Shown: piece by piece, positions 1 through 64,000 of the stretch | Layout: the number at the start of each line of letters is the position of its first letter | Position numbering within the stretch: position 1 is the stretch's first letter | From: an uncultured Fidelibacterota bacterium | GTDB lineage: Bacteria > Fidelibacterota > Marinisomatia > Marinisomatales > TCS55 | Reading direction: 5' to 3' | DNA length: 64,000 nt | Assembly (NCBI GenBank): GCA_913062595.1 | Contig: CAJXWT010000001.1 | Location: forward strand, 1-64,000 | Program-made: the position numbers and the translations under genes | The notes under the pieces: model-generated | Told to the model about the DNA's origin: nothing | The model's database searches: none | Seen by the model: the letters and a program-made list of their open reading frames with translations, nothing else

Positions 1-2
1 TG

Positions 3-75
3 CTCCGGAGGAGGGACTCGAACCCCCGACCTGGTGGTTAACAGCCACTCGCTCTACCAACTGAGCTACTCCGGA
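3..75 (-). tRNA. tRNA-Asn (anticodon GTT)
   Basis: The minus strand folds into a full cloverleaf of 73 bases. The acceptor stem TCCGGAG/CTCCGGA is perfectly paired. The D arm is GCTC/GAGC, the anticodon loop is CTGTTAA with anticodon GTT, and the T loop is TTCGAGT on a five-pair stem. The top pair of the anticodon stem is an A-C mismatch. The discriminator base is G, as expected for tRNA-Asn. Only CA follows it before the window edge, so an encoded CCA is not evident. It lies downstream of, and on the same strand as, the symporter gene. Confidence 0.96.
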
Positions 76-135
76 ATATTGAATTGTGGCTTAAAAAAGC
101 TGGCAAATTTATTGCACTTTGAGTTTCTCTCAAAG

Positions 136-2232
136 TTACATTTCCTTTTCAGCTATCAGAACTCTACCTTCATCAAATAGTCCCGATTTAATATTTTGGA
201 CTCCAATATATACAACCCCGTCTTCATCATGAGGTTCACCATAGGTTGAATGAATAGATTTCAGACCACCGAGCCATTTTCGTTTATCCGATATATATAC
301 AAGATCGCCAACTTCTGCGGACATTTTTGCCATATTATTCTTTGAAAACTGTATACGATTCTCACTTCCGTCTTTCGATTTATAATACACCTCAATTTTT
401 TCGCCAACGCGATCATTCAATTCAGAACCTTTGAACATAGTTCTTGCTCTTTCTATCGATGAGGATATTAAACCTTCTGTAGCTTTTTGTTCATCGTAAG
501 GGACAAAATAGCCAACGATAACCGGAACCAAAAGAATCACTAAAACTGCTGAAATAATTTGCCCTTGAATCTCCATTCCATCAAACAATACCGGGGCAAA
601 TGCCAATCCGGTGATTATAGTAATGCCGACCATTTCTTTACGTCCAGATTTCCTAGCATTAAACCATGCCACAAAACGATTATAATAATTTCCCGCAAAT
701 GTAACAAAACAGCCCACACCCATACAAACAACTATATTATAAAATGCCCGGATGTAGGAATAAGGTCTTGCTGGATTCATTTCGATTCCATGATCAAATG
801 GTGCAATTAAAATTCCGGGGTATCTGGCACCGAGAATCATCAAAAGTACGCCCCCAAGAAAAGTTGTTATCACTCCAGCAGGAGTAAACCGTTTCCAGAA
901 TACACCCATAAAAATGGCAACAACCAGTGGCGGTGTTAATGTGGAATGAAAAAAACCGTGAGCCTCATAAACGGTTGGAAAATTCTTGAAAGCTAAAACT
1001 GCAACCACACCGAGAGCAGTAATGCCAATCGATGCAAGTCGAGCCACATAAAGTTCTCTACGATCTTTCTCAGTATCACTCTCATGAGAGGATTTCAAAT
1101 AAGATGCGATGGGCCGATAAATATCATTTACACAAATTGCTGCTGTAGCATTGATCAGTGTATCCACAGTTGACATCAATGCAGCTGAAAGAGCGGCCAT
1201 TACAAAACCAAATACGCCTGGGCTGGTCACAATACTGGCCACAACCACAAAAATTTCATCGGGTGATGTGTTTGGGCTAATGATATCCGGCGTCGCCACA
1301 GAAATGGCTTTTCCAAGCCAACCGGCGTTGCCTACAACAACTGCTGAAAGAGGTAAAACAAACATGATATTAATTGCTGCTGCTTTGCGCCCTTCATTCA
1401 CACTTTTACAGGCCATAAACCGCATGAGCAACCCTTGATTCAAAAATAAGAATCCAATAGACCCAGCTACAGCGTCCTGCCAAAAAATACCCACAAAATT
1501 AAAACTCGACGGTTGGTTAAAATCCGCCAAAGGAAGTTTCCAAGTTGTAGGCAATAAATCCCAAAAAGCTGTGAAACCTCCCAAATAAGATATGCCAATG
1601 GCAAACAGCATAAACCCTGCAAACAACAGGATGAATCCCTGAAGCAAATCGGTAAAAATCACCGCAGTCTGACCACCATAAGTGATGTAAATCCCCGTTA
1701 TAACCGCAATCACAGCAATGGCACGCATCAACGTAATATCAACGGTCGCACCCATAATATTAAACGCTTCAGGCAGCATGGGGATAATGGCTTTTCCTAA
1801 AGTCAAAAAACCGATCCCGATATATCCAATCATGTATAATAATAACAGAATCGTGGCTAAAAACCGTGCCGATGGACTAAACCGCTTTTCAAAATATTCC
1901 GGTATGGATCGCACCTTTGAATACACAATAATCGGCAGCCAGCCAAACATGAAAAACGGCACAAAAAACCAGTCATTTAAATAGGTCATGGATGAACTGA
2001 TGCCATGTTCGAATCCCTTAGCTGAATATTTTACAAAACTATGACTGCCCACACCTGTGGCTACTATCGACATAGTGATAAGCCACCAGCTAAACCGCCG
2101 ACCGCCAAAAAAGAAATCAGTCGTATCCTTTGTATACCGGCCAAAATATGTACCGAACAGCATAATAGTTAAAAAATAAACGACCATTACGATCCAGTCT
2201 GTAGAAGTGCCAATATTATGGAAAGTTTCCAC
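136..2232 (-). CDS. Sodium:solute symporter family protein with long C-terminal tail
   Basis: A multi-pass inner-membrane permease of the SSS (solute/sodium symporter) family, 698 residues with a GTG start. About 13-14 hydrophobic helices run from residue 12 to about 580. The family's early segment is recognisable (DFFFGGRRFSWW near 39-50, the SIPEYFEKRF loop near 109-118, and the GGQTAVIFTDLLQG segment near 186-199). The last roughly 110 residues are hydrophilic and form a cytoplasmic tail beyond the usual core, ending VLIAEKEM. The substrate cannot be read from the sequence. A 69-residue two-helix membrane protein lies 3 bases upstream, like the small partner subunits of some SSS carriers, so the two probably form one transport unit. 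Confidence 0.9.
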   Translation of the reverse strand: METFHNIGTSTDWIVMVVYFLTIMLFGTYFGRYTKDTTDFFFGGRRFSWWLITMSIVATGVGSHSFVKYSAKGFEHGISSSMTYLNDWFFVPFFMFGWLPIIVYSKVRSIPEYFEKRFSPSARFLATILLLLYMIGYIGIGFLTLGKAIIPMLPEAFNIMGATVDITLMRAIAVIAVITGIYITYGGQTAVIFTDLLQGFILLFAGFMLFAIGISYLGGFTAFWDLLPTTWKLPLADFNQPSSFNFVGIFWQDAVAGSIGFLFLNQGLLMRFMACKSVNEGRKAAAINIMFVLPLSAVVVGNAGWLGKAISVATPDIISPNTSPDEIFVVVASIVTSPGVFGFVMAALSAALMSTVDTLINATAAICVNDIYRPIASYLKSSHESDTEKDRRELYVARLASIGITALGVVAVLAFKNFPTVYEAHGFFHSTLTPPLVVAIFMGVFWKRFTPAGVITTFLGGVLLMILGARYPGILIAPFDHGIEMNPARPYSYIRAFYNIVVCMGVGCFVTFAGNYYNRFVAWFNARKSGRKEMVGITIITGLAFAPVLFDGMEIQGQIISAVLVILLVPVIVGYFVPYDEQKATEGLISSSIERARTMFKGSELNDRVGEKIEVYYKSKDGSENRIQFSKNNMAKMSAEVGDLVYISDKRKWLGGLKSIHSTYGEPHDEDGVVYIGVQNIKSGLFDEGRVLIAEKEM

Positions 2233-2235
2233 AGT

Positions 2236-2445
2236 CTACCGCAAAGCAAAGATCGTTAATAAACCATGAATTGCCATAAACCAGGCGTAGCCCAAAAAGA
2301 AAATTTTCATCCACATACGATGATGGGGTTTATTTAAATCAATTGCACCAGTGCGCCAAACAATATAAACACCAGAAAAAAAGAATATTCCGCCTATGCC
2401 ATATAGGTATATGTATGGCAACCAGGAATGGGAAAAATACTCCAT
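2236..2445 (-). CDS. Small two-helix membrane protein, putative symporter partner
   Basis: A 69-residue protein with two predicted membrane helices, about residues 10-29 and 46-67, joined by a short basic/polar loop (DLNKPHHRMWMK). I do not recognise a named family. Its ATG overlaps the stop of the HIT gene by one base (TAATG), and the symporter GTG starts 3 bases after its stop, so it is translated between the two. Some SSS carriers need a small DUF4212-type subunit. This protein has similar size, topology and position but not an obviously similar sequence, so a role as accessory subunit of the downstream symporter is inference from context. Confidence 0.7.
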   Translation of the reverse strand: MEYFSHSWLPYIYLYGIGGIFFFSGVYIVWRTGAIDLNKPHHRMWMKIFFLGYAWFMAIHGLLTIFALR

Positions 2446-2942
2446 TATCTATTTTTCATGAGTAGATCAAAGGGCGGTTTCAACTCATCGTAGGTTTCCT
2501 GTAAACCCTGTAACTGTACTTTTGTCTTACCAATCACAGGCATAAAGTTTGTATCTCCGTTCCACCTGGGCACTACATGAAAATGAATATGGTCTACAAT
2601 ACCCGCTCCACCAGCAACGCCGATATTGGAACCAAAATTGAATCCTTCAGCATTAATTTTTTCTTTCATGATTGCCATGGCGCCATCTGCGAACCACATT
2701 ATTTCGTTTAGCGTTTCCTGATCCAGCGTGCTTGTGGTGTCCACATGGTCATAGGGAGCTATCATCAGGTGGGCATTATTGTAGGGGTATAGATTCATCA
2801 ATACAAAAGATTGATGCCCCTTGGCGAGAATCAACGATTCTCTGTCATCATCACCTTTTGGTTTTGTACAGAAAATACAGCCATCTTCCTTGCTGCTTCT
2901 GACATATTCCATTCGCCATGGTGCCCAGAGACGATCCATCAT
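2445..2942 (-). CDS. HIT family protein (diadenosine tetraphosphate hydrolase/phosphorylase-like)
   Basis: A cytoplasmic histidine-triad nucleotide hydrolase of 165 residues. The HIT signature H118-I-H120-F-H122-VVPRW is complete; the middle histidines form the nucleotidyl-transfer site. The N-terminus (DRLWAPWRMEYV, then C22IFC25) matches the branch that includes bacterial Ap4A phosphorylase/hydrolase-like HIT proteins. These cleave dinucleoside polyphosphates or nucleotide adducts; the exact substrate here is unknown. The start ATG overlaps the TAA of the upstream EF-G paralogue (TAATG), implying translational coupling. A second in-frame ATG follows directly, so the protein may start one residue later. 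Confidence 0.92.
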   Translation of the reverse strand: MMDRLWAPWRMEYVRSSKEDGCIFCTKPKGDDDRESLILAKGHQSFVLMNLYPYNNAHLMIAPYDHVDTTSTLDQETLNEIMWFADGAMAIMKEKINAEGFNFGSNIGVAGGAGIVDHIHFHVVPRWNGDTNFMPVIGKTKVQLQGLQETYDELKPPFDLLMKNR

Positions 2943-5026
2943 TAATATTCATCATTATCGGATTGAGACTCTGCAATAAATCGCTTCTGCAGTTCTTGGG
3001 GTAGGTATTCATAATGACTAAAGCTTTCAGAATGGATTCCCCGTCCACCAGTCAATGAACGAATTGTAGTTGAATAATGATATAATTCTGACTGCGGTAT
3101 CTGGGCTTTTATAACCTGGAAACTTCCCTCTGAGTCCATACCCATAATTTTCCCTCTGCGGCTGGATACATCACCCATAACATCACCCATGAAATTTTCA
3201 GGTATACGGATCTCTATATCCATTATTGGTTCAAGAAGACATGGCTGCGCACTGTTGAATGCTTCCTTGAAGGCGCCTTTTCCAGCAATTTGAAAGGCAA
3301 TGTCCTTAGAGTCAACTGTATGCTGCTTACCATCATAAAATTCGACTTTTAAATCCACTACTCGGTAACCAGCTAGAATACCATCAACGCAAGCAGCTTG
3401 TACACCTTTTTCCACAGAAAGAACAAATCCGCGGTCCACGTTCTGTCCCACAAGGGATGAAATGAATTCTACCCCTTCACCCCGCGCTTTGGGTTCAATC
3501 CGCATCCAAACTTCTGCAAATTGCCCTGCACCTCCAGATTGTTTCTTATGTCGATATTTTGATTCACCCTTTCCTCTGATTGTTTCCCTAAAAGGAATGC
3601 GCGGCTTAAATGTATTTACCGCAAGGTGAAACCGGCGTTGCAGCCGCTGGACGGAAACTTGCAAATGCAATTCACCTTGACCAGATATAACAGTTTGATG
3701 CAATTCTGGATCAACTTGATAAACAAAAGTAGGATCTTCTTCGTGTAAGGTTGAGAGACCAACAGCTAATTTTTCTTCATCACCTTTAGCCTTCGGGATA
3801 ATGCCCATATGAATATTCGACTTTGGCAATGCTACACCATCCATTACCACTCGAAATTTCTGTGATGAAAGTGTATTGCCAGTATGCGTGTCTTTTAATT
3901 TTACAACGGCTCCAATATCACCAGCATTCAAGTTATTAACACTTAAACGATTTTTGCCGTTTAGCAAGAACATCTGGCCAAAACGTTCCGATTTACCCCT
4001 GGATGTATTCAGTATATCCATTCCAGCGTAAACACTGCCAGAATAAACACGGAAAAAAGATAAATCACCGACGTGCGCTTCACTGATGGTTTTAAAGACA
4101 TATACTACTGGTTCTTTACCATCTAAAGCGACCGATACTTCTTCATCGGAATTAGATTCTTTCGCAACTACAGTCCCACGATCAACTGGTGAAGAACCGT
4201 ATTTAGATATGAATTCCATCAATCTAGTGACACCTACATTGACAGTAGCAGAGGTGCAAAATAATGGTATGAAACTTTGGTTCTGAATAGCATGGTGAAT
4301 TCCGCTGCGCATTTCTTCTTCCGATAGATTTCCTTGGTCAAAAAACTTCTCCAGAAGAGTGTCATCCGATTCAGCTACATATTCGATCAATTCTTGATGC
4401 AGTTCCTCTACACGACTCTGCCATTCTTCTGGCAATTCAGATTCCGAGTATTTCCCACTGCCATCCCTTTGGTAGGTTATTAGTTCACTTCGTAATACAT
4501 CTACTATCTGATTGAATCCAGGACCTGCATTTACAGGCAACTGCATCGGAAATACATTTTTCCCAAAATGATCTTTTGTCTGCTGGACAATTTCATCAAA
4601 TTTTGAGTGTTCCCGATCCAAACCATTAATGACCAAAACCTTAGGAATATTATTTTTTGTAGCATATGACCACACTTGTTCTGAGCCTACTTCAACACCA
4701 TTCACGGCATGCAGTAAAACGACAGCCATATCTACCACAGCAAGGGAACTAATTGCTTCACCGATGAAGTCTAAATAGCCAGGTGTATCAATAATGTTGA
4801 ACTTCTTATCCATCCACTCCAGATGCAGCAGTGATGAGTGAATTGATATTTGTCGTTCGTGTTCATCATGGTGATAATCTGATATAGTATTTTGGGCCTC
4901 AATTGATCCCATACGGTTGATCTCCCCGACGCAGGCAAGCATTGCTTCACAAAGTATTGTTTTTCCAACTGCACCATGTCCTACAACAGCAAAATTTCGT
5001 ATATCTCCTGATGTAAATTTCCTCAT
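2942..5026 (-). CDS. Elongation factor G paralogue (EF-G-like GTPase)
   Basis: A 694-residue translational GTPase with the five-domain EF-G layout. The P-loop is G16HGAVGKT23, the switch I region reads HERQISI where EF-G usually has ERGITI, and the G3 motif is D80TPG. The C-terminal domains IV-V are complete, including the SSRRGKIMGM segment near residue 620. The G4 motif, usually NKxD, reads N134-G-L-D137, so the base-contacting lysine is replaced by glycine. Divergence of this kind points to a second, non-housekeeping EF-G (EF-G2/FusA2 type), and the gene is not beside rpsL, rpsG or tuf. It could act in ribosome recycling or under special conditions; that is inference. The HIT gene is coupled directly behind it. 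Confidence 0.9.
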   Translation of the reverse strand: MRKFTSGDIRNFAVVGHGAVGKTILCEAMLACVGEINRMGSIEAQNTISDYHHDEHERQISIHSSLLHLEWMDKKFNIIDTPGYLDFIGEAISSLAVVDMAVVLLHAVNGVEVGSEQVWSYATKNNIPKVLVINGLDREHSKFDEIVQQTKDHFGKNVFPMQLPVNAGPGFNQIVDVLRSELITYQRDGSGKYSESELPEEWQSRVEELHQELIEYVAESDDTLLEKFFDQGNLSEEEMRSGIHHAIQNQSFIPLFCTSATVNVGVTRLMEFISKYGSSPVDRGTVVAKESNSDEEVSVALDGKEPVVYVFKTISEAHVGDLSFFRVYSGSVYAGMDILNTSRGKSERFGQMFLLNGKNRLSVNNLNAGDIGAVVKLKDTHTGNTLSSQKFRVVMDGVALPKSNIHMGIIPKAKGDEEKLAVGLSTLHEEDPTFVYQVDPELHQTVISGQGELHLQVSVQRLQRRFHLAVNTFKPRIPFRETIRGKGESKYRHKKQSGGAGQFAEVWMRIEPKARGEGVEFISSLVGQNVDRGFVLSVEKGVQAACVDGILAGYRVVDLKVEFYDGKQHTVDSKDIAFQIAGKGAFKEAFNSAQPCLLEPIMDIEIRIPENFMGDVMGDVSSRRGKIMGMDSEGSFQVIKAQIPQSELYHYSTTIRSLTGGRGIHSESFSHYEYLPQELQKRFIAESQSDNDEY

Positions 5027-5127
5027 TGTTTCCTCGGATTAATGTTCTAAAAATGGATAAGAATTGTAATTTAACTCACTTTACAAATCAAGTGATTTCA
5101 CGAATTATTAATATTGATCTATTCGCT

Positions 5128-5379
5128 TTAGGAACCCTCGATATATGATCGTAATGCGGGGACTAAATACACATCTGCCAGATTTATTTTACCAAATTCC
5201 CTTGCCAGTACTTTTAAGCGCTGTTCCAGTGGTTTTCGTTTATTGACCACAATAAAATTTTCTTCTCTTATCAAACATGATCCGCCAGCAAAATCACCTT
5301 TATCTTGTACGAGTTTGATGTTAAGCCGGTCTGCCAATTCTTCAAACATAACGATTAGTTCTTCAGGTCTTGAAGCCAT
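5128..5379 (-). CDS. Small conserved-looking hypothetical protein
   Basis: An 83-residue soluble protein with no signal peptide or membrane segment. It has a predicted N-terminal helix (EELIVMFEELADRLNI), a central glycine/cysteine turn (KGDFAGGSCLIREENFIVVN), a basic KRKPLEQRLKVLAREFG helix and a hydrophobic end (VYLVPALRSYIEGS). The balanced composition and tight packing, starting 2 bases after the manC stop, argue that it is a real gene co-transcribed with manC. I do not recognise a characterised family and assign no function. Confidence 0.75.
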   Translation of the reverse strand: MASRPEELIVMFEELADRLNIKLVQDKGDFAGGSCLIREENFIVVNKRKPLEQRLKVLAREFGKINLADVYLVPALRSYIEGS

Positions 5380-5381
5380 TT

Positions 5382-6446
5382 TTATAACAGATTTTCTTTC
5401 TTATCATCCTGCAGATATTTTACCACATTTTTTACTTCTTCAACTCGATCCTTAGCAACAACAAGTGTAGCATCATCCGTTGTGATAACTACAACATTAT
5501 CTAGACCAAGCAGAGCAATAAACTGCCCATTAGATTGTACAAAATTATTTTTCCCTTCGAGTATAAGGGCATCTCCGCGAATTGTATTCCCATCTTTATT
5601 CTTTGGACTGATATCATGAATAATATTCCATGAACCTAGGTCACTCCATTCAAACTTGGCTTTGACAACATAAATGTCCCCTGCTTTTTCCATTAGCCCG
5701 TAATCGATGGATTCTGGTGTAATTTTGGACCAGATATCATCAAAACCAACACCCTTATCAATCCGTTTACTGATTTTATTAATTTGATCATTTAATTCGG
5801 GCATGTGGATTTTGATATTTTTCATGAAGGTAGCAATGCTCCAAATGAAGATGCCTCCATTCCATAGGAAATCCTTGCTTTTCAAAAACCTCTTGGCCAG
5901 ATCTAAGTGTGGTTTCTCTGCAAATGCTTTTACGCTGTAAGCATTCATGTGGTCCATTTCACTATCAGATTCATATTGTATATAACCATAGGCAATAGAT
6001 GGAAAGGTTGGTTGAATACCTATGGTCACTAGCCTATTATCCTTTTTGGCCAAAAATGAAGCAGTGTTTATTGCCTTCTCAAATTCTTTATGTCCAACAA
6101 TGAGATGATCAGCAGGAAACACACCCATAATACTATTCTTTTTCCGTTTAGCTATATGTAGTGCTGCCAAATTTATACAGGGAGCCGTATTTTTACCTTC
6201 TGGCTCTACAATGATATTTTCAGCAGGCACACCATTTACATGTTTTCTAATACTATCAGCCAAGTCAGCCCGTGTGACAATTAGAATGTCCTCTACATTA
6301 TGTAATTTCCGCAGACGATCGACAGTCATCTGCAGCATTGATTTTTCGCCCAGAATATTGAGCATTTGTTTTGGTCTACTTTTTCGGCTATATGGCCAGA
6401 ACCTAGTACCGCTGCCACCTGCCATAATTACACAGTACATTTTCAA
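5382..6446 (-). CDS. manC: Mannose-1-phosphate guanylyltransferase
   Basis: A cytoplasmic nucleotidyltransferase that makes GDP-mannose from mannose 1-phosphate and GTP, feeding mannosylated glycans, LPS O-units and GDP-fucose. The N-terminal signature G10GSGTRFWP18 followed by RPKQ (24-27) is intact. Later family segments include FPADHLI near residue 115, the FAEKP motif, and WNGGIFIW near 195. At 354 residues it is the single-domain type lacking the phosphomannose isomerase domain of bifunctional enzymes. Its start overlaps the stop of the upstream lipoprotein gene by 4 bases (ATGA). The GT2 and GT117 glycosyltransferases elsewhere in the window could be users of such sugar donors. Confidence 0.95.
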   Translation of the reverse strand: MKMYCVIMAGGSGTRFWPYSRKSRPKQMLNILGEKSMLQMTVDRLRKLHNVEDILIVTRADLADSIRKHVNGVPAENIIVEPEGKNTAPCINLAALHIAKRKKNSIMGVFPADHLIVGHKEFEKAINTASFLAKKDNRLVTIGIQPTFPSIAYGYIQYESDSEMDHMNAYSVKAFAEKPHLDLAKRFLKSKDFLWNGGIFIWSIATFMKNIKIHMPELNDQINKISKRIDKGVGFDDIWSKITPESIDYGLMEKAGDIYVVKAKFEWSDLGSWNIIHDISPKNKDGNTIRGDALILEGKNNFVQSNGQFIALLGLDNVVVITTDDATLVVAKDRVEEVKNVVKYLQDDKKENLL

Positions 6447-8128
6447 TATAACTCCTGGATATTTAATGATGGCAATTCAATATCCCAGTTAGTTCGTACC
6501 TCAATTGTATCAGGCATTACATAAAACCATTCTGCTGGCGTAAGAGGTTTTGCCGTACCAGTAGTATAAGTTTTGTCATTATTCCTATCAGAAAAAAGAG
6601 TTAAAGTATATTTGCCCTCTCGAATCTGGTTAAATTCTAATCGTGCTTGTGAATTTACGAAAGATATATTTTTCTGTTCCGGATTTTCAATAGAGTATAA
6701 TACCGCTCCTATACCGGAGTCTAACTTTCCTTTGATCGGTATATACAAACCCCCGTAACCCTGATAGTCTGTGGTTTTTATATTCACTGTTATTACGGAG
6801 TCTAGCAACGTTCCTCCCATATTTTTTAATGAATCACTAGTAAATATATTTAAGGTATAATTTATTCTTGGTTCCCAATTATTATGGGGCAATATGTTCA
6901 CCCACATTGGATTAATGTAAACTATTTTTTCATTAACACTGATTGTGTCACTTTTGTATAACTCATACTCTAGCCCCCAGTGAGGTATGGGTTCAGAAAA
7001 TTTTAGTTCCAGATATACTGTATCTTTATGAGCAGTTGGTGTAATCGTTACTGCTTTTTTAGGTTCAGTTAAATCTATGTAGTTTTCATCATCCTGCGGT
7101 ACGGCCACAGAAACTGATGCTGAATCCAAAAACACATCATTATCGATAAATATATTCTCAATCTTGATCCTTATCTTATTTGAAATAGGAGATTTGTCTG
7201 ACCTAATTAATATCAAAGCATTTGGATCTTCAGGATCATGAAAACTAACAGGTGATTCAATTGTTCCATCATCATATGTAAGTATTACGGAATAATTATC
7301 ATTCAAATAATTTAATGAACGACTGAAAATTATTCTGCCCCAATTATTACCATTCCATTCTCCTCTTTGTAATCTTAACTGGGGTTGTTCTTTCTTCGTA
7401 ATCACGTTTACATCAGTGATGGATTGGTCCTGGTCAAGCGCAATAATTTTTTGCCAGAAAAGTCCATACTTCATTCTGCGGGTATCCAGCGCTAGTCCAG
7501 CCGCACTTCTATCCAAAGCTAATAGCAAATAATTGCCTGCAGATAAGAATTGAAAATTATACCCCCCTTTATTTGAAACATCAGTGAAATAATTTGGCAT
7601 CGTCTGAAAAATATTTTCCAGACTATCTTGCTGAATTATACGCCAAAGGTGTACTGACATTGGTCCATCACCCCAAACAACACCAGAGATTGAACCGTTG
7701 TCAATTTTATCGCCAGTACTATAGGCTAGAAAAATTGCTTCAGCCATTTCCACGCCATGTTCATCTTTAATATTGCGACTCAGATTTATTACATAAGTCT
7801 GATCTTCTTCCAGATTATCTGGAAAATCAACTGTAAGATTTGTTCCGTGGGTATTTATTGATATCTCGCCTTCAACATTCGGGAAAACGCGAATTCCCTT
7901 TTTAATACTGGACTCATCCATATACTCTGAAAATTCTAACCGGATCTGCACACCTTTATATTGTAAAGTACCGCTTGGTGGTTCTGCATAGACTAGAAAC
8001 GGTGGTGTCGTATCCTTTGGCCCACCGCTGGGCGGTTTAATAACGGCACAGGATCCAATAAAAAACAGAACAATAATGGATACTAATCTACCTAAGAAAG
8101 GATACAATAAATTACGTACCCAACTCAT
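6443..8128 (-). CDS. Ig-like (Big_5/SbsA type) lipoprotein
   Basis: A 561-residue exported lipoprotein. The N-terminal hydrophobic stretch (residues 13-26) ends in lipobox I-G-S-C27. It is followed by PPSGGPKDTTPPFLV, the hallmark start of a Bacteroidota-type Ig-like lipoprotein family (SbsA_Ig/Big_5 domain near residues 35-140). That domain carries the usual EFSEYMDESSIKKGI and DFPDNLEEDQTYVINL segments. The remainder is beta-rich, with another Ig-like stretch near 360-450 and a C-terminal prealbumin-like segment. It probably sits in the outer or inner membrane facing the periplasm; its function is unknown. It overlaps sfsA upstream and manC downstream by 4 bases each. Confidence 0.85.
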   Translation of the reverse strand: MSWVRNLLYPFLGRLVSIIVLFFIGSCAVIKPPSGGPKDTTPPFLVYAEPPSGTLQYKGVQIRLEFSEYMDESSIKKGIRVFPNVEGEISINTHGTNLTVDFPDNLEEDQTYVINLSRNIKDEHGVEMAEAIFLAYSTGDKIDNGSISGVVWGDGPMSVHLWRIIQQDSLENIFQTMPNYFTDVSNKGGYNFQFLSAGNYLLLALDRSAAGLALDTRRMKYGLFWQKIIALDQDQSITDVNVITKKEQPQLRLQRGEWNGNNWGRIIFSRSLNYLNDNYSVILTYDDGTIESPVSFHDPEDPNALILIRSDKSPISNKIRIKIENIFIDNDVFLDSASVSVAVPQDDENYIDLTEPKKAVTITPTAHKDTVYLELKFSEPIPHWGLEYELYKSDTISVNEKIVYINPMWVNILPHNNWEPRINYTLNIFTSDSLKNMGGTLLDSVITVNIKTTDYQGYGGLYIPIKGKLDSGIGAVLYSIENPEQKNISFVNSQARLEFNQIREGKYTLTLFSDRNNDKTYTTGTAKPLTPAEWFYVMPDTIEVRTNWDIELPSLNIQELY

Positions 8129-8856
8129 ATTGGCTGCAGATTTACAGGAATTTTCTTCTCATATGTCATATTCGTTTTAGAAATACGCGTAGTTATACAC
8201 CATACATGTACCCCAGCCTGATAAGCATTAACCAATGCTTTGCCAAATTTTGGATCACGTTCCCACATAGGTTGAAAGGAATGTGCATCTGATCGCTGCA
8301 CCACGAAAAGAATCCCTGCTTGAAAACCAGTTTCAACCAAAGCCTGCAATGATTGCGCATGCCGTCTTCCTCTGTCTGTCACTGCATCAGGAAATTTGGC
8401 AATCCCATTTTCAACATAAGTTACTGATTTAACTTCCAAATAAAATAGATCACCGGATTTATCTTTCAATAAAAAGTCATAACGATGATTTCCATGCACA
8501 ACTTCTGGTTTTACTAATTCAAAATCCTTCAGAAACAATAATATCCTAGAATCAATACATTCTTTTACAAATTGATTGGGCAATGCAGTAACCAGTGAAA
8601 CCAGTTCCCCATTATACTTAGCTAGAATTGTACTATAATCTGTTTTTCGATGTTCGGATTCAATTGCTTTCCGTAAATATAATTCTCTCCCTGGTGTAAG
8701 TATTTCACGCAAGCGACCAGGGTCGGACAAATGGCTTTTAACAGATTTTTTTCCTACTTTAACTATTGTTATAAATCGATTAGGTCGCTCAATAAAGCTG
8801 CCCTTGATCAATGGTCCTTTAATTTCCATATCAGCAATTTCTATGTTTTTTATCAA
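8125..8856 (-). CDS. sfsA: SfsA family DNA/RNA nuclease-like protein
   Basis: A 243-residue SfsA protein. The family features are present in order: an N-terminal OB-like part with FIERPNRF and HLSDPGRLREIL near residues 20-55, then the nuclease-like core with YDFLL, LEVKSVT and FPDAVTDRGRRHAQSL near 128-170. SfsA was named for sugar-fermentation stimulation in E. coli; structure and assays point to a PD-(D/E)XK-type nuclease fold, but the physiological role is unclear. The length matches the family. It is the first gene of a minus-strand operon and diverges from the tyrosine catabolism operon over a 66-base spacer. Confidence 0.95.
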   Translation of the reverse strand: MIKNIEIADMEIKGPLIKGSFIERPNRFITIVKVGKKSVKSHLSDPGRLREILTPGRELYLRKAIESEHRKTDYSTILAKYNGELVSLVTALPNQFVKECIDSRILLFLKDFELVKPEVVHGNHRYDFLLKDKSGDLFYLEVKSVTYVENGIAKFPDAVTDRGRRHAQSLQALVETGFQAGILFVVQRSDAHSFQPMWERDPKFGKALVNAYQAGVHVWCITTRISKTNMTYEKKIPVNLQPI

Positions 8857-8922
8857 TAAAACTAGAATACGATAGGATCGAATAATTATGTATAATTATG
8901 TAAATTTACAGCGTTAATTGTC
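8857..8922. promoter_or_regulatory. Divergent promoter region between sfsA and the tyrosine operon
   Basis: This 66-base, strongly AT-rich spacer separates two diverging operons and must hold both start regions. On the plus strand a consensus TATAAT lies at 8891-8896, 26 bases before the aminotransferase ATG. I see no good -35 element at the usual distance. No clear operator palindrome was found. Confidence 0.35.
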
Positions 8923-10008
8923 ATGCCACTTGTACCTTCCTATATAAAAAATTTAGCCAGTTATAAACCCGGCTTACGGATCGATGATATTAAGCGTGAT
9001 AAGGGACTGGATCGAGTAATTAAACTTGCTTCCAATGAAAATTCCTTGGGCCCGGCACCGCTGGCAATTGCAGCAATAGAATCCGCCATGCAAAAAGTAA
9101 ATCGCTACCCTGATGCTTTTGGGATGGCACTACGCACTAAACTGGCAAAAAAATTCGATGTTAAAATAGAAAATGTAATAATTGGTGCCGGGTCGGAAGG
9201 CATAATCTCCAATATTTTGAGAACCTTTTTATTGGGTGATGATGAAATTGTGGCCGCTGCCGATTCGTTTATTGGTTTCCGGGTCCTGGCCAATGCAACT
9301 GGCCGTTCAATTCATTGGGTGCCAATGAAAAATCATCGCATTGATCTTGGTGACATTGCGGAAAAAATAAATGATTATACAAAGATCATTTACATTGCTA
9401 ATCCTGATAATCCTATGGGCACCTATATTACAAAAGAAGAATTTGATAAATTTTACGCACATGTCCCGGAACGTGTTTTGGTTATTCTTGATGAGGCTTA
9501 TTTTGAATTTGCAACGAATATAAAAGAATATCCTGATTCAATGAAATATCGATATGATAATGTCATTACGCTGCGAACCTTTTCAAAAGCATATGGACTT
9601 GCAGGATTACGGATAGGCTATGGATTTTCGCACGAAACACTTATTAGCAATTTGTTAAAGGTAAAGGTTCCTTTCGAACCGTCCTATTTTGCCCAGGTTG
9701 CAGGCTGTGCTGCATTGGATGATAACGAATTCATGGAAAAAACAATTGAATTAAATAAAAATGAAATGTCAAAAATTGAAAGTAGCATAGATGAACTTGG
9801 TGTCACCCGTATTCCCTCTGCTACAAATTTTGTAACTACTTTCTGGGAATCAGAAGAAAAAGCAAAAAGCATAGCAGAAAAATTGTTGGATGAAGGTATA
9901 ATTGTCCGTCAGTTAAATGCATTTGGTTGGCCGGAATACATTCGGATATCTATTGGTTTGGAACATGAAAATGACCAGTTTATTCAAACATTGGCATCGA
10001 TTATTTAA
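8923..10008 (+). CDS. HisC-type aminotransferase, probably acting on aromatic amino acids
   Basis: A PLP-dependent class I/II aminotransferase of 361 residues most like histidinol-phosphate aminotransferase. The PLP-binding lysine is K222 in TFSKAYGLAGLRIGYG, the aspartate lies in LDEAYFEF, and IANPDNPMG is the cofactor-binding asparagine loop. HisC-like enzymes often accept tyrosine and phenylalanine. It is the first gene of an operon whose next member is 4-hydroxyphenylpyruvate dioxygenase (9 bases away), and no histidine biosynthesis genes are near. I therefore infer that it makes 4-hydroxyphenylpyruvate from tyrosine. A true HisC function cannot be excluded without assays or a genome-wide search for another hisC. 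Confidence 0.85.
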   Translation: MPLVPSYIKNLASYKPGLRIDDIKRDKGLDRVIKLASNENSLGPAPLAIAAIESAMQKVNRYPDAFGMALRTKLAKKFDVKIENVIIGAGSEGIISNILRTFLLGDDEIVAAADSFIGFRVLANATGRSIHWVPMKNHRIDLGDIAEKINDYTKIIYIANPDNPMGTYITKEEFDKFYAHVPERVLVILDEAYFEFATNIKEYPDSMKYRYDNVITLRTFSKAYGLAGLRIGYGFSHETLISNLLKVKVPFEPSYFAQVAGCAALDDNEFMEKTIELNKNEMSKIESSIDELGVTRIPSATNFVTTFWESEEKAKSIAEKLLDEGIIVRQLNAFGWPEYIRISIGLEHENDQFIQTLASII

Positions 10009-10017
10009 TTATTTGAA

Positions 10018-11106
10018 ATGAATAGTTATTCTATAAATGGTTTTGATCATTGTGAACTTTATGTGAGTAATGCCAAACAAGCAGCGCATTATTACCGCAC
10101 TGCACTGGGGTTTTTACCAATCGCCTATTCCGGACTAGAAACAGGTTCTAGAGACCGCGTGAGTTACGTATTGAAGCAAAATCAAGTGCGATTTATTTTA
10201 ACCTCCCCCCTGGAAAATAATTCAGAAATTGGCACGCACATCTATACTCATGGAGATGGCATTAAAGATGTATCGTTTACCGTAGACAATGCAGAAGCAG
10301 CATGGGAAGAATCCACCACCCGTGGGGCAGAGAGTATATTAAAACCAAAATTATTAACTGATGATCGTGGTGAAGCCGTAGTAGCCACTATTAAGGCGTT
10401 TGGTGATACTACCCACACATTTGTTCAAAGGAATAATTATGATGGTGTATTTCTTCCTGGATACACGGTCTTTGAGGAAGATGTACTGGCTGAACCAACA
10501 GGTCTAGTACATATAGATCATGTTGTTGGAAACCAATCAGATGGTGAAATGGAATCGGTTTGCAACTTTTATGAAAAGGTGTTTGGCTGGCACCGTTTCT
10601 GGTCAGTGGATGATAAAGATATTACTACAGAATTCTCTGCATTACGGTCCACTGTAATGGCAAACGACAATGAAACAATCAAAATGCCCATTAATGAACC
10701 GGCAGATGGTTTGAAAAAATCACAAATTCAGGAATTCATCGATTACTACAAAAGTGCGGGGATACAACATGTGGCAATGTCAACAAAGGATATAATTAAA
10801 ACAGTCACAAAACTACGAAAAAATAGCGTGGAATTTCTCGATGTACCAAAAACCTATTATGAATCACTAACCGATAGAGTCGGTGAAATTGATGAAGACA
10901 TAGCTGTGCTTAAAGAGCTTGGTATCCTGGTTGATAAAGATAATAATGGGTATATGCTGCAGATTTTTACAAAACCAATCCAGGATCGGCCCACACTTTT
11001 CTATGAAATTATTCAACGGAGAGGTTCCAATAGTTTCGGTAAAGGTAATTTTAAAGCACTTTTTGAATCCATTGAAAGTGAGCAGGAAAAACGTGGTAAC
11101 CTCTAA
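10018..11106 (+). CDS. hpd: 4-hydroxyphenylpyruvate dioxygenase
   Basis: A 362-residue non-heme iron dioxygenase that turns 4-hydroxyphenylpyruvate into homogentisate. Two vicinal-oxygen-chelate domains are visible. The iron ligands are H168 (in HIDHVVGN), H251 (in IQHVAMST) and E330 (in YEIIQRRG), each in the classic HPPD context. The C-terminal segment FGKGNFKALFESIE near 340-355 is also typical and forms the lid helix region. The length matches the family. It lies between the aminotransferase and the FAH-family hydrolase, the correct order for tyrosine breakdown. Confidence 0.97.
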   Translation: MNSYSINGFDHCELYVSNAKQAAHYYRTALGFLPIAYSGLETGSRDRVSYVLKQNQVRFILTSPLENNSEIGTHIYTHGDGIKDVSFTVDNAEAAWEESTTRGAESILKPKLLTDDRGEAVVATIKAFGDTTHTFVQRNNYDGVFLPGYTVFEEDVLAEPTGLVHIDHVVGNQSDGEMESVCNFYEKVFGWHRFWSVDDKDITTEFSALRSTVMANDNETIKMPINEPADGLKKSQIQEFIDYYKSAGIQHVAMSTKDIIKTVTKLRKNSVEFLDVPKTYYESLTDRVGEIDEDIAVLKELGILVDKDNNGYMLQIFTKPIQDRPTLFYEIIQRRGSNSFGKGNFKALFESIESEQEKRGNL

Positions 11107-11144
11107 CAGTGCAACTGAAAATAAATGAGAACAGTTTTTAATTC

Positions 11145-12128
11145 ATGAAATTTGTTACATATACGAATATTGATGATGAGAAGCCACGTTTTGGAATTAA
11201 GCGCGACGATGAGATCGTTGATGTAATCCGGTCAGCCATATGGGTAAACGAAAATAATAAAGACGCGACCTTCCTGACCATTCCAACAACCATAAAACTT
11301 GCTTTGGGTAATTGGGATATAAATTTCTCAAAATTGAAAGGACTCAATCAGGCTATTCCAGATTCAGATTTGTCATCACTGGAAGCGAACGGAAAACCAA
11401 TCGCAATAAAAGAAAGTGAAGCTAGTTTATTACCACCTGTTCCTAATCCAGATACGTTTCGCGATTTTTATGCATTCGAGCAACATGTTAAAGCAGCACG
11501 GAAGTTGCGTGGAATGGAAATGCATCCAGACTGGTATAAAATACCAATCTTCTATTTTTCGAATCCGACGACTTTATATGGCCATGGGGAAAATGTACCC
11601 TACCCAATCGGAACAAAAGAACTGGATTTTGAATTAGAATTTGCAATTATCATCGCTAACGGCGGAAAAGATATAAAAAAAGAAAATGCAGATAAAATGA
11701 TCGCTGGATATACAATCTTGAATGACTGGTCAGCACGAGATTTGCAGCGCGAAGAAATGCAACTGAATTTGGGGCCAGCAAAGGGTAAAGACTTTGCGAA
11801 TAGTTTTGGTCCTTATATGGTAACACCGGATGAATTAACAGATGCTTGGGATAACAATAAGTTGCATTTACGGATGACTTGTCATGTTAATGGGAAACTC
11901 ATTTCAGATGGTAATACAAATGATCTGTACCATTCTTTTCCCACTATGATCGAAAGAGCCAGTATGAATGTTGATTTACGACCGGGAGATTATATTGGAT
12001 CAGGAACTGTCGGGACAGGTTGTATTCTTGAATTGAGACCTGAGTCAACTGGCGGTTGGCTCAAGAAGGGGGATGCAGTACGTCTAGAAATTGAACATAT
12101 AGGTGTTTTAGAGAATACAATCGTATAA
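11145..12128 (+). CDS. Fumarylacetoacetate hydrolase family protein
   Basis: A 327-residue FAH-fold hydrolase, the presumed last step of the pathway, which splits fumarylacetoacetate into fumarate and acetoacetate. The pattern D107-F-Y109...H114 reproduces the Asp/Tyr/catalytic His spacing of mammalian FAH. E163-L-E165 and D194 (NDWSARDLQ) supply the divalent-metal site. GKDFANSFGPYMVTPDEL and PGDYIGSGTVGTG are the expected later motifs. It is shorter than animal FAH (about 420) because it lacks the N-terminal SH3-like domain, as in many bacterial members. Because the FAH family is broad, the substrate is assigned from its neighbours hpd and hmgA. Confidence 0.93.
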   Translation: MKFVTYTNIDDEKPRFGIKRDDEIVDVIRSAIWVNENNKDATFLTIPTTIKLALGNWDINFSKLKGLNQAIPDSDLSSLEANGKPIAIKESEASLLPPVPNPDTFRDFYAFEQHVKAARKLRGMEMHPDWYKIPIFYFSNPTTLYGHGENVPYPIGTKELDFELEFAIIIANGGKDIKKENADKMIAGYTILNDWSARDLQREEMQLNLGPAKGKDFANSFGPYMVTPDELTDAWDNNKLHLRMTCHVNGKLISDGNTNDLYHSFPTMIERASMNVDLRPGDYIGSGTVGTGCILELRPESTGGWLKKGDAVRLEIEHIGVLENTIV

Positions 12129-12134
12129 TTCAAG

Positions 12135-13280
12135 ATGCCATTCTATCAACAAAGAGGTCAATTACCTGAAAAAAGGCATATCCAATTTCGGGATAAGGAT
12201 GGAAATTTATATTATGAAGAGCTGATAAGCCGTGAAGGATTTAGTTCATTATATTCAAATGTTTACCATCTTAATCCGCCTACCGATGTAACAAATATAG
12301 GGGAATTACATAAACTTAATAGGAAAGCTTGGATTGACACGCACCGACATCACCACATCAGATCTTTTAACTTAGAATCCTCAGGTGATGCCATCAGTTC
12401 TCGAGTGTCATTATTCTACAATAATGATGTTGAACTACACACTGCTCATGTTGAAGAGTCCATGAACAGTTTCTACCGCAATGGGCATCATGACGAAGTC
12501 ATATTTATTCAAAATGGTAATGGCATGCTATATTCAAACTTTGGCAACCTTGAATTGAATAAAGGTGACTATGTAGTAATTCCTCGCGGTGTGGTCTGGC
12601 AAATGACTATCCAGGAAACAATGAGACAATTTATAATTGAAACCAATGGTCCCTTAGAAACTCCAGTGAAATATCGTAACAGGCATGGACAGCTATTAGA
12701 ACATGCACCGTACAGTGAACGTGACATCCGCGCACCGGAGTTTGTAATTCCGCAAGTAAATGGGCCAGTAACAGTAAATTTGAAATTGGTGAATGGTTAT
12801 CAAACTTATGAGTACGCCAACCATCCCTGCGATTTAGTTGGTTGGGATGGGTATTATTATCCCTGGGTATTCAATATCAATGATTTTATGCCAATAACAG
12901 GTAAGATCCATCAACCCCCACCAGTTCATCAGACTTTCCAGGCTCCCGGTTTAGTTATATGTTCATTTGTACCGAGATTATTTGATTATCACCCTGAAGC
13001 TATTCCCGCACCTTATGCGCATAGCAATGTTGATTCTGACGAAATTCTATATTACGCAGAAGGTGAATTCATGAGCAGAAAAGGTATCGGAGAAGGTTCG
13101 ATCACTTTTCACCCTGCCGGTCTACCCCATGGCCCCCAACCCGGTAAGATTGAAGAATCCATTGGCAAAAAGGAAACAAACGAGCTTGCGGTTATGGTAG
13201 ATACATTTCAGCCGTTGACAATCACTACTGCCGCCAAAGCAGCAGATGATAAAGATTATCCTTTATCCTGGAATCAATGA
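12135..13280 (+). CDS. hmgA: Homogentisate 1,2-dioxygenase (short bacterial type)
   Basis: A 381-residue bicupin dioxygenase that opens homogentisate to maleylacetoacetate. The N-terminus (MPFYQQRGQLPEKRHIQF) and the C-terminal segment KETNELAVMVDTFQPL follow the shorter type found in FCB-group bacteria rather than the roughly 430-residue proteobacterial/animal type. Likely iron ligands are H296 and E303 (HSNVDSDE) and H332 (GLPHGP), in the second cupin. The context fits: FAH-like gene 6 bases upstream, flavin reductase overlapping by 4 bases (ATGA) downstream. No maleylacetoacetate isomerase gene is present in this operon. Confidence 0.92.
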   Translation: MPFYQQRGQLPEKRHIQFRDKDGNLYYEELISREGFSSLYSNVYHLNPPTDVTNIGELHKLNRKAWIDTHRHHHIRSFNLESSGDAISSRVSLFYNNDVELHTAHVEESMNSFYRNGHHDEVIFIQNGNGMLYSNFGNLELNKGDYVVIPRGVVWQMTIQETMRQFIIETNGPLETPVKYRNRHGQLLEHAPYSERDIRAPEFVIPQVNGPVTVNLKLVNGYQTYEYANHPCDLVGWDGYYYPWVFNINDFMPITGKIHQPPPVHQTFQAPGLVICSFVPRLFDYHPEAIPAPYAHSNVDSDEILYYAEGEFMSRKGIGEGSITFHPAGLPHGPQPGKIEESIGKKETNELAVMVDTFQPLTITTAAKAADDKDYPLSWNQ

Positions 13281-13897
13281 TTATTGACCCTGAGAATTCA
13301 TCCTTCCAAGATAATCATAAAATTATGATTGGCTCAATATTACCGCGACCAATTGCATTTGTTTCCACCCAATCCAAAGATGGAAACTACAATTTGGCAC
13401 CATTTTCCTATTTTAATGGTATCTGTTCCAACCCTCCTTCAATCATGTTCGCACCTGGTCGCCGTGGATACGATGGTAAAACAAAAGATACGCTGAATAA
13501 TATTGAGTCCACCGGCGAATTTGTAGTTAATATTGTTTCAGAAGATTTTGCAGAACAGATGGTGGCTTGTGCCACTGATTTCGAACCTGAAATAAATGAA
13601 TTTACCGTTTCTGGTCTAACACCAGAAACATGTATAAAAATTTCACCACCCCGCGTTCAGGAAGCACGGATTAGTTATGAGTGTAAACTGAACCAGATCG
13701 TACCTGTTGGTAATGAAGGACCGGGTGGCGGATTTGTGGTGATCGGCACAGTTGTACTTTTTCACATTGATGATGAAGTATACGATGATGGACGTATCAA
13801 TCTGGATAAATTAAATCCCGTCGGACGCCTGGCGGGACACACCTATTCCAGAACAAAAGATACGTTTGAAATAATAAGAAAAATCAAGCCGGATTAG
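13277..13897 (+). CDS. Flavin reductase-like domain protein (flavoredoxin/DIM6 family)
   Basis: A 206-residue FMN-binding split-barrel protein. The opening segment (IMIGSILPRPIAFVSTQSKDG, then NLAPFSYFNGICSNPP) is the standard FMN phosphate-binding part of the flavin reductase-like family, and GRLAGHTYSR near 187-196 is the usual C-terminal signature. Such proteins reduce flavins for partner oxygenases or act as flavoproteins themselves. None of the dioxygenases here needs flavin, so the role in tyrosine breakdown is unknown; it may protect or reactivate iron enzymes, or serve an unlinked reaction. Its ATG overlaps the hmgA stop (ATGA), implying translational coupling. Confidence 0.9.
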   Translation: MIIDPENSSFQDNHKIMIGSILPRPIAFVSTQSKDGNYNLAPFSYFNGICSNPPSIMFAPGRRGYDGKTKDTLNNIESTGEFVVNIVSEDFAEQMVACATDFEPEINEFTVSGLTPETCIKISPPRVQEARISYECKLNQIVPVGNEGPGGGFVVIGTVVLFHIDDEVYDDGRINLDKLNPVGRLAGHTYSRTKDTFEIIRKIKPD

Positions 13898-13906
13898 ATC
13901 CAAACC

Positions 13907-14836
13907 ATGTCTGAAGCACTTTCAGACCGAATTTACCAGGCCCAATGCATGGGCAATATTGAACCGATCGAATTCATGGTACCCTACCCTAATATATATT
14001 CATTAATAGAGGGAGAGAATGTCAAGTACAGCCATCAGGTTTTATTTACCGATTATAACCTAACTAATAAGGATTTTCTTCGGCTGGTCCACCAAGGTGC
14101 GAATTGGTTAAGAGAAAATGGTTTACAGCCAAAAGAAAGGGTATTTATCCATGACTTAGAATATCCAATGGCCGAAATAATTGCATTCAGTATTTGGGCA
14201 TATGGCGCAACAGTTATTCTTGCAAGCTCAACCTCGGGGAAAAAAGATTTAAATGGAATAAAACCTTCATTCGTAGTTAACGCAACTAATTGCCCATCTA
14301 TAGAATCGCTGACAAACTATTCAACGGAATTCATACCCACTTTCAGGCCCGCATTGCTTCATGAAGCGTTAATATATTGTGTTGCAGATAAAATAATTCA
14401 GCTTAGTCACTATAATCTTTTGGTAAATACGAATGGATTGCAAAAATACTTAGGGTTAAATAGAGATGATACATTCCTTGTAAAACTTGCGCCAGAATCA
14501 ACAGCCTGGGCAGTGCTACAACTTCTATTACCTTTGTATGCAGCGGCATCTATTACAAGTAATAATCCAAAAATAATTTTTGGGATGGAAGGTCAGTTTG
14601 ACAATCCGGATTATATTATCAAAATGGAGTGGGCAGAAATTTCCAAAGAGAAAAATATTATTTTTATTCTTCCAGAAAATACAGCTGTATTATCTATCGG
14701 GGATAAGCCAATACACATGACAGCCATTGAAAAACGAAATAAAAAAATGAAGATTAATGGTCATTCTGTTATGATGGGTTATCTGAATGAGAAAAATAAT
14801 GAAACAGTATTTCGCAATAAAGGATTGGTGATATAG
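13907..14836 (+). CDS. Degenerate AMP-binding (ANL superfamily) protein lacking the P-loop
   Basis: A 309-residue protein that reads as a shrunken acyl-CoA synthetase/AMP-binding enzyme. An ANL-like N-terminal part is visible (NKDFLRLVHQGANWLRENGL, then GYGATV-like WAYGATVIL near 100). The central piece ALIYCVADKIIQLSHYNLL lines up with the family's ALI-YTSGTTGxPK-xVxLSHxNLL, but the glycine/threonine-rich ATP-binding loop is missing. The end VMMGYLNEKNNETVFRNKG resembles the VMLGYxNxPEAT...F segment, after which the whole C-terminal lid domain is absent. Adenylation seems impossible, so it is either a pseudoenzyme or a decayed gene. The open frame and position 9 bases after the flavin reductase gene argue that it is still expressed. 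This homology is read by eye. Confidence 0.65.
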   Translation: MSEALSDRIYQAQCMGNIEPIEFMVPYPNIYSLIEGENVKYSHQVLFTDYNLTNKDFLRLVHQGANWLRENGLQPKERVFIHDLEYPMAEIIAFSIWAYGATVILASSTSGKKDLNGIKPSFVVNATNCPSIESLTNYSTEFIPTFRPALLHEALIYCVADKIIQLSHYNLLVNTNGLQKYLGLNRDDTFLVKLAPESTAWAVLQLLLPLYAAASITSNNPKIIFGMEGQFDNPDYIIKMEWAEISKEKNIIFILPENTAVLSIGDKPIHMTAIEKRNKKMKINGHSVMMGYLNEKNNETVFRNKGLVI

Positions 14837-14841
14837 AGTAT

Positions 14842-15591
14842 TTATTCTAAATGTTCCTCAACATATTGCAGCATTTTTGTTTGGATACTTAGATATCCCA
14901 ATCTCGTTTCGATATTTATAAAGCGTACGCCCTTTCGAGCGACGAACCAGGATAGCGATCCATTGTCTTTCTTCGGCTGTGTTTCTTGTAAAACAACATT
15001 ATAAGGGGATTTAGACAATAAATTATAATCATCCCGATTAGTACATATAAAAAAATTATGGTGATGGGGATGCTCACTATTTTTCAGTGATACTTCTGTA
15101 CTAAAAGGAATTTCTTTATCTATAGAATAATCACGAAGATTATTATGTAAAGCAATTAACAATCCTCCATTTGGAGGGGTGATTTTATCAAAAAACTTTT
15201 CTTTATCATTAGCGATTAAATTGACCAATTGATCAACAGCCGGTTTTGAAATTTTGTCATTAAATTTAATCAAATTTTTCTCCGCCCCTGCTTTCGAGAA
15301 AATTCGATTAGGATCCATCATATAACCATTAATAAAAACTTCCCGATTATTATTCTCGATAAGAAAGGCTGTGCCGTAATTATCTTTCAAATGGCGTTTT
15401 AGTAGCACTGCAGCAGTTTTTTCATCACCATGAATCCATATAAAGCGTCGATTAGATTCACCGTTTTTTATTACCTTGAACTGAACACCAGCTATATCAA
15501 CATATTCCTGAGCCAAATCATTACTATAAATATTGAAAGTAAATAAAAATCCGATGAAAATAATAAAATATTGATATTTCACTATGCTCAA
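14842..15591 (-). CDS. Secreted M14-like (zinc carboxypeptidase/amidase fold) protein
   Basis: A 249-residue protein with an N-terminal signal sequence (hydrophobic residues about 8-22). Four motifs together suggest a compact M14-type zinc hydrolase: H54-G-D-E57 (metal-binding HxxE), D93-P-N-R96-I-F (like the DxNRxF substrate-binding motif), H149 in LLIALHNN (third metal ligand) and E228 in FINIETRLG (catalytic glutamate). The family contains carboxypeptidases, succinylglutamate desuccinylase/aspartoacylase and murein amidases. The substrate here is unknown; a periplasmic peptide or murein substrate is plausible. It is last in a minus-strand run of four genes, 11 bases after the ornithine-cyclodeaminase-like gene. 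The assignment rests on motifs, so it is moderate. Confidence 0.6.
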   Translation of the reverse strand: MSIVKYQYFIIFIGFLFTFNIYSNDLAQEYVDIAGVQFKVIKNGESNRRFIWIHGDEKTAAVLLKRHLKDNYGTAFLIENNNREVFINGYMMDPNRIFSKAGAEKNLIKFNDKISKPAVDQLVNLIANDKEKFFDKITPPNGGLLIALHNNLRDYSIDKEIPFSTEVSLKNSEHPHHHNFFICTNRDDYNLLSKSPYNVVLQETQPKKDNGSLSWFVARKGVRFINIETRLGYLSIQTKMLQYVEEHLE

Positions 15592-15602
15592 TAATTAACA
15601 GG

Positions 15603-16544
15603 TTAAATATATTTTAATACCGCCTTTGATATCTTTATATCCTGCACTGCTACACCAGTTAGATCTGCTACTGTAAGCTCAGAACTCGTTGTCCGCCCTT
15701 GCCGATCCCCATTGATAATCTCTCCCAGTTCTACGATAGAATCCATGGATACTTTTTTGTTTCTTATTGCATGATGAATTTCGCCGCGAACTTCACACTG
15801 TGATCTGCTATCCGCAATAATCAAGTCCGCTTTAGATAAAACATTAGTTTCAAGTTCTTGTTTATTGGGAGTATCAGAACCCATTGCAGTAATGTGAATT
15901 TTTCCTGTAATCTGGTCCTTTCTAATTAGTGGTTTTTCACTGGCAGTACAAGTAACAATCAAGTTGCAGTTATCAGTTACTTGTTCCAGGGCCATGGTTG
16001 TTTCAATAATAAAGTCGGTATCATCCATGCTGGTTTTATATTGATCCAGTGCTGATTCACTACGACCCCATACAATTGCGCTTCGGCAATCCGTTACATT
16101 TTTCAGATATTCCAGTTGCATGCGAGCTTGTATACCTGTTCCAATTATTCCAATTGTTTCAATATTGTTTGGAGCAAGGTACTTTGCACAAATTGCACCG
16201 GCCACTGCCGTACGAACATCGGTCAGATAACCTTCATCCTGCAAAAGACCAAGCGGTTTACCACTTTTTTGATCGAACACCAACATCATTCCTTGTCCAT
16301 TTGATAAACCAAGAAGTTTGTTTTGGTAAAATCCGGAGGCAATTTTGATCACATACACATCATCATCCCGAATGTATCCATATTTTATATGTACATCACC
16401 AGGAGGATGTTCAAAATTTAATTCTCCGACAGGTGGAACTACCACTTCGCCATTAGAATAAGCGCTGAACCCGGCTTCAATTTCCTGCATAAGGTCTATC
16501 TTGGGAAGTACCGCCTTTATCTCATCCAGGGATACGATTCTCAT
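15603..16544 (-). CDS. Ornithine cyclodeaminase/mu-crystallin family protein
   Basis: A 313-residue NAD(P)-dependent enzyme of the ornithine cyclodeaminase/mu-crystallin family. The N-terminal substrate part includes HIKYGYI (near 72-78) and DEGYLTDVRTAVAGAICAKYLAP (near 103-125). The Rossmann motif IGIIGTGIQARMQLEYL follows near 133-149. Members cyclise ornithine to proline or reduce ketimines and imino acids (for example EutC, alanine and lysine-derived imines), so the substrate cannot be named. Its ATG overlaps the stop of the threonine-dehydratase-like gene (ATGA). The pair of these two families resembles eutB-eutC of hydroxyectoine use, but the rest of that pathway is not seen. Confidence 0.88.
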   Translation of the reverse strand: MRIVSLDEIKAVLPKIDLMQEIEAGFSAYSNGEVVVPPVGELNFEHPPGDVHIKYGYIRDDDVYVIKIASGFYQNKLLGLSNGQGMMLVFDQKSGKPLGLLQDEGYLTDVRTAVAGAICAKYLAPNNIETIGIIGTGIQARMQLEYLKNVTDCRSAIVWGRSESALDQYKTSMDDTDFIIETTMALEQVTDNCNLIVTCTASEKPLIRKDQITGKIHITAMGSDTPNKQELETNVLSKADLIIADSRSQCEVRGEIHHAIRNKKVSMDSIVELGEIINGDRQGRTTSSELTVADLTGVAVQDIKISKAVLKYI

Positions 16545-17497
16545 GCCAATACTTCCCGTAATGTATTGGAACTAATATTCCCTCCGCATATAACGATAAC
16601 AACTGTTTTACCATTTAATTCAGTCTCTCTTTTCTTAAAAGCTGCAATTGCTGCGCCAGCTGACCCTTCAATCAATTGGTGGTGATCTTCCAGCCCATTA
16701 CGAATACCAGCTGCAATTTCATCCTCAGATAACAAAACAAAATCATTTATAATTTCTTTACATATTGCAAACGTAATGGAATTCTCTTCAACCCCGCCAG
16801 CCGTACCATCAGACAATGTTGGTTTTGATGGCAGATCCAAAATCGTTCCTGCCTGTAGGGACTCATACATAACGCAGGAATTTTTTGGAGAACAACCAAT
16901 CATTTCAAGGTTTGGCTGCACTGTTTTCAAATATCCACCTATTCCAGATATCAGACCGCCTCCACCTACAGCAACTATGACCGTATCAATATTGCTCAGA
17001 TCCTCATTTAGCTCTACACCCATTGTACCTTGACCTGCTATAATCATAGGATCGTTGTATGGAGATATGTATGTCGAACCCGTAGTCACAGAAATTTCCT
17101 GGGCACGTTGTTCTGCTTCAAGGCAATCATTGCCAAAATACTCAACGGTGCCGCCTAGATTTTTAATATTCTCTACTTTATTGGGCGCTATATTTTCAGG
17201 AACGATTATACTGCCACTTATGCCTAAAATTTTCATGCTAAGCGAAACTGCGGCTCCGTGATTACCGGTTGAGGCAGTTACAACACCTTTTTTTCTTTGT
17301 TTTTTATTGAGAGAAGTCATTTTACTAATGGCGCCACGGAATTTAAACGAACCTGTTTTTTGAATGTTATCCAGCTTTAGATAAACATCACCGTCAATGA
17401 TATTACTTAGTGATGGTGAATGGTCTAAAGGTGTCTTACGGATTATATTTTTCGAACGACTGTATGCAGCCTGTACTTCATCTGGAAAAGTAATCAT
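16541..17497 (-). CDS. Threonine/serine dehydratase-like PLP enzyme
   Basis: A 318-residue fold-type II PLP enzyme. The PLP lysine is K52 in GSFKFRGA, the asparagine loop is STGNHGAA near 84-91, and the glycine-rich phosphate site is VGGGGLISG near 175-183. There is no C-terminal ACT regulatory domain, so it is a catabolic or racemase-type member rather than biosynthetic IlvA. It could be a threonine/serine dehydratase, serine racemase, or a 3-hydroxy amino acid dehydratase such as EutB. It overlaps both neighbours by 4 bases, aminotransferase upstream and cyclodeaminase-like downstream. A diverged paralogue lies at 34999-35928. Confidence 0.88.
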   Translation of the reverse strand: MITFPDEVQAAYSRSKNIIRKTPLDHSPSLSNIIDGDVYLKLDNIQKTGSFKFRGAISKMTSLNKKQRKKGVVTASTGNHGAAVSLSMKILGISGSIIVPENIAPNKVENIKNLGGTVEYFGNDCLEAEQRAQEISVTTGSTYISPYNDPMIIAGQGTMGVELNEDLSNIDTVIVAVGGGGLISGIGGYLKTVQPNLEMIGCSPKNSCVMYESLQAGTILDLPSKPTLSDGTAGGVEENSITFAICKEIINDFVLLSEDEIAAGIRNGLEDHHQLIEGSAGAAIAAFKKRETELNGKTVVIVICGGNISSNTLREVLA

Positions 17498-18606
17498 AAT
17501 GTATTAAACACTCGATCAATTCTGTCCAATGCAACTTTTAGGTCATCCTGTTTCGCGCCATACCCAAAGCGGATATATCGATCCATACCATACCAGTCTC
17601 CAGCTACAAGCATTACACTCACCTCGTCCCGTACTTTTTCTACCAGTTTGGTTGAGTTTATATCAAATTCATAGTAGACAAATGCCATCGCACCTGCCTC
17701 GGGGGGGATGAACCGGAATCTACCTGGGCAGTGATCCAGCCATTTCTGAAACAGGTCGAGGTTCTTCCTTAAGGTGGTACGTGTTGCAGTAAGAATTTTT
17801 TTCCTGTTAGTTCGCTGGAGTACATGGGTCGCGATGGCATCACTTAATCTACCGACTGCAATGGATGTATAATCATGGGTCGCCCAAGCGTTTTGAATAT
17901 AATCCTCATTGGCAATTGACCAGCCCAGTCTCAAACCCGGTAAACCATACGCTTTTGATAATCCACAATTGACAATCGTCCTATCGTAGCCAATATCCCA
18001 GAAAGATGTGCATTCTTCCCCGGATAATTCCGCGCCACGATATACTTCATCCGCCAGAATCCACGCACCTGCCTGACGAGCTATATCACCAATTTCAAAA
18101 ACCATGTTCTTTGACAACACAGACCCAGTGGGATTATTGGGATTACAAATACAGATCATTTTTGTTTTACTCGAGACCAGGTTCTTGATCTCATCTAATT
18201 GCGGTTTCCAATTTAAGGATTCGTGCAAGTAAAATGGTTTTACATCAACACCAAGCCCTTTGGAAAATCCTTGAATTTGTAAATAATTAGGGACCATGTA
18301 TATCATTTCATCACCCGGTTCTAACAATGTTAAACAGGCAACCATATTGGCTTCGGCAGAACCATTAAAAACCTGAACATTATCTGGATTGGTTTTGTCA
18401 TAAATATCAGCAATTGCCTTACGCAGATTTAGGGACCCCTCTGTAAAACCATAAGTCAGTTCGGTATTATTTATCTTATCAACAAATTTTTTGTCAAACA
18501 GTGAATTTAATGAACCGGGATGTACACCACTTTCAGATAGATTATAATCAACTTTATTCTCCCAGATAGACTGCTGGCGTTCAAGCACAAATGTTTCGAA
18601 TCTCAT
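17494..18606 (-). CDS. Class I/II PLP-dependent aminotransferase
   Basis: A 370-residue fold-type I aminotransferase. The PLP lysine lies in GLSKAYGLPGLRLGW near residue 221-235, the cofactor loop is CNPNNPTGSV near 155-164, and LADEVYRGAEL supplies the aspartate. The N-terminus (NLSESGVHPGSLNSLF, then LTYGFTEGSLNLRKAIA) is typical of the aspartate/valine-type group used in amino-acid catabolism. The substrate is not evident. It heads a tightly overlapping three-gene set with a threonine-dehydratase-like and an ornithine-cyclodeaminase-like gene, which suggests one short pathway for a diamino, hydroxy- or cyclic amino acid. Confidence 0.88.
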   Translation of the reverse strand: MRFETFVLERQQSIWENKVDYNLSESGVHPGSLNSLFDKKFVDKINNTELTYGFTEGSLNLRKAIADIYDKTNPDNVQVFNGSAEANMVACLTLLEPGDEMIYMVPNYLQIQGFSKGLGVDVKPFYLHESLNWKPQLDEIKNLVSSKTKMICICNPNNPTGSVLSKNMVFEIGDIARQAGAWILADEVYRGAELSGEECTSFWDIGYDRTIVNCGLSKAYGLPGLRLGWSIANEDYIQNAWATHDYTSIAVGRLSDAIATHVLQRTNRKKILTATRTTLRKNLDLFQKWLDHCPGRFRFIPPEAGAMAFVYYEFDINSTKLVEKVRDEVSVMLVAGDWYGMDRYIRFGYGAKQDDLKVALDRIDRVFNTL

Positions 18607-18637
18607 AATAAAATTATTGGTAAGTATTGATTATAAA

Positions 18638-19324
18638 CTATATACCCTGATCTTCAAGAAAAAGGGCTTTATTTACATTAGCAAAAAATTGCTGAAAGAA
18701 TTCGAGTTCATGGATGCCGCCGGTGCTAAGGATTTTCCCATCTTGCTCGATTTCACCACTGGCACTTACTCGAATCTTGGTATTATCAGTATCAATGTCA
18801 TTTAGATTAATCGTGACCTTATAACGATAAATTCGGGGACCCGTTGGACCATCTTTACTATCACCGCCACCTATTCGAAATGGAGATCTATCATTACTAT
18901 TCTTTCCACTATCATCGTCATCTCCTCCAAAAATTGCTCCCAACATAATTGCGACGATGACAACAGCAGAAATAATCAGACATGTTTTTTGGATTTCACT
19001 AAGTCCTTCTACTTCATTTTCATCATGAGATAATTCTGATTTTTTTTGTTCTGTAGTACGGCTGGCAGCGATTAGCCCCACATCCGAATTCAGTACGTTT
19101 ATGGTATAGTCCATATCCTGCAATGCATTTATAGCTGCTTTTAAAACTGTTTTCATATCCTTAGAGAAGGTGCGGGTCTCCATGGCCCGCGCTATAGTGG
19201 TAGGGGGCTTTACGGTTGGTTGTGGTGCAGTACAGCCGATGATTGAAATACTTAAATAGGCTACCAATGCGAAGTGCAGTACCTTGCCTTGCACTGTCGC
19301 AGGATATAATAAACGGTGGATCAT
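18638..19324 (-). CDS. Putative lipoprotein with internal hydrophobic segment
   Basis: A 228-residue exported protein. A hydrophobic N-terminal stretch ends at IIGC (cysteine about residue 31), a plausible lipobox. Next comes an alpha/beta piece (TFSKDMKTVLKAAINALQDMDYTINVLNSDVGLIAASR) similar in style to small envelope lipoproteins in which each stretch ends in GLI-A-S/T. A second hydrophobic segment lies near residues 115-135 (CLIISAVVIVAIMLGAIFGG), followed by a Gly/Asp/Ser-rich low-complexity linker and a C-terminal beta sandwich-like part. It starts right after the BamE-like lipoprotein stop, and the two probably act together in the envelope. No function is assigned. Confidence 0.72.
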   Translation of the reverse strand: MIHRLLYPATVQGKVLHFALVAYLSISIIGCTAPQPTVKPPTTIARAMETRTFSKDMKTVLKAAINALQDMDYTINVLNSDVGLIAASRTTEQKKSELSHDENEVEGLSEIQKTCLIISAVVIVAIMLGAIFGGDDDDSGKNSNDRSPFRIGGGDSKDGPTGPRIYRYKVTINLNDIDTDNTKIRVSASGEIEQDGKILSTGGIHELEFFQQFFANVNKALFLEDQGI

Positions 19325-19696
19325 CTAATATTTTAAACTTTGATACGTATAATCCAGCACATTTTTGTTGTCATCAAATGTAATTAAGACAGTAAGTGAT
19401 TTTGAAGAAGAGCTACTGGCCGAACTACTTTTGCCAAATAAAAAAAACCAAAATCCTCCTGATTGTGCTTCATTATCACGAGATATCCGGTCGTAGGTCC
19501 ATACTTCTCTGCCCTGCGCATCTTTAGTAATAATATTAGGCGAACCCAGTGCATCCATTACTGCTGATTGACTTTGTCCCTTGAATATTTTGCTTTGAAC
19601 TGTCCCCAGTGTAAGATTATCGCTATCATTTGGTTTATTCGCAGCGCAGCTAAACAAAATAATTGAAGTAAGACTGATAATTATGATTTTATTCAT
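19325..19696 (-). CDS. BamE/SmpA-OmlA-like small lipoprotein
   Basis: A 123-residue lipoprotein with an N-terminal signal ending in lipobox L-F-S-C17. Residues 30-73 (LGTVQSKIFKGQSQSAVMDALGSPNIITKDAQGREVWTYDR) match the BamE/SmpA-OmlA pattern of a helix with GQS...V...LGSP followed by a WxYDR strand. A serine-rich loop (near 90-99) interrupts the last beta strands. BamE helps outer-membrane protein assembly in proteobacteria, but this fold is shared by other envelope lipoproteins, so the role is only a suggestion. A strong ribosome site (AGGAGA) lies about 6 bases before the ATG. The 92 bases between it and the peroxiredoxin gene hold no further gene. Confidence 0.75.
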   Translation of the reverse strand: MNKIIIISLTSIILFSCAANKPNDSDNLTLGTVQSKIFKGQSQSAVMDALGSPNIITKDAQGREVWTYDRISRDNEAQSGGFWFFLFGKSSSASSSSSKSLTVLITFDDNKNVLDYTYQSLKY

Positions 19697-19788
19697 TGTT
19701 TCTCTCCTGGTGATATCATGAAAGGTTGTTAAAGTTTTTTACCATGTACTCAGCCAATTTGTTCCAAGTAAAGGATCTTAATAATTAA

Positions 19789-20244
19789 TTATTGAAGATC
19801 CGCTAGAATATCCTGGGCATGTGATTTAACATTGACTTTTTTATAGGCCTTTTCGATAATACCCTTTTCATCAATGATATAGGTATTTCGAAAAATGCCT
19901 TCATACTCACGACCCATGAATTTTTTCTTTCCCCATACCCCATAAGCTTGCAGAGTTTTTTTCCTTTCATCACAAAGCATGGCGAATTCAAAGCTCTGTT
20001 TTTCGCAAAACTTTTTTTGCTTATTCGGCGAATCAGCGCTCATACCTATAATTACTGCATTTTTTTCTTCAAATTTTTGGAGTTCATCCCGGAATCCCTG
20101 GCCTTCGGTAGTTCAGCCAGGCGTATTTGCTTTTGGGAAAAACCAAAGTACTACTTTTTTCCCTCTAAAATTATCGAGTGATATTTTGGTCCCATCACCA
20201 TCTGGTAATGTAAAGCTCGGTGCCTTTACTCCAACATCTAACAT
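19789..20244 (-). CDS. bcp: Peroxiredoxin (BCP/PrxQ type), probable selenoprotein with UGA at the catalytic cysteine
   Basis: Thiol-dependent peroxidase of the bacterioferritin comigratory protein (PrxQ) group, 151 residues if UGA codon 44 (20113-20115) is read through. Everything around it is intact: APSFTLPDGDGTKISL at the start, VVLWFFPKANTPG-U44-TTEG at the active site, then IIGMSADS, GVWGKKKFMGREYEGIFRNTYIIDE with the conserved Arg. The UGA replaces exactly the peroxidatic cysteine of the usual TPGCTTE, so selenocysteine is the natural reading. UGA is an ordinary stop elsewhere in the window. AAGGAG lies 8 bases before ATG 20244. The resolving cysteine of E. coli BCP (five residues on) is absent; C80 and C91 remain. 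A simple gene caller will report only residues 68-151 (start 20043). Confidence 0.85.
20097..20121 (-). promoter_or_regulatory. Stem-loop around the UGA codon, candidate SECIS element
   Basis: In the mRNA (minus strand) CCUGGC just before the UGA pairs perfectly with GCCAGG 14-19 bases after its first base, placing the UGA at the 5' side of a 13-base loop. An alternative hairpin just downstream pairs CCGAA with UUCCGG (one bulged C) around a nine-base loop that begins GG, as bacterial SECIS loops often do, although it is closer to the UGA than usual. The two folds exclude each other. Either could serve SelB recruitment; neither is proven. Confidence 0.4.
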
Positions 20245-20256
20245 AGTTTCTTCTCC

Positions 20257-20721
20257 TTAAAATGTCACTTCTGACCAACGCATTCGATCATCATTACTAA
20301 TCACCATATCATGGACCACCTGGACCGCTTCTTTCTGTCCACGCCATACTAGCAAATCCAGCGCTCCATTTAAGTCTACCCATTTATAATCACAATGCTC
20401 TTGGGATATTTTCACGCTATTTGAATCTACTTCAATTCCAAAAACAGGTACAAGATTGATTCGGTCACCATTTGTTTCATAAAACTTACTGACATGATCA
20501 GCAACAAACATCTTTATAGGTGCTAAACCTGTTTCTTCTTTCAATTCGCGGGTGGCAGCTTCCCATGATGTTTCTCCATCCTCAATCTTACCAGCTACGC
20601 CCTGCCAAATATGTTCATACATTTTGGTCTTAGCCCGCTTTAAAACCAAGAATAGTAAACCTGCAGATGTAATACGATATACGTATGCGTCGATAACTCT
20701 TATTTCAATATTTGGCACCAT
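20257..20721 (-). CDS. Nudix hydrolase
   Basis: A 154-residue Nudix pyrophosphohydrolase. The Nudix box is complete: GKIEDGETSWEAATRELKEETG at about residues 44-65, with the REL-EE metal-binding core. The size and the N-terminal VIDAYVYR and WQGVAGKIE segments resemble dihydroneopterin triphosphate diphosphatase (NudB/FolQ) or mutator MutT-like enzymes, but the substrate is not certain. It lies directly upstream of the peroxiredoxin gene (12-base gap), and its start overlaps the end of tgt by one base, so tgt, this gene and the peroxiredoxin gene are likely one transcript. Confidence 0.9.
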   Translation of the reverse strand: MVPNIEIRVIDAYVYRITSAGLLFLVLKRAKTKMYEHIWQGVAGKIEDGETSWEAATRELKEETGLAPIKMFVADHVSKFYETNGDRINLVPVFGIEVDSNSVKISQEHCDYKWVDLNGALDLLVWRGQKEAVQVVHDMVISNDDRMRWSEVTF

Positions 20722-21854
20722 TACATCCTTTGGTCATTTGAATATTTATTTAAATAATTTACTGACCATTTTGAAAATTCACCCTCATTGATTTTTTTCC
20801 GAATAGTTTCCATTAACAGCATATAATATGTGATGTTGTGCATTGAAGCTAATCGCAAACCCAACATTTCATTAATGTTAAATAAATGGCGCAGGTACGC
20901 TTTTGTGTAATCATTGCACAAATGACAATTGCATTCTTTATCGACACAACTGAAATCATCCAGATAGCGGGAATTTTGAATATTTATTACACCTTGGGAT
21001 GTAAACAGTTGACCATTACGGCCATTACGGGTAGGTAAGACACAGTCAAACATGTCCATGCCATTCTGCACAGCACGGACAAGATCTGTTGGTCGACCAA
21101 CACCCATAAGGTAACGTGGTTGATCCTCTGGCAACAATTCATCCAACATAGCAATATTCTCAAACATGGCCATTTTATCCTCTCCTACTGCTAGGCCACC
21201 AATACCAATCCCGCAAGTACTATAAGGCACCATTTCCTCAACACTATTTTTACGCAATTCAGGGTATATACCGCCTTGTATTATGGGGAACAAAGTCTGA
21301 TTCCAATCATATGGTACTTCCGAACTATCCAAATAATCTTTACAACGTTTGATCCATTTTGTTGTTTGATCCACAGCGGATATTACCGTTTCCTTCGTTG
21401 CCTCCCCTGGCGGGCAAACATCAAATGCCATGATAATATCCGCTCCTAATGATAGCTGAATTTCCATCGATATTTCAGGAGTTATAAAATGACTACTACC
21501 ATCGAGATGAGATTGAAATTTTACACCCTCATCTGATATTTTATTCAATTTTGCTAAAGAATATACCTGGAATCCCCCGCTATCCGTTAGAATTGACTTT
21601 CCCCAATTCATGAATTTGTGTAAACCGCCAGTTCTGTGGATAAGATCATGACCTGGGCGTAGAAATAAGTGATAAGTATTACCTAAAATAATAGCTGTGT
21701 TTACATCATAGAGTTCCTGCGGTAGTAATGTTTTAACAGCACCACTGGTACCTATGGGCATAAATACAGGTGTATCTATTTGGGAATGATCTGTCTTCAG
21801 TGTACCAGTTCGGGCAGAAGAATTAGGATCAGTTGATGTGATAGAAAAATTCAA
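20721..21854 (-). CDS. tgt: Queuine/preQ1 tRNA-guanine transglycosylase
   Basis: A 377-residue TGT enzyme that exchanges guanine-34 of tRNAs Asn, Asp, His and Tyr for preQ1, the first tRNA-bound step of queuosine formation. Conserved parts are present: TPVFMPIGTSGAVKTL at the start, LTDSGGFQVYSL with the catalytic base Asp near residue 90, FDCVLPTRNGRNGQLFT with the nucleophile Asp near 265, and the zinc site C-x4-C-x-C-x2-C...H (CVDKECNCHLC...YLRH). The length is typical. It starts 3 bases after radA ends. Confidence 0.97.
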   Translation of the reverse strand: MNFSITSTDPNSSARTGTLKTDHSQIDTPVFMPIGTSGAVKTLLPQELYDVNTAIILGNTYHLFLRPGHDLIHRTGGLHKFMNWGKSILTDSGGFQVYSLAKLNKISDEGVKFQSHLDGSSHFITPEISMEIQLSLGADIIMAFDVCPPGEATKETVISAVDQTTKWIKRCKDYLDSSEVPYDWNQTLFPIIQGGIYPELRKNSVEEMVPYSTCGIGIGGLAVGEDKMAMFENIAMLDELLPEDQPRYLMGVGRPTDLVRAVQNGMDMFDCVLPTRNGRNGQLFTSQGVINIQNSRYLDDFSCVDKECNCHLCNDYTKAYLRHLFNINEMLGLRLASMHNITYYMLLMETIRKKINEGEFSKWSVNYLNKYSNDQRM

Positions 21855-21857
21855 CTG

Positions 21858-23213
21858 TCAGAATAAGTAACCAAATACTTCCCGTACGGAAGAAACACCA
21901 AGTACTTTTATTTTAGTACTGGATCTCTTGAATCGCTTTAAGCTGGATTTCGGCACAATGATCCGCTTAAATCCCAAAGCTTCAGTTTCTGCTACTCGTT
22001 TATCCAGCTTTGCCACTGACCGTACTTCACCAGCTAGACCCACTTCCCCGACTAATACTGTATTTTGAGGGATGATACTATCTTTCGCGCTGGATCCAAG
22101 TGCTGCGATCACTGCAAGATCTGCAGTAGGATCACTGATACGAAGACCGCCAACCAGGTTTACAAATACATCCTTTGTACCCATTACCATCCCTAGTCTC
22201 TTTTCCAAAACGGCTAAAAGCATGGCTAACCTTTTATAATCAATACCATTGGCATTACGTTGCGGTGTACCAAAATTTGCGTTCGATACCAATGCTTGTA
22301 CTTCTACCAGTATAGGTCTGGTGCCTTCCAGGGCAGGAAATACAGCTGATCCAGGAACTTCTGTTGCCCGCTCAGCAAGAAAAAGTTCAGATGGATTTGA
22401 TACTTCCTCTAATCCCCGTTCATTCATTTGGAAAATCCCTACTTCATTTGTAGTTCCAAAACGATTCTTTACTGATCGTAAAACTCGATGGTCTAAACGT
22501 GAGTCACCTTCTAGATATAATACAGTATCTACCATATGCTCCAGCATTTTTGGCCCGGCAATTATACCCTCTTTTGTAACATGTCCTATTACAATTACGG
22601 ATACACCATTTTGCTTTGCCAATGTTAAAAATAGTTGACCGCATTCTCTAATTTGGCTAGGAGAACCAGGGATCGAATCGATATTTTCGCTGTATATATT
22701 CTGAATGGAATCCAAAATCAGTAATTGTGGTTTGATGTGTGCGACCTGATCCAAAATAACTTGGGCATTATTCTCACTTGAGAGTTGAATCATATTTGAA
22801 TCTATTCCTAAGCGTTTCGCTCGTAAGGCCAATTGATCTTCACTTTCTTCAGCAGACACATATAATACATTACTTTCTAAACCAGGTATTATTTGTAGTG
22901 CCAGCGTGGATTTTCCAACCCCTGGACTGCCACCAAGCAATATCATGGATCCAGGTAAAAAACCACCGCCTAAAACACGATCTACTTCAGGTATCCCAGT
23001 TTTATTTCTTTTGATTTCGCCTTTTTCCAGTAAATCTATCAGCTTTGTCGTGGCCCGCGGTCGACCATTAGATCGCGCTCGTGATTTGGTATTTACTTTA
23101 TATTCACTTAGCGTGCCCCATTCACTGCAGGATGGACACTGCCCATGCCATTTAGCAAACTCATCACCACAAGAAGAACAAAGAAATACTATTCTAACTT
23201 TAGATTTCGCCAT
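21858..23213 (-). CDS. radA: DNA repair protein RadA (Sms)
   Basis: A 451-residue RecA-family ATPase that promotes branch migration in recombination. The order of domains is complete: a zinc finger C12-x2-C15...C26-x2-C29, Walker A GGSPGVGKST near 93-102, the RadA-specific KNRFG motif near 256-260, and the C-terminal Lon-like substrate/protease-fold domain (VGGLRISDPTADLAV, then VGEVGLAGEVRSV). There are no missing residues. It sits upstream of tgt in the same direction with a 3-base gap. Confidence 0.97.
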   Translation of the reverse strand: MAKSKVRIVFLCSSCGDEFAKWHGQCPSCSEWGTLSEYKVNTKSRARSNGRPRATTKLIDLLEKGEIKRNKTGIPEVDRVLGGGFLPGSMILLGGSPGVGKSTLALQIIPGLESNVLYVSAEESEDQLALRAKRLGIDSNMIQLSSENNAQVILDQVAHIKPQLLILDSIQNIYSENIDSIPGSPSQIRECGQLFLTLAKQNGVSVIVIGHVTKEGIIAGPKMLEHMVDTVLYLEGDSRLDHRVLRSVKNRFGTTNEVGIFQMNERGLEEVSNPSELFLAERATEVPGSAVFPALEGTRPILVEVQALVSNANFGTPQRNANGIDYKRLAMLLAVLEKRLGMVMGTKDVFVNLVGGLRISDPTADLAVIAALGSSAKDSIIPQNTVLVGEVGLAGEVRSVAKLDKRVAETEALGFKRIIVPKSSLKRFKRSSTKIKVLGVSSVREVFGYLF

Positions 23214-23266
23214 GATCAGCTGGGAAATTGACCCCGACCGAATGGATTGTCAAGAACTAAGGGGGT

Positions 23267-26200
23267 TTACCAGTCTGTGCCGATGGAAAAATAATACTGA
23301 GGTTTGGAATAACCGGCAGGATTAACATCCCATGCTGTGTCAATCCTTAATAAAAAATAGACTAAATTGATTTTCACGCCGACACCAAATCCAGCTATAA
23401 CGGGGTTTATACCGTCAGGTAGTGTATAATCACCATATTTCTGACGCATATTGCCTACTTCCTTGAATTCATCTAAATGATCCCAGGCAGCGCCCACATC
23501 AAGGAATAGATAGCTGCCAAAGTTGCTAAAAACAAATTTATTAGGTATACCAAAAGCAAATAGCAAAGGAAATCTGAATTCCAGATTCATAAGTGCAACA
23601 TTACTTCCAGTCCTTTCAAAATAACGATAACCACGCATAGGAAATACAAAGTCTGATAGATAAATATCAGTCAGCATTGATGTATTACTGGTGTCAATTG
23701 GCTGACTACGGAATTGACTATTATCTTTGCGTCCAAATGTTTCGCCGCGCCCACCGATCCAATTCTGTAAGCCGCCTAGTATAAATTTTTGCGGATCAGG
23801 ACCAAAACTTTTACCAAACGTTATTCTACCAGCCAAACTTGTGAACCTGCTAAACATATAGTATTTCCTTATATCAAACTTTATGGTCTGGTATTTCAAT
23901 TCGCTTGCACCCATTCCGGGACTAATTCTCAATGTGGTATTATGACGAACACCATCTATAGGGCCTGTGTACCCGTATACGGTATTATCAAATATATAAC
24001 TCGATGTTAGCATCATAACATCAGCAGCATCTCCTGCGGTTTCAAAATATTGTCTTGTAATAACATCCTGCTGAAATAACCGATAGTCAATCTTATTATA
24101 CGATAGACCTGCATCAAATCTATTGAATCTATTAAAGGGGTAGGATATCAATCCCTGTGTACCATAATACCGCAATCGATAAAGATTGCCATAATAATCA
24201 TTGTACCCATCAGCCTGGTGAAATAATGCGAAAAAATAATCCGCGCGATTTTTTAAATAGGCATAAGTAAAATAATAATCACTCTTATCCAGACTTATGA
24301 CTAATTCGGTTCCCAGAGATATTTGATGGTCACCCAAAACGTCACTGAAAGCGAATTGCGTCATCCCTTGGGGACCAAAAAAGCTACTATAGCTGGCATA
24401 ACCAAAGACCATGTCCATGGTTAATCTAGTCTTATAAGGCTGCGGTATATAATCTCCATCTATTGAAATAAGTGAATCTGCCACTACGAACATACCTGAA
24501 TCAGGTTCTGGTACATTAGTATTTTGGTTATAATTCTTGTACTCCGGCGCAAAAATATAATTGGAATAATCTCTTCCTGAAGTTCGATTAGTGTTAATAC
24601 CAGTTGATTTGTTGCGACGGAAATCTACCAGAAATTCATCTACCGATTTTCTGTTATTGATGAATTGTGTTGAATTGATTTCAATAACATTCATATCCAT
24701 TGGGTTTGCTAAACGAAAGATATCCCAACCATTATCTGAATATCCTGCAAATACCATGACTTCATCATCATCTGAAAGACTAATTTGGAATAAACCGGTA
24801 AGTATGTTAGTTAATGGTTCAACCTTATCGTCATCCATACCATGCCTGTATAGATTTGATATACCGCTTTCGTCAGATGTATAAAACAGCACATTATCCG
24901 TCTTTGCCCAGACAGGATAATTTTCATTGGCATCAGTATCCGTGATTCTTTGGGAAGAATTATTTGAAATATCAAAAATAAAAATGTCAGTCTGAAAATG
25001 CATTATTTCGAATAGAGGTAAATCGGGATCAGCTAAATTGTTTTCGTTTTTATTACGACTGGAAACATAAGCAATATTAGTACCATCGGAACTCCATACT
25101 GGTTCTGAATCCGAATAGATATCATTTGTCAGATTAATAAGTGTTTTATTTTCCAGGTCATAAAGATATATATCACTGGCATTTGCCTTATTACCGACGA
25201 ATGCTATCTGCTGCCCATTCGGACTCCAGGCTGCTGAAAAAATACCATCCAAATCAAAGGTAAGTTTTTTCTTATTGCGCGGTTTTTTTGCATCAATTAA
25301 ATACAATGCGTCCTGTGAGCCAGCCTTTGCTGCAATGACTATTTTTCTACTATCTGGAGACCATGATATACCGGGTTGCAGCCATTTTAATTCTTCAAAA
25401 TCCATGGATCGATTACCTTTAACCAGTCTGCGAATATTTTTCCCATCCGCTGCGTCAATAAGGGAAATGTTAGCAAACCCTGATTTGTCTTCCAGAACAG
25501 CAATCTTACTGCCGTCAGGTGAAATCGCCGGTGATATGTTATAATAATTATTTTTTTCTTTATGGTCCGTCAATCTGACAGCGATATCTTCGATTTCTTC
25601 ACGACCATTTATATCTGGCCAATATTCTTTTTTCAAGTATTTATGCCATTGTTTTGTCAGCCGCTCGGAATCCATTCCTGTTGCTTTTTCAAAGCCTTTC
25701 TCAGCACTTTGGGTCAATTTCATTGCGGTGAATACTTCACCGATTTTTTCCCGTCCATATTTTTCGGCAATGAATCGCCAGACTGATTGCCCGCCCTTAT
25801 ATGCAAGAAAAGATTCCAACTGCTCTATTGTAGGCATTTCCTCATGAACGGCTAGATCACGTAAAATCATATCTGCTTGTGTATCCCAGTTCATAGAAAG
25901 ATATTCTGCCAAACCTTCATTGGCCCACAGCGGTACGCGCAATTTTACCCTCCCTGAGTATACGTTCTGTGCTGAACCATAAATCATGTCATTGATTACA
26001 GCATGGACTAGTTCATGATGAATTACATGACGAAACTGGTAGTAGTCACCTTCAAAAGGAATAACTACACGGTTCTTGAATAACTCAGTAACGCCACCAA
26101 TTCCTTCTTGCATGTATGGTAAAATAACATTTGTTTGCTGGAAATCATTATGTGAGTGATAAATAATTATTGGTACACGTTTTCGTAACGTCCAGCGCAG

Positions 26201-26410
26201 GTGCTTCGATATCTGCTCATAAGCTTCTTCACCTTTTTCAGCAGTATACTGTGCTAGATCGAAACCATTACCATAATAATAGATATCAAAATGAGGAGTT
26301 GTGATAAAAGACCAATTAAAATTTCTATACTGGACCTTATTTTGTCCGAATGATTGACCTACAGCTAGCTGACAAGCGAGGATCATAATAAATATAATTA
26401 ACCTAAACAT
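23267..26410 (-). CDS. Large secreted gluzincin-peptidase / TolB-like propeller / outer-membrane beta-barrel fusion
   Basis: A 1047-residue envelope protein if started at ATG 26410, chosen because it begins with a clean signal peptide (MFRLIIFIMILACQLAVGQ); a further 19 upstream codons lack one. Residues 25-260 form a peptidase MA-like domain with HHELVHAV and NEGLAEYLS (zinc HExxH plus a downstream Glu). A WD40/TolB-like propeller (PD40 repeats: ISPDGSKIAVL, SWSPDSRKIVIA, AWSPNGQQIAFV, WSSDGTNIAYVSS) spans about 280-560. The last roughly 350 residues are beta strands with an aromatic end typical of D15/BamA-type barrels, including GGRGETFGRKDN and the terminal YYFSIGTDW. This mix is seen in FCB and Gemmatimonadota genomes; the substrate is unknown. 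Confidence 0.82.
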   Translation of the reverse strand: MFRLIIFIMILACQLAVGQSFGQNKVQYRNFNWSFITTPHFDIYYYGNGFDLAQYTAEKGEEAYEQISKHLRWTLRKRVPIIIYHSHNDFQQTNVILPYMQEGIGGVTELFKNRVVIPFEGDYYQFRHVIHHELVHAVINDMIYGSAQNVYSGRVKLRVPLWANEGLAEYLSMNWDTQADMILRDLAVHEEMPTIEQLESFLAYKGGQSVWRFIAEKYGREKIGEVFTAMKLTQSAEKGFEKATGMDSERLTKQWHKYLKKEYWPDINGREEIEDIAVRLTDHKEKNNYYNISPAISPDGSKIAVLEDKSGFANISLIDAADGKNIRRLVKGNRSMDFEELKWLQPGISWSPDSRKIVIAAKAGSQDALYLIDAKKPRNKKKLTFDLDGIFSAAWSPNGQQIAFVGNKANASDIYLYDLENKTLINLTNDIYSDSEPVWSSDGTNIAYVSSRNKNENNLADPDLPLFEIMHFQTDIFIFDISNNSSQRITDTDANENYPVWAKTDNVLFYTSDESGISNLYRHGMDDDKVEPLTNILTGLFQISLSDDDEVMVFAGYSDNGWDIFRLANPMDMNVIEINSTQFINNRKSVDEFLVDFRRNKSTGINTNRTSGRDYSNYIFAPEYKNYNQNTNVPEPDSGMFVVADSLISIDGDYIPQPYKTRLTMDMVFGYASYSSFFGPQGMTQFAFSDVLGDHQISLGTELVISLDKSDYYFTYAYLKNRADYFFALFHQADGYNDYYGNLYRLRYYGTQGLISYPFNRFNRFDAGLSYNKIDYRLFQQDVITRQYFETAGDAADVMMLTSSYIFDNTVYGYTGPIDGVRHNTTLRISPGMGASELKYQTIKFDIRKYYMFSRFTSLAGRITFGKSFGPDPQKFILGGLQNWIGGRGETFGRKDNSQFRSQPIDTSNTSMLTDIYLSDFVFPMRGYRYFERTGSNVALMNLEFRFPLLFAFGIPNKFVFSNFGSYLFLDVGAAWDHLDEFKEVGNMRQKYGDYTLPDGINPVIAGFGVGVKINLVYFLLRIDTAWDVNPAGYSKPQYYFSIGTDW

Positions 26411-26488
26411 AATAACTGTATTATAATTTACTCTACAAGTTCGAAAATTTGGACAATATTTATACATTAATGTTAAAAAGAAGATAAA

Positions 26489-27280
26489 TTGAATTTGATT
26501 ACTTATCCTAAATCTTACAGTTTAGTTTCAAATGGTATGCAACTGCCGGTCTATTTTATTTCAGACGTACATCTTATGGATCAGTGGTCCGATGGCGAAA
26601 CAGATCATCAAAAACACCTTAATCGTTTTCTTGATCATATACACCATACCGGTGGAACGCTGTTTATCAATGGTGACTTATTCGATTATTATTTTGAATA
26701 CAAAGATGTAATTCCAAAAGGCTATTTCCCCATATACAATCAACTATATACCTTGAAAAATTCTGGCATTGAAATTCATTATATCCTTGGGAATCATGAT
26801 TTCTGGGTTATGGATTTTATTAAAAAACATTTGACAACACAAACATATGAAAACGATGTAACGCTGGAATTAAATGGTAAAAAATTCTACATTTCCCATG
26901 GTGATGGCCACCTTTCTTGGGACCATGGATACAGATTATTGAAGCGTATAATTCACAGTCGATTGTTTATTTGGGCTTACCGTTGGATTCACCCGAACAT
27001 CGGGTTCAAGATTGCCAGCTGGATTTCTAAGCGCGGAAAACACTATGATCATTCAGATGAATATAATCAGCGCGTACTAGATGAAATGACTGAACTTGCG
27101 AGGGAAAAAGTTCGGCAAGGATTTGATTATCTTGTTTTAGGGCATTACCATCAGGCTATTGATCAGTCAGTTGAAAATGGAAAACTGATTATTCTTGGGG
27201 ATTGGCTAACATTTTTTACGTATGGCTATTTTGATGGTACTGACCTCACACTCAAAAAATGGGGCGAGCATGAAGCATAG
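26489..27280 (+). CDS. LpxH-like UDP-2,3-diacylglucosamine hydrolase / calcineurin-type phosphoesterase
   Basis: A 263-residue metallophosphoesterase. All metal-site blocks of the LpxH group are visible: S-D26-V-H28-L, NGDLFDYYF near 61-69, LGNHDFW near 99-105, SHGDG near 135-139, and GHYHQA near 215-220. LpxH hydrolyses UDP-2,3-diacylglucosamine to lipid X in lipid A synthesis, in keeping with the LPS genes elsewhere in the window. The frame opens with TTG 26489, behind a weak purine-rich site. ATG 26537 (MQLPVYFISDVHL) is an equally plausible start and would remove 16 residues. It diverges from the beta-barrel gene and leads a three-gene set. Confidence 0.88.
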   Translation: MNLITYPKSYSLVSNGMQLPVYFISDVHLMDQWSDGETDHQKHLNRFLDHIHHTGGTLFINGDLFDYYFEYKDVIPKGYFPIYNQLYTLKNSGIEIHYILGNHDFWVMDFIKKHLTTQTYENDVTLELNGKKFYISHGDGHLSWDHGYRLLKRIIHSRLFIWAYRWIHPNIGFKIASWISKRGKHYDHSDEYNQRVLDEMTELAREKVRQGFDYLVLGHYHQAIDQSVENGKLIILGDWLTFFTYGYFDGTDLTLKKWGEHEA

Positions 27281-28409
27281 GAAGGGATTAATCCTGCTAG
27301 TGTTGCTATCATTCACCCTCAATAGTTGTTCATTTATCAAAAAGATTTTCCCTGGTAAACAAGAAGAAGCCCCCAGAGTGACTTTTGAATTAATCGATAA
27401 ATTACGGATTGCTTACGAAGATGGTCGGATTCAGGCTCTTGAAGAGTTGATTTCAATATATAATGATAGCAGCCTTCCCTTCGAGGCACGTATCGAAGCT
27501 GGTAGAGTACTTGGAGACTCACAACATCCCACGGCACTCAATGCGATTGCCCAAATGGTTTCAGGAGGAGAAGCATTAGACATAACTTTCATGGAGGAAT
27601 CCATAAAACTGCTAACGAAATTCAGAGAAAATCCTAAGGCAGCGGAGGCTATGATCCAAGGCATGGAAAATATTGAACTAAAGACTAATAGTCTCCACAT
27701 GACACTGGTAAGAAGCCTGAATAAAATCCGTGTGGAAGACCAAGTATTGGCTTTACTTGATCTTTATGAGATTGCTCACGCTAATGTTGAACGGACTGAT
27801 CAACTATTAGCCGAAACATTGGGGGCAATTGGAACAGAAGAAGTGGTTCCAATACTTGTTAGTATAGCAAGAAATCCAATTCTAAAAATCGGTGTGCGAA
27901 ACCGTGCAGTAGAAATTCTTGGTAAGAAAAATCCTGCTGATGTGGCTAATGCATTTGCCGAATTGTTAAATGACCCCGCCACCAATTTAGAAGTACGGGA
28001 ATTTGCTTTGAATACTATGCGCGGTGTGAAACAAGAGAACCTTATTCTGGCTCTATTAAATACATATAATATGGGGCGCAACGAATATTACAGTCTCTTG
28101 AATACTCTACTAGAAGCACTGGGAAATTTCGACGACCCGCAAGTATTTAAAGCCATTATCCAAATTGGTCTTACTGATGATCTGCCCCTTGATTTAAGAA
28201 AAAAAGCTATTGAAAGCCTAGGAGGATTAAATAATCCAAATGTAATTCCAAGATTTCTTCCGCTATTAGCAGATGCAAAAAACTATACACTACATGGTTC
28301 GATTGTTCAAATGGTCGGTAGGTTGGGTAAACGGGATGTGTATCATGAAAAGATACGTCGATTAGCATTTACCGCCCACATGAAAGAAAGTCAATACATT
28401 GTACCATAG
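27270..28409 (+). CDS. HEAT-repeat lipoprotein
   Basis: A 379-residue exported lipoprotein made of HEAT-like helical repeats. I chose ATG 27270 because it opens a lipoprotein signal (MKHRKGLILLVLLSFTLNSC, lipobox L-N-S-C20); the longer frame from 27222 does not. Recurrent units such as RIEAGRVLGD, VRNRAVEILGKKNPADVANAFAELL and LRKKAIESLGGLNNPNVIPRFLPLL mark the repeats from about residue 60 to the end. These usually mediate protein-protein contacts. The start overlaps the end of the LpxH-like gene by 11 bases. Its molecular partner is unknown. Confidence 0.85.
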   Translation: MKHRKGLILLVLLSFTLNSCSFIKKIFPGKQEEAPRVTFELIDKLRIAYEDGRIQALEELISIYNDSSLPFEARIEAGRVLGDSQHPTALNAIAQMVSGGEALDITFMEESIKLLTKFRENPKAAEAMIQGMENIELKTNSLHMTLVRSLNKIRVEDQVLALLDLYEIAHANVERTDQLLAETLGAIGTEEVVPILVSIARNPILKIGVRNRAVEILGKKNPADVANAFAELLNDPATNLEVREFALNTMRGVKQENLILALLNTYNMGRNEYYSLLNTLLEALGNFDDPQVFKAIIQIGLTDDLPLDLRKKAIESLGGLNNPNVIPRFLPLLADAKNYTLHGSIVQMVGRLGKRDVYHEKIRRLAFTAHMKESQYIVP

Positions 28410-29214
28410 AATAATTGTAATCATTTTGTTAATTCAATTTGGCTCGGCACAGGATATTACCACTGCAGACCAGATTGAGGATCCATTTGAAATTGTGGAA
28501 GAGGATACAGCAGCATTAACTGTACCGGATACCACGCTGATACCCATACCAGAATTACGAGACGATGGAGATACACTTGCTATTCTTCCTCTTGGTAAGC
28601 CCTTTTTCAACTATGATTCGGATATCAAGCAATTGCAAAACCAGATAGATTCACTGAGAGCCATAGTAAAAATTATTGAAAGATATCAGAGTATGCCCAC
28701 AGTGGACGAGGATATTATAAACCTAATTAAGGTTCCTAATATGCAGCATCGTATTGAACTGACAAATGGTACCGTTATTTTAGGAGAAATAATTGATGAA
28801 AATGCAGATGAATTATTTATCCAGACTACACTTGGACGGTTGGTAATTACAAAAGATAAAGTGATTTCAGTACAGCAGGAACGCCCCCCTGGCCCTAAGG
28901 TTGAATTGGTCGGAGATCCTTTTGTGAACGCATATCCAGATCGCGAAGAAATTGTCGGTACAGTAATTAATACTGGTGAAATTCGAGCAGACTTTGTGCG
29001 AACAGAAGCAAAGCTCTGGTCTCCTACGACTCAATTAGTGGCCAAGGATTCAGCTTTTGTGAATGGCGCCATGATAACTTATAAATCAGGTGTTATCAGT
29101 GATACATCAATTGACCCTGGACAGACTGCCAATTTCAAGATCGTGATTCAAAAACCTCCGACCGCGGAAGTAGAGTATAGAACGTATGCTATCCGCTGGG
29201 TCCGGACAAACTAA
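28399..29214 (+). CDS. Periplasmic protein with coiled coil and FxLYD-like C-terminal domain
   Basis: A 271-residue secreted protein with a TTG start and signal peptide (MYHRIIVIILLIQFGSAQD). A short acidic linker is followed by a predicted coiled coil near residues 72-95 (DIKQLQNQIDSLRAIVKIIER). Next is a small beta domain (MQHRIELTNGTVILGEIIDE, then LGRLVITKDKVISV). The C-terminal beta sandwich from about 190 (EIVGTVINTGEIRADFVRTEAKLW, SGVISDTSIDPGQTANFKIVI) has the pattern of FxLYD-type domains. It overlaps the HEAT lipoprotein gene by 11 bases and probably works with it. Function unknown. Confidence 0.75.
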   Translation: MYHRIIVIILLIQFGSAQDITTADQIEDPFEIVEEDTAALTVPDTTLIPIPELRDDGDTLAILPLGKPFFNYDSDIKQLQNQIDSLRAIVKIIERYQSMPTVDEDIINLIKVPNMQHRIELTNGTVILGEIIDENADELFIQTTLGRLVITKDKVISVQQERPPGPKVELVGDPFVNAYPDREEIVGTVINTGEIRADFVRTEAKLWSPTTQLVAKDSAFVNGAMITYKSGVISDTSIDPGQTANFKIVIQKPPTAEVEYRTYAIRWVRTN

Positions 29215-29218
29215 CCAA

Positions 29219-32200
29219 TTATTTCAACAACACCATCTTCCTGGTCTGTACAAACGCACCTGCCTGTATCTGGTAAAGATAGATCCCAGCACCTACTCGT
29301 TCACCATAGTCATTAGTAGCATCCCAGATCACTGACTTGTAGCCTACATCCTGAGAACCATTAACTAAGGTTCTAACCTTTCTACCAATCATATCATAAA
29401 CTGCAATCTTTACATCACTTTGCTCTGGCAAAGTGTAACGAAGCGTTGTAGAAGGGTTGAACGGATTAGGATAATTCTGATGAATGGTATATTCATTCGG
29501 CATAGCATTCTCAAGATCAGCCCACATCACTGTCATATCAACCGTTGGTGAAAATTCACCCATATTACCAGAATGATCTAAGGCAGATATGCGATAATAA
29601 AGTGTAACGCCAACCTCGTATTCTGTATCCAGATACGTTGTATTGATAGTCTCAATAGATTGGTAACTGCCGAAATTTTCATCATTTGATTTATCCAATC
29701 TAAAGTATTGAAAATCTTCATCACTACTTATATCCCAAACTAATTCAATCCCTGATCCCCCTATAGCAGCCGTAAACCCAGTTGGAACACCCGGTGGTAA
29801 ATTATCAATGGAATAACCAATAGCTGGCCAAGAATCAAGGAAATAATTGGGATCTTCCGTATGGGCCGTAACCATAAACATGCTCCAATAAATTCCAGCA
29901 GCAGTAGAATCACCTAACGTTGGCACCACTGTGCTATACATTTGCATACCATGCCAAGGTACAGTAGTAACGTAATCCCATAATTCTTCTGGAGCTTCTG
30001 GAACCAGGCGCCAAATCGAATATTGTGTGAAATAATTCCAATATCCAGGTTGACCAGGATACCAGACCAGACGCATCTGACGACCCTGATCATTGGGTAC
30101 GTCTCCTGCGTAAACAATTATTGGTGGTTCTTCATACCACGGGTCATAGAGATAAAAATCTATCCAAATTTCTCCATTTTCTTCGACATATACAAACTCA
30201 GTATAGTATTCTAACCCCTCAGCCCAAGCACTTACATAATAATCGTAACCACCTATGACTTCCAGAGAATACCAACCATAATCGTCTGTTTGAGTATAAA
30301 CGCCATAACCTATTTCATCAGACCAAGCATCTACATTGGCATAGGGTATTGTCTCACCATACATATCGTAGACATAACCATTAATTACGGAATTAACATC
30401 TCCGTAACTTTCCAATGTTATATTATACTCAACGTCGTCTCTATCATCTATATAAACTGAATCTGCGTAGAAATCATAATATCCATTTGCATAAGCATTA
30501 ACATAGTAATAATTATCACCTAATACCCATGTTTCATAGAAACCGTCTTCACCTGTCCAGCTATATCCATATATCCCTAATGCATCATTCCAAAAGTTTA
30601 TGCCCACATCCATCACTGGATTACCATTTTCATCTGCGACCACTCCGTAAACCATAGTGGTCAATTCAAGTAACTCAAAATTAACATCAGTTACACCACC
30701 ATCTACATCAACCCACTGATAATTAGGAGTTATGACCATATTGGGACCTAGCTGTCCAAAGATATCCCACATATAAACATCATATTGTCCTACATCAGTA
30801 TCCATCTCATATACACCATTAGCATCCGTCATAGCAGCATGAGGATAATAATAAGTATCTGGCCCCCAGGCCCAAGTCAATAAGTTAGGAGTAGCAGGAT
30901 CTACACTACCCGATATAGAGGCCCCCATTCCAGGTGGGTTCCAACCAGTTACATCCAATGTTGCAACATCATGATATCCACCATTATCAAAATCTAAACC
31001 CGCAAAAAACCAGGTTGTATTTTGCATAGTCAGCCAAAATAAAATACCTTGATCATCATCCCAAGGATCATTCGGATCGAATGTAGCTTGTACAATACCA
31101 ACTGCCGGGTTTTCATCAAACTCATCGTTATCTACTATTATAATATCTCCCACGACGACATAATCTGTATCGCTTAACTCGCTATCCATGTTAAAATCAT
31201 AAACGATATGCATCAAACCAGCATTGGGTTCTGCTGCTGCAGAATCAAAAGTGATTGTAACTACAAGGGGACTACCTGCTGCTAATTCTGCACTTTCCTC
31301 ACCATTTAATTCGATGGTGAAATTGCTGAATTCCAAGTCAATATAGTTATCAACTTCCATAATAAACGCTCTATCCCAATCACACTGATTGTCATTCCAG
31401 GTGCCATTCATAAACATTTCCGCACAATCTTCGCCATTTAGATCATTGGGTTCCCCTGCTGCCCAATTAGTATAAACTACATCTTCTCCAGTGGTCCATA
31501 CCCAATCTCCTTCCGTTGCTATATCACTAAAGCCAATCCAACTATTATTTCCGGTTTGTTGTATTAAGGAATAAATAAAATCATTTTCTTCCTCAGATGA
31601 AATAGTGACCAAGTGTCCGCCTGCATTATCACTCATATTATCAGCTTCATACCAGGTTGTATCAACATTTGAAAAATAGTAATCACTTTCTCCAAAGGAT
31701 CCGGCGTATTCAAATTCGCTATCGTCAAAATCATCAAGCGTACTATAATAAACTTGATCAATATGAACTGTAGATGAATCAGAACTTGAATGCCCAACTA
31801 ATATTAGAGTTTCCACAGGTTCAACAACATCTGTAACATTATTGATACTAAACATATAATCAGGTTCATCTGGTATATATTCGGCTGTATCAGGAAGGGC
31901 CCATACGGATACAGTGTCCCCATCCACAGCAACAACCTGCCAGAAATATTGATCATAAGCAACTTCTGAAGTTGAAACTGAATCATAGGCTCCTTCCTGC
32001 CAGTAAAACGAACCAATAACCCCTTCACTAGGTGATGTATACACTGTATAGAAATTTAAATTCGATAAAAAGTTTGGATCAATGGCAACAGAAAAATGGA
32101 AATAATCGTTATAGGGCTGGGTAGCAATTGTTGCAAACTTAACCCTGGCTACAATTAAAGCATTTGTGGGATTAATTTCTACATCAGGATCAATGGTCCC

Positions 32201-33070
32201 ATCTATTTGTACCCAACTTGTATATTCTCCAAAGGGATCTAAGGCACTAGTTAAATTCAGATTACCTTCACTTACTGCAGCAGTCCCCCAGCCCCACCAG
32301 GCCCAAGTGTAATCACTCGTAAAAGTAAGATTTGCACCAGGAGTTGCATCGGTATCAAAGGTTTCGAGCCACCAGGAATCCCGGCTGTTCCACTGACTGG
32401 GGTTTATATTTCCTGAGGAATTACTATTTAAAATATTATTGAAAGCACTGGTTTTTTTAAAGACGCTCGATTTCTGCGGCATTGATGATGCACGGTTTAT
32501 CTGTTCTGTAAAAGACGTGAAATTACCGAACATTCCTTTCTTGTTTTCATTGCTCATCATGCTCTGTTGTTCTTTTAGTGTTGAAAAATCAATGACATTT
32601 GGCGCATGTTTTTCATTCTGAAACTTCTGTCTTAATGAATTTTTTCTTTTTAATTGTGCCTCACGAAAATCTTTTGATCTTTTCGGCATATTAAAGGTGC
32701 GGTTTATTTGATCCTGAAGATTGGGAATGTTATTATATTTTCTGATCTTATCGATTTCACGTTTTCTATTCATCTTTTTCTTTATATCTGAGAAATTAAT
32801 AGCACCAATGTCATCTCCATCACGCCGGAAATTCTTTTTCAGGGAATTTTCCCTTTTCAGTTGCGCATTATTATGTTCTAAAGTTCGCTCTTTAAATTGG
32901 TCTGTCTTTCTAATGCGTTGTAGGTTATCAACATCTATGGGAACAGTAATATCATTACTCGCAACAATTTGTTTTTGCTGCTGAGTCTCTTCTTGAACTT
33001 TTACATTATCATCTAATGCAAAAATAAATGATAGGGTAAATAAAGGTAGTATTAATGACCAACGTTTCAT
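29219..33070 (-). CDS. Giant secreted protein: N-terminal repeats, C-type lectin domain, carboxypeptidase-regulatory repeats, type IX sorting domain
   Basis: A 1283-residue surface or released protein with signal peptide (about residues 1-19) and strong ribosome site (GAGGAGG). Residues 45-200 hold two and a half basic repeats (INFSDIK / IDFSTLK, SLKKNF / SLRQKF, INRTFNMP / INRASSMP). Residues about 465-580 form a C-type lectin-like domain with WIGF, E540PN (a mannose-type calcium motif) and GTWNDNQC. From about 740 come tyrosine-rich carboxypeptidase-regulatory/Ig-like repeats (GVYEMDTDVGQYDVY, YGVVADENGNPV, INGYVYDMYGETIPYANV), then a fibronectin-like part. The last roughly 90 residues are a type IX (Por) C-terminal domain, from NYPNPFNPSTTLRYTLPE to TRKMVLLK. 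It likely binds glycans outside the cell; that is inference. Confidence 0.85.
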   Translation of the reverse strand: MKRWSLILPLFTLSFIFALDDNVKVQEETQQQKQIVASNDITVPIDVDNLQRIRKTDQFKERTLEHNNAQLKRENSLKKNFRRDGDDIGAINFSDIKKKMNRKREIDKIRKYNNIPNLQDQINRTFNMPKRSKDFREAQLKRKNSLRQKFQNEKHAPNVIDFSTLKEQQSMMSNENKKGMFGNFTSFTEQINRASSMPQKSSVFKKTSAFNNILNSNSSGNINPSQWNSRDSWWLETFDTDATPGANLTFTSDYTWAWWGWGTAAVSEGNLNLTSALDPFGEYTSWVQIDGTIDPDVEINPTNALIVARVKFATIATQPYNDYFHFSVAIDPNFLSNLNFYTVYTSPSEGVIGSFYWQEGAYDSVSTSEVAYDQYFWQVVAVDGDTVSVWALPDTAEYIPDEPDYMFSINNVTDVVEPVETLILVGHSSSDSSTVHIDQVYYSTLDDFDDSEFEYAGSFGESDYYFSNVDTTWYEADNMSDNAGGHLVTISSEEENDFIYSLIQQTGNNSWIGFSDIATEGDWVWTTGEDVVYTNWAAGEPNDLNGEDCAEMFMNGTWNDNQCDWDRAFIMEVDNYIDLEFSNFTIELNGEESAELAAGSPLVVTITFDSAAAEPNAGLMHIVYDFNMDSELSDTDYVVVGDIIIVDNDEFDENPAVGIVQATFDPNDPWDDDQGILFWLTMQNTTWFFAGLDFDNGGYHDVATLDVTGWNPPGMGASISGSVDPATPNLLTWAWGPDTYYYPHAAMTDANGVYEMDTDVGQYDVYMWDIFGQLGPNMVITPNYQWVDVDGGVTDVNFELLELTTMVYGVVADENGNPVMDVGINFWNDALGIYGYSWTGEDGFYETWVLGDNYYYVNAYANGYYDFYADSVYIDDRDDVEYNITLESYGDVNSVINGYVYDMYGETIPYANVDAWSDEIGYGVYTQTDDYGWYSLEVIGGYDYYVSAWAEGLEYYTEFVYVEENGEIWIDFYLYDPWYEEPPIIVYAGDVPNDQGRQMRLVWYPGQPGYWNYFTQYSIWRLVPEAPEELWDYVTTVPWHGMQMYSTVVPTLGDSTAAGIYWSMFMVTAHTEDPNYFLDSWPAIGYSIDNLPPGVPTGFTAAIGGSGIELVWDISSDEDFQYFRLDKSNDENFGSYQSIETINTTYLDTEYEVGVTLYYRISALDHSGNMGEFSPTVDMTVMWADLENAMPNEYTIHQNYPNPFNPSTTLRYTLPEQSDVKIAVYDMIGRKVRTLVNGSQDVGYKSVIWDATNDYGERVGAGIYLYQIQAGAFVQTRKMVLLK
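29222..29508 (-). repeat. Type IX C-terminal domain coding repeat, copy 1
   Basis: The 3' end of the giant gene encodes the sorting domain PNPFNP...IWDATNDYG...GIYLYQIQAG. It is clearly related at DNA level to 33262-33548 in the same orientation (for example the stretches around ACCATCTTCC and CATCCCA are shared), so the two are diverged direct repeats about 4 kb apart. Boundaries are approximate. Confidence 0.7.
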
Positions 33071-33258
33071 GGCTTTTTCCTCCTCAATAAATTATTAGCT
33101 ATTAATAATTAAGCAAGCTATTAAACTCAATCTACAATTACAGTTCTTAAGAATCAACTGCACAAGAATATTTTGGTAATTTGAGTGATTTGTATCACTT
33201 TAAAAACGTAATTAAATTCTAATAAATAAAGCGTTATAATAAATATTGTTGGAATACG

Positions 33259-34959
33259 CTATCTCAGTAATACCATCTTCCTTGTCTTTACAAAATTACC
33301 TGCTTGTATTTGGTATAAATAAATCCCACCGCTAACCGGTTTACCATAATGATTAGTGGCATCCCAAATCACTGATCTAGAGCCAGCAACCTGGGCCTGA
33401 TCGATCAGGGTTTTTACCTTTATACCCAGCAAATCATAGATGGTAATAATAACAAATATATTTTCTGGCAAATGATAACCAATTGTTGTTTGAGGGTTGA
33501 AGGGGTTTGGAAAATTCTGATGTAGCCTGAATTTATTGGGAAGATAAGTCAATGTCTGCGTATTCATATATAGTTCAATAGGGCCCATAGGTTCCAAATC
33601 ATGACCCGTAAAACCAAGGTAATCAGTTGGGTAACGATGCACCCGAAAAGTGCGATTCATACTAGAACCCTGTGGGCCACCTTGACCGGGTATTTCCTCT
33701 CCCTGATATAACGGTCCCGTATTCACTACAGGATTTACATAATCCCAGACCAATGATCCTGCAGAATCTATCTCAAAATAATGACCTTGAGGCCCATCAC
33801 ATATCAAGGTATTACCATTTTCCAGACGGTGAGCACCTGAAATACTAGATGCGAAAAAATCGCTTGGCGGTGTTGCCGTATATTGCCAACTTAAAGCATC
33901 CGGACCATAGACACCGCTGCTATCCAATACATAAAGATTATCTTCTCCAATTGGCTGGGTGATTACATCAATAGATGTATAGGAACCATCAGGACGGCCG
34001 CTACCATTATTAAAAACCATGATTTTTGAACCATTTTCAATCCAGCGCGTATCATGCTGACCAAAAAACATGCGCACATTGTTATTGTCAAATATATAGG
34101 ATTGCGGGTTACCCCAGCGATAAAGTAAATCACCACCTTTTCCACTATTTCCACCACTATGACTGGCCGCTTCAGCGGTAGTTGTGCTATGGTCGATTAT
34201 CCATATTTCACCAAAATGATGTACTGATAACATTATCTGGTCTAGTTCAGCATTATAATCCACTGCATTGATATGCAGCCAGTCTCCACCATCAGTATTG
34301 GGGCCAATGGGATAATTAATATTTACCAGTTCTGGGTGGTCAGATACAATGCCATAGTTGGCTTTTGATGAGTCATCTTCCTGAATTATGTGATCCCATA
34401 CATGCCATTCCCATACAACGCTGTTGCTATCGGGATCCACCTCTATTATATGATCAGGCCAAAATCCAAATGGTTGTAAACTGCCACCAAGCAATATAGG
34501 ATTTCGTCCATTTGCTATGGCCTCAGCATCAGTTTTATGTTCCCACGCTATAAGAAGGACATTTCCATTTGGCAGTGATTCAATATCATGGTGCTGCCAA
34601 AATTGGTTACTAAAGTAATCAAATTCCCAAATTAAGTTTCCATCCCAATCTATAATTTCAACTCCGCCACCACGCCCTCCAGTTTGAAAAAACTGTCCCT
34701 GTAATCTTCGGGTACGCAACAAATCACCATTTTCTAAAATGTATACTGAAAGGCCCGGCCTGTAGTTGCTGGGCCAGGATTTTACCAGTTCTCCATTATT
34801 ATCAATGAGGTAGGTTACATTATAAGACATGGGTGCAAATAATGTGTAACCCGGCGCAGCAGCAGCGGCATTCAAGAAAAGTCCTACAGTTTGCTCCTGG
34901 CCCTGTCCAATTAATATACTGAAAATAAATAGAAAATAAATAATTTTATGAATATTCAT
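33259..34959 (-). CDS. Arylsulfotransferase-like (ASST) secreted protein with type IX sorting domain
   Basis: A 566-residue protein with signal peptide (MNIHKIIYFLFIFSILIGQ). The body is a six-bladed ASST-type propeller: GYTLFAPMSYNVTYLIDNNGELV, the IESLPNGNVLLIAW blade, DWLHINAVDY, FFGQHDTRWIENGSKIMVFNNG and SGAHRLENGNTLICDGPQG are typical of bacterial arylsulfotransferases (PF14269/PF05935-like). Histidines in HIN, GQHD and SGAH are candidates for the sulfate-handling site. The last roughly 90 residues match the C-terminal domain of the upstream giant protein (NFPNPFNPQTTIGYHLPE ... TRKMVLLR), so it should leave by the type IX route rather than stay periplasmic. True sulfotransferase activity is unproven. 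Confidence 0.82.
   Translation of the reverse strand: MNIHKIIYFLFIFSILIGQGQEQTVGLFLNAAAAAPGYTLFAPMSYNVTYLIDNNGELVKSWPSNYRPGLSVYILENGDLLRTRRLQGQFFQTGGRGGGVEIIDWDGNLIWEFDYFSNQFWQHHDIESLPNGNVLLIAWEHKTDAEAIANGRNPILLGGSLQPFGFWPDHIIEVDPDSNSVVWEWHVWDHIIQEDDSSKANYGIVSDHPELVNINYPIGPNTDGGDWLHINAVDYNAELDQIMLSVHHFGEIWIIDHSTTTAEAASHSGGNSGKGGDLLYRWGNPQSYIFDNNNVRMFFGQHDTRWIENGSKIMVFNNGSGRPDGSYTSIDVITQPIGEDNLYVLDSSGVYGPDALSWQYTATPPSDFFASSISGAHRLENGNTLICDGPQGHYFEIDSAGSLVWDYVNPVVNTGPLYQGEEIPGQGGPQGSSMNRTFRVHRYPTDYLGFTGHDLEPMGPIELYMNTQTLTYLPNKFRLHQNFPNPFNPQTTIGYHLPENIFVIITIYDLLGIKVKTLIDQAQVAGSRSVIWDATNHYGKPVSGGIYLYQIQAGNFVKTRKMVLLR
33262..33548 (-). repeat. Type IX C-terminal domain coding repeat, copy 2
   Basis: Second copy of the sorting-domain segment, at the 3' end of the ASST-like gene, with the protein signature PNPFNP...IWDATNHYG...GIYLYQIQAG. 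It parallels 29222-29508. Such direct repeats can recombine or simply reflect shared domain ancestry. Boundaries are approximate. Confidence 0.7.
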
Positions 34960-34998
34960 TCCTTTTTTCCCAATATAATTATTTGTATTGAGGTCTTT

Positions 34999-35928
34999 TT
35001 ATGATGAGGAAAAATTACCTCCTGAAATAATTATACCAACTTTTTTATCTTTAAACATCTGCTTGGTTTCCATTAGAGCAGCTAATGGCACAGCAGAAGA
35101 CGGTTCTATATTGTCCTTCAGAGTTTTGGACATCATATTCATCATTGGTAAAATTTTATGCTCCGGAGCAGTAATTATATCTTTTACATGTTTTAGAATT
35201 ATCGGGAATGTTTTTGTGCCCAAAGACGTGCGTAAACCATCAGCAACTGTATCCGGATAATTAGATGGAATGAGTTTCCTTTCTTCAAAGGATTGACGAG
35301 CGTCGTCTGCAAGCGCCGGTTCGACACCAACTACATTTATTATTGGTGCTATCTCTGATACCGCAACTGCAATGCCACTTATCAAACCACCACCGCCTAC
35401 GGGCACTAGAACCATATCCAGGTCCGGTACTTCTTCAAGCAATTCCAATGCAACCGTACCTTGTCCAGAAATAATTCGATAATCATTATACGGATGGATA
35501 ACTGTCGCACCAGTTGCTTTCTGTACCTTTAGTAAAGTTTCCTCGCGGCTATCAACCTGGGCTTCACATTCAACAATTTTAGCACCTAAATTTTCGATCA
35601 AATTTCGTTTATATGGCAACGCATTCTTGGGTAGCACTACCGTAGCGTTTATGCCACGAATTTTTGCCGCTAAGCTTAGAGCAGTACCGTGGTTACCTGA
35701 TGAGACTGTAACTACACCGTTATTTGCTTCCTTCTCACCCAGACTAAATACCGCATTCACCGCTCCACGAATTTTAAATGATCCAGAACGCTGCAGATTT
35801 TCGCACTTGAAATATAATTCAACACCTGCATTTTCATTTATTTCTGTACTTGATTTAACGGGTGTTTTATGGACATGCGTTTTTATTCTACTGTGTGCAT
35901 CTCGAATTGTATTAATAGTTACCTGCAT
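34999..35928 (-). CDS. Threonine/serine dehydratase-like PLP enzyme (second paralogue)
   Basis: A 309-residue fold-type II PLP enzyme. The PLP lysine is K52 in GSFKIRGA, the asparagine loop is SSGNHGTA near 83-90, and the phosphate site is VPVGGGGLISGIA near 175-187. There is no ACT domain, so it resembles catabolic threonine dehydratase or serine racemase. It is clearly homologous to the enzyme at 16541-17497 but well diverged. It stands alone, after the type IX cargo genes and divergent from the bactofilin operon. The ORF ends in a Ser-rich tail (SGGNFSSS) at the normal family end (GGN), so it is not truncated. Confidence 0.88.
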   Translation of the reverse strand: MQVTINTIRDAHSRIKTHVHKTPVKSSTEINENAGVELYFKCENLQRSGSFKIRGAVNAVFSLGEKEANNGVVTVSSGNHGTALSLAAKIRGINATVVLPKNALPYKRNLIENLGAKIVECEAQVDSREETLLKVQKATGATVIHPYNDYRIISGQGTVALELLEEVPDLDMVLVPVGGGGLISGIAVAVSEIAPIINVVGVEPALADDARQSFEERKLIPSNYPDTVADGLRTSLGTKTFPIILKHVKDIITAPEHKILPMMNMMSKTLKDNIEPSSAVPLAALMETKQMFKDKKVGIIISGGNFSSS

Positions 35929-36011
35929 AGTATTTTACTATAGACTCAAAATTTCAATAACTGGCAATAGCTTGTATTTCCTTTGTAATGTTAATATTTT
36001 TAAACAATGTT

Positions 36012-36041
36012 TTTCGATCATATACTAATTTATGATCGAAA
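36012..36041. promoter_or_regulatory. Perfect 11-bp inverted repeat, candidate operator
   Basis: TTTCGATCATA at 36012-36022 is exactly mirrored by TATGATCGAAA at 36031-36041 across an 8-base spacer. It lies 45 bases before the first bactofilin ATG and 83 bases before the start of the divergent dehydratase gene. Neither flank continues in a run of T, so it does not look like a terminator. A dimeric regulator site serving one or both genes is the likelier reading. Confidence 0.5.
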
Positions 36042-36086
36042 GCATTCAATAACCGAGGTAGAAAAGGGAAATTTCAGGAGTAATCT

Positions 36087-36425
36087 ATGGCTGACCCTAT
36101 TAGCAATATTGAGGGTGATATCCGTGTCAATGGAACATTATCTTGCGATGGTGATCTAATAATTGATGGCCAGTTAGAAGGCCAACTATCAGTAAAAGGT
36201 AATCTTACGATCACAGAAATAGGCAATGTTTCCGCTGATACTGAAGCTGCGAAACTTACGGTCGCAGGAAAATTGAATGGAAAAATAAAAGCCGACAAAG
36301 GTGTATTAATAAAATCATCTGCATCAGTTGTTGGCCCCGTTAAAACTAATAGTTTAGTAATCGAAGAAGGAGCAGAATATTCAGGCACGATCAATATGAA
36401 TGTGGAACTGCCCAAAGGTTTATAA
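36087..36425 (+). CDS. Bactofilin family cytoskeletal protein (copy 1)
   Basis: A 112-residue bactofilin (DUF583), a polymer-forming beta-helix protein that scaffolds cell-shape or polar complexes at the inner membrane. The beta-helix rungs are plain: GDIRVNGTLSCDGDLIIDGQLEGQLSVKG and LTVAGKLNGKIKADKGVLIKSSASVVGPV. It starts with ATG behind CAGGAG. It is the first of three adjacent bactofilin genes, which presumably form a shared or mixed filament; that is inference from the tandem arrangement. Length is normal for a minimal member. Confidence 0.92.
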   Translation: MADPISNIEGDIRVNGTLSCDGDLIIDGQLEGQLSVKGNLTITEIGNVSADTEAAKLTVAGKLNGKIKADKGVLIKSSASVVGPVKTNSLVIEEGAEYSGTINMNVELPKGL

Positions 36426-36454
36426 ATAATATTTTACAGGAGTAATCAAATCAA

Positions 36455-36769
36455 ATGCCAGTAACTACAATCGGAAGGTCTTTAATTCTGAATGGAGAAT
36501 TGCAGGGAAAAGATGGTCTTTCAGTCCAGGGAATTGTAAAAGGGAAAATTGAAATCGATAACATCATTACAGTTGAAAAAGGCGCGGTTATTAAGGCCGA
36601 CATTAAATCAAAGGATGTGCAGATTGCAGGGGAGGTTAAAGGAAATATTAGTGCATCTGGGTACGTGCATTATATGGAAGACTGCACTGTTATAGGAAAT
36701 ACAACTACCGCACGGATCCTTATTGCAGATGGTGCTTCTATTAAAGGTAGTGTCCATATCGATATTTAA
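36455..36769 (+). CDS. Bactofilin family cytoskeletal protein (copy 2)
   Basis: A 104-residue bactofilin, the second of three. Rungs such as TIGRSLILNGELQGKDGLSVQGIVKGKIEIDN, VIKADIKSKDVQIAGEVKGNISASG and CTVIGNTTTARILIADGASIKGSVHI show the repetitive beta-helix. An ACAGGAG ribosome site lies 14 bases before the ATG, so this gene has its own initiation site. The sequence differs strongly from copies 1 and 3, so the three are diverged paralogues and not recent duplicates. Confidence 0.9.
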   Translation: MPVTTIGRSLILNGELQGKDGLSVQGIVKGKIEIDNIITVEKGAVIKADIKSKDVQIAGEVKGNISASGYVHYMEDCTVIGNTTTARILIADGASIKGSVHIDI

Positions 36770-36783
36770 TTGCTTATCGAATA

Positions 36784-37182
36784 ATGAGTAAAAAAGTACA
36801 AGAAAATATTACAATTTTTCATAAGGACATATCTTTCACGGGAAAGGTAGCGGGCGACGAAGCAATTGCAGTGGCTGGACACATGGAAGGGACCATACAA
36901 ACTTCGCAAGATCTCACAATTGAAAAAACGGGTACAGTCAAAGCTGATGTAAAAGCCGCCAATGTAACTGTGAGTGGCACTTTAGTGGGCAATGTTGATT
37001 CAAAAGGTGTTGTTTCGATTACAAAAACTGGACGTATGGTGGGAGATGTTAAAGCTGACCAAATTATCATTCAGTCTGGTGCGCAATACAAGGGCTCAGT
37101 CATAACTAAGACGAGTTCTGCAGGGAAAAAATCTCAACAAATTTCCCGTAAATCGGCTTCCGGATCAAAAACAAAACGCTGA
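36784..37182 (+). CDS. Bactofilin family cytoskeletal protein (copy 3) with basic tail
   Basis: A 132-residue bactofilin. The beta-helix core spans about residues 10-108 (ISFTGKVAGDEAIAVAGHMEGTIQTSQD, VTVSGTLVGNVDSKGVVSI, MVGDVKADQIIIQSGAQYKGSVI). Unlike copies 1 and 2 it ends in a strongly basic low-complexity tail (KKSQQISRKSASGSKTKR), which could contact membrane lipid, DNA or a partner. It starts 14 bases after copy 2. The membrane protein gene at 37296 follows after a 113-base gap. Confidence 0.9.
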   Translation: MSKKVQENITIFHKDISFTGKVAGDEAIAVAGHMEGTIQTSQDLTIEKTGTVKADVKAANVTVSGTLVGNVDSKGVVSITKTGRMVGDVKADQIIIQSGAQYKGSVITKTSSAGKKSQQISRKSASGSKTKR

Positions 37183-37191
37183 TTTTTATGC

Positions 37192-37207
37192 AGGGTACAA
37201 TTACCCT
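37192..37207 (+). terminator. Weak hairpin after the third bactofilin
   Basis: AGGGTA at 37192-37197 pairs with TACCCT at 37202-37207 around a 4-base loop, 10 bases after the bactofilin stop. A run of seven T follows only about 20 bases later (37230-37236), so termination would be partial at best. It may attenuate transcription into the membrane protein gene. Confidence 0.3.
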
Positions 37208-37295
37208 TCCACCTTGCAATCTTATATTTTTTTGTAACCCTTTAAAATATACATATTTTTCTCAACTGTTTAAGAGCACCTAGTTTGATTGAGCC

Positions 37296-39092
37296 ATGAT
37301 AAGTCTCATTCTATCCGAAAACCATATTCATTATGCACAATGGGATGCTATTGCCGGTGTTCAAACAATGGATCTTGTTGGATCAATTCCATTAAAGACA
37401 CCCCTTTCCGAGTATAAACCAGGCACAGAAGAGTTTACCTCTATGATTGGAACGGAATTCAGCAAACTCTCTATGCATATCGATATGGTTGGTAAAGAAG
37501 TATTGCTAACAATTCCTGATTGGATCGTGCACCAGGAATTCATCACACTAGATAAAGACTTAATCGCACCTGAGACTCGGCAGTATCTCGAGTGGATTTC
37601 TGATAATAGGTGGGGCGGTAAAGCTTCTCATTTTACTACACTTGGTTATTGGGTTAAGTCCGATCAACTGGATAAGAATTATGTACGTAAGACACTAATT
37701 CCGTCAAATGTTGTGGGAACACTGAAGCTCACCATTGCAGAACAAGGCGCTAAACCTACTTGGATGGGTACGAATTCGGAAGCGCTCTTAAATGCACAAG
37801 AGAAGGGTGATATTATACTGGTAAAATCGTCGGGTCTATCCTATGAATTATTCTATCGCTATAAACAGGAAGTAGGTTGGGCAAAAATACGGTTTATTAA
37901 AAACATTCCTCATATTCAATCAATTCGTGGTCGAAAACGTTCTGTTACAACTTTACTTAAACGGTTAAATCTTTATATCAATAGTGAAACTGATTGGCTT
38001 GGTTACGATATTGCTTATATAAATCAATTGAGTACCGGCAGGAAGAAATACTGGGAACGAGAAGGGCAATATAGTGAATCCCGAATGCTACAACCATTTG
38101 ATAAAGTTAATCTCAGCGGTGAAGTGTCCTTTGAAAATCTATCGGTCCTGCATTTGAATGTATTGATGGCCCTCATTGGCACTATTGATAAATTACCGTT
38201 AATAAACTTGTTTGACGAACCGGGTATTACTCAATATGAAGAGGGTATGACTATCCCTCAGATCCAACCGGTTGAACAAGAAGAAAAAGTGGAAGAATCA
38301 GCAGATGAACCTAAATCGGAAAAGCATACCATACATAGCTCTTCTCTATCTTGGATTCTATTTATTTTTGCTGTGAGTGCATTTGCTTACTGGATTTTTT
38401 CTAAAGAATATCCTCAAACTATTAATTATAGAGATCACATTCTACAGCTGTCAAAGAACTCCTATGCAATGGCGGCATCGGTCGACCATATAATCGATGA
38501 AATAAATGATAGTACACTGATTGAAGCAATAGTCGTCAATATGCGTTTACATTTAGAAACAGTTAAGCTGGACACATTAAATCCAATCGAATTCATCAAT
38601 GGAAAAGAAATAGGATTTACACAAGAAGAAATAGTTTGTTGCGGCGGTTTAAAGAACGTATATGACTATAGACTACGGTCCAATGGTATGATCGCAGATA
38701 GAAATTGGCTAACCATTGATGATTTAAAAATTATTTTTGAAGATTATCCTATTGATACGGAAGTGAAAGATCTATCAATGACCAGCAGTGATTTTCTTGC
38801 CTTTGATCGAGTCGGCGTTCAAACGAAGAACAAGGATGATCTAAAGAGAGCTCTTGAATTGTCAATTTCTCTAAGTGAAAATGTGTTGGTGAGAAAGATT
38901 ACAGTTACAAATGATCCAACGAATCCAGGTCTTGAGGGGAAATTATATATTGCTGTAATCCGCGAGCCATCATCTGGCTTTTGGATATTTGATATACAAT
39001 CTTATTTAAAAGAAATAAAGGACTTTATTGTTCAGGTGGAACTACAATCTTTGCCGCAACAAATCAAGGATTGGATTAGCCGGCTAAGGTGA
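37296..39092 (+). CDS. Uncharacterised single-pass membrane protein downstream of bactofilins
   Basis: A 598-residue protein I cannot place in a named family. The N-terminal roughly 320 residues are soluble and begin with a beta strand/turn pattern (LILSENHIHYAQWD) reminiscent of PilM-type actin-like domains. An acidic linker (residues about 325-345) precedes one hydrophobic segment (about 350-367, WILFIFAVSAFAYWIF). The C-terminal roughly 230 residues would then face the periplasm and include a predicted helical part. The layout (cytoplasmic ASKHA-like domain, helix, periplasmic domain) resembles a fusion of PilM with PilN, but this is a guess by shape. It follows three bactofilins and may be their membrane anchor. 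Its 3' end overlaps argF tail to tail by 17 bases. Confidence 0.7.
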   Translation: MISLILSENHIHYAQWDAIAGVQTMDLVGSIPLKTPLSEYKPGTEEFTSMIGTEFSKLSMHIDMVGKEVLLTIPDWIVHQEFITLDKDLIAPETRQYLEWISDNRWGGKASHFTTLGYWVKSDQLDKNYVRKTLIPSNVVGTLKLTIAEQGAKPTWMGTNSEALLNAQEKGDIILVKSSGLSYELFYRYKQEVGWAKIRFIKNIPHIQSIRGRKRSVTTLLKRLNLYINSETDWLGYDIAYINQLSTGRKKYWEREGQYSESRMLQPFDKVNLSGEVSFENLSVLHLNVLMALIGTIDKLPLINLFDEPGITQYEEGMTIPQIQPVEQEEKVEESADEPKSEKHTIHSSSLSWILFIFAVSAFAYWIFSKEYPQTINYRDHILQLSKNSYAMAASVDHIIDEINDSTLIEAIVVNMRLHLETVKLDTLNPIEFINGKEIGFTQEEIVCCGGLKNVYDYRLRSNGMIADRNWLTIDDLKIIFEDYPIDTEVKDLSMTSSDFLAFDRVGVQTKNKDDLKRALELSISLSENVLVRKITVTNDPTNPGLEGKLYIAVIREPSSGFWIFDIQSYLKEIKDFIVQVELQSLPQQIKDWISRLR

Positions 39093-39987
39093 CCATAATT
39101 GCATTCTGTACATGAAGGCGATTCTCTGCCTGTTCAAATACAATAGAATAATCAGCTTCTATAACTTCATCTGTTACTTCCCTACCCCGTTCGGCAGGCA
39201 AGCAATGCATAAATAACGTATTTTTACCAGTCGCAGCCATTAGATCTCCATTCACCTGGAAAGGCTGAAATATCTTTTCTCTCATTTCCGCTTCATCTTT
39301 TTGGCCCATAGATGCCCAAACATCTGTATATACTACGTCAGTATTCTTCACAGAATTCGTAGGATCATGACTAACGGAAACTCCCGAAACACCTGCGCCA
39401 GATGATCCATTTACAGTATCACTATTAGGTTCATAATTCTCTGGGCAAGCACATACAAATTCCATTGGAAATTTTTGAGCTAAATGCAGCCAAGAATGAA
39501 CAATATTATTCCCATCACCAACATAAGCAACCTTTAAATCCTCCAAGGATCCACGCGCTTCCCATATAGTAAATATATCGCTCATGACCTGGCAGGGATG
39601 ATTATAATCCGTGAGGCCATTTATTACTGGAATTGTTGAGTTTTCAGCAAGTTCAATAATGTGACTGTGATCGAATAGGCGCGCCATTATTAAATCATTA
39701 TAGCGGCTCAATAATCTGGAAATATCTTTAATCGCTTCCCGTTTGCCAATTCCAATATCATTTGGTCCAAGAAACAATGCATGTCCTCCCATCCATTCGA
39801 ACCCTGTTTCAAATGAAACTCTTGTTCGCGCAGAGGGCTTAGCAAAGATCATTACCAATGATTTATTATTAAATATTTTATATTCTTCTCGGTTACGAAA
39901 TTTCTGCTTCAGCTTTTTGGCTAATTTCAATATATCCCATAAAGCATCGGTAGAATAATCGCTAATATGTAAAAAATGATCAGCCAC
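39076..39987 (-). CDS. argF: Ornithine carbamoyltransferase
   Basis: A 303-residue carbamoyltransferase that makes citrulline from ornithine and carbamoyl phosphate. The carbamoyl-phosphate motif reads SARTR near residues 53-57 (STRTR in many homologues; SARTR is also common). The middle motif is NHPCQVMSDI, and the ornithine-specific HCLPAERG near 267-274 is intact, which separates it from aspartate or succinylornithine enzymes. The loop NYEPNSDTVNGSSGAGVSG near 180-198 is slightly extended. It is the last gene of the minus-strand set that begins at kdsB. No other arginine genes lie near, so regulation by arginine cannot be judged here. Confidence 0.95.
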   Translation of the reverse strand: MADHFLHISDYSTDALWDILKLAKKLKQKFRNREEYKIFNNKSLVMIFAKPSARTRVSFETGFEWMGGHALFLGPNDIGIGKREAIKDISRLLSRYNDLIMARLFDHSHIIELAENSTIPVINGLTDYNHPCQVMSDIFTIWEARGSLEDLKVAYVGDGNNIVHSWLHLAQKFPMEFVCACPENYEPNSDTVNGSSGAGVSGVSVSHDPTNSVKNTDVVYTDVWASMGQKDEAEMREKIFQPFQVNGDLMAATGKNTLFMHCLPAERGREVTDEVIEADYSIVFEQAENRLHVQNAIMVTLAG

Positions 39988-40005
39988 CCAAAATTAATCC
40001 ATTAT

Positions 40006-40851
40006 TTATTGATTTAGGATATCAAATAATTTTGAATTTGTTGGAAGAACCAAGGTGGTCTTTTTGTCTAGAATTATTTTATATGTTTCTAACGTACGGT
40101 AAAATTCATAGAAATCAGGATCCTTTGAAAATGCGCGCGCATAAATGTCTACGGCTTTTGCTTCACCCTCACCCTTGACCTCTTCAGCTTCTTTATATGC
40201 ATTAGCTAGAATAATAGTCTTATCTTTATCTGTTAAAGCTTTGATCTTTTGCGATTCTTCTTCTCCCTCTGAGCGGAACTTATTTGCCTGTCGTATCCTT
40301 TCAGCCTGCATTCTGCGATAAATTGATTGTTCATTATTCTGGGGCAGGTCCACCCGTTTCAACCGTACATCTACAACCTCGATACCATAAGGTTTCGTGG
40401 CAGCAGCACTTTGTTTTGTCACCGTCTCCATAATTAATTCTCGGTTCTCAGTAATAATTTCAGACATATTATGAAGACCCAATTCCCTGCGCAGTTCGGA
40501 ATAAACAATATCATCAATTCGTGTTTTTGCAATGGGTTCTGTTTGCACGGTTTGCAAAAATAACAGTGGGTCTATAATACGCCAGCGGACATAATTATCA
40601 ACTATAAGTGATTTTTTATCTTTACTCAATATTTCCTCAGGAGAAACATCATATTCCAATAAGCGATTATCAAAATGCTGCGCAACCTGCAGCGGCGCCG
40701 GAAGTTTAAAATGCAACCCGGGCGTTTTAATTATTCTTACAGGTTCACCAAATTGCAATATCACCACTTGCCTGGTTTCATCTACGGTAAATACTGTAGT
40801 AAAGCCAAGTATTGCGATCAAAATAAAAAATACCATAATTACTCTCTTCAT
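40006..40851 (-). CDS. hflC: Membrane protease regulator HflC (SPFH domain)
   Basis: A 281-residue SPFH/prohibitin-type protein with one N-terminal membrane anchor (residues 4-22). The band-7 domain starts VDETRQVVILQFGEPVRIIKTPGLHFKLP and runs through VKRVDLPQNNEQSIYRRMQAER. A helical part follows (EGEEESQKIKALTDKDKTIILANAYKEAEEVKGEGEAKAVDIYARAF). Together with HflK it forms a large periplasmic cage that controls the FtsH protease. Its start overlaps the hflK stop by one base. Confidence 0.95.
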   Translation of the reverse strand: MKRVIMVFFILIAILGFTTVFTVDETRQVVILQFGEPVRIIKTPGLHFKLPAPLQVAQHFDNRLLEYDVSPEEILSKDKKSLIVDNYVRWRIIDPLLFLQTVQTEPIAKTRIDDIVYSELRRELGLHNMSEIITENRELIMETVTKQSAAATKPYGIEVVDVRLKRVDLPQNNEQSIYRRMQAERIRQANKFRSEGEEESQKIKALTDKDKTIILANAYKEAEEVKGEGEAKAVDIYARAFSKDPDFYEFYRTLETYKIILDKKTTLVLPTNSKLFDILNQ

Positions 40852-41822
40852 TATTTCGCTCCTTTCGTGCCACCTAGGTTAAGAAGGTTCAATAAATTTC
40901 CATCCTCACCACTGGGTACAATATATTTTTCAAGACCAGGAAGTATTTCCTCCATCGCTTCCAGATACAAGCGCTTACGGGTAACATCTTTTGCCTTGCT
41001 GTATTCCTTTAAAATTGCTTTAAACTTTGCAACGTCGCCTTCTGCCCGGCTAATTCTTGATTCACGAAAACCTTCTGCTTCGAGGATCATGGATTGTGCT
41101 TCTCCCCGAGCTTTTGGGATTACATTATTCCTGTAGCCCTCAGCTTCATTAATCATCCTATTTTTATCCTCTTTTGCAGAGGCTACATCCTTAAATGAAT
41201 CAATTACCTGCTTGGGAGGGCTCACATCCTGTAGCTGTACCGCAACCACCTGTACTCCAGTCTCATATTTATCCAATATTGACTGCAATAGTTCTTTTGT
41301 TTCCTCCTGTATCATCAATTTCCCTGATGTAAGTGCTTCATCAATATTATGTCGTCCTACAACTGTTCTTAAGGATGCTTCTGATGCTTCGCGCATGGTC
41401 AATTCTGGACCAATAAAATTAAATAAATAATTTATTGGTTCTTTGATCTTATACTGTACAATCAGTTCAGCATCAACAATATTCTCATCACCCGTAAGCA
41501 TTAGACTTTCCCGTTCAACAGTTCTATATTGATTTTTTCCAATCGTTCTGAACCCGATTTCGATCCTTTTCACCTCCGTTACTTTTGGTGTTTTAACCGT
41601 TTCTATTGGAAAAGGCATATGATAGTTTAATCCTGACTGTACCACACGGATGTATTTGCCAAACCGCTGGACCACACCAACTTCATCAGGGCCAACTGTA
41701 TATACACCAGTGAATAGCCAAAATATTAAGGCGATCCCAAATATAGGAAAAATTCCCAGTGTAAGTAATTTTTCTGGGACCCTTATTTCACTATCCCCAA
41801 ATATAATTCTTTTAGCTGCCAT
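40851..41822 (-). CDS. hflK: Membrane protease regulator HflK (SPFH domain)
   Basis: A 323-residue SPFH protein with one membrane helix near residues 21-43. The band-7 start is VGPDEVGVVQRFGKYIRVVQSGLNYHMPFPIE, and the family segment VQLQDVSPPKQVIDSFKDVASAKEDKNRMINEAEGYRN is intact. The glycine/proline-rich N-terminal tail of proteobacterial HflK is missing, as in other FCB members. It is paired with hflC downstream and preceded by rpoN, with a 15-base gap. Confidence 0.95.
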   Translation of the reverse strand: MAAKRIIFGDSEIRVPEKLLTLGIFPIFGIALIFWLFTGVYTVGPDEVGVVQRFGKYIRVVQSGLNYHMPFPIETVKTPKVTEVKRIEIGFRTIGKNQYRTVERESLMLTGDENIVDAELIVQYKIKEPINYLFNFIGPELTMREASEASLRTVVGRHNIDEALTSGKLMIQEETKELLQSILDKYETGVQVVAVQLQDVSPPKQVIDSFKDVASAKEDKNRMINEAEGYRNNVIPKARGEAQSMILEAEGFRESRISRAEGDVAKFKAILKEYSKAKDVTRKRLYLEAMEEILPGLEKYIVPSGEDGNLLNLLNLGGTKGAK

Positions 41823-41837
41823 AATTTCTCCTTCGAA

Positions 41838-43181
41838 TTAAAGTTCTTTTCGCAGTCGTGCTACAGGTAGCTTCAATTGCTTCCTGTACTTTGCTACGGT
41901 TCGTCGAGCGACTGGGTAGCCACACTTTATTAGCTTATCTTTCAATTCTTCATCACTGAACGGATTATGCTTATCCTCATCTTTAATGAGTTGTCTTAGT
42001 GCTAATTTAACCTGATATGTACTTATTTCTTTACCATCATTTAGTGTAATACTTTCGGTAAAATAATGTTTTAATTCATAGATTCCATATGGCGTCTCCA
42101 CATATTTACCTCTGGTGGCACGACTAATAGTGGATATATCCATATCAATTGATTCTGCGATGTCCTGCAATTTCATTGGCCGCAGTTCTTCAATATTCCC
42201 TTTAAAAAACTCAGATTGGCGATTTATAATCTCATTCATCACATTTACCAGAGTATCTCTCCTTTGTTCGATTGCCTGAATGAACCATTTAGCCGAATTA
42301 AAATTATATTTAAGGAATTTTTGTGTTTTTGAAGTCTGAGAATTCGGGTCATCAACCATTTTATGATATATTTTACTAATCTGCAAAGATGGAATCCAGT
42401 TGTCATTTACGATAATTTCCCACTGATTACTGCGTTTATCTACTATCAAATCCGGAATTATAGTTTCATCTTTATTGATCTGTGATCCCTCCCCAGGTTT
42501 GGGATTTAGTTTTGATACAACATCAATTACAGCAGAAAGATCTGTATTTGAAATTCGCCCTTTTTCACAGATACGATTGTACCGTTTATTCACAAAATCA
42601 TCAAAATAATCTCTGATGATTTTATACGTAATAGAATCCTTGTCATCGTCCAATTGAATCATTAAACATTCCTGTAGATTTCGTGATCCCAGGCCTGGTG
42701 GATCCAAATGCTGTACAACAGATAATATGTGCTCTATTTCTGATTCAACTTTACCAAAACGATCAGCAATAAGAAACAGATCAACGGATAAATAACCGTG
42801 TTCATCAAGATTATATACAATCTCTTCCGCAATTGATCGTTCCCAGTCTTCTAGATCAATATCATTGAGCTGGCCAATCAATTTTTCCAGAAAATTTATT
42901 TGATCCGGTATTGGAAGATATTGCTTATCTCTTTTTGGTTCATAAATATTGGCTGGTTCATAGTCATCATCCCAATCTTCATTATTAACATCTTCTGAAT
43001 CCGTCGAATTCTGTACTTCTTCCACAGGTTCTGCAGGTTCAAGGATTGGATTTTTTTCCAATTCCTCCAAAATGATTTTTTCCAGATTCGAATTATTTAA
43101 TTGCAGTAAGGTGGCTTCGATGACCTGTTGGGGTGACAGAGCCTGTTTTTGTTGTAGTTCCTGTTTAAGCATGTTAATCAA
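41838..43181 (-). CDS. rpoN: RNA polymerase sigma-54 factor
   Basis: A 447-residue sigma-54. The glutamine-rich region I (LKQELQQKQALSPQQVIEATLLQLNN) that answers enhancer activators is at the start. An acidic region II follows (near 45-80), then the core-binding part. The helix-turn-helix is near 355-380 (MKLQDIAESIDMDISTISRATRGKYVETPYG), and the RpoN box ARRTVAKYRKQL near 425 reads the -24 element. The start overlaps the lptB stop by 4 bases, the common lptB-rpoN order. No sigma-54 promoter was found in the window by eye. Confidence 0.97.
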   Translation of the reverse strand: MINMLKQELQQKQALSPQQVIEATLLQLNNSNLEKIILEELEKNPILEPAEPVEEVQNSTDSEDVNNEDWDDDYEPANIYEPKRDKQYLPIPDQINFLEKLIGQLNDIDLEDWERSIAEEIVYNLDEHGYLSVDLFLIADRFGKVESEIEHILSVVQHLDPPGLGSRNLQECLMIQLDDDKDSITYKIIRDYFDDFVNKRYNRICEKGRISNTDLSAVIDVVSKLNPKPGEGSQINKDETIIPDLIVDKRSNQWEIIVNDNWIPSLQISKIYHKMVDDPNSQTSKTQKFLKYNFNSAKWFIQAIEQRRDTLVNVMNEIINRQSEFFKGNIEELRPMKLQDIAESIDMDISTISRATRGKYVETPYGIYELKHYFTESITLNDGKEISTYQVKLALRQLIKDEDKHNPFSDEELKDKLIKCGYPVARRTVAKYRKQLKLPVARLRKEL

Positions 43182-43915
43182 TCTAATCGAAACCTTTTGC
43201 CTAGGTAAAGTCGTCGGGTCTCTTCGTCGTTTGCTAAAAACTCTGATGTTCCTGATTTCAGTATTATACCATTAAACAAAAGATATGACCGATCAGTTAT
43301 TGATAATGTTTCCCTTACATTATGATCGGTAATAAGAATACCAATATCTTTTTCCTTTAATGATTTGACAATGGCTTGGATATCTTCAACAGCGATTGGA
43401 TCAATACCCGCAAAAGGTTCGTCCAGTAGAATGAAATCTGGATCCATCGCTAAGGCCCGGCATATCTCAACGCGCCGACGTTCCCCGCCAGAAAGATCAT
43501 GCCCTTTATTTTTTCTTATATGTTGAATGGACATATCCTCAAGTAACTTTTCAATTTTATCATTCTGGTCTTCCTTCGAAAGTGTTGTCATTTCAAGAAC
43601 CAGTCTAAGATTATTCTCAACGGTTAATTTCCCAAAAATTGACGGTTCTTGTGCCAGATAACCGATACCACTGCGTGCGCGCATATACATCGCTTTACCA
43701 GTAATTTCCTCATCATCCAGAAAAATTTGACCCTTGGTCGGTTTAATCATCCCTGTAATCATAAAAAATGTAGTTGTTTTACCTGCGCCGTTTGGACCAA
43801 GCAATCCAATAATTTCACCTTTATTTACTTCAATATCGACATCAGATACAACCCATCGATTACCATATTGTTTGTGAAGGCCTGTTGCTCGCAACGCCTG
43901 GTGATTGTTACTCAT
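43178..43915 (-). CDS. lptB: LPS export ABC transporter ATP-binding protein LptB
   Basis: A 245-residue cytoplasmic ATPase that powers LPS extraction from the inner membrane (LptB2FGC). Walker A is GPNGAGKTT, the signature is LSGGERRRVEICRAL, Walker B is FILLDEPFAGIDP, and the switch histidine is in LITDHNVRETL. I chose ATG 43915 (MSNNHQ), which overlaps the lptC stop by 8 bases; a longer frame starts at 43936. The neighbour lptC upstream and rpoN downstream confirm the identity. Confidence 0.96.
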   Translation of the reverse strand: MSNNHQALRATGLHKQYGNRWVVSDVDIEVNKGEIIGLLGPNGAGKTTTFFMITGMIKPTKGQIFLDDEEITGKAMYMRARSGIGYLAQEPSIFGKLTVENNLRLVLEMTTLSKEDQNDKIEKLLEDMSIQHIRKNKGHDLSGGERRRVEICRALAMDPDFILLDEPFAGIDPIAVEDIQAIVKSLKEKDIGILITDHNVRETLSITDRSYLLFNGIILKSGTSEFLANDEETRRLYLGKRFRLD

Positions 43916-44435
43916 CCTTTGCCCGCTCCATAACACCAGATGGTTGCAGTATCTTCCAGTGGTTCATGCTTACATCGGATTCAAAACCAATACCAAAAAG
44001 TGTGTCGTTTTTTTCTGTAGTGAGCATAATAGGGTCATCTGTATAAATAAGTTCTTCTTCTGAATTCCACATCAGTGTATCTGTATATAAGGTCACACCA
44101 CTATCCGAGACCACAATAACATTGCCAATAGCGGTCATGAAATTAGTCCGCTCGTCGACTTCTGCTATTTGTGATTTTAAATTGGTTGTATGCTGTTCAA
44201 GATCGTCAAAAAAATCCACATCGACATCCTTATCCAATAAAATATATTGACGGTCATTGAATTTTTCCAGATGCCCTGATTTGACCAGTGCCCGCATTAC
44301 ACCTTCATCAGTCAGAGTGATCTTAACCCCCCAACTTTCCTGATCAGGATACCCGCTTCTGGTATTACCATATTCTGCCCTTTCAAGTGTACTGCAATTA
44401 ATAAGAAGTATTGCTATTAAGGGGAAAAATCTCAT
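43908..44435 (-). CDS. lptC: LPS export protein LptC
   Basis: A 175-residue periplasmic protein of the LPS bridge. The N-terminus is a short hydrophobic stretch ending LLINC, so it may be lipidated rather than anchored by a helix as in E. coli. The OstA/LptC beta-jellyroll is seen in GVKITLTDEGVMRALVKSGHLEKF, NFMTAIGNVIVVSDSGVTLYTDTLMWNSEEELIYTDDPIML and LFGIGFESDVSM. Its place directly upstream of lptB and downstream of kdsC supports the call. Confidence 0.88.
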   Translation of the reverse strand: MRFFPLIAILLINCSTLERAEYGNTRSGYPDQESWGVKITLTDEGVMRALVKSGHLEKFNDRQYILLDKDVDVDFFDDLEQHTTNLKSQIAEVDERTNFMTAIGNVIVVSDSGVTLYTDTLMWNSEEELIYTDDPIMLTTEKNDTLFGIGFESDVSMNHWKILQPSGVMERAKDE

Positions 44436-44439
44436 GCGA

Positions 44440-45039
44440 TTATTTGGTTAATAAAGATTCTTTCATTAATTGAATACCTTTTTCATATCGTCCTTGACAC
44501 ATTGCTATCCAATCAATTGCTTCTCGGAAAGCTCCCTGACCACCAGGTAAGCTCGTTGTATAAATTGCAATATCCTTGACTAAATGATATGCATTTGCTA
44601 CTGCAATAGGAGCCCCTACATTTTCCATTAAATTTAGATCAATTATATCATCACCAATAAAGGCAATGTCTTCATCATGTAAAGAATATTTTAATTTTAA
44701 ATCTTCATAAGGCGTCATTTTGTTTAGTAATCCGGTATAAACATCTTCTATTTTTAATTCCTTTGCACGTGCGTCTGTAGCTGAAGAGGGACGTCCAGAA
44801 ATTATAGCCACACGAAGATCCAGTAAACGCGCTAAAGCAATTCCAGCCCCATCAACAATAGAAAACTGTTTGAATTCTATATCCCTAGAAGTAGCAGGAT
44901 CTTTTGCTTTATAGATCGAACCATCAGTAAGAACACCATCCACATCCGCGATTACAAGTTTAACTTTTTTACCCCGTTCAATAACCTCAGGCTCGAATTC
45001 CGTTTCGAAATTCGAACTCGAATAGATATCAACCATCAC
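44440..45039 (-). CDS. kdsC: 3-deoxy-D-manno-octulosonate-8-phosphate phosphatase
   Basis: A 199-residue HAD-superfamily phosphatase that makes Kdo from Kdo-8-phosphate. HAD motifs are present: ADVDGVLTDGSIY near 30-42 (nucleophile and acid Asp), IISGRPS near 79-85 (motif II serine/threonine region), the motif III lysine in LLNKMTPYEDLK, and IGDDIIDLNLM near 131 (motif IV). It has no cap domain, as usual for KdsC tetramers. The N-terminus carries about 27 extra residues before the first strand. It lies between pyrG and lptC in the Kdo/LPS set. Confidence 0.94.
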   Translation of the reverse strand: MMVDIYSSSNFETEFEPEVIERGKKVKLVIADVDGVLTDGSIYKAKDPATSRDIEFKQFSIVDGAGIALARLLDLRVAIISGRPSSATDARAKELKIEDVYTGLLNKMTPYEDLKLKYSLHDEDIAFIGDDIIDLNLMENVGAPIAVANAYHLVKDIAIYTTSLPGGQGAFREAIDWIAMCQGRYEKGIQLMKESLLTK

Positions 45040-45041
45040 TT

Positions 45042-47368
<2,327 letters not shown>

Positions 47369-47485
47369 AACGTCTCTCCTGTCATCAACAGATAGATAAT
47401 GTACAATTTAGTCATTTTAATTTTACCGAAATCAAGGAGGAAAATTTATTAAATCCATTGATCAATAAAGAACGAAAAATGGGAC

Positions 47486-48739
47486 TTATTCATATCGCAA
47501 AGATTCAACGGGATCAAGATTAGCAGCACGCCAGGCAGGATAGATACCAAATCCAATGCCAATTACTGAGCATACTACTAAACCATAAAAAGCCCAATCC
47601 ATAGGTATGACAGCAGGTACGTTCAGCAAGACGGCAACAATGTTGCCACCCAAAATTCCCAAGATGACACCGACGATACCACCAAATTGACTGAGAAATA
47701 CTGCCTCTGTTAAAAATTGGGTCAGAATATCACCTTTTGTCGCACCAATGGCTTTACGGATTCCGATTTCCTTTATTCGTTCTGTGACTGAGACAAGCAT
47801 AATGTTCATAATACCAATCCCTGCCACCAAAAGTGCAATTACACTAACAGCACTGGCAAAAATTTTGATCCCCCCGGTGAGTCCGGCGAAGGTTTCTAAC
47901 AGTTCCTCATTGGATAATATTTCAAAATCATTTTCTTTTTCAGGCGGTACCTTGCGAATCACACGCATAAGGCCGATGACTTCATCAATGGTTTTCTCAA
48001 ATATTTCAGGTGATTCAGCTTCCACGTTGATGCCTAAAGATGTCCAGCGGCTTGAGTACCTTTGCAGATAAAGTGAAATGGGAATCAGGGCAAAATAATC
48101 CTGACTTTGACCAAAGGCTTGTCCTTTTCTTTCGGTTACGCCGATTACGGTATAGTCCAATCCCTTGATTTGAATCACTTTCCCAATGGGATCTTCAAAA
48201 GGGAATAGAATATCCACCACGTCGGGGCCTAAAATGGTAATATTTCTAGAAAAACGGATATCATCTTCCATGAAATTCCGACCGTCTGCTAAATAGGTTT
48301 TATACGTGCGGAGTCCCCATTCGTCCACACCAACAACTTCTGCAGTTTTTTTAAGCACATTATCTTTGTAGCGAATATTTCTCTCTCCTGTTTGATCGGC
48401 AACGCTTACCCGTAGAGGTAATTTGGCACGGCGTTTTAATTCTTCATATTGGAAAAAATCTATATTTTTTCGTTTCCGATACTTGTTGTCTGGGCCGTGT
48501 ATTCGAATTGCGGGATATTTCTGGACCATGAATGTATTGGTGCCAAAAATATCCAGCTGGGAATTCACGGATGATTCCAAAGTGCGAATGGCCGTCATAA
48601 CGCCAATGACCGAAAACACCCCGATACTAATTCCAAGCAGGGTTAAGATTGACCTGAGTTTGTTTTGACGAATGGCCTCGATCGCCATTCGAAAACTTTC
48701 TTTGATGGTATTTTTTAAATGGGATTTTTTAGCCATCAT
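47486..48739 (-). CDS. MacB/FtsX-type ABC transporter permease (second)
   Basis: A 417-residue inner-membrane permease of the MacB/FtsX kind. One N-terminal helix (residues about 28-50, with ILTLLGISIGVFSVIGVMTAIRTL), a large periplasmic domain of about 230 residues, and three C-terminal helices around residues 290-405 (FtsX domain with MLVSVTERIKEIGIRKAIGATKGDILTQFL) are visible. It ends YPAWRAANLDPVESLRYE, the usual family end. It overlaps the upstream permease gene by 4 bases. Two permeases and one ATPase make a heteromeric MacB-like pump with the adaptor and TolC-like genes upstream. Confidence 0.93.
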   Translation of the reverse strand: MMAKKSHLKNTIKESFRMAIEAIRQNKLRSILTLLGISIGVFSVIGVMTAIRTLESSVNSQLDIFGTNTFMVQKYPAIRIHGPDNKYRKRKNIDFFQYEELKRRAKLPLRVSVADQTGERNIRYKDNVLKKTAEVVGVDEWGLRTYKTYLADGRNFMEDDIRFSRNITILGPDVVDILFPFEDPIGKVIQIKGLDYTVIGVTERKGQAFGQSQDYFALIPISLYLQRYSSRWTSLGINVEAESPEIFEKTIDEVIGLMRVIRKVPPEKENDFEILSNEELLETFAGLTGGIKIFASAVSVIALLVAGIGIMNIMLVSVTERIKEIGIRKAIGATKGDILTQFLTEAVFLSQFGGIVGVILGILGGNIVAVLLNVPAVIPMDWAFYGLVVCSVIGIGFGIYPAWRAANLDPVESLRYE

Positions 48740-49953
48740 TCATAGCGTAAAGCATCGATGGGATCAAGTCGTGCAGCCTGGTAGGAGGGAACCAGCCCCG
48801 AAACTATACCGACAAAAATACTGAGTACGATTGCACCAATGGCTAATCCAATCGGCATATCAGAAGGAAAAAACTGGTTAATCACCATACTTAATCCTGT
48901 AGCGAGCCCCATCCCCACTAATCCGCCAATGAAACAAATCATGATTGCTTCCATTAGGAACTGCCCCAAAATCATGGATTGAGTAGCACCCATCGCTTTG
49001 CGGACACCGATCTCTCGTGTGCGCTCTTTAACGGATACAAACATAATATTCATGATACCAATCCCGCCCACAATAAGTGACAGGGCGGTAATAAATATAC
49101 CCGTACCACCAATCGCGAGTTTAATGGACTTATACTGAGCCTCCATGGTGGCCGATTGATTGATGCCAAAATCATCTTTTTCAGTGGGCTTCAGTCCGCG
49201 GATACGCCGCATATGCCCCCGAATTTCATCCTTTGCTATATCAAAATTCTCTGTATTTAGTTTGACCCTTATACTCATCCATCCCCGTCGGGAAAAAAGT
49301 CTAAAATAGGTTCCCAAAGGCATCGCAGCCTGGTTATCTAGGCTGAACAAACCCATAAATTTCCCCTGCTTTTTTAAAACACCAATTACCCGAAATTTAT
49401 ATTGCCCTATTTTTACATACTTATCAATGGGGTCTTCATCAGGGAACAGTGCATCGGTCACATCACCACCAATCACTAGCACACGCGTGCCAGACCGCTG
49501 TTCACCTTCAGTAAAATACCGTCCTGATTCCACATCTGCAGCATCATTGGTGGCCATGTATTCCGGTGTTGTTCCAAAAAATCGAGTGTCAATCCGCTTA
49601 TCTCCTCTGACAATGCTGCCGCCTCTTTCTGACACCGGCGCCACCGCCTCTACAAATTGTGATTTTCGCCGAAGTTGTTCCCCGTATACTTCTTTCATTC
49701 GGGGTCGATTCCGCATCTCCCACCAGTCCACATCACCACTGAACCAATCCATGCGACTGAGAATCAAAACGTCTCGCCCAAGAAATGCCATACTCTTTTC
49801 AAAAGTATGGTCCAGCCCCGAAATAAGGGTACCCATCAGTGTTACGGATAAAACACCAATTACAATACCCAGGGCAGTGAGAATTGACCGGGATTTATTG
49901 GCAAATATAGAGCCCAGTGATATGCGCAGGTTTTCCCAGAAAAGTGCAATCAT
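48736..49953 (-). CDS. MacB/FtsX-type ABC transporter permease (first)
   Basis: A 405-residue permease with the same layout as its neighbour: an N-terminal helix ([21 protein letters not shown]), a periplasmic MacB_PCD domain of roughly 220 residues, and three C-terminal helices with [24 protein letters not shown] near 305-330. It ends [15 protein letters not shown]. The two permeases are diverged paralogues. It overlaps the ATPase gene upstream by 4 bases. The substrate could be a lipid, peptide or drug; the sequence does not tell. Confidence 0.93.
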
Positions 49954-51131
49954 GCAGAAGCTTTTATTCTTTTTAATGTATTTAATAAATCATTAACATC
50001 CTTTAAATATCCAGTCCAATCTTTTACCATTCCATCTTCTATATCATCTATAGTAGCAGTTCTTATCCAGTCTTCATACCTTTTAACTTCCTCTTTTAAA
50101 TATTGTACTGGATTGTCCTCTAAAATAGATACGATTGATGTATTAGCCTTTAGTTCGGTCTGCACTTGCGTTTCTAATTCTTTTCCCGATAATTTTGGAT
50201 CATATTCAATCCAGCTTTCTCTAATAGATTGTTCATTTATATCATAAAAGGTTTTTTTCATTTTAGACCATTCTCTTATTTCTATTGATGTTTCTACAGG
50301 GCCAGGACCTATTTCTGGATCTGGTACTTCAACGGGGGGTTCAAATACAACTTTCCTACCTGAGTTTGAGACATCAGTTGGTTTTTCTAATAATACTCTA
50401 GGTGCTGTTTTAATGTGTTCCTCAGCAATTCTTGCTTTTCTAACTCTTACCGTTTTGAGATCATCTTTTATTTTACCATCAAAAAGATTAATCGTCCGGT
50501 TGGCGTGCTCAGCAATGTATTCTTCGTGTGTCACCAGAATAATCGTATTCCCCTTATTTTGAAGTCTGTCTAATATTTTCATGATTTCTACACCGCTTTT
50601 AGAATCCAAATTTCCGGTAGGTTCGTCCGCCAGAATGATCGAAGGGGCATTCACCAAAGCCCTGGCAATAGCAACTTTCTGGCGCTGTCCGCCAGACAGT
50701 TCATTTGGTTTATGATGCATCCGTTCTTCCAAACCAACGGCAATGAGTGCTTCTCTTGCTTTTTCCACCCGATCTGACTTGCGAACATTTGCATAAATGA
50801 GAGGCACTTCAACATTCCGAAGTGCTGTTGCTTTAGGCAGTAGGTTAAAGGTTTGGAATACAAACCCGATCTTTCGATTACGAATGGATGCCAGTTGGTT
50901 GTCATCCATTTCGTGGACCAATTCACCTTCGAATTCATAGGTGCCCTCGGTTGGCGTATCCAGACATCCAATCATATTCATTAGCGTTGATTTCCCAGAG
51001 CCGGAAGGTCCCATGATGGAAATGTATTCATTCTGTTTGATAATGAGATCCACCCCATCCAGGGCACGTACAACTTCGCTACCCACATCGTAATGGCGTT
51101 TAATCCCTTTTAAAGAAATTAAGTCAGCCAT
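49950..51131 (-). CDS. MacB-type ABC transporter ATPase with low-GC C-terminal extension
   Basis: A 393-residue protein. The first 225 or so residues are a normal MacB/LolD-type ATPase: Walker [11 protein letters not shown]-loop FVFQTFNLL, signature [15 protein letters not shown], Walker [13 protein letters not shown] and H-loop VTHE. The remaining roughly 165 residues are a hydrophilic extension without a recognised domain, proline-rich first ([17 protein letters not shown]) and helical with tryptophans later ([37 protein letters not shown]). Hand counting gives about 30% GC for 49981-50280 against about 44% for the ATPase core (50521-50820) and the neighbouring permease. The extension may be a later addition. 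Confidence 0.9.
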
Positions 51132-51133
51132 GA

Positions 51134-52489
51134 TTAGTCTTCTTTGCTTCCCTTGCTGATTTTCATGCTATTCTTACCACCGCCAGATTTATCGTCCCTG
51201 GTGGTGACTTCTTTATTGTGAGCCAAATCTTTACTAATAGCACGATAGCTACCGGTGACAATTTCTTCCCCTTTTTCCAATCCACTTAAAACTTCGTAGT
51301 GCGTTTCTGATGAAATACCAACTTCTACGGGACGGATGTGCACGTATTTACTTCCTTTCTTAGCTTTCTTCTTTTTCTGGAATTTGTCATCAATCTCAGA
51401 CATTATTCCATTCCTCAAAACACCACCTGGTTGATCGGCTAAAACAAAAACCAGTTCCTCCATTTTTTTTGCTTTCGGTTTTGCATCCCCTTCCCGATCG
51501 CCGCCGGGCCTGCCGCTCTTGCCAAAGGACATATTTTCCGATCCTTCTGGACGAACGGTAAGACTTTGAATAGGGATCGCAAGTACATTTTCCTTCTTAT
51601 CGGTAATAATATTTGCTGTCGCACTCATTCCAGGACGTATCCCCGCTGGTACATTAATCATCGTGATTTTTACCTCAAAATTTGTGACCTGCTCTTGGGA
51701 ACCCATAGCTGTGGACTGTGCCTTGTGTGCGATTTCAGTTACAATTCCATAAAATACTGTGTCTTGGAATGCATCAATTTCAATTTCCGTTGTATCACCT
51801 AAAGCAACAGAAATCACATCATTTTCATTCACATCCACAATTACTTCCATTTTACTCAGGTCTGAAACTGTCATCAGCACATCAGCCTGGAACATACCCC
51901 CGACAGCCAAATCACCAACTTCCTTATTAATGGAGGTCACAGTTCCAGCCTGAGGAGCAACAATCCTTGCCTTATCAAGATTATCCTTGCGGGATTCCAG
52001 ATTGGCTTTGGCCTGTTCCAACTGACTATTAGCAATTTCATACGAAGCCAACGCTGCTTCCAGTTCCTGGTCTGAGGCCATATTTTGGTCATACATGGTT
52101 TCGATGCGTTTCCGGTTTGCCCTCTCCTGTCTCAAGCGCGCTTCTGCGGAGCGCACCGAAGAAGTGGCAGCGTTATAATTGGCCAGCAACTGTTTTCTAT
52201 CCAGAGATATTAAATGCTGACCTTTCTTGACATCGTCACCTTCATTCACGGTGATGGAATCAATCCATGCCGATGAGGTTGCACTGATCTTGACTTCCAC
52301 TTCTGGTTGGATTCTTCCACTCGCATTCACTTTGTGGATTACGCTTTGGCGAGTTACATTCTCCGTCTCAACCTTAATTGCGCTAGTATTGTCCCGCAGT
52401 ATATTGGCCACGATTAACAACACCAAAAGTGTGCCTACCCCACCGAAAATTATCCATTTTTTCTTTTTAGTTAATTTTTTCTTAGCCAC
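51134..52489 (-). CDS. RND/MacA-type periplasmic adaptor (HlyD family)
   Basis: A 451-residue membrane-fusion protein with one N-terminal anchor (residues about 11-29, [20 protein letters not shown]). The lipoyl/barrel-sandwich halves are seen in [23 protein letters not shown]-like sequence near 77-97 and [19 protein letters not shown] near 172-190. Between them is a coiled-coil hairpin ([31 protein letters not shown]). Beta-barrel and membrane-proximal domains follow, the latter with a Gly/Lys-rich insertion ([20 protein letters not shown]). The C-terminus is Lys/Ser/Gly-rich. It bridges the permeases to the TolC-like protein. Confidence 0.93.
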
Positions 52490-52504
52490 AATGTGCTCCC
52501 ATTA

Positions 52505-53824
52505 TTATTCTAATTCCGAATCTAGTGTTCCCAATAAGCCCTTCAGGTTGGCCTGTTCAATAAAAGCATCGTATTTCATTCGAATCAAAGATGAACGGGC
52601 GCTGACCACAGATACCTGCGCATCTAAAACTTCCAGGATTGTCGTGGATCCAAGTGAATAGCGCTTCTGGGCCAATTTTAAATCCTCCTCGGCGGAACTC
52701 AACACCGTTTCATTAATTGGGATGACTTCCTGATAATTATTAAGTCTGTCTAAAATCCCATGTAGTTGCACCGACAGATCTTGAAGTTGGGTCAAATATT
52801 CCGATTCCTGCTTTTGCACATTCAATCTGGCCTGTTGGATCCTGGTTGAAAGTGTATTCCCTGTATAAATTGGAATCGATATGGATAAACTGATATTCCT
52901 TCGCCAGTTTTCATCCCATTCGCCAGATAGAGTTTCAAAGTCTTCGGCATTACCAGAATAATTTGCACTAGCACTAATATTTGGCATGCGAGCACCTTTT
53001 GTGATTTTCTCGTTGAACTCCGCATTTGTGATTTGGCGCTGCTTTGCCAAAACGCTGGGATTTAACTTTTGTATTGTTTCAAATCCAGTTTCAAAATCCG
53101 GTACCGGAACTAGTGCGGCGGCAACATCATTCACAGTAAAATCCTGGTCACTACCAATAATCCCCATAGCGTTTTTAAGAATTAGGTATGAATTCTCTAA
53201 AGCAGAATTATTATTCACCACATCTACACGTGCCTGACCAAAACGTACTTCAGCTTTAAGCAGATCGGTTTTACGTGCCGACCCCAATTCAAATCTTTTC
53301 TTTGTTAGAGCCAACTGCTGCTGCGAGCTTTTTAAGTTAGATTGAGCTACATCCAAAAGCTGCATAGTTTTTAAATAATTAAAGTAAGTTTGATGAACTC
53401 CTCTAATGATGTTTATTTTAACCTGTCTATCAAATTGTTCGGCTATTTTATAGCTATTTTTAGACTGAGCAATTGTGTTCCACCAAATACCCCCATCATA
53501 GATATTTTGTGATAAGGATATTCCGGTAGATGTACTGGTAAGGTTACTGATATCGCCAAATGTGATTTCGCCTGTCGCTTGATTATATCCACCCTCTTGA
53601 GAGGGAAAACTGGATTCACTTGAACTGCCTGAAAACATCAATGAAGGCAAAATGTTGCTATAAGACCCCTTCACAGTCTGCTGTGCACGTTGTAAGTCCA
53701 ACGCTGATGCTTTGAGTGTCTCCTTATTTGAAAGGGCAATTTGAATACAGTCGGCAAGAGCCAGAGCCTCTGACTTGGCAGACGTAACCAATAGAAATAA
53801 TGAGATTAGTAATCTTTGATTCAT
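52505..53824 (-). CDS. TolC-like outer-membrane efflux protein
   Basis: A 439-residue outer-membrane factor with signal peptide (MNQRLLISLFLLVTSAKSEA). The two duplicated OEP halves are plain: LADCIQIALSNKETLKASALDLQRAQQTVKGSYSNILPSL at the start, and the second half with RQITNAEFNEKITKGARMPNISASANYSG. Helical periplasmic segments include QLALTKKRFELGSARKTDLLKAEV and DLKLAQKRYSLGSTTILEVLDAQVSVVSARS. It trimerises to a channel that receives substrate from the MacA-like adaptor, whose gene starts 15 bases downstream of its stop. Confidence 0.93.
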   Translation of the reverse strand: MNQRLLISLFLLVTSAKSEALALADCIQIALSNKETLKASALDLQRAQQTVKGSYSNILPSLMFSGSSSESSFPSQEGGYNQATGEITFGDISNLTSTSTGISLSQNIYDGGIWWNTIAQSKNSYKIAEQFDRQVKINIIRGVHQTYFNYLKTMQLLDVAQSNLKSSQQQLALTKKRFELGSARKTDLLKAEVRFGQARVDVVNNNSALENSYLILKNAMGIIGSDQDFTVNDVAAALVPVPDFETGFETIQKLNPSVLAKQRQITNAEFNEKITKGARMPNISASANYSGNAEDFETLSGEWDENWRRNISLSISIPIYTGNTLSTRIQQARLNVQKQESEYLTQLQDLSVQLHGILDRLNNYQEVIPINETVLSSAEEDLKLAQKRYSLGSTTILEVLDAQVSVVSARSSLIRMKYDAFIEQANLKGLLGTLDSELE

Positions 53825-53829
53825 TTACT

Positions 53830-54537
53830 TTAAGAGAAAAGGGCACCGATCCCGGCAAAAAGGCTCAATTGAAATAACCAATAAATTGATATACCTATAA
53901 TGAATGGTTTAGCATTTTTATTAAAGAAAACTCCCAGGGCAATACCAATTAGTACAATGCGCCAGATACTGAAAAGATCTATACCCGCCAATAAATTGTA
54001 AATGAATGTACCCTTTTCTCCGATCCCCAATAAGCCCAGCCCAGTATAAACCTCAATGGACCATTTAGATAACATTAACGGTGTTTTTACTATTGTCTCC
54101 AGCACAGTTACCAGGTAGGCATAGGAAATATACGGTAACAGCTCAGAGTACTTGGCTGATTCACCAAAAAAGAATTTGACGATAAATAACACAATTAATG
54201 TGAAGAAAATAACTCTCAGGGGACCAGCTAAAATATTGGACAACCACATTATTGCTACAGATACTGTACCAGGGTTTTCAAAAGATTCATATACATTTTC
54301 CAGCGCTTCTTCTTTTTGTTCATCAGGTATTTGTGAACTATTCTCAATCCACTCTATTGATTGTTCTAACTGTACATCATAATAAAGGTCTTTAAGTACT
54401 ACTAAGCTTATTGCTCCCACTACCATTAGCACCACCAAGGGCATAGTACAGGTTTGCCAGTTGTTTTTTCCCTTCAACTCATTAAAAACAGATACAGGAT
54501 CCGTAAAAGTATTTATAAATGATGCTAAGAATTGCAT
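53830..54537 (-). CDS. YIP1 family membrane protein
   Basis: A 235-residue integral membrane protein with about five helices, near residues 32-48, 92-125, 135-155, 165-185 and 190-230. The opening (FINTFTDPVSVFNELKGKNNW) is typical of bacterial YIP1-domain proteins, which start with a P.xTF..L-like amphipathic part. Function is unknown; eukaryotic Yip1 acts in membrane traffic. It lies 5 bases upstream of the TolC-like gene and so leads the export operon. It could influence membrane insertion or energetics of the pump, which is only inference from position. Confidence 0.8.
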   Translation of the reverse strand: MQFLASFINTFTDPVSVFNELKGKNNWQTCTMPLVVLMVVGAISLVVLKDLYYDVQLEQSIEWIENSSQIPDEQKEEALENVYESFENPGTVSVAIMWLSNILAGPLRVIFFTLIVLFIVKFFFGESAKYSELLPYISYAYLVTVLETIVKTPLMLSKWSIEVYTGLGLLGIGEKGTFIYNLLAGIDLFSIWRIVLIGIALGVFFNKNAKPFIIGISIYWLFQLSLFAGIGALFS

Positions 54538-54566
54538 GGGGCCCTTTCCTCGGGTGATAAAATAAA

Positions 54567-55985
54567 TTACGAAATATAATCGTCTTTTATTTGATATAAA
54601 TAACCGAGTGCTTTTTCATGATCATTATCGATCTTGCCATCCAAGATAGCTTCTTCGATGGCTTTTTTGATTCGGCCAACTGTTTTCCCTCCTCGGATAG
54701 CACATATTTCCATGATTTCATGGCCACTCACTGGTGATTGAAATGCCCTAAATGCATCCCTTTCCTGCACATTTTGCATCAATTCATCTACACGCTCAAA
54801 ATTATGCATATACTTTTTCACCTTTTTTTGGATTTTTGTTGTGATATCTGCTCTACAAAGTTTCATCAAATCATCAATATCATCACCTGCTGCGACCATT
54901 AATCGCCGTATTGCTGAATCTGTTACACCTTTTTTTGCCAGCGCGATAGGGCGCAAATGCAATAATGTCATTTTTTTTAAGTAAGCCCCTAGGTTATTCG
55001 ATAGCTTCATGCGCTGGGCAACCTTATCCAGAATCTTTTCCCCGATAGCATCGTGCCCATGGAATGTATATCCCTTTTTCTGATCAATGCGTCTTGTAGT
55101 TGGTTTTGCAATATCATGTACCAGCGCTGCGAAACGAATTTCCATTTTCTCTGTAAGTTTTGCGGCATTGTCCACCACTTGCATTGTATGGAAAAAAATA
55201 TCTTTATGATGCCATTCGGGCGTTTGATCGATACCGTACATTGCATCTATTTCTGGAAATATCAGTTTCATCAAGCCAGTTTCTTGTAAGATAAACAAGC
55301 CTATTGAAGGTTTCGGAGATGCTAAAATTTTCAACAACTCTGCCGTGATCCGCTCTTGTGATACAATCAAAATACGATTCTTCTGGCGAATAATTGAATC
55401 ACAGCACTTTTTATCTACTTCGAAACCAAATTGTGACGCAAAATAAGCTGCACGCAGCATACGGAGCGGGTCTTCACAAAAGGTTTCATCTGGGTCCAGC
55501 GGAGTGGTTATTTGCTTAGCTTGTAAATCTAAAATACCACTGTATGGATCGTGTAATTCTCCAAATGATTCAGGTAAAATATCCACAGCCATAGCATTAA
55601 TTGTAAAATCGCGACGAACCAGATCTCCCTTTAAATCAGTATAGATCACCGTAGTTGGTTTTCGAGATTTATCATCATAGGACTCTATACGCGCTGCAGC
55701 CACATCAATTCTAATTTTCTCATAAGGAATTTTAGCAGTTGAGAATTCTTTAAAAGGTATAATTTTTTTCACTGCTAACTGCTTCGCCAAAGCTTCCGCA
55801 AATTTGATGCCGTCCCCAACCACCATTAAATCAATTTCCTTTGAGATATTTTGCATGAAGATATCACGTACGAAACCACCAACAACATAAACCTGTTTCT
55901 CAAGCTCAGATCCAACTTGTCCGGCCAGCTTAAGTACCTTTTCTGCTTCGGAATGAACGGTTATCAATTCTCGAATATTAGTCAT
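54567..55985 (-). CDS. cca: CCA-adding/poly(A) polymerase family tRNA nucleotidyltransferase with HD domain
   Basis: A class II nucleotidyltransferase of 472 residues that adds or repairs the tRNA 3' CCA. The catalytic head has GGFVRDIFMQ and the metal pair EIDLMVVGDG near residues 37-60, RRDFTINAMA near 125-134 and the neck DPLRMLRAAYFASQFGF. An HD domain (FAALVHDIAKP and the downstream HGHDAIGEKIL) follows near 275-310, then a C-terminal helical body. I chose ATG 55985 (MTNIREL) because the longer frame opens only with TTG 56006. It could be full CCA-adding or an A-adding partner; the HD domain favours the former. Confidence 0.93.
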   Translation of the reverse strand: MTNIRELITVHSEAEKVLKLAGQVGSELEKQVYVVGGFVRDIFMQNISKEIDLMVVGDGIKFAEALAKQLAVKKIIPFKEFSTAKIPYEKIRIDVAAARIESYDDKSRKPTTVIYTDLKGDLVRRDFTINAMAVDILPESFGELHDPYSGILDLQAKQITTPLDPDETFCEDPLRMLRAAYFASQFGFEVDKKCCDSIIRQKNRILIVSQERITAELLKILASPKPSIGLFILQETGLMKLIFPEIDAMYGIDQTPEWHHKDIFFHTMQVVDNAAKLTEKMEIRFAALVHDIAKPTTRRIDQKKGYTFHGHDAIGEKILDKVAQRMKLSNNLGAYLKKMTLLHLRPIALAKKGVTDSAIRRLMVAAGDDIDDLMKLCRADITTKIQKKVKKYMHNFERVDELMQNVQERDAFRAFQSPVSGHEIMEICAIRGGKTVGRIKKAIEEAILDGKIDNDHEKALGYLYQIKDDYIS

Positions 55986-56089
55986 CTTAAAAATTACCGA
56001 TTTCAATATTTAAAATGAACTAGTGCTTCAATATTACCATGTTGAAATATACTTGCCACTCATTAGGCCTGGTTCTATTTTCTAACATT

Positions 56090-56944
56090 ATGGGGAATTG
56101 GATAATAAATAGATATATTATTTTACCAGCACTTGTGTTTACCTGCCTCAATGCTCAGTTCGCAACTGTGAATGTTACCATGGATGATCGCCTGCTGAAA
56201 AACGATGACCGGCAAGTTCTTTTACCTCTAAATAATGAGATAAAACGATTTTTTATTAATGCCACATGGGATGAAGATTGGAATGACCTGGGGATTGAAT
56301 TAAATGTTCAAGTTATTTTCCAAGGTACTGCAACAAAAAATGGCAAGAAGACTTTCCTTGCGCAGGTACTAATTTCTACAAAAACTGACCAACGATTTTT
56401 TGATAATTCTTTACAATTTTATTTCAACACTGGTGGCAGTCTTTATTATGACCCGATAATGTTCGAACCACTACCTAGTTTTCTATCATTTTACGGTAAT
56501 ATTATCCTTGCAGGAGAAATAGATACCTATCAACCAAAGGAAGGATCAAAACAATATGAACTCGCTCGATCAATCGCCCTACGTGGTTCGGCAAGTAATT
56601 TCTCCAAGGGTTGGGCAAAACGTGTACAGCTTGCGGATGATATGTCAACGAACTATGGTTTGCGTAAGGCGCGTTTCGCTTATTACTATGGATTAGATTT
56701 ATTTGAAGACGGTGAAATAGAAGAATCGATTAAGCAATTCAAGGAAATGATAGCCGGGATTGATGAAGTTTATGACCGTATACCCCGCGAACACTATACT
56801 TTGTACTTCCTGAGGTCGCATGCAACCGAAATAACACAGATTTTGCAAATACTAAGGCAAACCACCATGATCGAAGACCTTATTGAACTTGATCCATCTA
56901 ATAAGGATATTTATGCGGAAGGTTTGAAAGATATATCGCCATAA
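56090..56944 (+). CDS. porD: PorD-like protein (DUF4835), type IX secretion
   Basis: A 284-residue periplasmic protein. ATG 56090 was chosen since it opens a signal peptide (MGNWIINRYIILPALVFTCLNAQ); a longer frame starts at 56039. The mature part begins VNVTMDDRLLKNDDRQVLLPLNNEIKRFFINATW and continues FYFNTGGSLYYDPIMFEPLPSFLSFYGNIILAGEIDTY, the DUF4835/PorD pattern in Bacteroidota. PorD has been linked to the type IX secretion system, in keeping with two cargo proteins with type IX domains in this window. Its end overlaps the GT2 gene tail to tail by 34 bases. Other core Por genes are not in view. Confidence 0.85.
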   Translation: MGNWIINRYIILPALVFTCLNAQFATVNVTMDDRLLKNDDRQVLLPLNNEIKRFFINATWDEDWNDLGIELNVQVIFQGTATKNGKKTFLAQVLISTKTDQRFFDNSLQFYFNTGGSLYYDPIMFEPLPSFLSFYGNIILAGEIDTYQPKEGSKQYELARSIALRGSASNFSKGWAKRVQLADDMSTNYGLRKARFAYYYGLDLFEDGEIEESIKQFKEMIAGIDEVYDRIPREHYTLYFLRSHATEITQILQILRQTTMIEDLIELDPSNKDIYAEGLKDISP

Positions 56945-57960
56945 GTTTTTTTACGGGCTATGTAATAGTCCAAAACAATACTACCCTTGTAAAAAGCATC
57001 CATCATTTCACGGTCAGATAAAACACGTTTTTGTTTTATCTTTCTCCGTCTAGAAAAAATGATATGCAGATGCAATAAAATCCAGATATGCGCCTTGATT
57101 ATACCAAACACATGACGAAAATCAAATTTAGATAATGCATAAAATATTGCTACCCATTCAAGAGCATACCGCAAAGGAAGAATATATAACGTAGTCAGAA
57201 GTTTATAGTTGGTTAATAGCATTAAAAGGGAATTGCGGTGATTAAGCATGAATTTTTTCAGTGAGGTCATTGGTAAGGAAACAGCATTTTTATGATAAAC
57301 TACCGCCTCTGGATGAACAAATACCTTATACCCCATAAGCTGCAGTTTCCAGCAAAGGTCAATTTCCTCCATATGCGCAAAAAAGTTTTCATCAAATTGT
57401 CCAGCTTCCATGAAACAATCTTTCCTGACCATAATTGCCGTACCCGAAGCCCAAAAACAACGATGATCATCATCGTACTGTCCAGAATCAATTTCCTGTT
57501 CCAGGAATATTCTTCCACGTGCGAATGGATAACAAAGTACATCCATGTGCCCTCCAGAGCCACCAGCATAGTCAAATCGATTTCGTTCATAATAATTTAA
57601 TATTTTGGGCTGAACAGCTGCACAATCTGGCTGGGAATTAATAAATGAAACCAAATTTCGAAGCCAGTATTTATCTTGCACTGTATCATTGTTCAAAAAT
57701 ACTACTAGATCACCATCAGCTTGGGGTACACCACGATTACAGCCACCGGCATATCCGTAATTTTGATCATTTTTGATCAGTTTGATTTGTGGGTGATTAT
57801 CCTTTATCCAATCTTCGCTACCATCAGTTGAAGCATTATCAACAACAATGATTTCAAAGTTAGGGTAGACTGTTTTCTTGAGAGAATCAAGACATTCTGA
57901 AAGAACATCAATCCCGTTCCAGTGTGGAATAATAATGGAAACTAGGGAGTCCATGGGCAA
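56911..57960 (-). CDS. Glycosyltransferase family 2 (rhamnosyltransferase-like)
   Basis: A 349-residue GT-A fold glycosyltransferase. SIIIPHWNGIDVLSECLDSLKK starts the fold, VVDNASTDGSEDWI is the nucleotide-sugar loop, NDQNYGYAGGCNRGVPQADGDLVVFLNND carries the DxD-like NND motif near residue 93, and FFAHMEEIDLCWKLQLMGY the acceptor-side ED motif. The C-terminal roughly 90 residues hold two hydrophobic stretches (about 240-290), suggesting membrane association. Donor and acceptor are unknown. It is 14 bases downstream of the GT117 gene and may act on the same surface glycan. Confidence 0.92.
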   Translation of the reverse strand: MPMDSLVSIIIPHWNGIDVLSECLDSLKKTVYPNFEIIVVDNASTDGSEDWIKDNHPQIKLIKNDQNYGYAGGCNRGVPQADGDLVVFLNNDTVQDKYWLRNLVSFINSQPDCAAVQPKILNYYERNRFDYAGGSGGHMDVLCYPFARGRIFLEQEIDSGQYDDDHRCFWASGTAIMVRKDCFMEAGQFDENFFAHMEEIDLCWKLQLMGYKVFVHPEAVVYHKNAVSLPMTSLKKFMLNHRNSLLMLLTNYKLLTTLYILPLRYALEWVAIFYALSKFDFRHVFGIIKAHIWILLHLHIIFSRRRKIKQKRVLSDREMMDAFYKGSIVLDYYIARKKTYGDISFKPSA

Positions 57961-57974
57961 AGGCCCTTCAAAGA

Positions 57975-60900
57975 CTAGGGCGTGGTACCTTTTATTTCAT
58001 TCAGTAGTTTTTTCGCCTGGCGGTCGTTTGGATTACGATCCAACCAACCTGTGAGAACTGTTTCCGCTTCTGCTTCCATTTCAAGTCTTTGATAAGCAAT
58101 AACTAAGTGACTGACAATATTTGAATAATTATTCTGCCACTGTTTCCAGGATTTTGATGATAGGCCAGCTTTCTCTAGGCCTCTAGTTTGAACAATCAAC
58201 TCTGCCTCATTAAATGAATTGTATAATGTTTCAAAAATATCCCTAGCAACAGCAGGTTCGTCCAATTCAACGAGATAAGATTGTCCATAACCCACTCTAT
58301 CTTTTATTGTGATATCATCTCGCAATAACAAATTATTTAGTACCTCTCGCAATTTTTCTGCTTGCCCAACACCATAGTACAATCTTCCCATTTGGTAATA
58401 TAATTCTTTTGAATCCATGCGAATTGTATTTTCAGGTATATTTTCATTCATCTCATCCAAAACAGTCATTACTTTTGTTTTTAACGAAAAACCATTATCT
58501 CCTACCTTTTGTTCCTTGGATAGTTTTTGGAAGTCCATGAAGTAATGAACCGCCAATTGCATATAGGCACTCCTGTAATTCTGTAAAAGCCGTATTACCT
58601 GCTCGTTATAATAAACATCTTCATTGCCGAGATGACGAAAGAGATACCTTGGATCATAAGTTTTAAACCAAATACGGCCTTCATCTTTATTCCATTCTTT
58701 ACGATTAAACGGTTTAGACCACTCTTCCTGTCCGAATTCAGTTACCAAGTGCTTGGACATATTTTCTGGGTTTAAACCCTTTGTCTTATAGGGTCGCAGA
58801 CGGTAGGACAAACCATCCATTTCCAGATAAGGTTCAAGACCAAGTCGATTACTCGGGGATACTGTGACAGCAAAATAAATTGGAGAAGCCCAATTTGCAT
58901 CATTGATAATTTGCATGATCATCATATCTTGTATTTTCAATGCTTGACCAGCATAAGTAGGTTTTACAGTCCAGGTAATTTTTTCCTGCGAATTAACCGG
59001 CAATGTCACTTCTCGCTTTTGCCAAGGTGTAAGTCCACGGGTTAGACTTCTGATTTGTTTATCCGAAAGCTTAATAACCGGCTGAGCAGCAGCAGAGAAT
59101 TCTTTGCTGGAAAACGCAATATCCTGTGCATTTCTTATTTCACGCAATTGGCGAATGTACCACGGTGTATTTAACAAACTCAGGTTGGCAACAGTTACAT
59201 CAGTCCGAATGCCTTCAACTTCTTGTAAATACCATAATGGAAATGTATCATTATCACCGTTAGTAAAAAGCACAGCGTTTGGTTCACAGGACTGTAATAA
59301 ATTATAGCTATAATCCCATGCCACCAGATTACCTGAACGATCATGCTCATGATAGTTGGCCCTGAGCATTAACCCAGGTACAGCAAGTAATTGAAATATT
59401 ACCAGAAAACTAGCCAGACGAATGCCCAACTGCTTTTCTTTAACAAATTTTAATACCCAATCGCTAATAGCTGCCGTACCAATACCAACCCAGATGGAAA
59501 ATGCGAGAAAACTGCCAACATAGGAGTAATCCCTTTCGCGAGGCTGTGGATTATCCTGATTAAGATAGAGAATAACTGCAAGTCCAATCATCAAAAATAA
59601 TGTCAGAACAGAAAAAGCCTCTTCAACATCCTTATTGAAATGGTAAAATATCCCAAGCAAGCCTAATAGAAATGCTAGTGGTAGTCCGTAATGAAACCAG
59701 TAGACACCATCTTGCGGAGAAGGATGTGCCGGTGAATTAGCCCCAAAAGCAGTTACTCCAGGCTCACCAGTAGGGCCACGTCCAGCAAATTGCCAAAGAA
59801 AATACCGCCAATACATTTTTTTCACTTGATAGCCCCAGAAAAATTCCCACTGAGTTCCGAAGTTATGAAACATATATTTACGATTTTGTCGACTTGAAAA
59901 TTCCCTAGCAATAATTCGGCCTTTTTGATCACGTTTCACATTTTCTGGATTCCCAACAATTTCCGCTTTGTGCGTTGGAGTGCCGACTTTGTTTTTGATA
60001 TACTTTCTGGGTAGTTGACCTACAGCACCATATTGCTCCCGCTCCAAGTAAGAGATGGCACGAGTAATTGTTTCCGGGTCATTCTCATCGATCCTAGGAT
60101 CTTGACCAGAACGAATAAATATAGTCACATAACTTGAATAACCAACCAGGATGAGAATCAATGAGCTGAACATCAATGATAAAAGGCGTCGCTTATTATT
60201 TATTGCCCAAATAGTTACTGCAAATGTAATAACAATGATGGCAGCTACACCGCCCAGGCCAAGTACCAGACTCAATTTTGGCAGTCCTTTAATAATACCA
60301 TTATGAATGACCAAAAATACCGCAGCAGTTATTGCCATGGTAATGAAGAAAGTTTTCCATTCAAATTTCATTTTTCTGAAATACACAATGAGGGCTATAA
60401 ATGGAAGCGTTAACAAGTTTAAAATGTGCACGCCAGTAGCTAATCCAAACATGTAAGCAATAATTAATATATAGCGCTCGCTACCAGGATCATCGGCACG
60501 TTCAGACCATAGTAATATTAACCAAACAACTATTGCAGTGAAAAATGTGCTCATGGCATAGACCTCTGCTTCTACAGCATTGAACCAGTGGCTATCAGTG
60601 AACGCAAATGTCAATGAACCAACCAATGCACTTCCGAAGGCAACAATAATATCACTGTTATCCCTGATTTTACCACGCCAATGCAAAACTATTTTGACAA
60701 TGATCAAATACAACAACATGCAAGCTAAAGCACTAACGATAGGTGATATAATATTGACTCTGAAAGCTATATCCGGATTAGTCGGCAACATGGAAAATAT
60801 TCGACCCAGGATTAAGTACAGAGGACTACCTGGTGGATGGGGTACGCCTAAAATATAGGAAGTGGCAATGAACTCACCGCAATCCCAATAGGAAACTGTT

Positions 60901-60992
60901 GGCGCCATAGTCAAATAATATACAATGAATGAAACAGCCAACACGAGTGCTGCAAAAGCTTGATTTAGACGAATATTCTCAGGATGATTCAA
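57975..60992 (-). CDS. GT117/DUF2723 membrane glycosyltransferase
   Basis: A 1005-residue membrane protein with about 12 helices in the first 560 residues and a soluble C-terminal half with TPR-like helices near 820-1000. The DUF2723 N-terminus is classic: YWDCGEFIATSYILGVPHPPGSPLYLILGRIFS with the catalytic-like acidic residues near 37-41. DUF2723 proteins are GT-C type enzymes (family GT117), thought to mannosylate exported proteins in Bacteroidota. The manC gene in this window could supply GDP-mannose for lipid-linked donors; that link is inference. The start overlaps the DUF1844 stop by 4 bases. Confidence 0.9.
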   Translation of the reverse strand: MNHPENIRLNQAFAALVLAVSFIVYYLTMAPTVSYWDCGEFIATSYILGVPHPPGSPLYLILGRIFSMLPTNPDIAFRVNIISPIVSALACMLLYLIIVKIVLHWRGKIRDNSDIIVAFGSALVGSLTFAFTDSHWFNAVEAEVYAMSTFFTAIVVWLILLWSERADDPGSERYILIIAYMFGLATGVHILNLLTLPFIALIVYFRKMKFEWKTFFITMAITAAVFLVIHNGIIKGLPKLSLVLGLGGVAAIIVITFAVTIWAINNKRRLLSLMFSSLILILVGYSSYVTIFIRSGQDPRIDENDPETITRAISYLEREQYGAVGQLPRKYIKNKVGTPTHKAEIVGNPENVKRDQKGRIIAREFSSRQNRKYMFHNFGTQWEFFWGYQVKKMYWRYFLWQFAGRGPTGEPGVTAFGANSPAHPSPQDGVYWFHYGLPLAFLLGLLGIFYHFNKDVEEAFSVLTLFLMIGLAVILYLNQDNPQPRERDYSYVGSFLAFSIWVGIGTAAISDWVLKFVKEKQLGIRLASFLVIFQLLAVPGLMLRANYHEHDRSGNLVAWDYSYNLLQSCEPNAVLFTNGDNDTFPLWYLQEVEGIRTDVTVANLSLLNTPWYIRQLREIRNAQDIAFSSKEFSAAAQPVIKLSDKQIRSLTRGLTPWQKREVTLPVNSQEKITWTVKPTYAGQALKIQDMMIMQIINDANWASPIYFAVTVSPSNRLGLEPYLEMDGLSYRLRPYKTKGLNPENMSKHLVTEFGQEEWSKPFNRKEWNKDEGRIWFKTYDPRYLFRHLGNEDVYYNEQVIRLLQNYRSAYMQLAVHYFMDFQKLSKEQKVGDNGFSLKTKVMTVLDEMNENIPENTIRMDSKELYYQMGRLYYGVGQAEKLREVLNNLLLRDDITIKDRVGYGQSYLVELDEPAVARDIFETLYNSFNEAELIVQTRGLEKAGLSSKSWKQWQNNYSNIVSHLVIAYQRLEMEAEAETVLTGWLDRNPNDRQAKKLLNEIKGTTP

Positions 60993-61390
60993 TCTTCTTT
61001 ATCCTCTGTTTTATCTTCTGTCTCATCTTCTGTTTTACCATCTGTTTTATCTGCTTCAGGTTCTAAATCATTATCATCCTTGGATTTTTCCTCAACGGAT
61101 TCAGAACTGTCAGATTCTTCAGGTTTATTTTTTTCTTCTACAAAATTCATTTTCAATTCACGAATAATATGGCCCAAATATTTGTCTTCCTCTTCAGATA
61201 AATTGCCAGTCATACGCTTGAAAAGCATATCAAGCATATCAATTTGGACTGAGGCCTGATCCATATTTTTTTCCAACTTGTCATTAATAGGGTTTTTTAT
61301 CTTACCTAGATAAACCCAAGCACTATGTACCAGAGAAGAGATGAGTTGATCAAACAATTGTTGTTCGGTTAATTTACTTTCTAGAGTCAT
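60989..61390 (-). CDS. DUF1844 protein with acidic repetitive tail
   Basis: A 133-residue protein. The first about 90 residues match DUF1844: QLFDQLISSLVHSAWVYLGKIKNPINDKLEKNMDQASVQIDMLDMLFKRMTGNLSEEEDKYLGHIIRELKMNFVEE. Function is unknown, and similar proteins are widespread. The C-terminal roughly 45 residues are acidic and repetitive (ESDSSESVEEKSKDDNDLEPEADKTDGKTEDETEDKTEDKED), coded by a 12-base repeat. The gene overlaps the start of the GT117 gene by 4 bases. Confidence 0.85.
   Translation of the reverse strand: MTLESKLTEQQLFDQLISSLVHSAWVYLGKIKNPINDKLEKNMDQASVQIDMLDMLFKRMTGNLSEEEDKYLGHIIRELKMNFVEEKNKPEESDSSESVEEKSKDDNDLEPEADKTDGKTEDETEDKTEDKED
60993..61052 (-). repeat. 12-base tandem repeat in the DUF1844 gene
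   Basis: Four units of TCTGTTTTATCT-like sequence stand at 61005-61016, 61017-61028, 61029-61040 and 61041-61052, preceded by a degenerate fifth unit at 60993-61004. They encode the KTED/DKTD-type acidic tail. Being a multiple of three, gain or loss of units would change tail length without shifting the frame. Confidence 0.75.
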
Positions 61391-61485
61391 AATATTGCTT
61401 ACCTAACGAAATAATTTGAATGATGTTTCGAACTAATAAAGTCAGCGAATTTATAGTTATTGCCGCAAAAGATGAATGATTGATT

Positions 61486-62358
61486 CTATTTCATTATATA
61501 GATCAATGAACTGCACTTTTCCCTGTTAAGCATTGCTGACAACCAAGAAATAAATCCATTTAATACACCTGAAATAAAAGATTTGCCAATGTGCTGGGCA
61601 CTTAATATAGATACATAAAACGAATCAAAGTTCATTCTATGCGTTGATTGTATCGAAAAACCACAGGAAGAAGCGATCTTTTTCATGGATTCTGTTGTAA
61701 AGTGGTACAGATGCCGTGGTGTATCATAGGCAGCCCAACCAGGCCCATATCTTTTCGCATCAGTTGAATTGTAGTTAGGTGATGCCACAACTAATACGCC
61801 ATCTGGATTTAAGTGTGTCCGTATCTTATCGAGATAAACCCATGGCTCATGGATATGTTCTAGACTATGCCAACAGGTTATAACATCATATTTTTCATCG
61901 GAGTTCAACCAATCAGGGGGACTTTTTACATCTAGATTAAATGTATTGCTGACTAATTTCCTGGCTTTCTCTGAAGCATCGACACCTTGAACATTCCAAC
62001 CCGTTTCTTTCATTGCATGTAAGAAATGACCTGCACCACATCCAATATCAAGTAATTTCCCGGGCCTATTACCTGAAGACTTTTCTATCAATTTTCTCTT
62101 TTTACCTAACATGTAAAAGCGCACAAATTTATAAATGAACTCAAATAATCCTTTTGTTTCGTCAGAGTGAGAAATGTAGTCTTCTGAATTATAGTAATTG
62201 CCAATTGTATCTACGCTGGGAAGGGGGCTGGTGATTCGGAGTGTACACGACAAGCATTCAACAATATCAAATGTTTCTCCACTAATCAAATAATCTTTAG
62301 TTGAAAAAGTTTTTACCAGTTCATTTTTACAAAGAGGACAATGAGTCTGTTTGTTCAT
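61486..62358 (-). CDS. Class I SAM-dependent methyltransferase with N-terminal zinc ribbon
   Basis: A 290-residue protein. The N-terminus has a four-cysteine zinc site, C7-x2-C10 and C35-x2-C38. The methyltransferase domain has the SAM loop KLLDIGCGAGHFLHAM near residues 98-113 and the acidic strand-2 end VQGVDASEKA. Motif DVITCWHSLEHIHEP near 153-167 and DGVLVVASPNYNS near 180-192 follow. This layout is typical of methyltransferases in glycan or lipopolysaccharide clusters, acting on sugars or lipids, but the substrate is unknown. Its ATG overlaps the recG stop by one base (TGATG). Confidence 0.88.
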   Translation of the reverse strand: MNKQTHCPLCKNELVKTFSTKDYLISGETFDIVECLSCTLRITSPLPSVDTIGNYYNSEDYISHSDETKGLFEFIYKFVRFYMLGKKRKLIEKSSGNRPGKLLDIGCGAGHFLHAMKETGWNVQGVDASEKARKLVSNTFNLDVKSPPDWLNSDEKYDVITCWHSLEHIHEPWVYLDKIRTHLNPDGVLVVASPNYNSTDAKRYGPGWAAYDTPRHLYHFTTESMKKIASSCGFSIQSTHRMNFDSFYVSILSAQHIGKSFISGVLNGFISWLSAMLNREKCSSLIYIMK

Positions 62359-64000
62359 CAGGTAATATTCACCGTATCTAAATATTGAGCATATTCTTTC
62401 AATAATCTTTCTCTCATTAAAAAATGTTTTTCCAACAATGGATCCTCTTTTACTATTTTCTGAGCTGCTTTACGTGCGCTTCTGATAATGGGGCCATCAT
62501 TAACCATATCTGCGATTTTATATTTGAAAAACCCCCTTTGTTCAGTACTAAAGAACCTACCAGGACCGCGCATTTTCAAATCTTCATCAGCAATGATAAA
62601 GCCATCATTGGTATTTTCCATAATTTTCAGTCGCCTCCGGGACATAGGGGTAACATTCCTTTCCACTAAAATGCAATAACTCTTGGCACTACCTCGACCA
62701 ACCCGCCCGCGAAGCTGATGGAGTTGTGTCAATCCAAAACGTTCTGCATGTTCAACAAGCATTACAGATGCATTAGGAACGTCAATCCCAACCTCAATTA
62801 CTGTAGTAGCAACCAATATATTAATTTCATTTTTTGCAAAGCTCTCCATGATTCCATCTTTATCATCTTTTTTTATGCGGCCGTGAATAAGTCCTACATT
62901 CAAACCATTAAATTGTTTTTCCAAATTTTCAAACCCCTCAGTAGCTGCGGCAAGATCAGATTTTTCAGTCTCTTCAACCAAAGGATACACAACCATACAT
63001 TGCCGACCTGCGGCTATCTCATCAATAATAAACTTATATACCTTTACCATACGATTTTCATCAACCACTTTGGTAGTGACAGCCATGCGATCCTTTGGCA
63101 TTTCATCAATGATAGATAAATCCATATCACCATGATAAGTAATGGCCATCGTTCTGGGAATAGGCGTAGCGGTCATGGCCAGTAAATGTGGATGCAATCC
63201 TTTTTCGAGTAGATCTCCGCGCTGAACTACACCGAAGCGGTGTTGTTCATCTACAACTACAAAGCCTAAGTTATTAAACTTAACATCTTTCTGGATCAAT
63301 GCATGCGTTCCTACTACTACATTGATCATTCCATTTTCAATTGCTGATAATATTTTCTTTCTGTCAGCAGTTTTTTGTTTACCAACTAATAAAGCGCAAT
63401 TGATATGTACCTTATTTAATTGTTTTGTAAATGATTTATAATGCTGATGCGCTAATATTTCCGTGGGTGCCATTATTGCCGCCTGAACACCATTGGTGAC
63501 AGCAGTTACAGCAGCAATTATGGCAACGATTGTCTTTCCTGATCCAACATCGCCCTGAAGCAGGCGGTTCATTGCAATGTTTTTAGCTATATCATTCTTT
63601 ATTTCCTGGATGACCCTTTTTTGTGCACCAGTTAATTCAAATCCTAATTCATCAATGATCATATCTACTTGTGGACCAGACTCCGTGAGAGATTTTGTAC
63701 TGATTTTCTCAAAAGATGATTTGCGTATAAACATCAATAATTGTAGAAAAAAATGCTCATCAAACTTGAGTCTTTGAATGGAGGCTTCTAAATCCCTGTT
63801 TGATTTAGGAAAATGAATACCTTTGAGTGCTCTCCGCAACGAAATCAATCCTTCTTCTTTTGTTATACTTTCATCCAAATGATCAGTCGCAGATAAAATA
63901 AATGAATCAATACTGTTAATTATTCGCCTAAAACTATGGTGTTCCAATTTCGCTCTTTTAAGTTCAGCAGAAAGAGGATATAAAGCGATGATCGCTCCGG
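62358..64000 (-). CDS. recG: ATP-dependent DNA helicase RecG (5' part beyond window)
   Basis: The helicase end of RecG, which regresses stalled forks. The visible 546 or so codons show Walker A GDVGSGKTIVA, the DEQH box VVDEQHRFGVVQRG, the TATPIPRTMA motif, LIHGRIKKDDK, VIEVGIDVPNASVMLVEHAERFG, and the arginine-finger/TRG part LHQLRGRVGRG. An ORF call starting at TTG 63947 is false: the frame runs open to the window edge, and its residues (GAIIALYPLSAELKRAK) match the RecG segment before the helicase domains. The N-terminal wedge domain and start codon lie beyond 64000. Confidence 0.97.
   Translation of the reverse strand, partial: GAIIALYPLSAELKRAKLEHHSFRRIINSIDSFILSATDHLDESITKEEGLISLRRALKGIHFPKSNRDLEASIQRLKFDEHFFLQLLMFIRKSSFEKISTKSLTESGPQVDMIIDELGFELTGAQKRVIQEIKNDIAKNIAMNRLLQGDVGSGKTIVAIIAAVTAVTNGVQAAIMAPTEILAHQHYKSFTKQLNKVHINCALLVGKQKTADRKKILSAIENGMINVVVGTHALIQKDVKFNNLGFVVVDEQHRFGVVQRGDLLEKGLHPHLLAMTATPIPRTMAITYHGDMDLSIIDEMPKDRMAVTTKVVDENRMVKVYKFIIDEIAAGRQCMVVYPLVEETEKSDLAAATEGFENLEKQFNGLNVGLIHGRIKKDDKDGIMESFAKNEINILVATTVIEVGIDVPNASVMLVEHAERFGLTQLHQLRGRVGRGSAKSYCILVERNVTPMSRRRLKIMENTNDGFIIADEDLKMRGPGRFFSTEQRGFFKYKIADMVNDGPIIRSARKAAQKIVKEDPLLEKHFLMRERLLKEYAQYLDTVNIT

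Follow-up and report, generated by a model that had tools for sequence, protein, structure and literature searches.

A putative ANL-derived pseudoenzyme of the tyrosine operon and its retention in one order of Marinimicrobia

In the acyl-CoA synthetases of the ANL superfamily, adenylation and CoA transfer rely on the P-loop, the A7 aspartate, the hinge and the C-terminal lid. The last gene of a tyrosine operon in the window (the whole stretch of 64,000 nucleotides analysed here) encodes a protein that resembles these enzymes and has lost these elements, which raises the question of whether it is a broken copy or a maintained one and, in the latter case, of what it is maintained for. A preliminary description of this DNA had proposed a maintained pseudoenzyme, with a decaying acetoacetyl-CoA synthetase as the plain alternative.

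The last gene of the tyrosine operon

Pfam and NCBIfam assignments give the following gene order.

8923..10008, plus strand: HisC-like aminotransferase (AT), head of the operon, gone with the pathway in several genomes (NCBIfam, orthologue search)
10018..11106, plus strand: 4-hydroxyphenylpyruvate dioxygenase (HPPD), TIGR01263 above cut-off
11145..12128, plus strand: fumarylacetoacetate hydrolase family protein (FAH) (Pfam, NCBIfam)
12135..13280, plus strand: homogentisate 1,2-dioxygenase-like protein (HGD) (Pfam, NCBIfam, orthologue search)
13277..13897, plus strand: flavin-reductase-like protein (FlavRed), PF01613, the most regular neighbour
13907..14836, plus strand: gene of the ANL-derived pseudoenzyme, short form, 309 aa, ATG start (ORF list, Pfam, homologue alignment, profile-profile comparison)

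The frame of the last gene is uninterrupted and starts 9 bp past the FlavRed stop at 13897, confirming the earlier view of an open gene packed with the operon. No maleylacetoacetate isomerase gene was found in the tyrosine operon (window 10018-13897); the product of ring cleavage may be isomerised by some other protein or undergo direct hydrolysis. Seven further PF00501 matches occur in the same genome, so that acyl activation is independent of the 13907-14836 protein.

Beyond the operon, the convergent neighbour of the pseudoenzyme gene (14842-15591, minus strand) is conserved in several genera of family f1, even in those without the operon. Its product has no Pfam or NCBIfam match; by eye, it seems to start with a signal peptide and carries an HGDE motif reminiscent of zinc enzymes of the aspartoacylase type. 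The consecutive genes at 15603-18606, also on the minus strand, encode an ornithine-cyclodeaminase-like protein, a threonine/serine-dehydratase-like protein (PRK06815 above cut-off) and an aminotransferase, with matches to the ectoine-breakdown models EutC and EutB that stay below the cut-offs of these models.

Descent from an acyl-CoA synthetase and probable order of the losses

The sole Pfam family matched by the 13907-14836 protein is AMP-binding (PF00501), at 32.7 bits against a curated cut-off of 29.9 and covering only aa 47-115, and NCBIfam gave no match. A profile of 22 homologues aligned end to end (99.5%, E 6e-23) with seven ANL rows, led by the full-length enzyme of a distant genome of the phylum (G122), and a PDB search with the family profile returned 46 sequences at E up to 0.1, all of them adenylation or acyl-ligase proteins. 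The window protein alone gave nothing meaningful in a phmmer search of the PDB, and a fold prediction from two rows only (the window protein and that of L039, 93% identical) reached a pLDDT of 33 and a pTM of 0.27, too low to be usable. Judged from these profiles, the protein is a descendant of the N-terminal domain of an acyl-CoA synthetase, and the ANL-likeness noted before is borne out. The more specific label of acetoacetyl-CoA synthetase is not supported, as no such model is found among the 25 best for the full-length relative in G122 and the window protein matches none in NCBIfam.

The N-terminal domain of ANL acyl-CoA synthetases (PF00501 + PF13193; e.g., oxalate-CoA ligase 5ie0 and fatty-acyl-CoA synthetase FadD13 3r44) is homologous along the whole short protein, which has in common with them the SHYNL helix after the P-loop, the A5 glutamate and A6, but lacks the P-loop, the A7 aspartate, the hinge, the lid and the A10 lysine, together with about 100 residues of the N-domain. 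The elements that can be located are given below.

13931..13993, plus strand: N-terminal signature (aa 9-29), IYQAQCMGNIEPIEFMVPYPN, near-invariant across the family; the long forms and the full-length enzyme of G122 (AQTVREIPPGDRLVPYTGIHDLL) show a recognisable version
14366..14422, plus strand: site of the lost A3 P-loop (aa 154-172), ALIYCVADKIIQLSHYNLL, aligned with YTSGTTGKPKG of G122; the flanks remain and the Ser/Thr/Gly loop is gone
14492..14509, plus strand: A4-equivalent PESTAW (aa 196-201), replacing LPIHHVNG of the full-length enzyme
14672..14689, plus strand: A5 remnant PENTAV (aa 256-261), an alignment-dependent assignment; Glu257 is invariant in the 22-row alignment
14759..14782, plus strand: A6 remnant GHSVMMGY (aa 285-292), likewise alignment-dependent

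Across the P-loop stretch, EALIYCVAD-----KIIQLSHYNLLVN aligns with KAFIVYTSGTTGKPKGVVLQQYNLLVD of G122: the flanks are kept, the loop is five residues shorter and the motif is absent, in agreement with the ALIY and LSHYNLL flanks and the shortened, family-unlike loop first recognised by eye. The A3 P-loop ([ST]SG[ST]TGxPKG) is absent from every short and long form aligned. The A7 aspartate (TGD), which holds the ribose in ANL enzymes, is replaced in the long forms, and the short form stops ahead of A7. As had been noted for the lid, the C-terminal domain (PF13193), with A8/A10 and the A10 lysine, is absent from the short protein according to Pfam and the alignment. Much of the stretch from A4 to A5, where ANL enzymes form their acyl pocket, is missing from the short form as well, and the glutamate of the A5 motif (xxTE) is present as Glu257, as far as the alignment of the short form allows it to be assigned.

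Several blocks (IYxAQCxGNxEPIExMxPYPN, LSHYNLLVN, STAW, ENTAV and GHSVMMGY) recur in about 60 short forms. Q13, E22, K40, W97, S167, N174, E257 and H286 are strongly invariant, in part in a lineage-specific manner; outside the N-terminus, the invariant residues are mostly shared with the full-length enzyme (the A5 glutamate, GH..M..Y of A6 and the helix after the P-loop). Since all short homologues are in the same state, neither chance nor an assembly error accounts for it, and the latter was rejected on the recurrence of the short form in about 60 genomes.

In G122, which lies elsewhere in the phylum, HPPD, FAH, HGD and FlavRed are followed by a full-length ANL enzyme.

L145 9275-10981, minus strand: full-length acyl-CoA synthetase of G122, 568 aa, with YTSGTTGKPKG, A5, A7 (SGD) and AMP-binding_C

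This enzyme shares with the short protein its operon position and the recognisable N-terminal signature, and differs from it in its intact P-loop, A5, A7 and AMP-binding_C. In NCBIfam it scores best, though below cut-off, with generic models of long-chain acyl-CoA ligases, and among solved structures oxalate-CoA ligases are its best relatives. A plasmid search with the same enzyme gave matches only below 60% identity, at 31-35% for the best among the matches listed. Between the two extremes, families f3, f4, f5 and f8 carry long forms of 350-428 aa, with no P-loop or lid, the A7 aspartate replaced, and A5 and A6 well kept; their profile, compared with those of the ANLs and of the short forms, gives E values of 4e-59 and 7e-43, respectively. 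The tree groups the short forms in a single clade (100/100) and places the full-length row with L113, which is reduced least among the long forms (96/90).

The simplest reading of this series looks like a loss of catalysis first and a shrinkage of the domain later. A full-length ANL enzyme placed last in the tyrosine operon, an ancestral state deduced from one metagenome-assembled genome (G122), would have lost the P-loop, the A7 aspartate and the lid in one Marinimicrobia order, giving rise to proteins of 350-428 aa, and these would later have shrunk to about 305 aa, losing much of the ANL acyl-pocket region. A few altered residues are usually what identifies a pseudoenzyme; in this case, forms of full, intermediate and minimal length all survive in living lineages, mostly at the same operon position, so that one can read directly in which order the parts went (the loop, A7 and the lid before the middle of the domain).

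Retention inside and outside the operon

The gene was sought in 101 related Marinimicrobia genomes, mostly incomplete metagenome assemblies, and is present in 79 of them, 77 by direct protein match, with G043 and G055 added via the long-form profile. Carriers span 14 families of one order, to which the pseudoenzyme family appears confined as far as searched (one phylum in depth), and family f15, with genomes near 0.9 Mb, is without the gene as a group. No in-frame stops occur among the matches listed; a phylum-wide search showed one in G145. Beside hmgA, sister genomes carry the short form and not a full-length gene, the only full-length copy found belonging to another class of the phylum. The nearest sister, L039 (93% identical), was the single close one found in the contig scan.

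Genome G003 (contigs C33 and C82) shows a mismatch of identities: FlavRed and the pseudoenzyme are 99% and 93% identical, respectively, to those of the window, and for HGD, HPPD and AT, which lie on a different contig, identity is no more than 65-69%. This could reflect a second copy of the operon, a replacement or mis-binning.

Most pairs of the pseudoenzyme gene have an NG86 dN/dS of about 0.06-0.27 (0.22 between the window copy and the 93% sister), somewhat higher than for HGD, FAH and FlavRed (about 0.03-0.2), with 0.08-0.25 for sfsA, all of these figures being indicative because many dS values are saturated. Where the operon is not beside the gene, values of 0.09 (g8) and 0.13-0.16 (f9) were obtained, and one long-form pair gave 0.48 at a dS of 0.07, with few changes. 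Values well below 1, together with the short form beside HGD in sister genomes, support the proposal of a maintained pseudoenzyme. The loss of P-loop and lid, and a dN/dS above that of the operon neighbours, might be taken to indicate plain decay, that is, a broken acyl-CoA synthetase en route to loss; this is very improbable for a gene that is carried by 79 genomes of 14 families, free of stops among the matches listed, mostly at a dN/dS of 0.06-0.27, and that outlives the rest of the operon when the operon decays. Plain decay is already largely refuted by this retention.

Orthologues of HGD, FlavRed, tyrosine phenol-lyase, HPPD and AT were sought in the same 101 genomes, and the first four were tabulated against the pseudoenzyme. 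Both HPPD and HGD are missing from 27 of the 79 carriers, ten of them at least 90% complete; nine of the 27 keep FlavRed, six have tyrosine phenol-lyase and 12 have neither. These 12 include all five sampled g8 carriers, G057 and G054 (92-93% complete). The gene is solitary in g8, f9 and G057, where the chromosomal neighbours are otherwise conserved, and in G028, G017, G020, G058 and G079 short AT or HGD remnants lie just upstream of intact FlavRed and pseudoenzyme genes. HPPD, HGD or FlavRed occur with no pseudoenzyme match in G006, G023 and G032, where the operon is cut by a contig end in each; apart from these, none of the 101 genomes with any of the three is shown to miss the pseudoenzyme. 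The suggested role in tyrosine catabolism stands in so far as the gene mostly sits in the operon, but a role confined to this pathway is not supported, taking into account the 27 carriers without HPPD and HGD. The best explanation is that the tyrosine operon is the place of origin and usual site of the pseudoenzyme, and not its whole role.

FlavRed lies next to the pseudoenzyme on the same strand in 55 of 55 loci, within 100 bp in 44, and in f6 and most f8 loci the stop and start codons of the two genes overlap by 4 bp. The first candidate for a partner is FlavRed, to which the pseudoenzyme is often translationally coupled; FlavRed cannot be the sole one, because the pseudoenzyme gene outlives it, and as an obligate partner it was rejected (21 of the 79 carriers have no FlavRed orthologue). 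The aminotransferase was also rejected as an obligate partner, having no orthologue in G012, G017, G019, G020, G024, G028, G040, G047, G051, G057, G058 and G061. None of the partners examined persists in every carrier.

Families f2, f12 and f13 include six genomes with no HPPD or HGD in which the pseudoenzyme gene lies directly behind tyrosine phenol-lyase on the same strand (TIGR02618 above cut-off in the three tested), preceded by genes resembling those of homoserine dehydrogenase, methionine gamma-lyase and aldehyde dehydrogenase. In L050, L078, L083, L092 and L094 (G040, G051, G062, G068 and G061, respectively), the row is homoserine dehydrogenase, methionine gamma-lyase, aldehyde dehydrogenase, tyrosine phenol-lyase and pseudoenzyme, with gene names taken from L078 and the other loci assigned by similarity. 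The tree test does not reject a single origin of this linkage (p-AU 0.21), and independent repeated recruitment was therefore discarded. The linkage hints at a tie with tyrosine, but may represent one event.

Possible functions of the remnant

As in pseudoenzymes in general, the catalytic residues are lost while the gene is conserved, in this case under purifying selection. A protein without P-loop, A7 aspartate, hinge and lid is not expected to catalyse adenylation or CoA transfer, and the short protein would be unable to adenylate a carboxylate or form a CoA ester. The reading we favour, with some confidence and from sequence comparison, is that of a binding or adaptor protein of ANL descent, catalytically dead and maintained, a stand-alone remnant of the N-domain. 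The conserved parts are the N-terminal signature and the elements that lined the former cleft. Retention would occur through binding, of a protein partner more probably than of an aryl acid, with the protein acting as an adaptor or regulator; binding of an aryl acid in the inherited pocket appears less likely, because much of the A4-A5 region is deleted in the short form. The role is probably non-catalytic and previously undescribed: the open-access literature searched gave no description of a stand-alone ANL-derived pseudoenzyme, which is weak evidence of absence, and neither this gene nor an ANL pseudoenzyme of tyrosine catabolism turned up in it.

Two other explanations deserve consideration. 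The strong and partly lineage-specific invariant residues, the room left for an isomerase by an operon with no obvious maleylacetoacetate isomerase, and the position of the gene beside two non-homologous tyrosine-degrading routes (HPPD-HGD and tyrosine phenol-lyase) would fit a neofunctionalised enzyme with an ATP-independent activity, e.g., hydrolysis or isomerisation of an aromatic-breakdown intermediate. However, most invariant residues beyond the N-terminus are also found in the full-length enzyme, and the gene is kept in 12 genomes without either route, so that it does not encode an isomerase needed only for that pathway; a new activity is considered unlikely. Still more doubtful is a pathway-specific accessory, binding tyrosine, 4-hydroxyphenylpyruvate, homogentisate or phenol, and tuning or feeding an upstream tyrosine-degrading enzyme. 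Such a protein might be expected behind HPPD-FAH-HGD-FlavRed, where the gene is found in most genomes, or directly after tyrosine phenol-lyase, as in the six genomes of three families, but not in the 12 carriers without HPPD, HGD, FlavRed and tyrosine phenol-lyase; furthermore, little of the acyl-pocket region remains in the short form, and the phenol-lyase linkage may count as one event.

As a probable catalytically dead binding or adaptor protein, the pseudoenzyme is a case in which neighbourhood alone would suggest the wrong function, the gene being the longest survivor of its operon. A broader proposal, which we advance tentatively, is that a new protein family has arisen here, in which a synthetase was stripped stepwise to a 300-residue core that would now serve as a general regulator or adaptor, or have a new ATP-independent activity. 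If this is true, the core would be important enough to outlast repeated deletion of the operon, and would also stand behind a second, unrelated tyrosine-degrading enzyme. The pseudoenzyme is thereby a clear target for learning what a dead acyl-CoA synthetase is good for.
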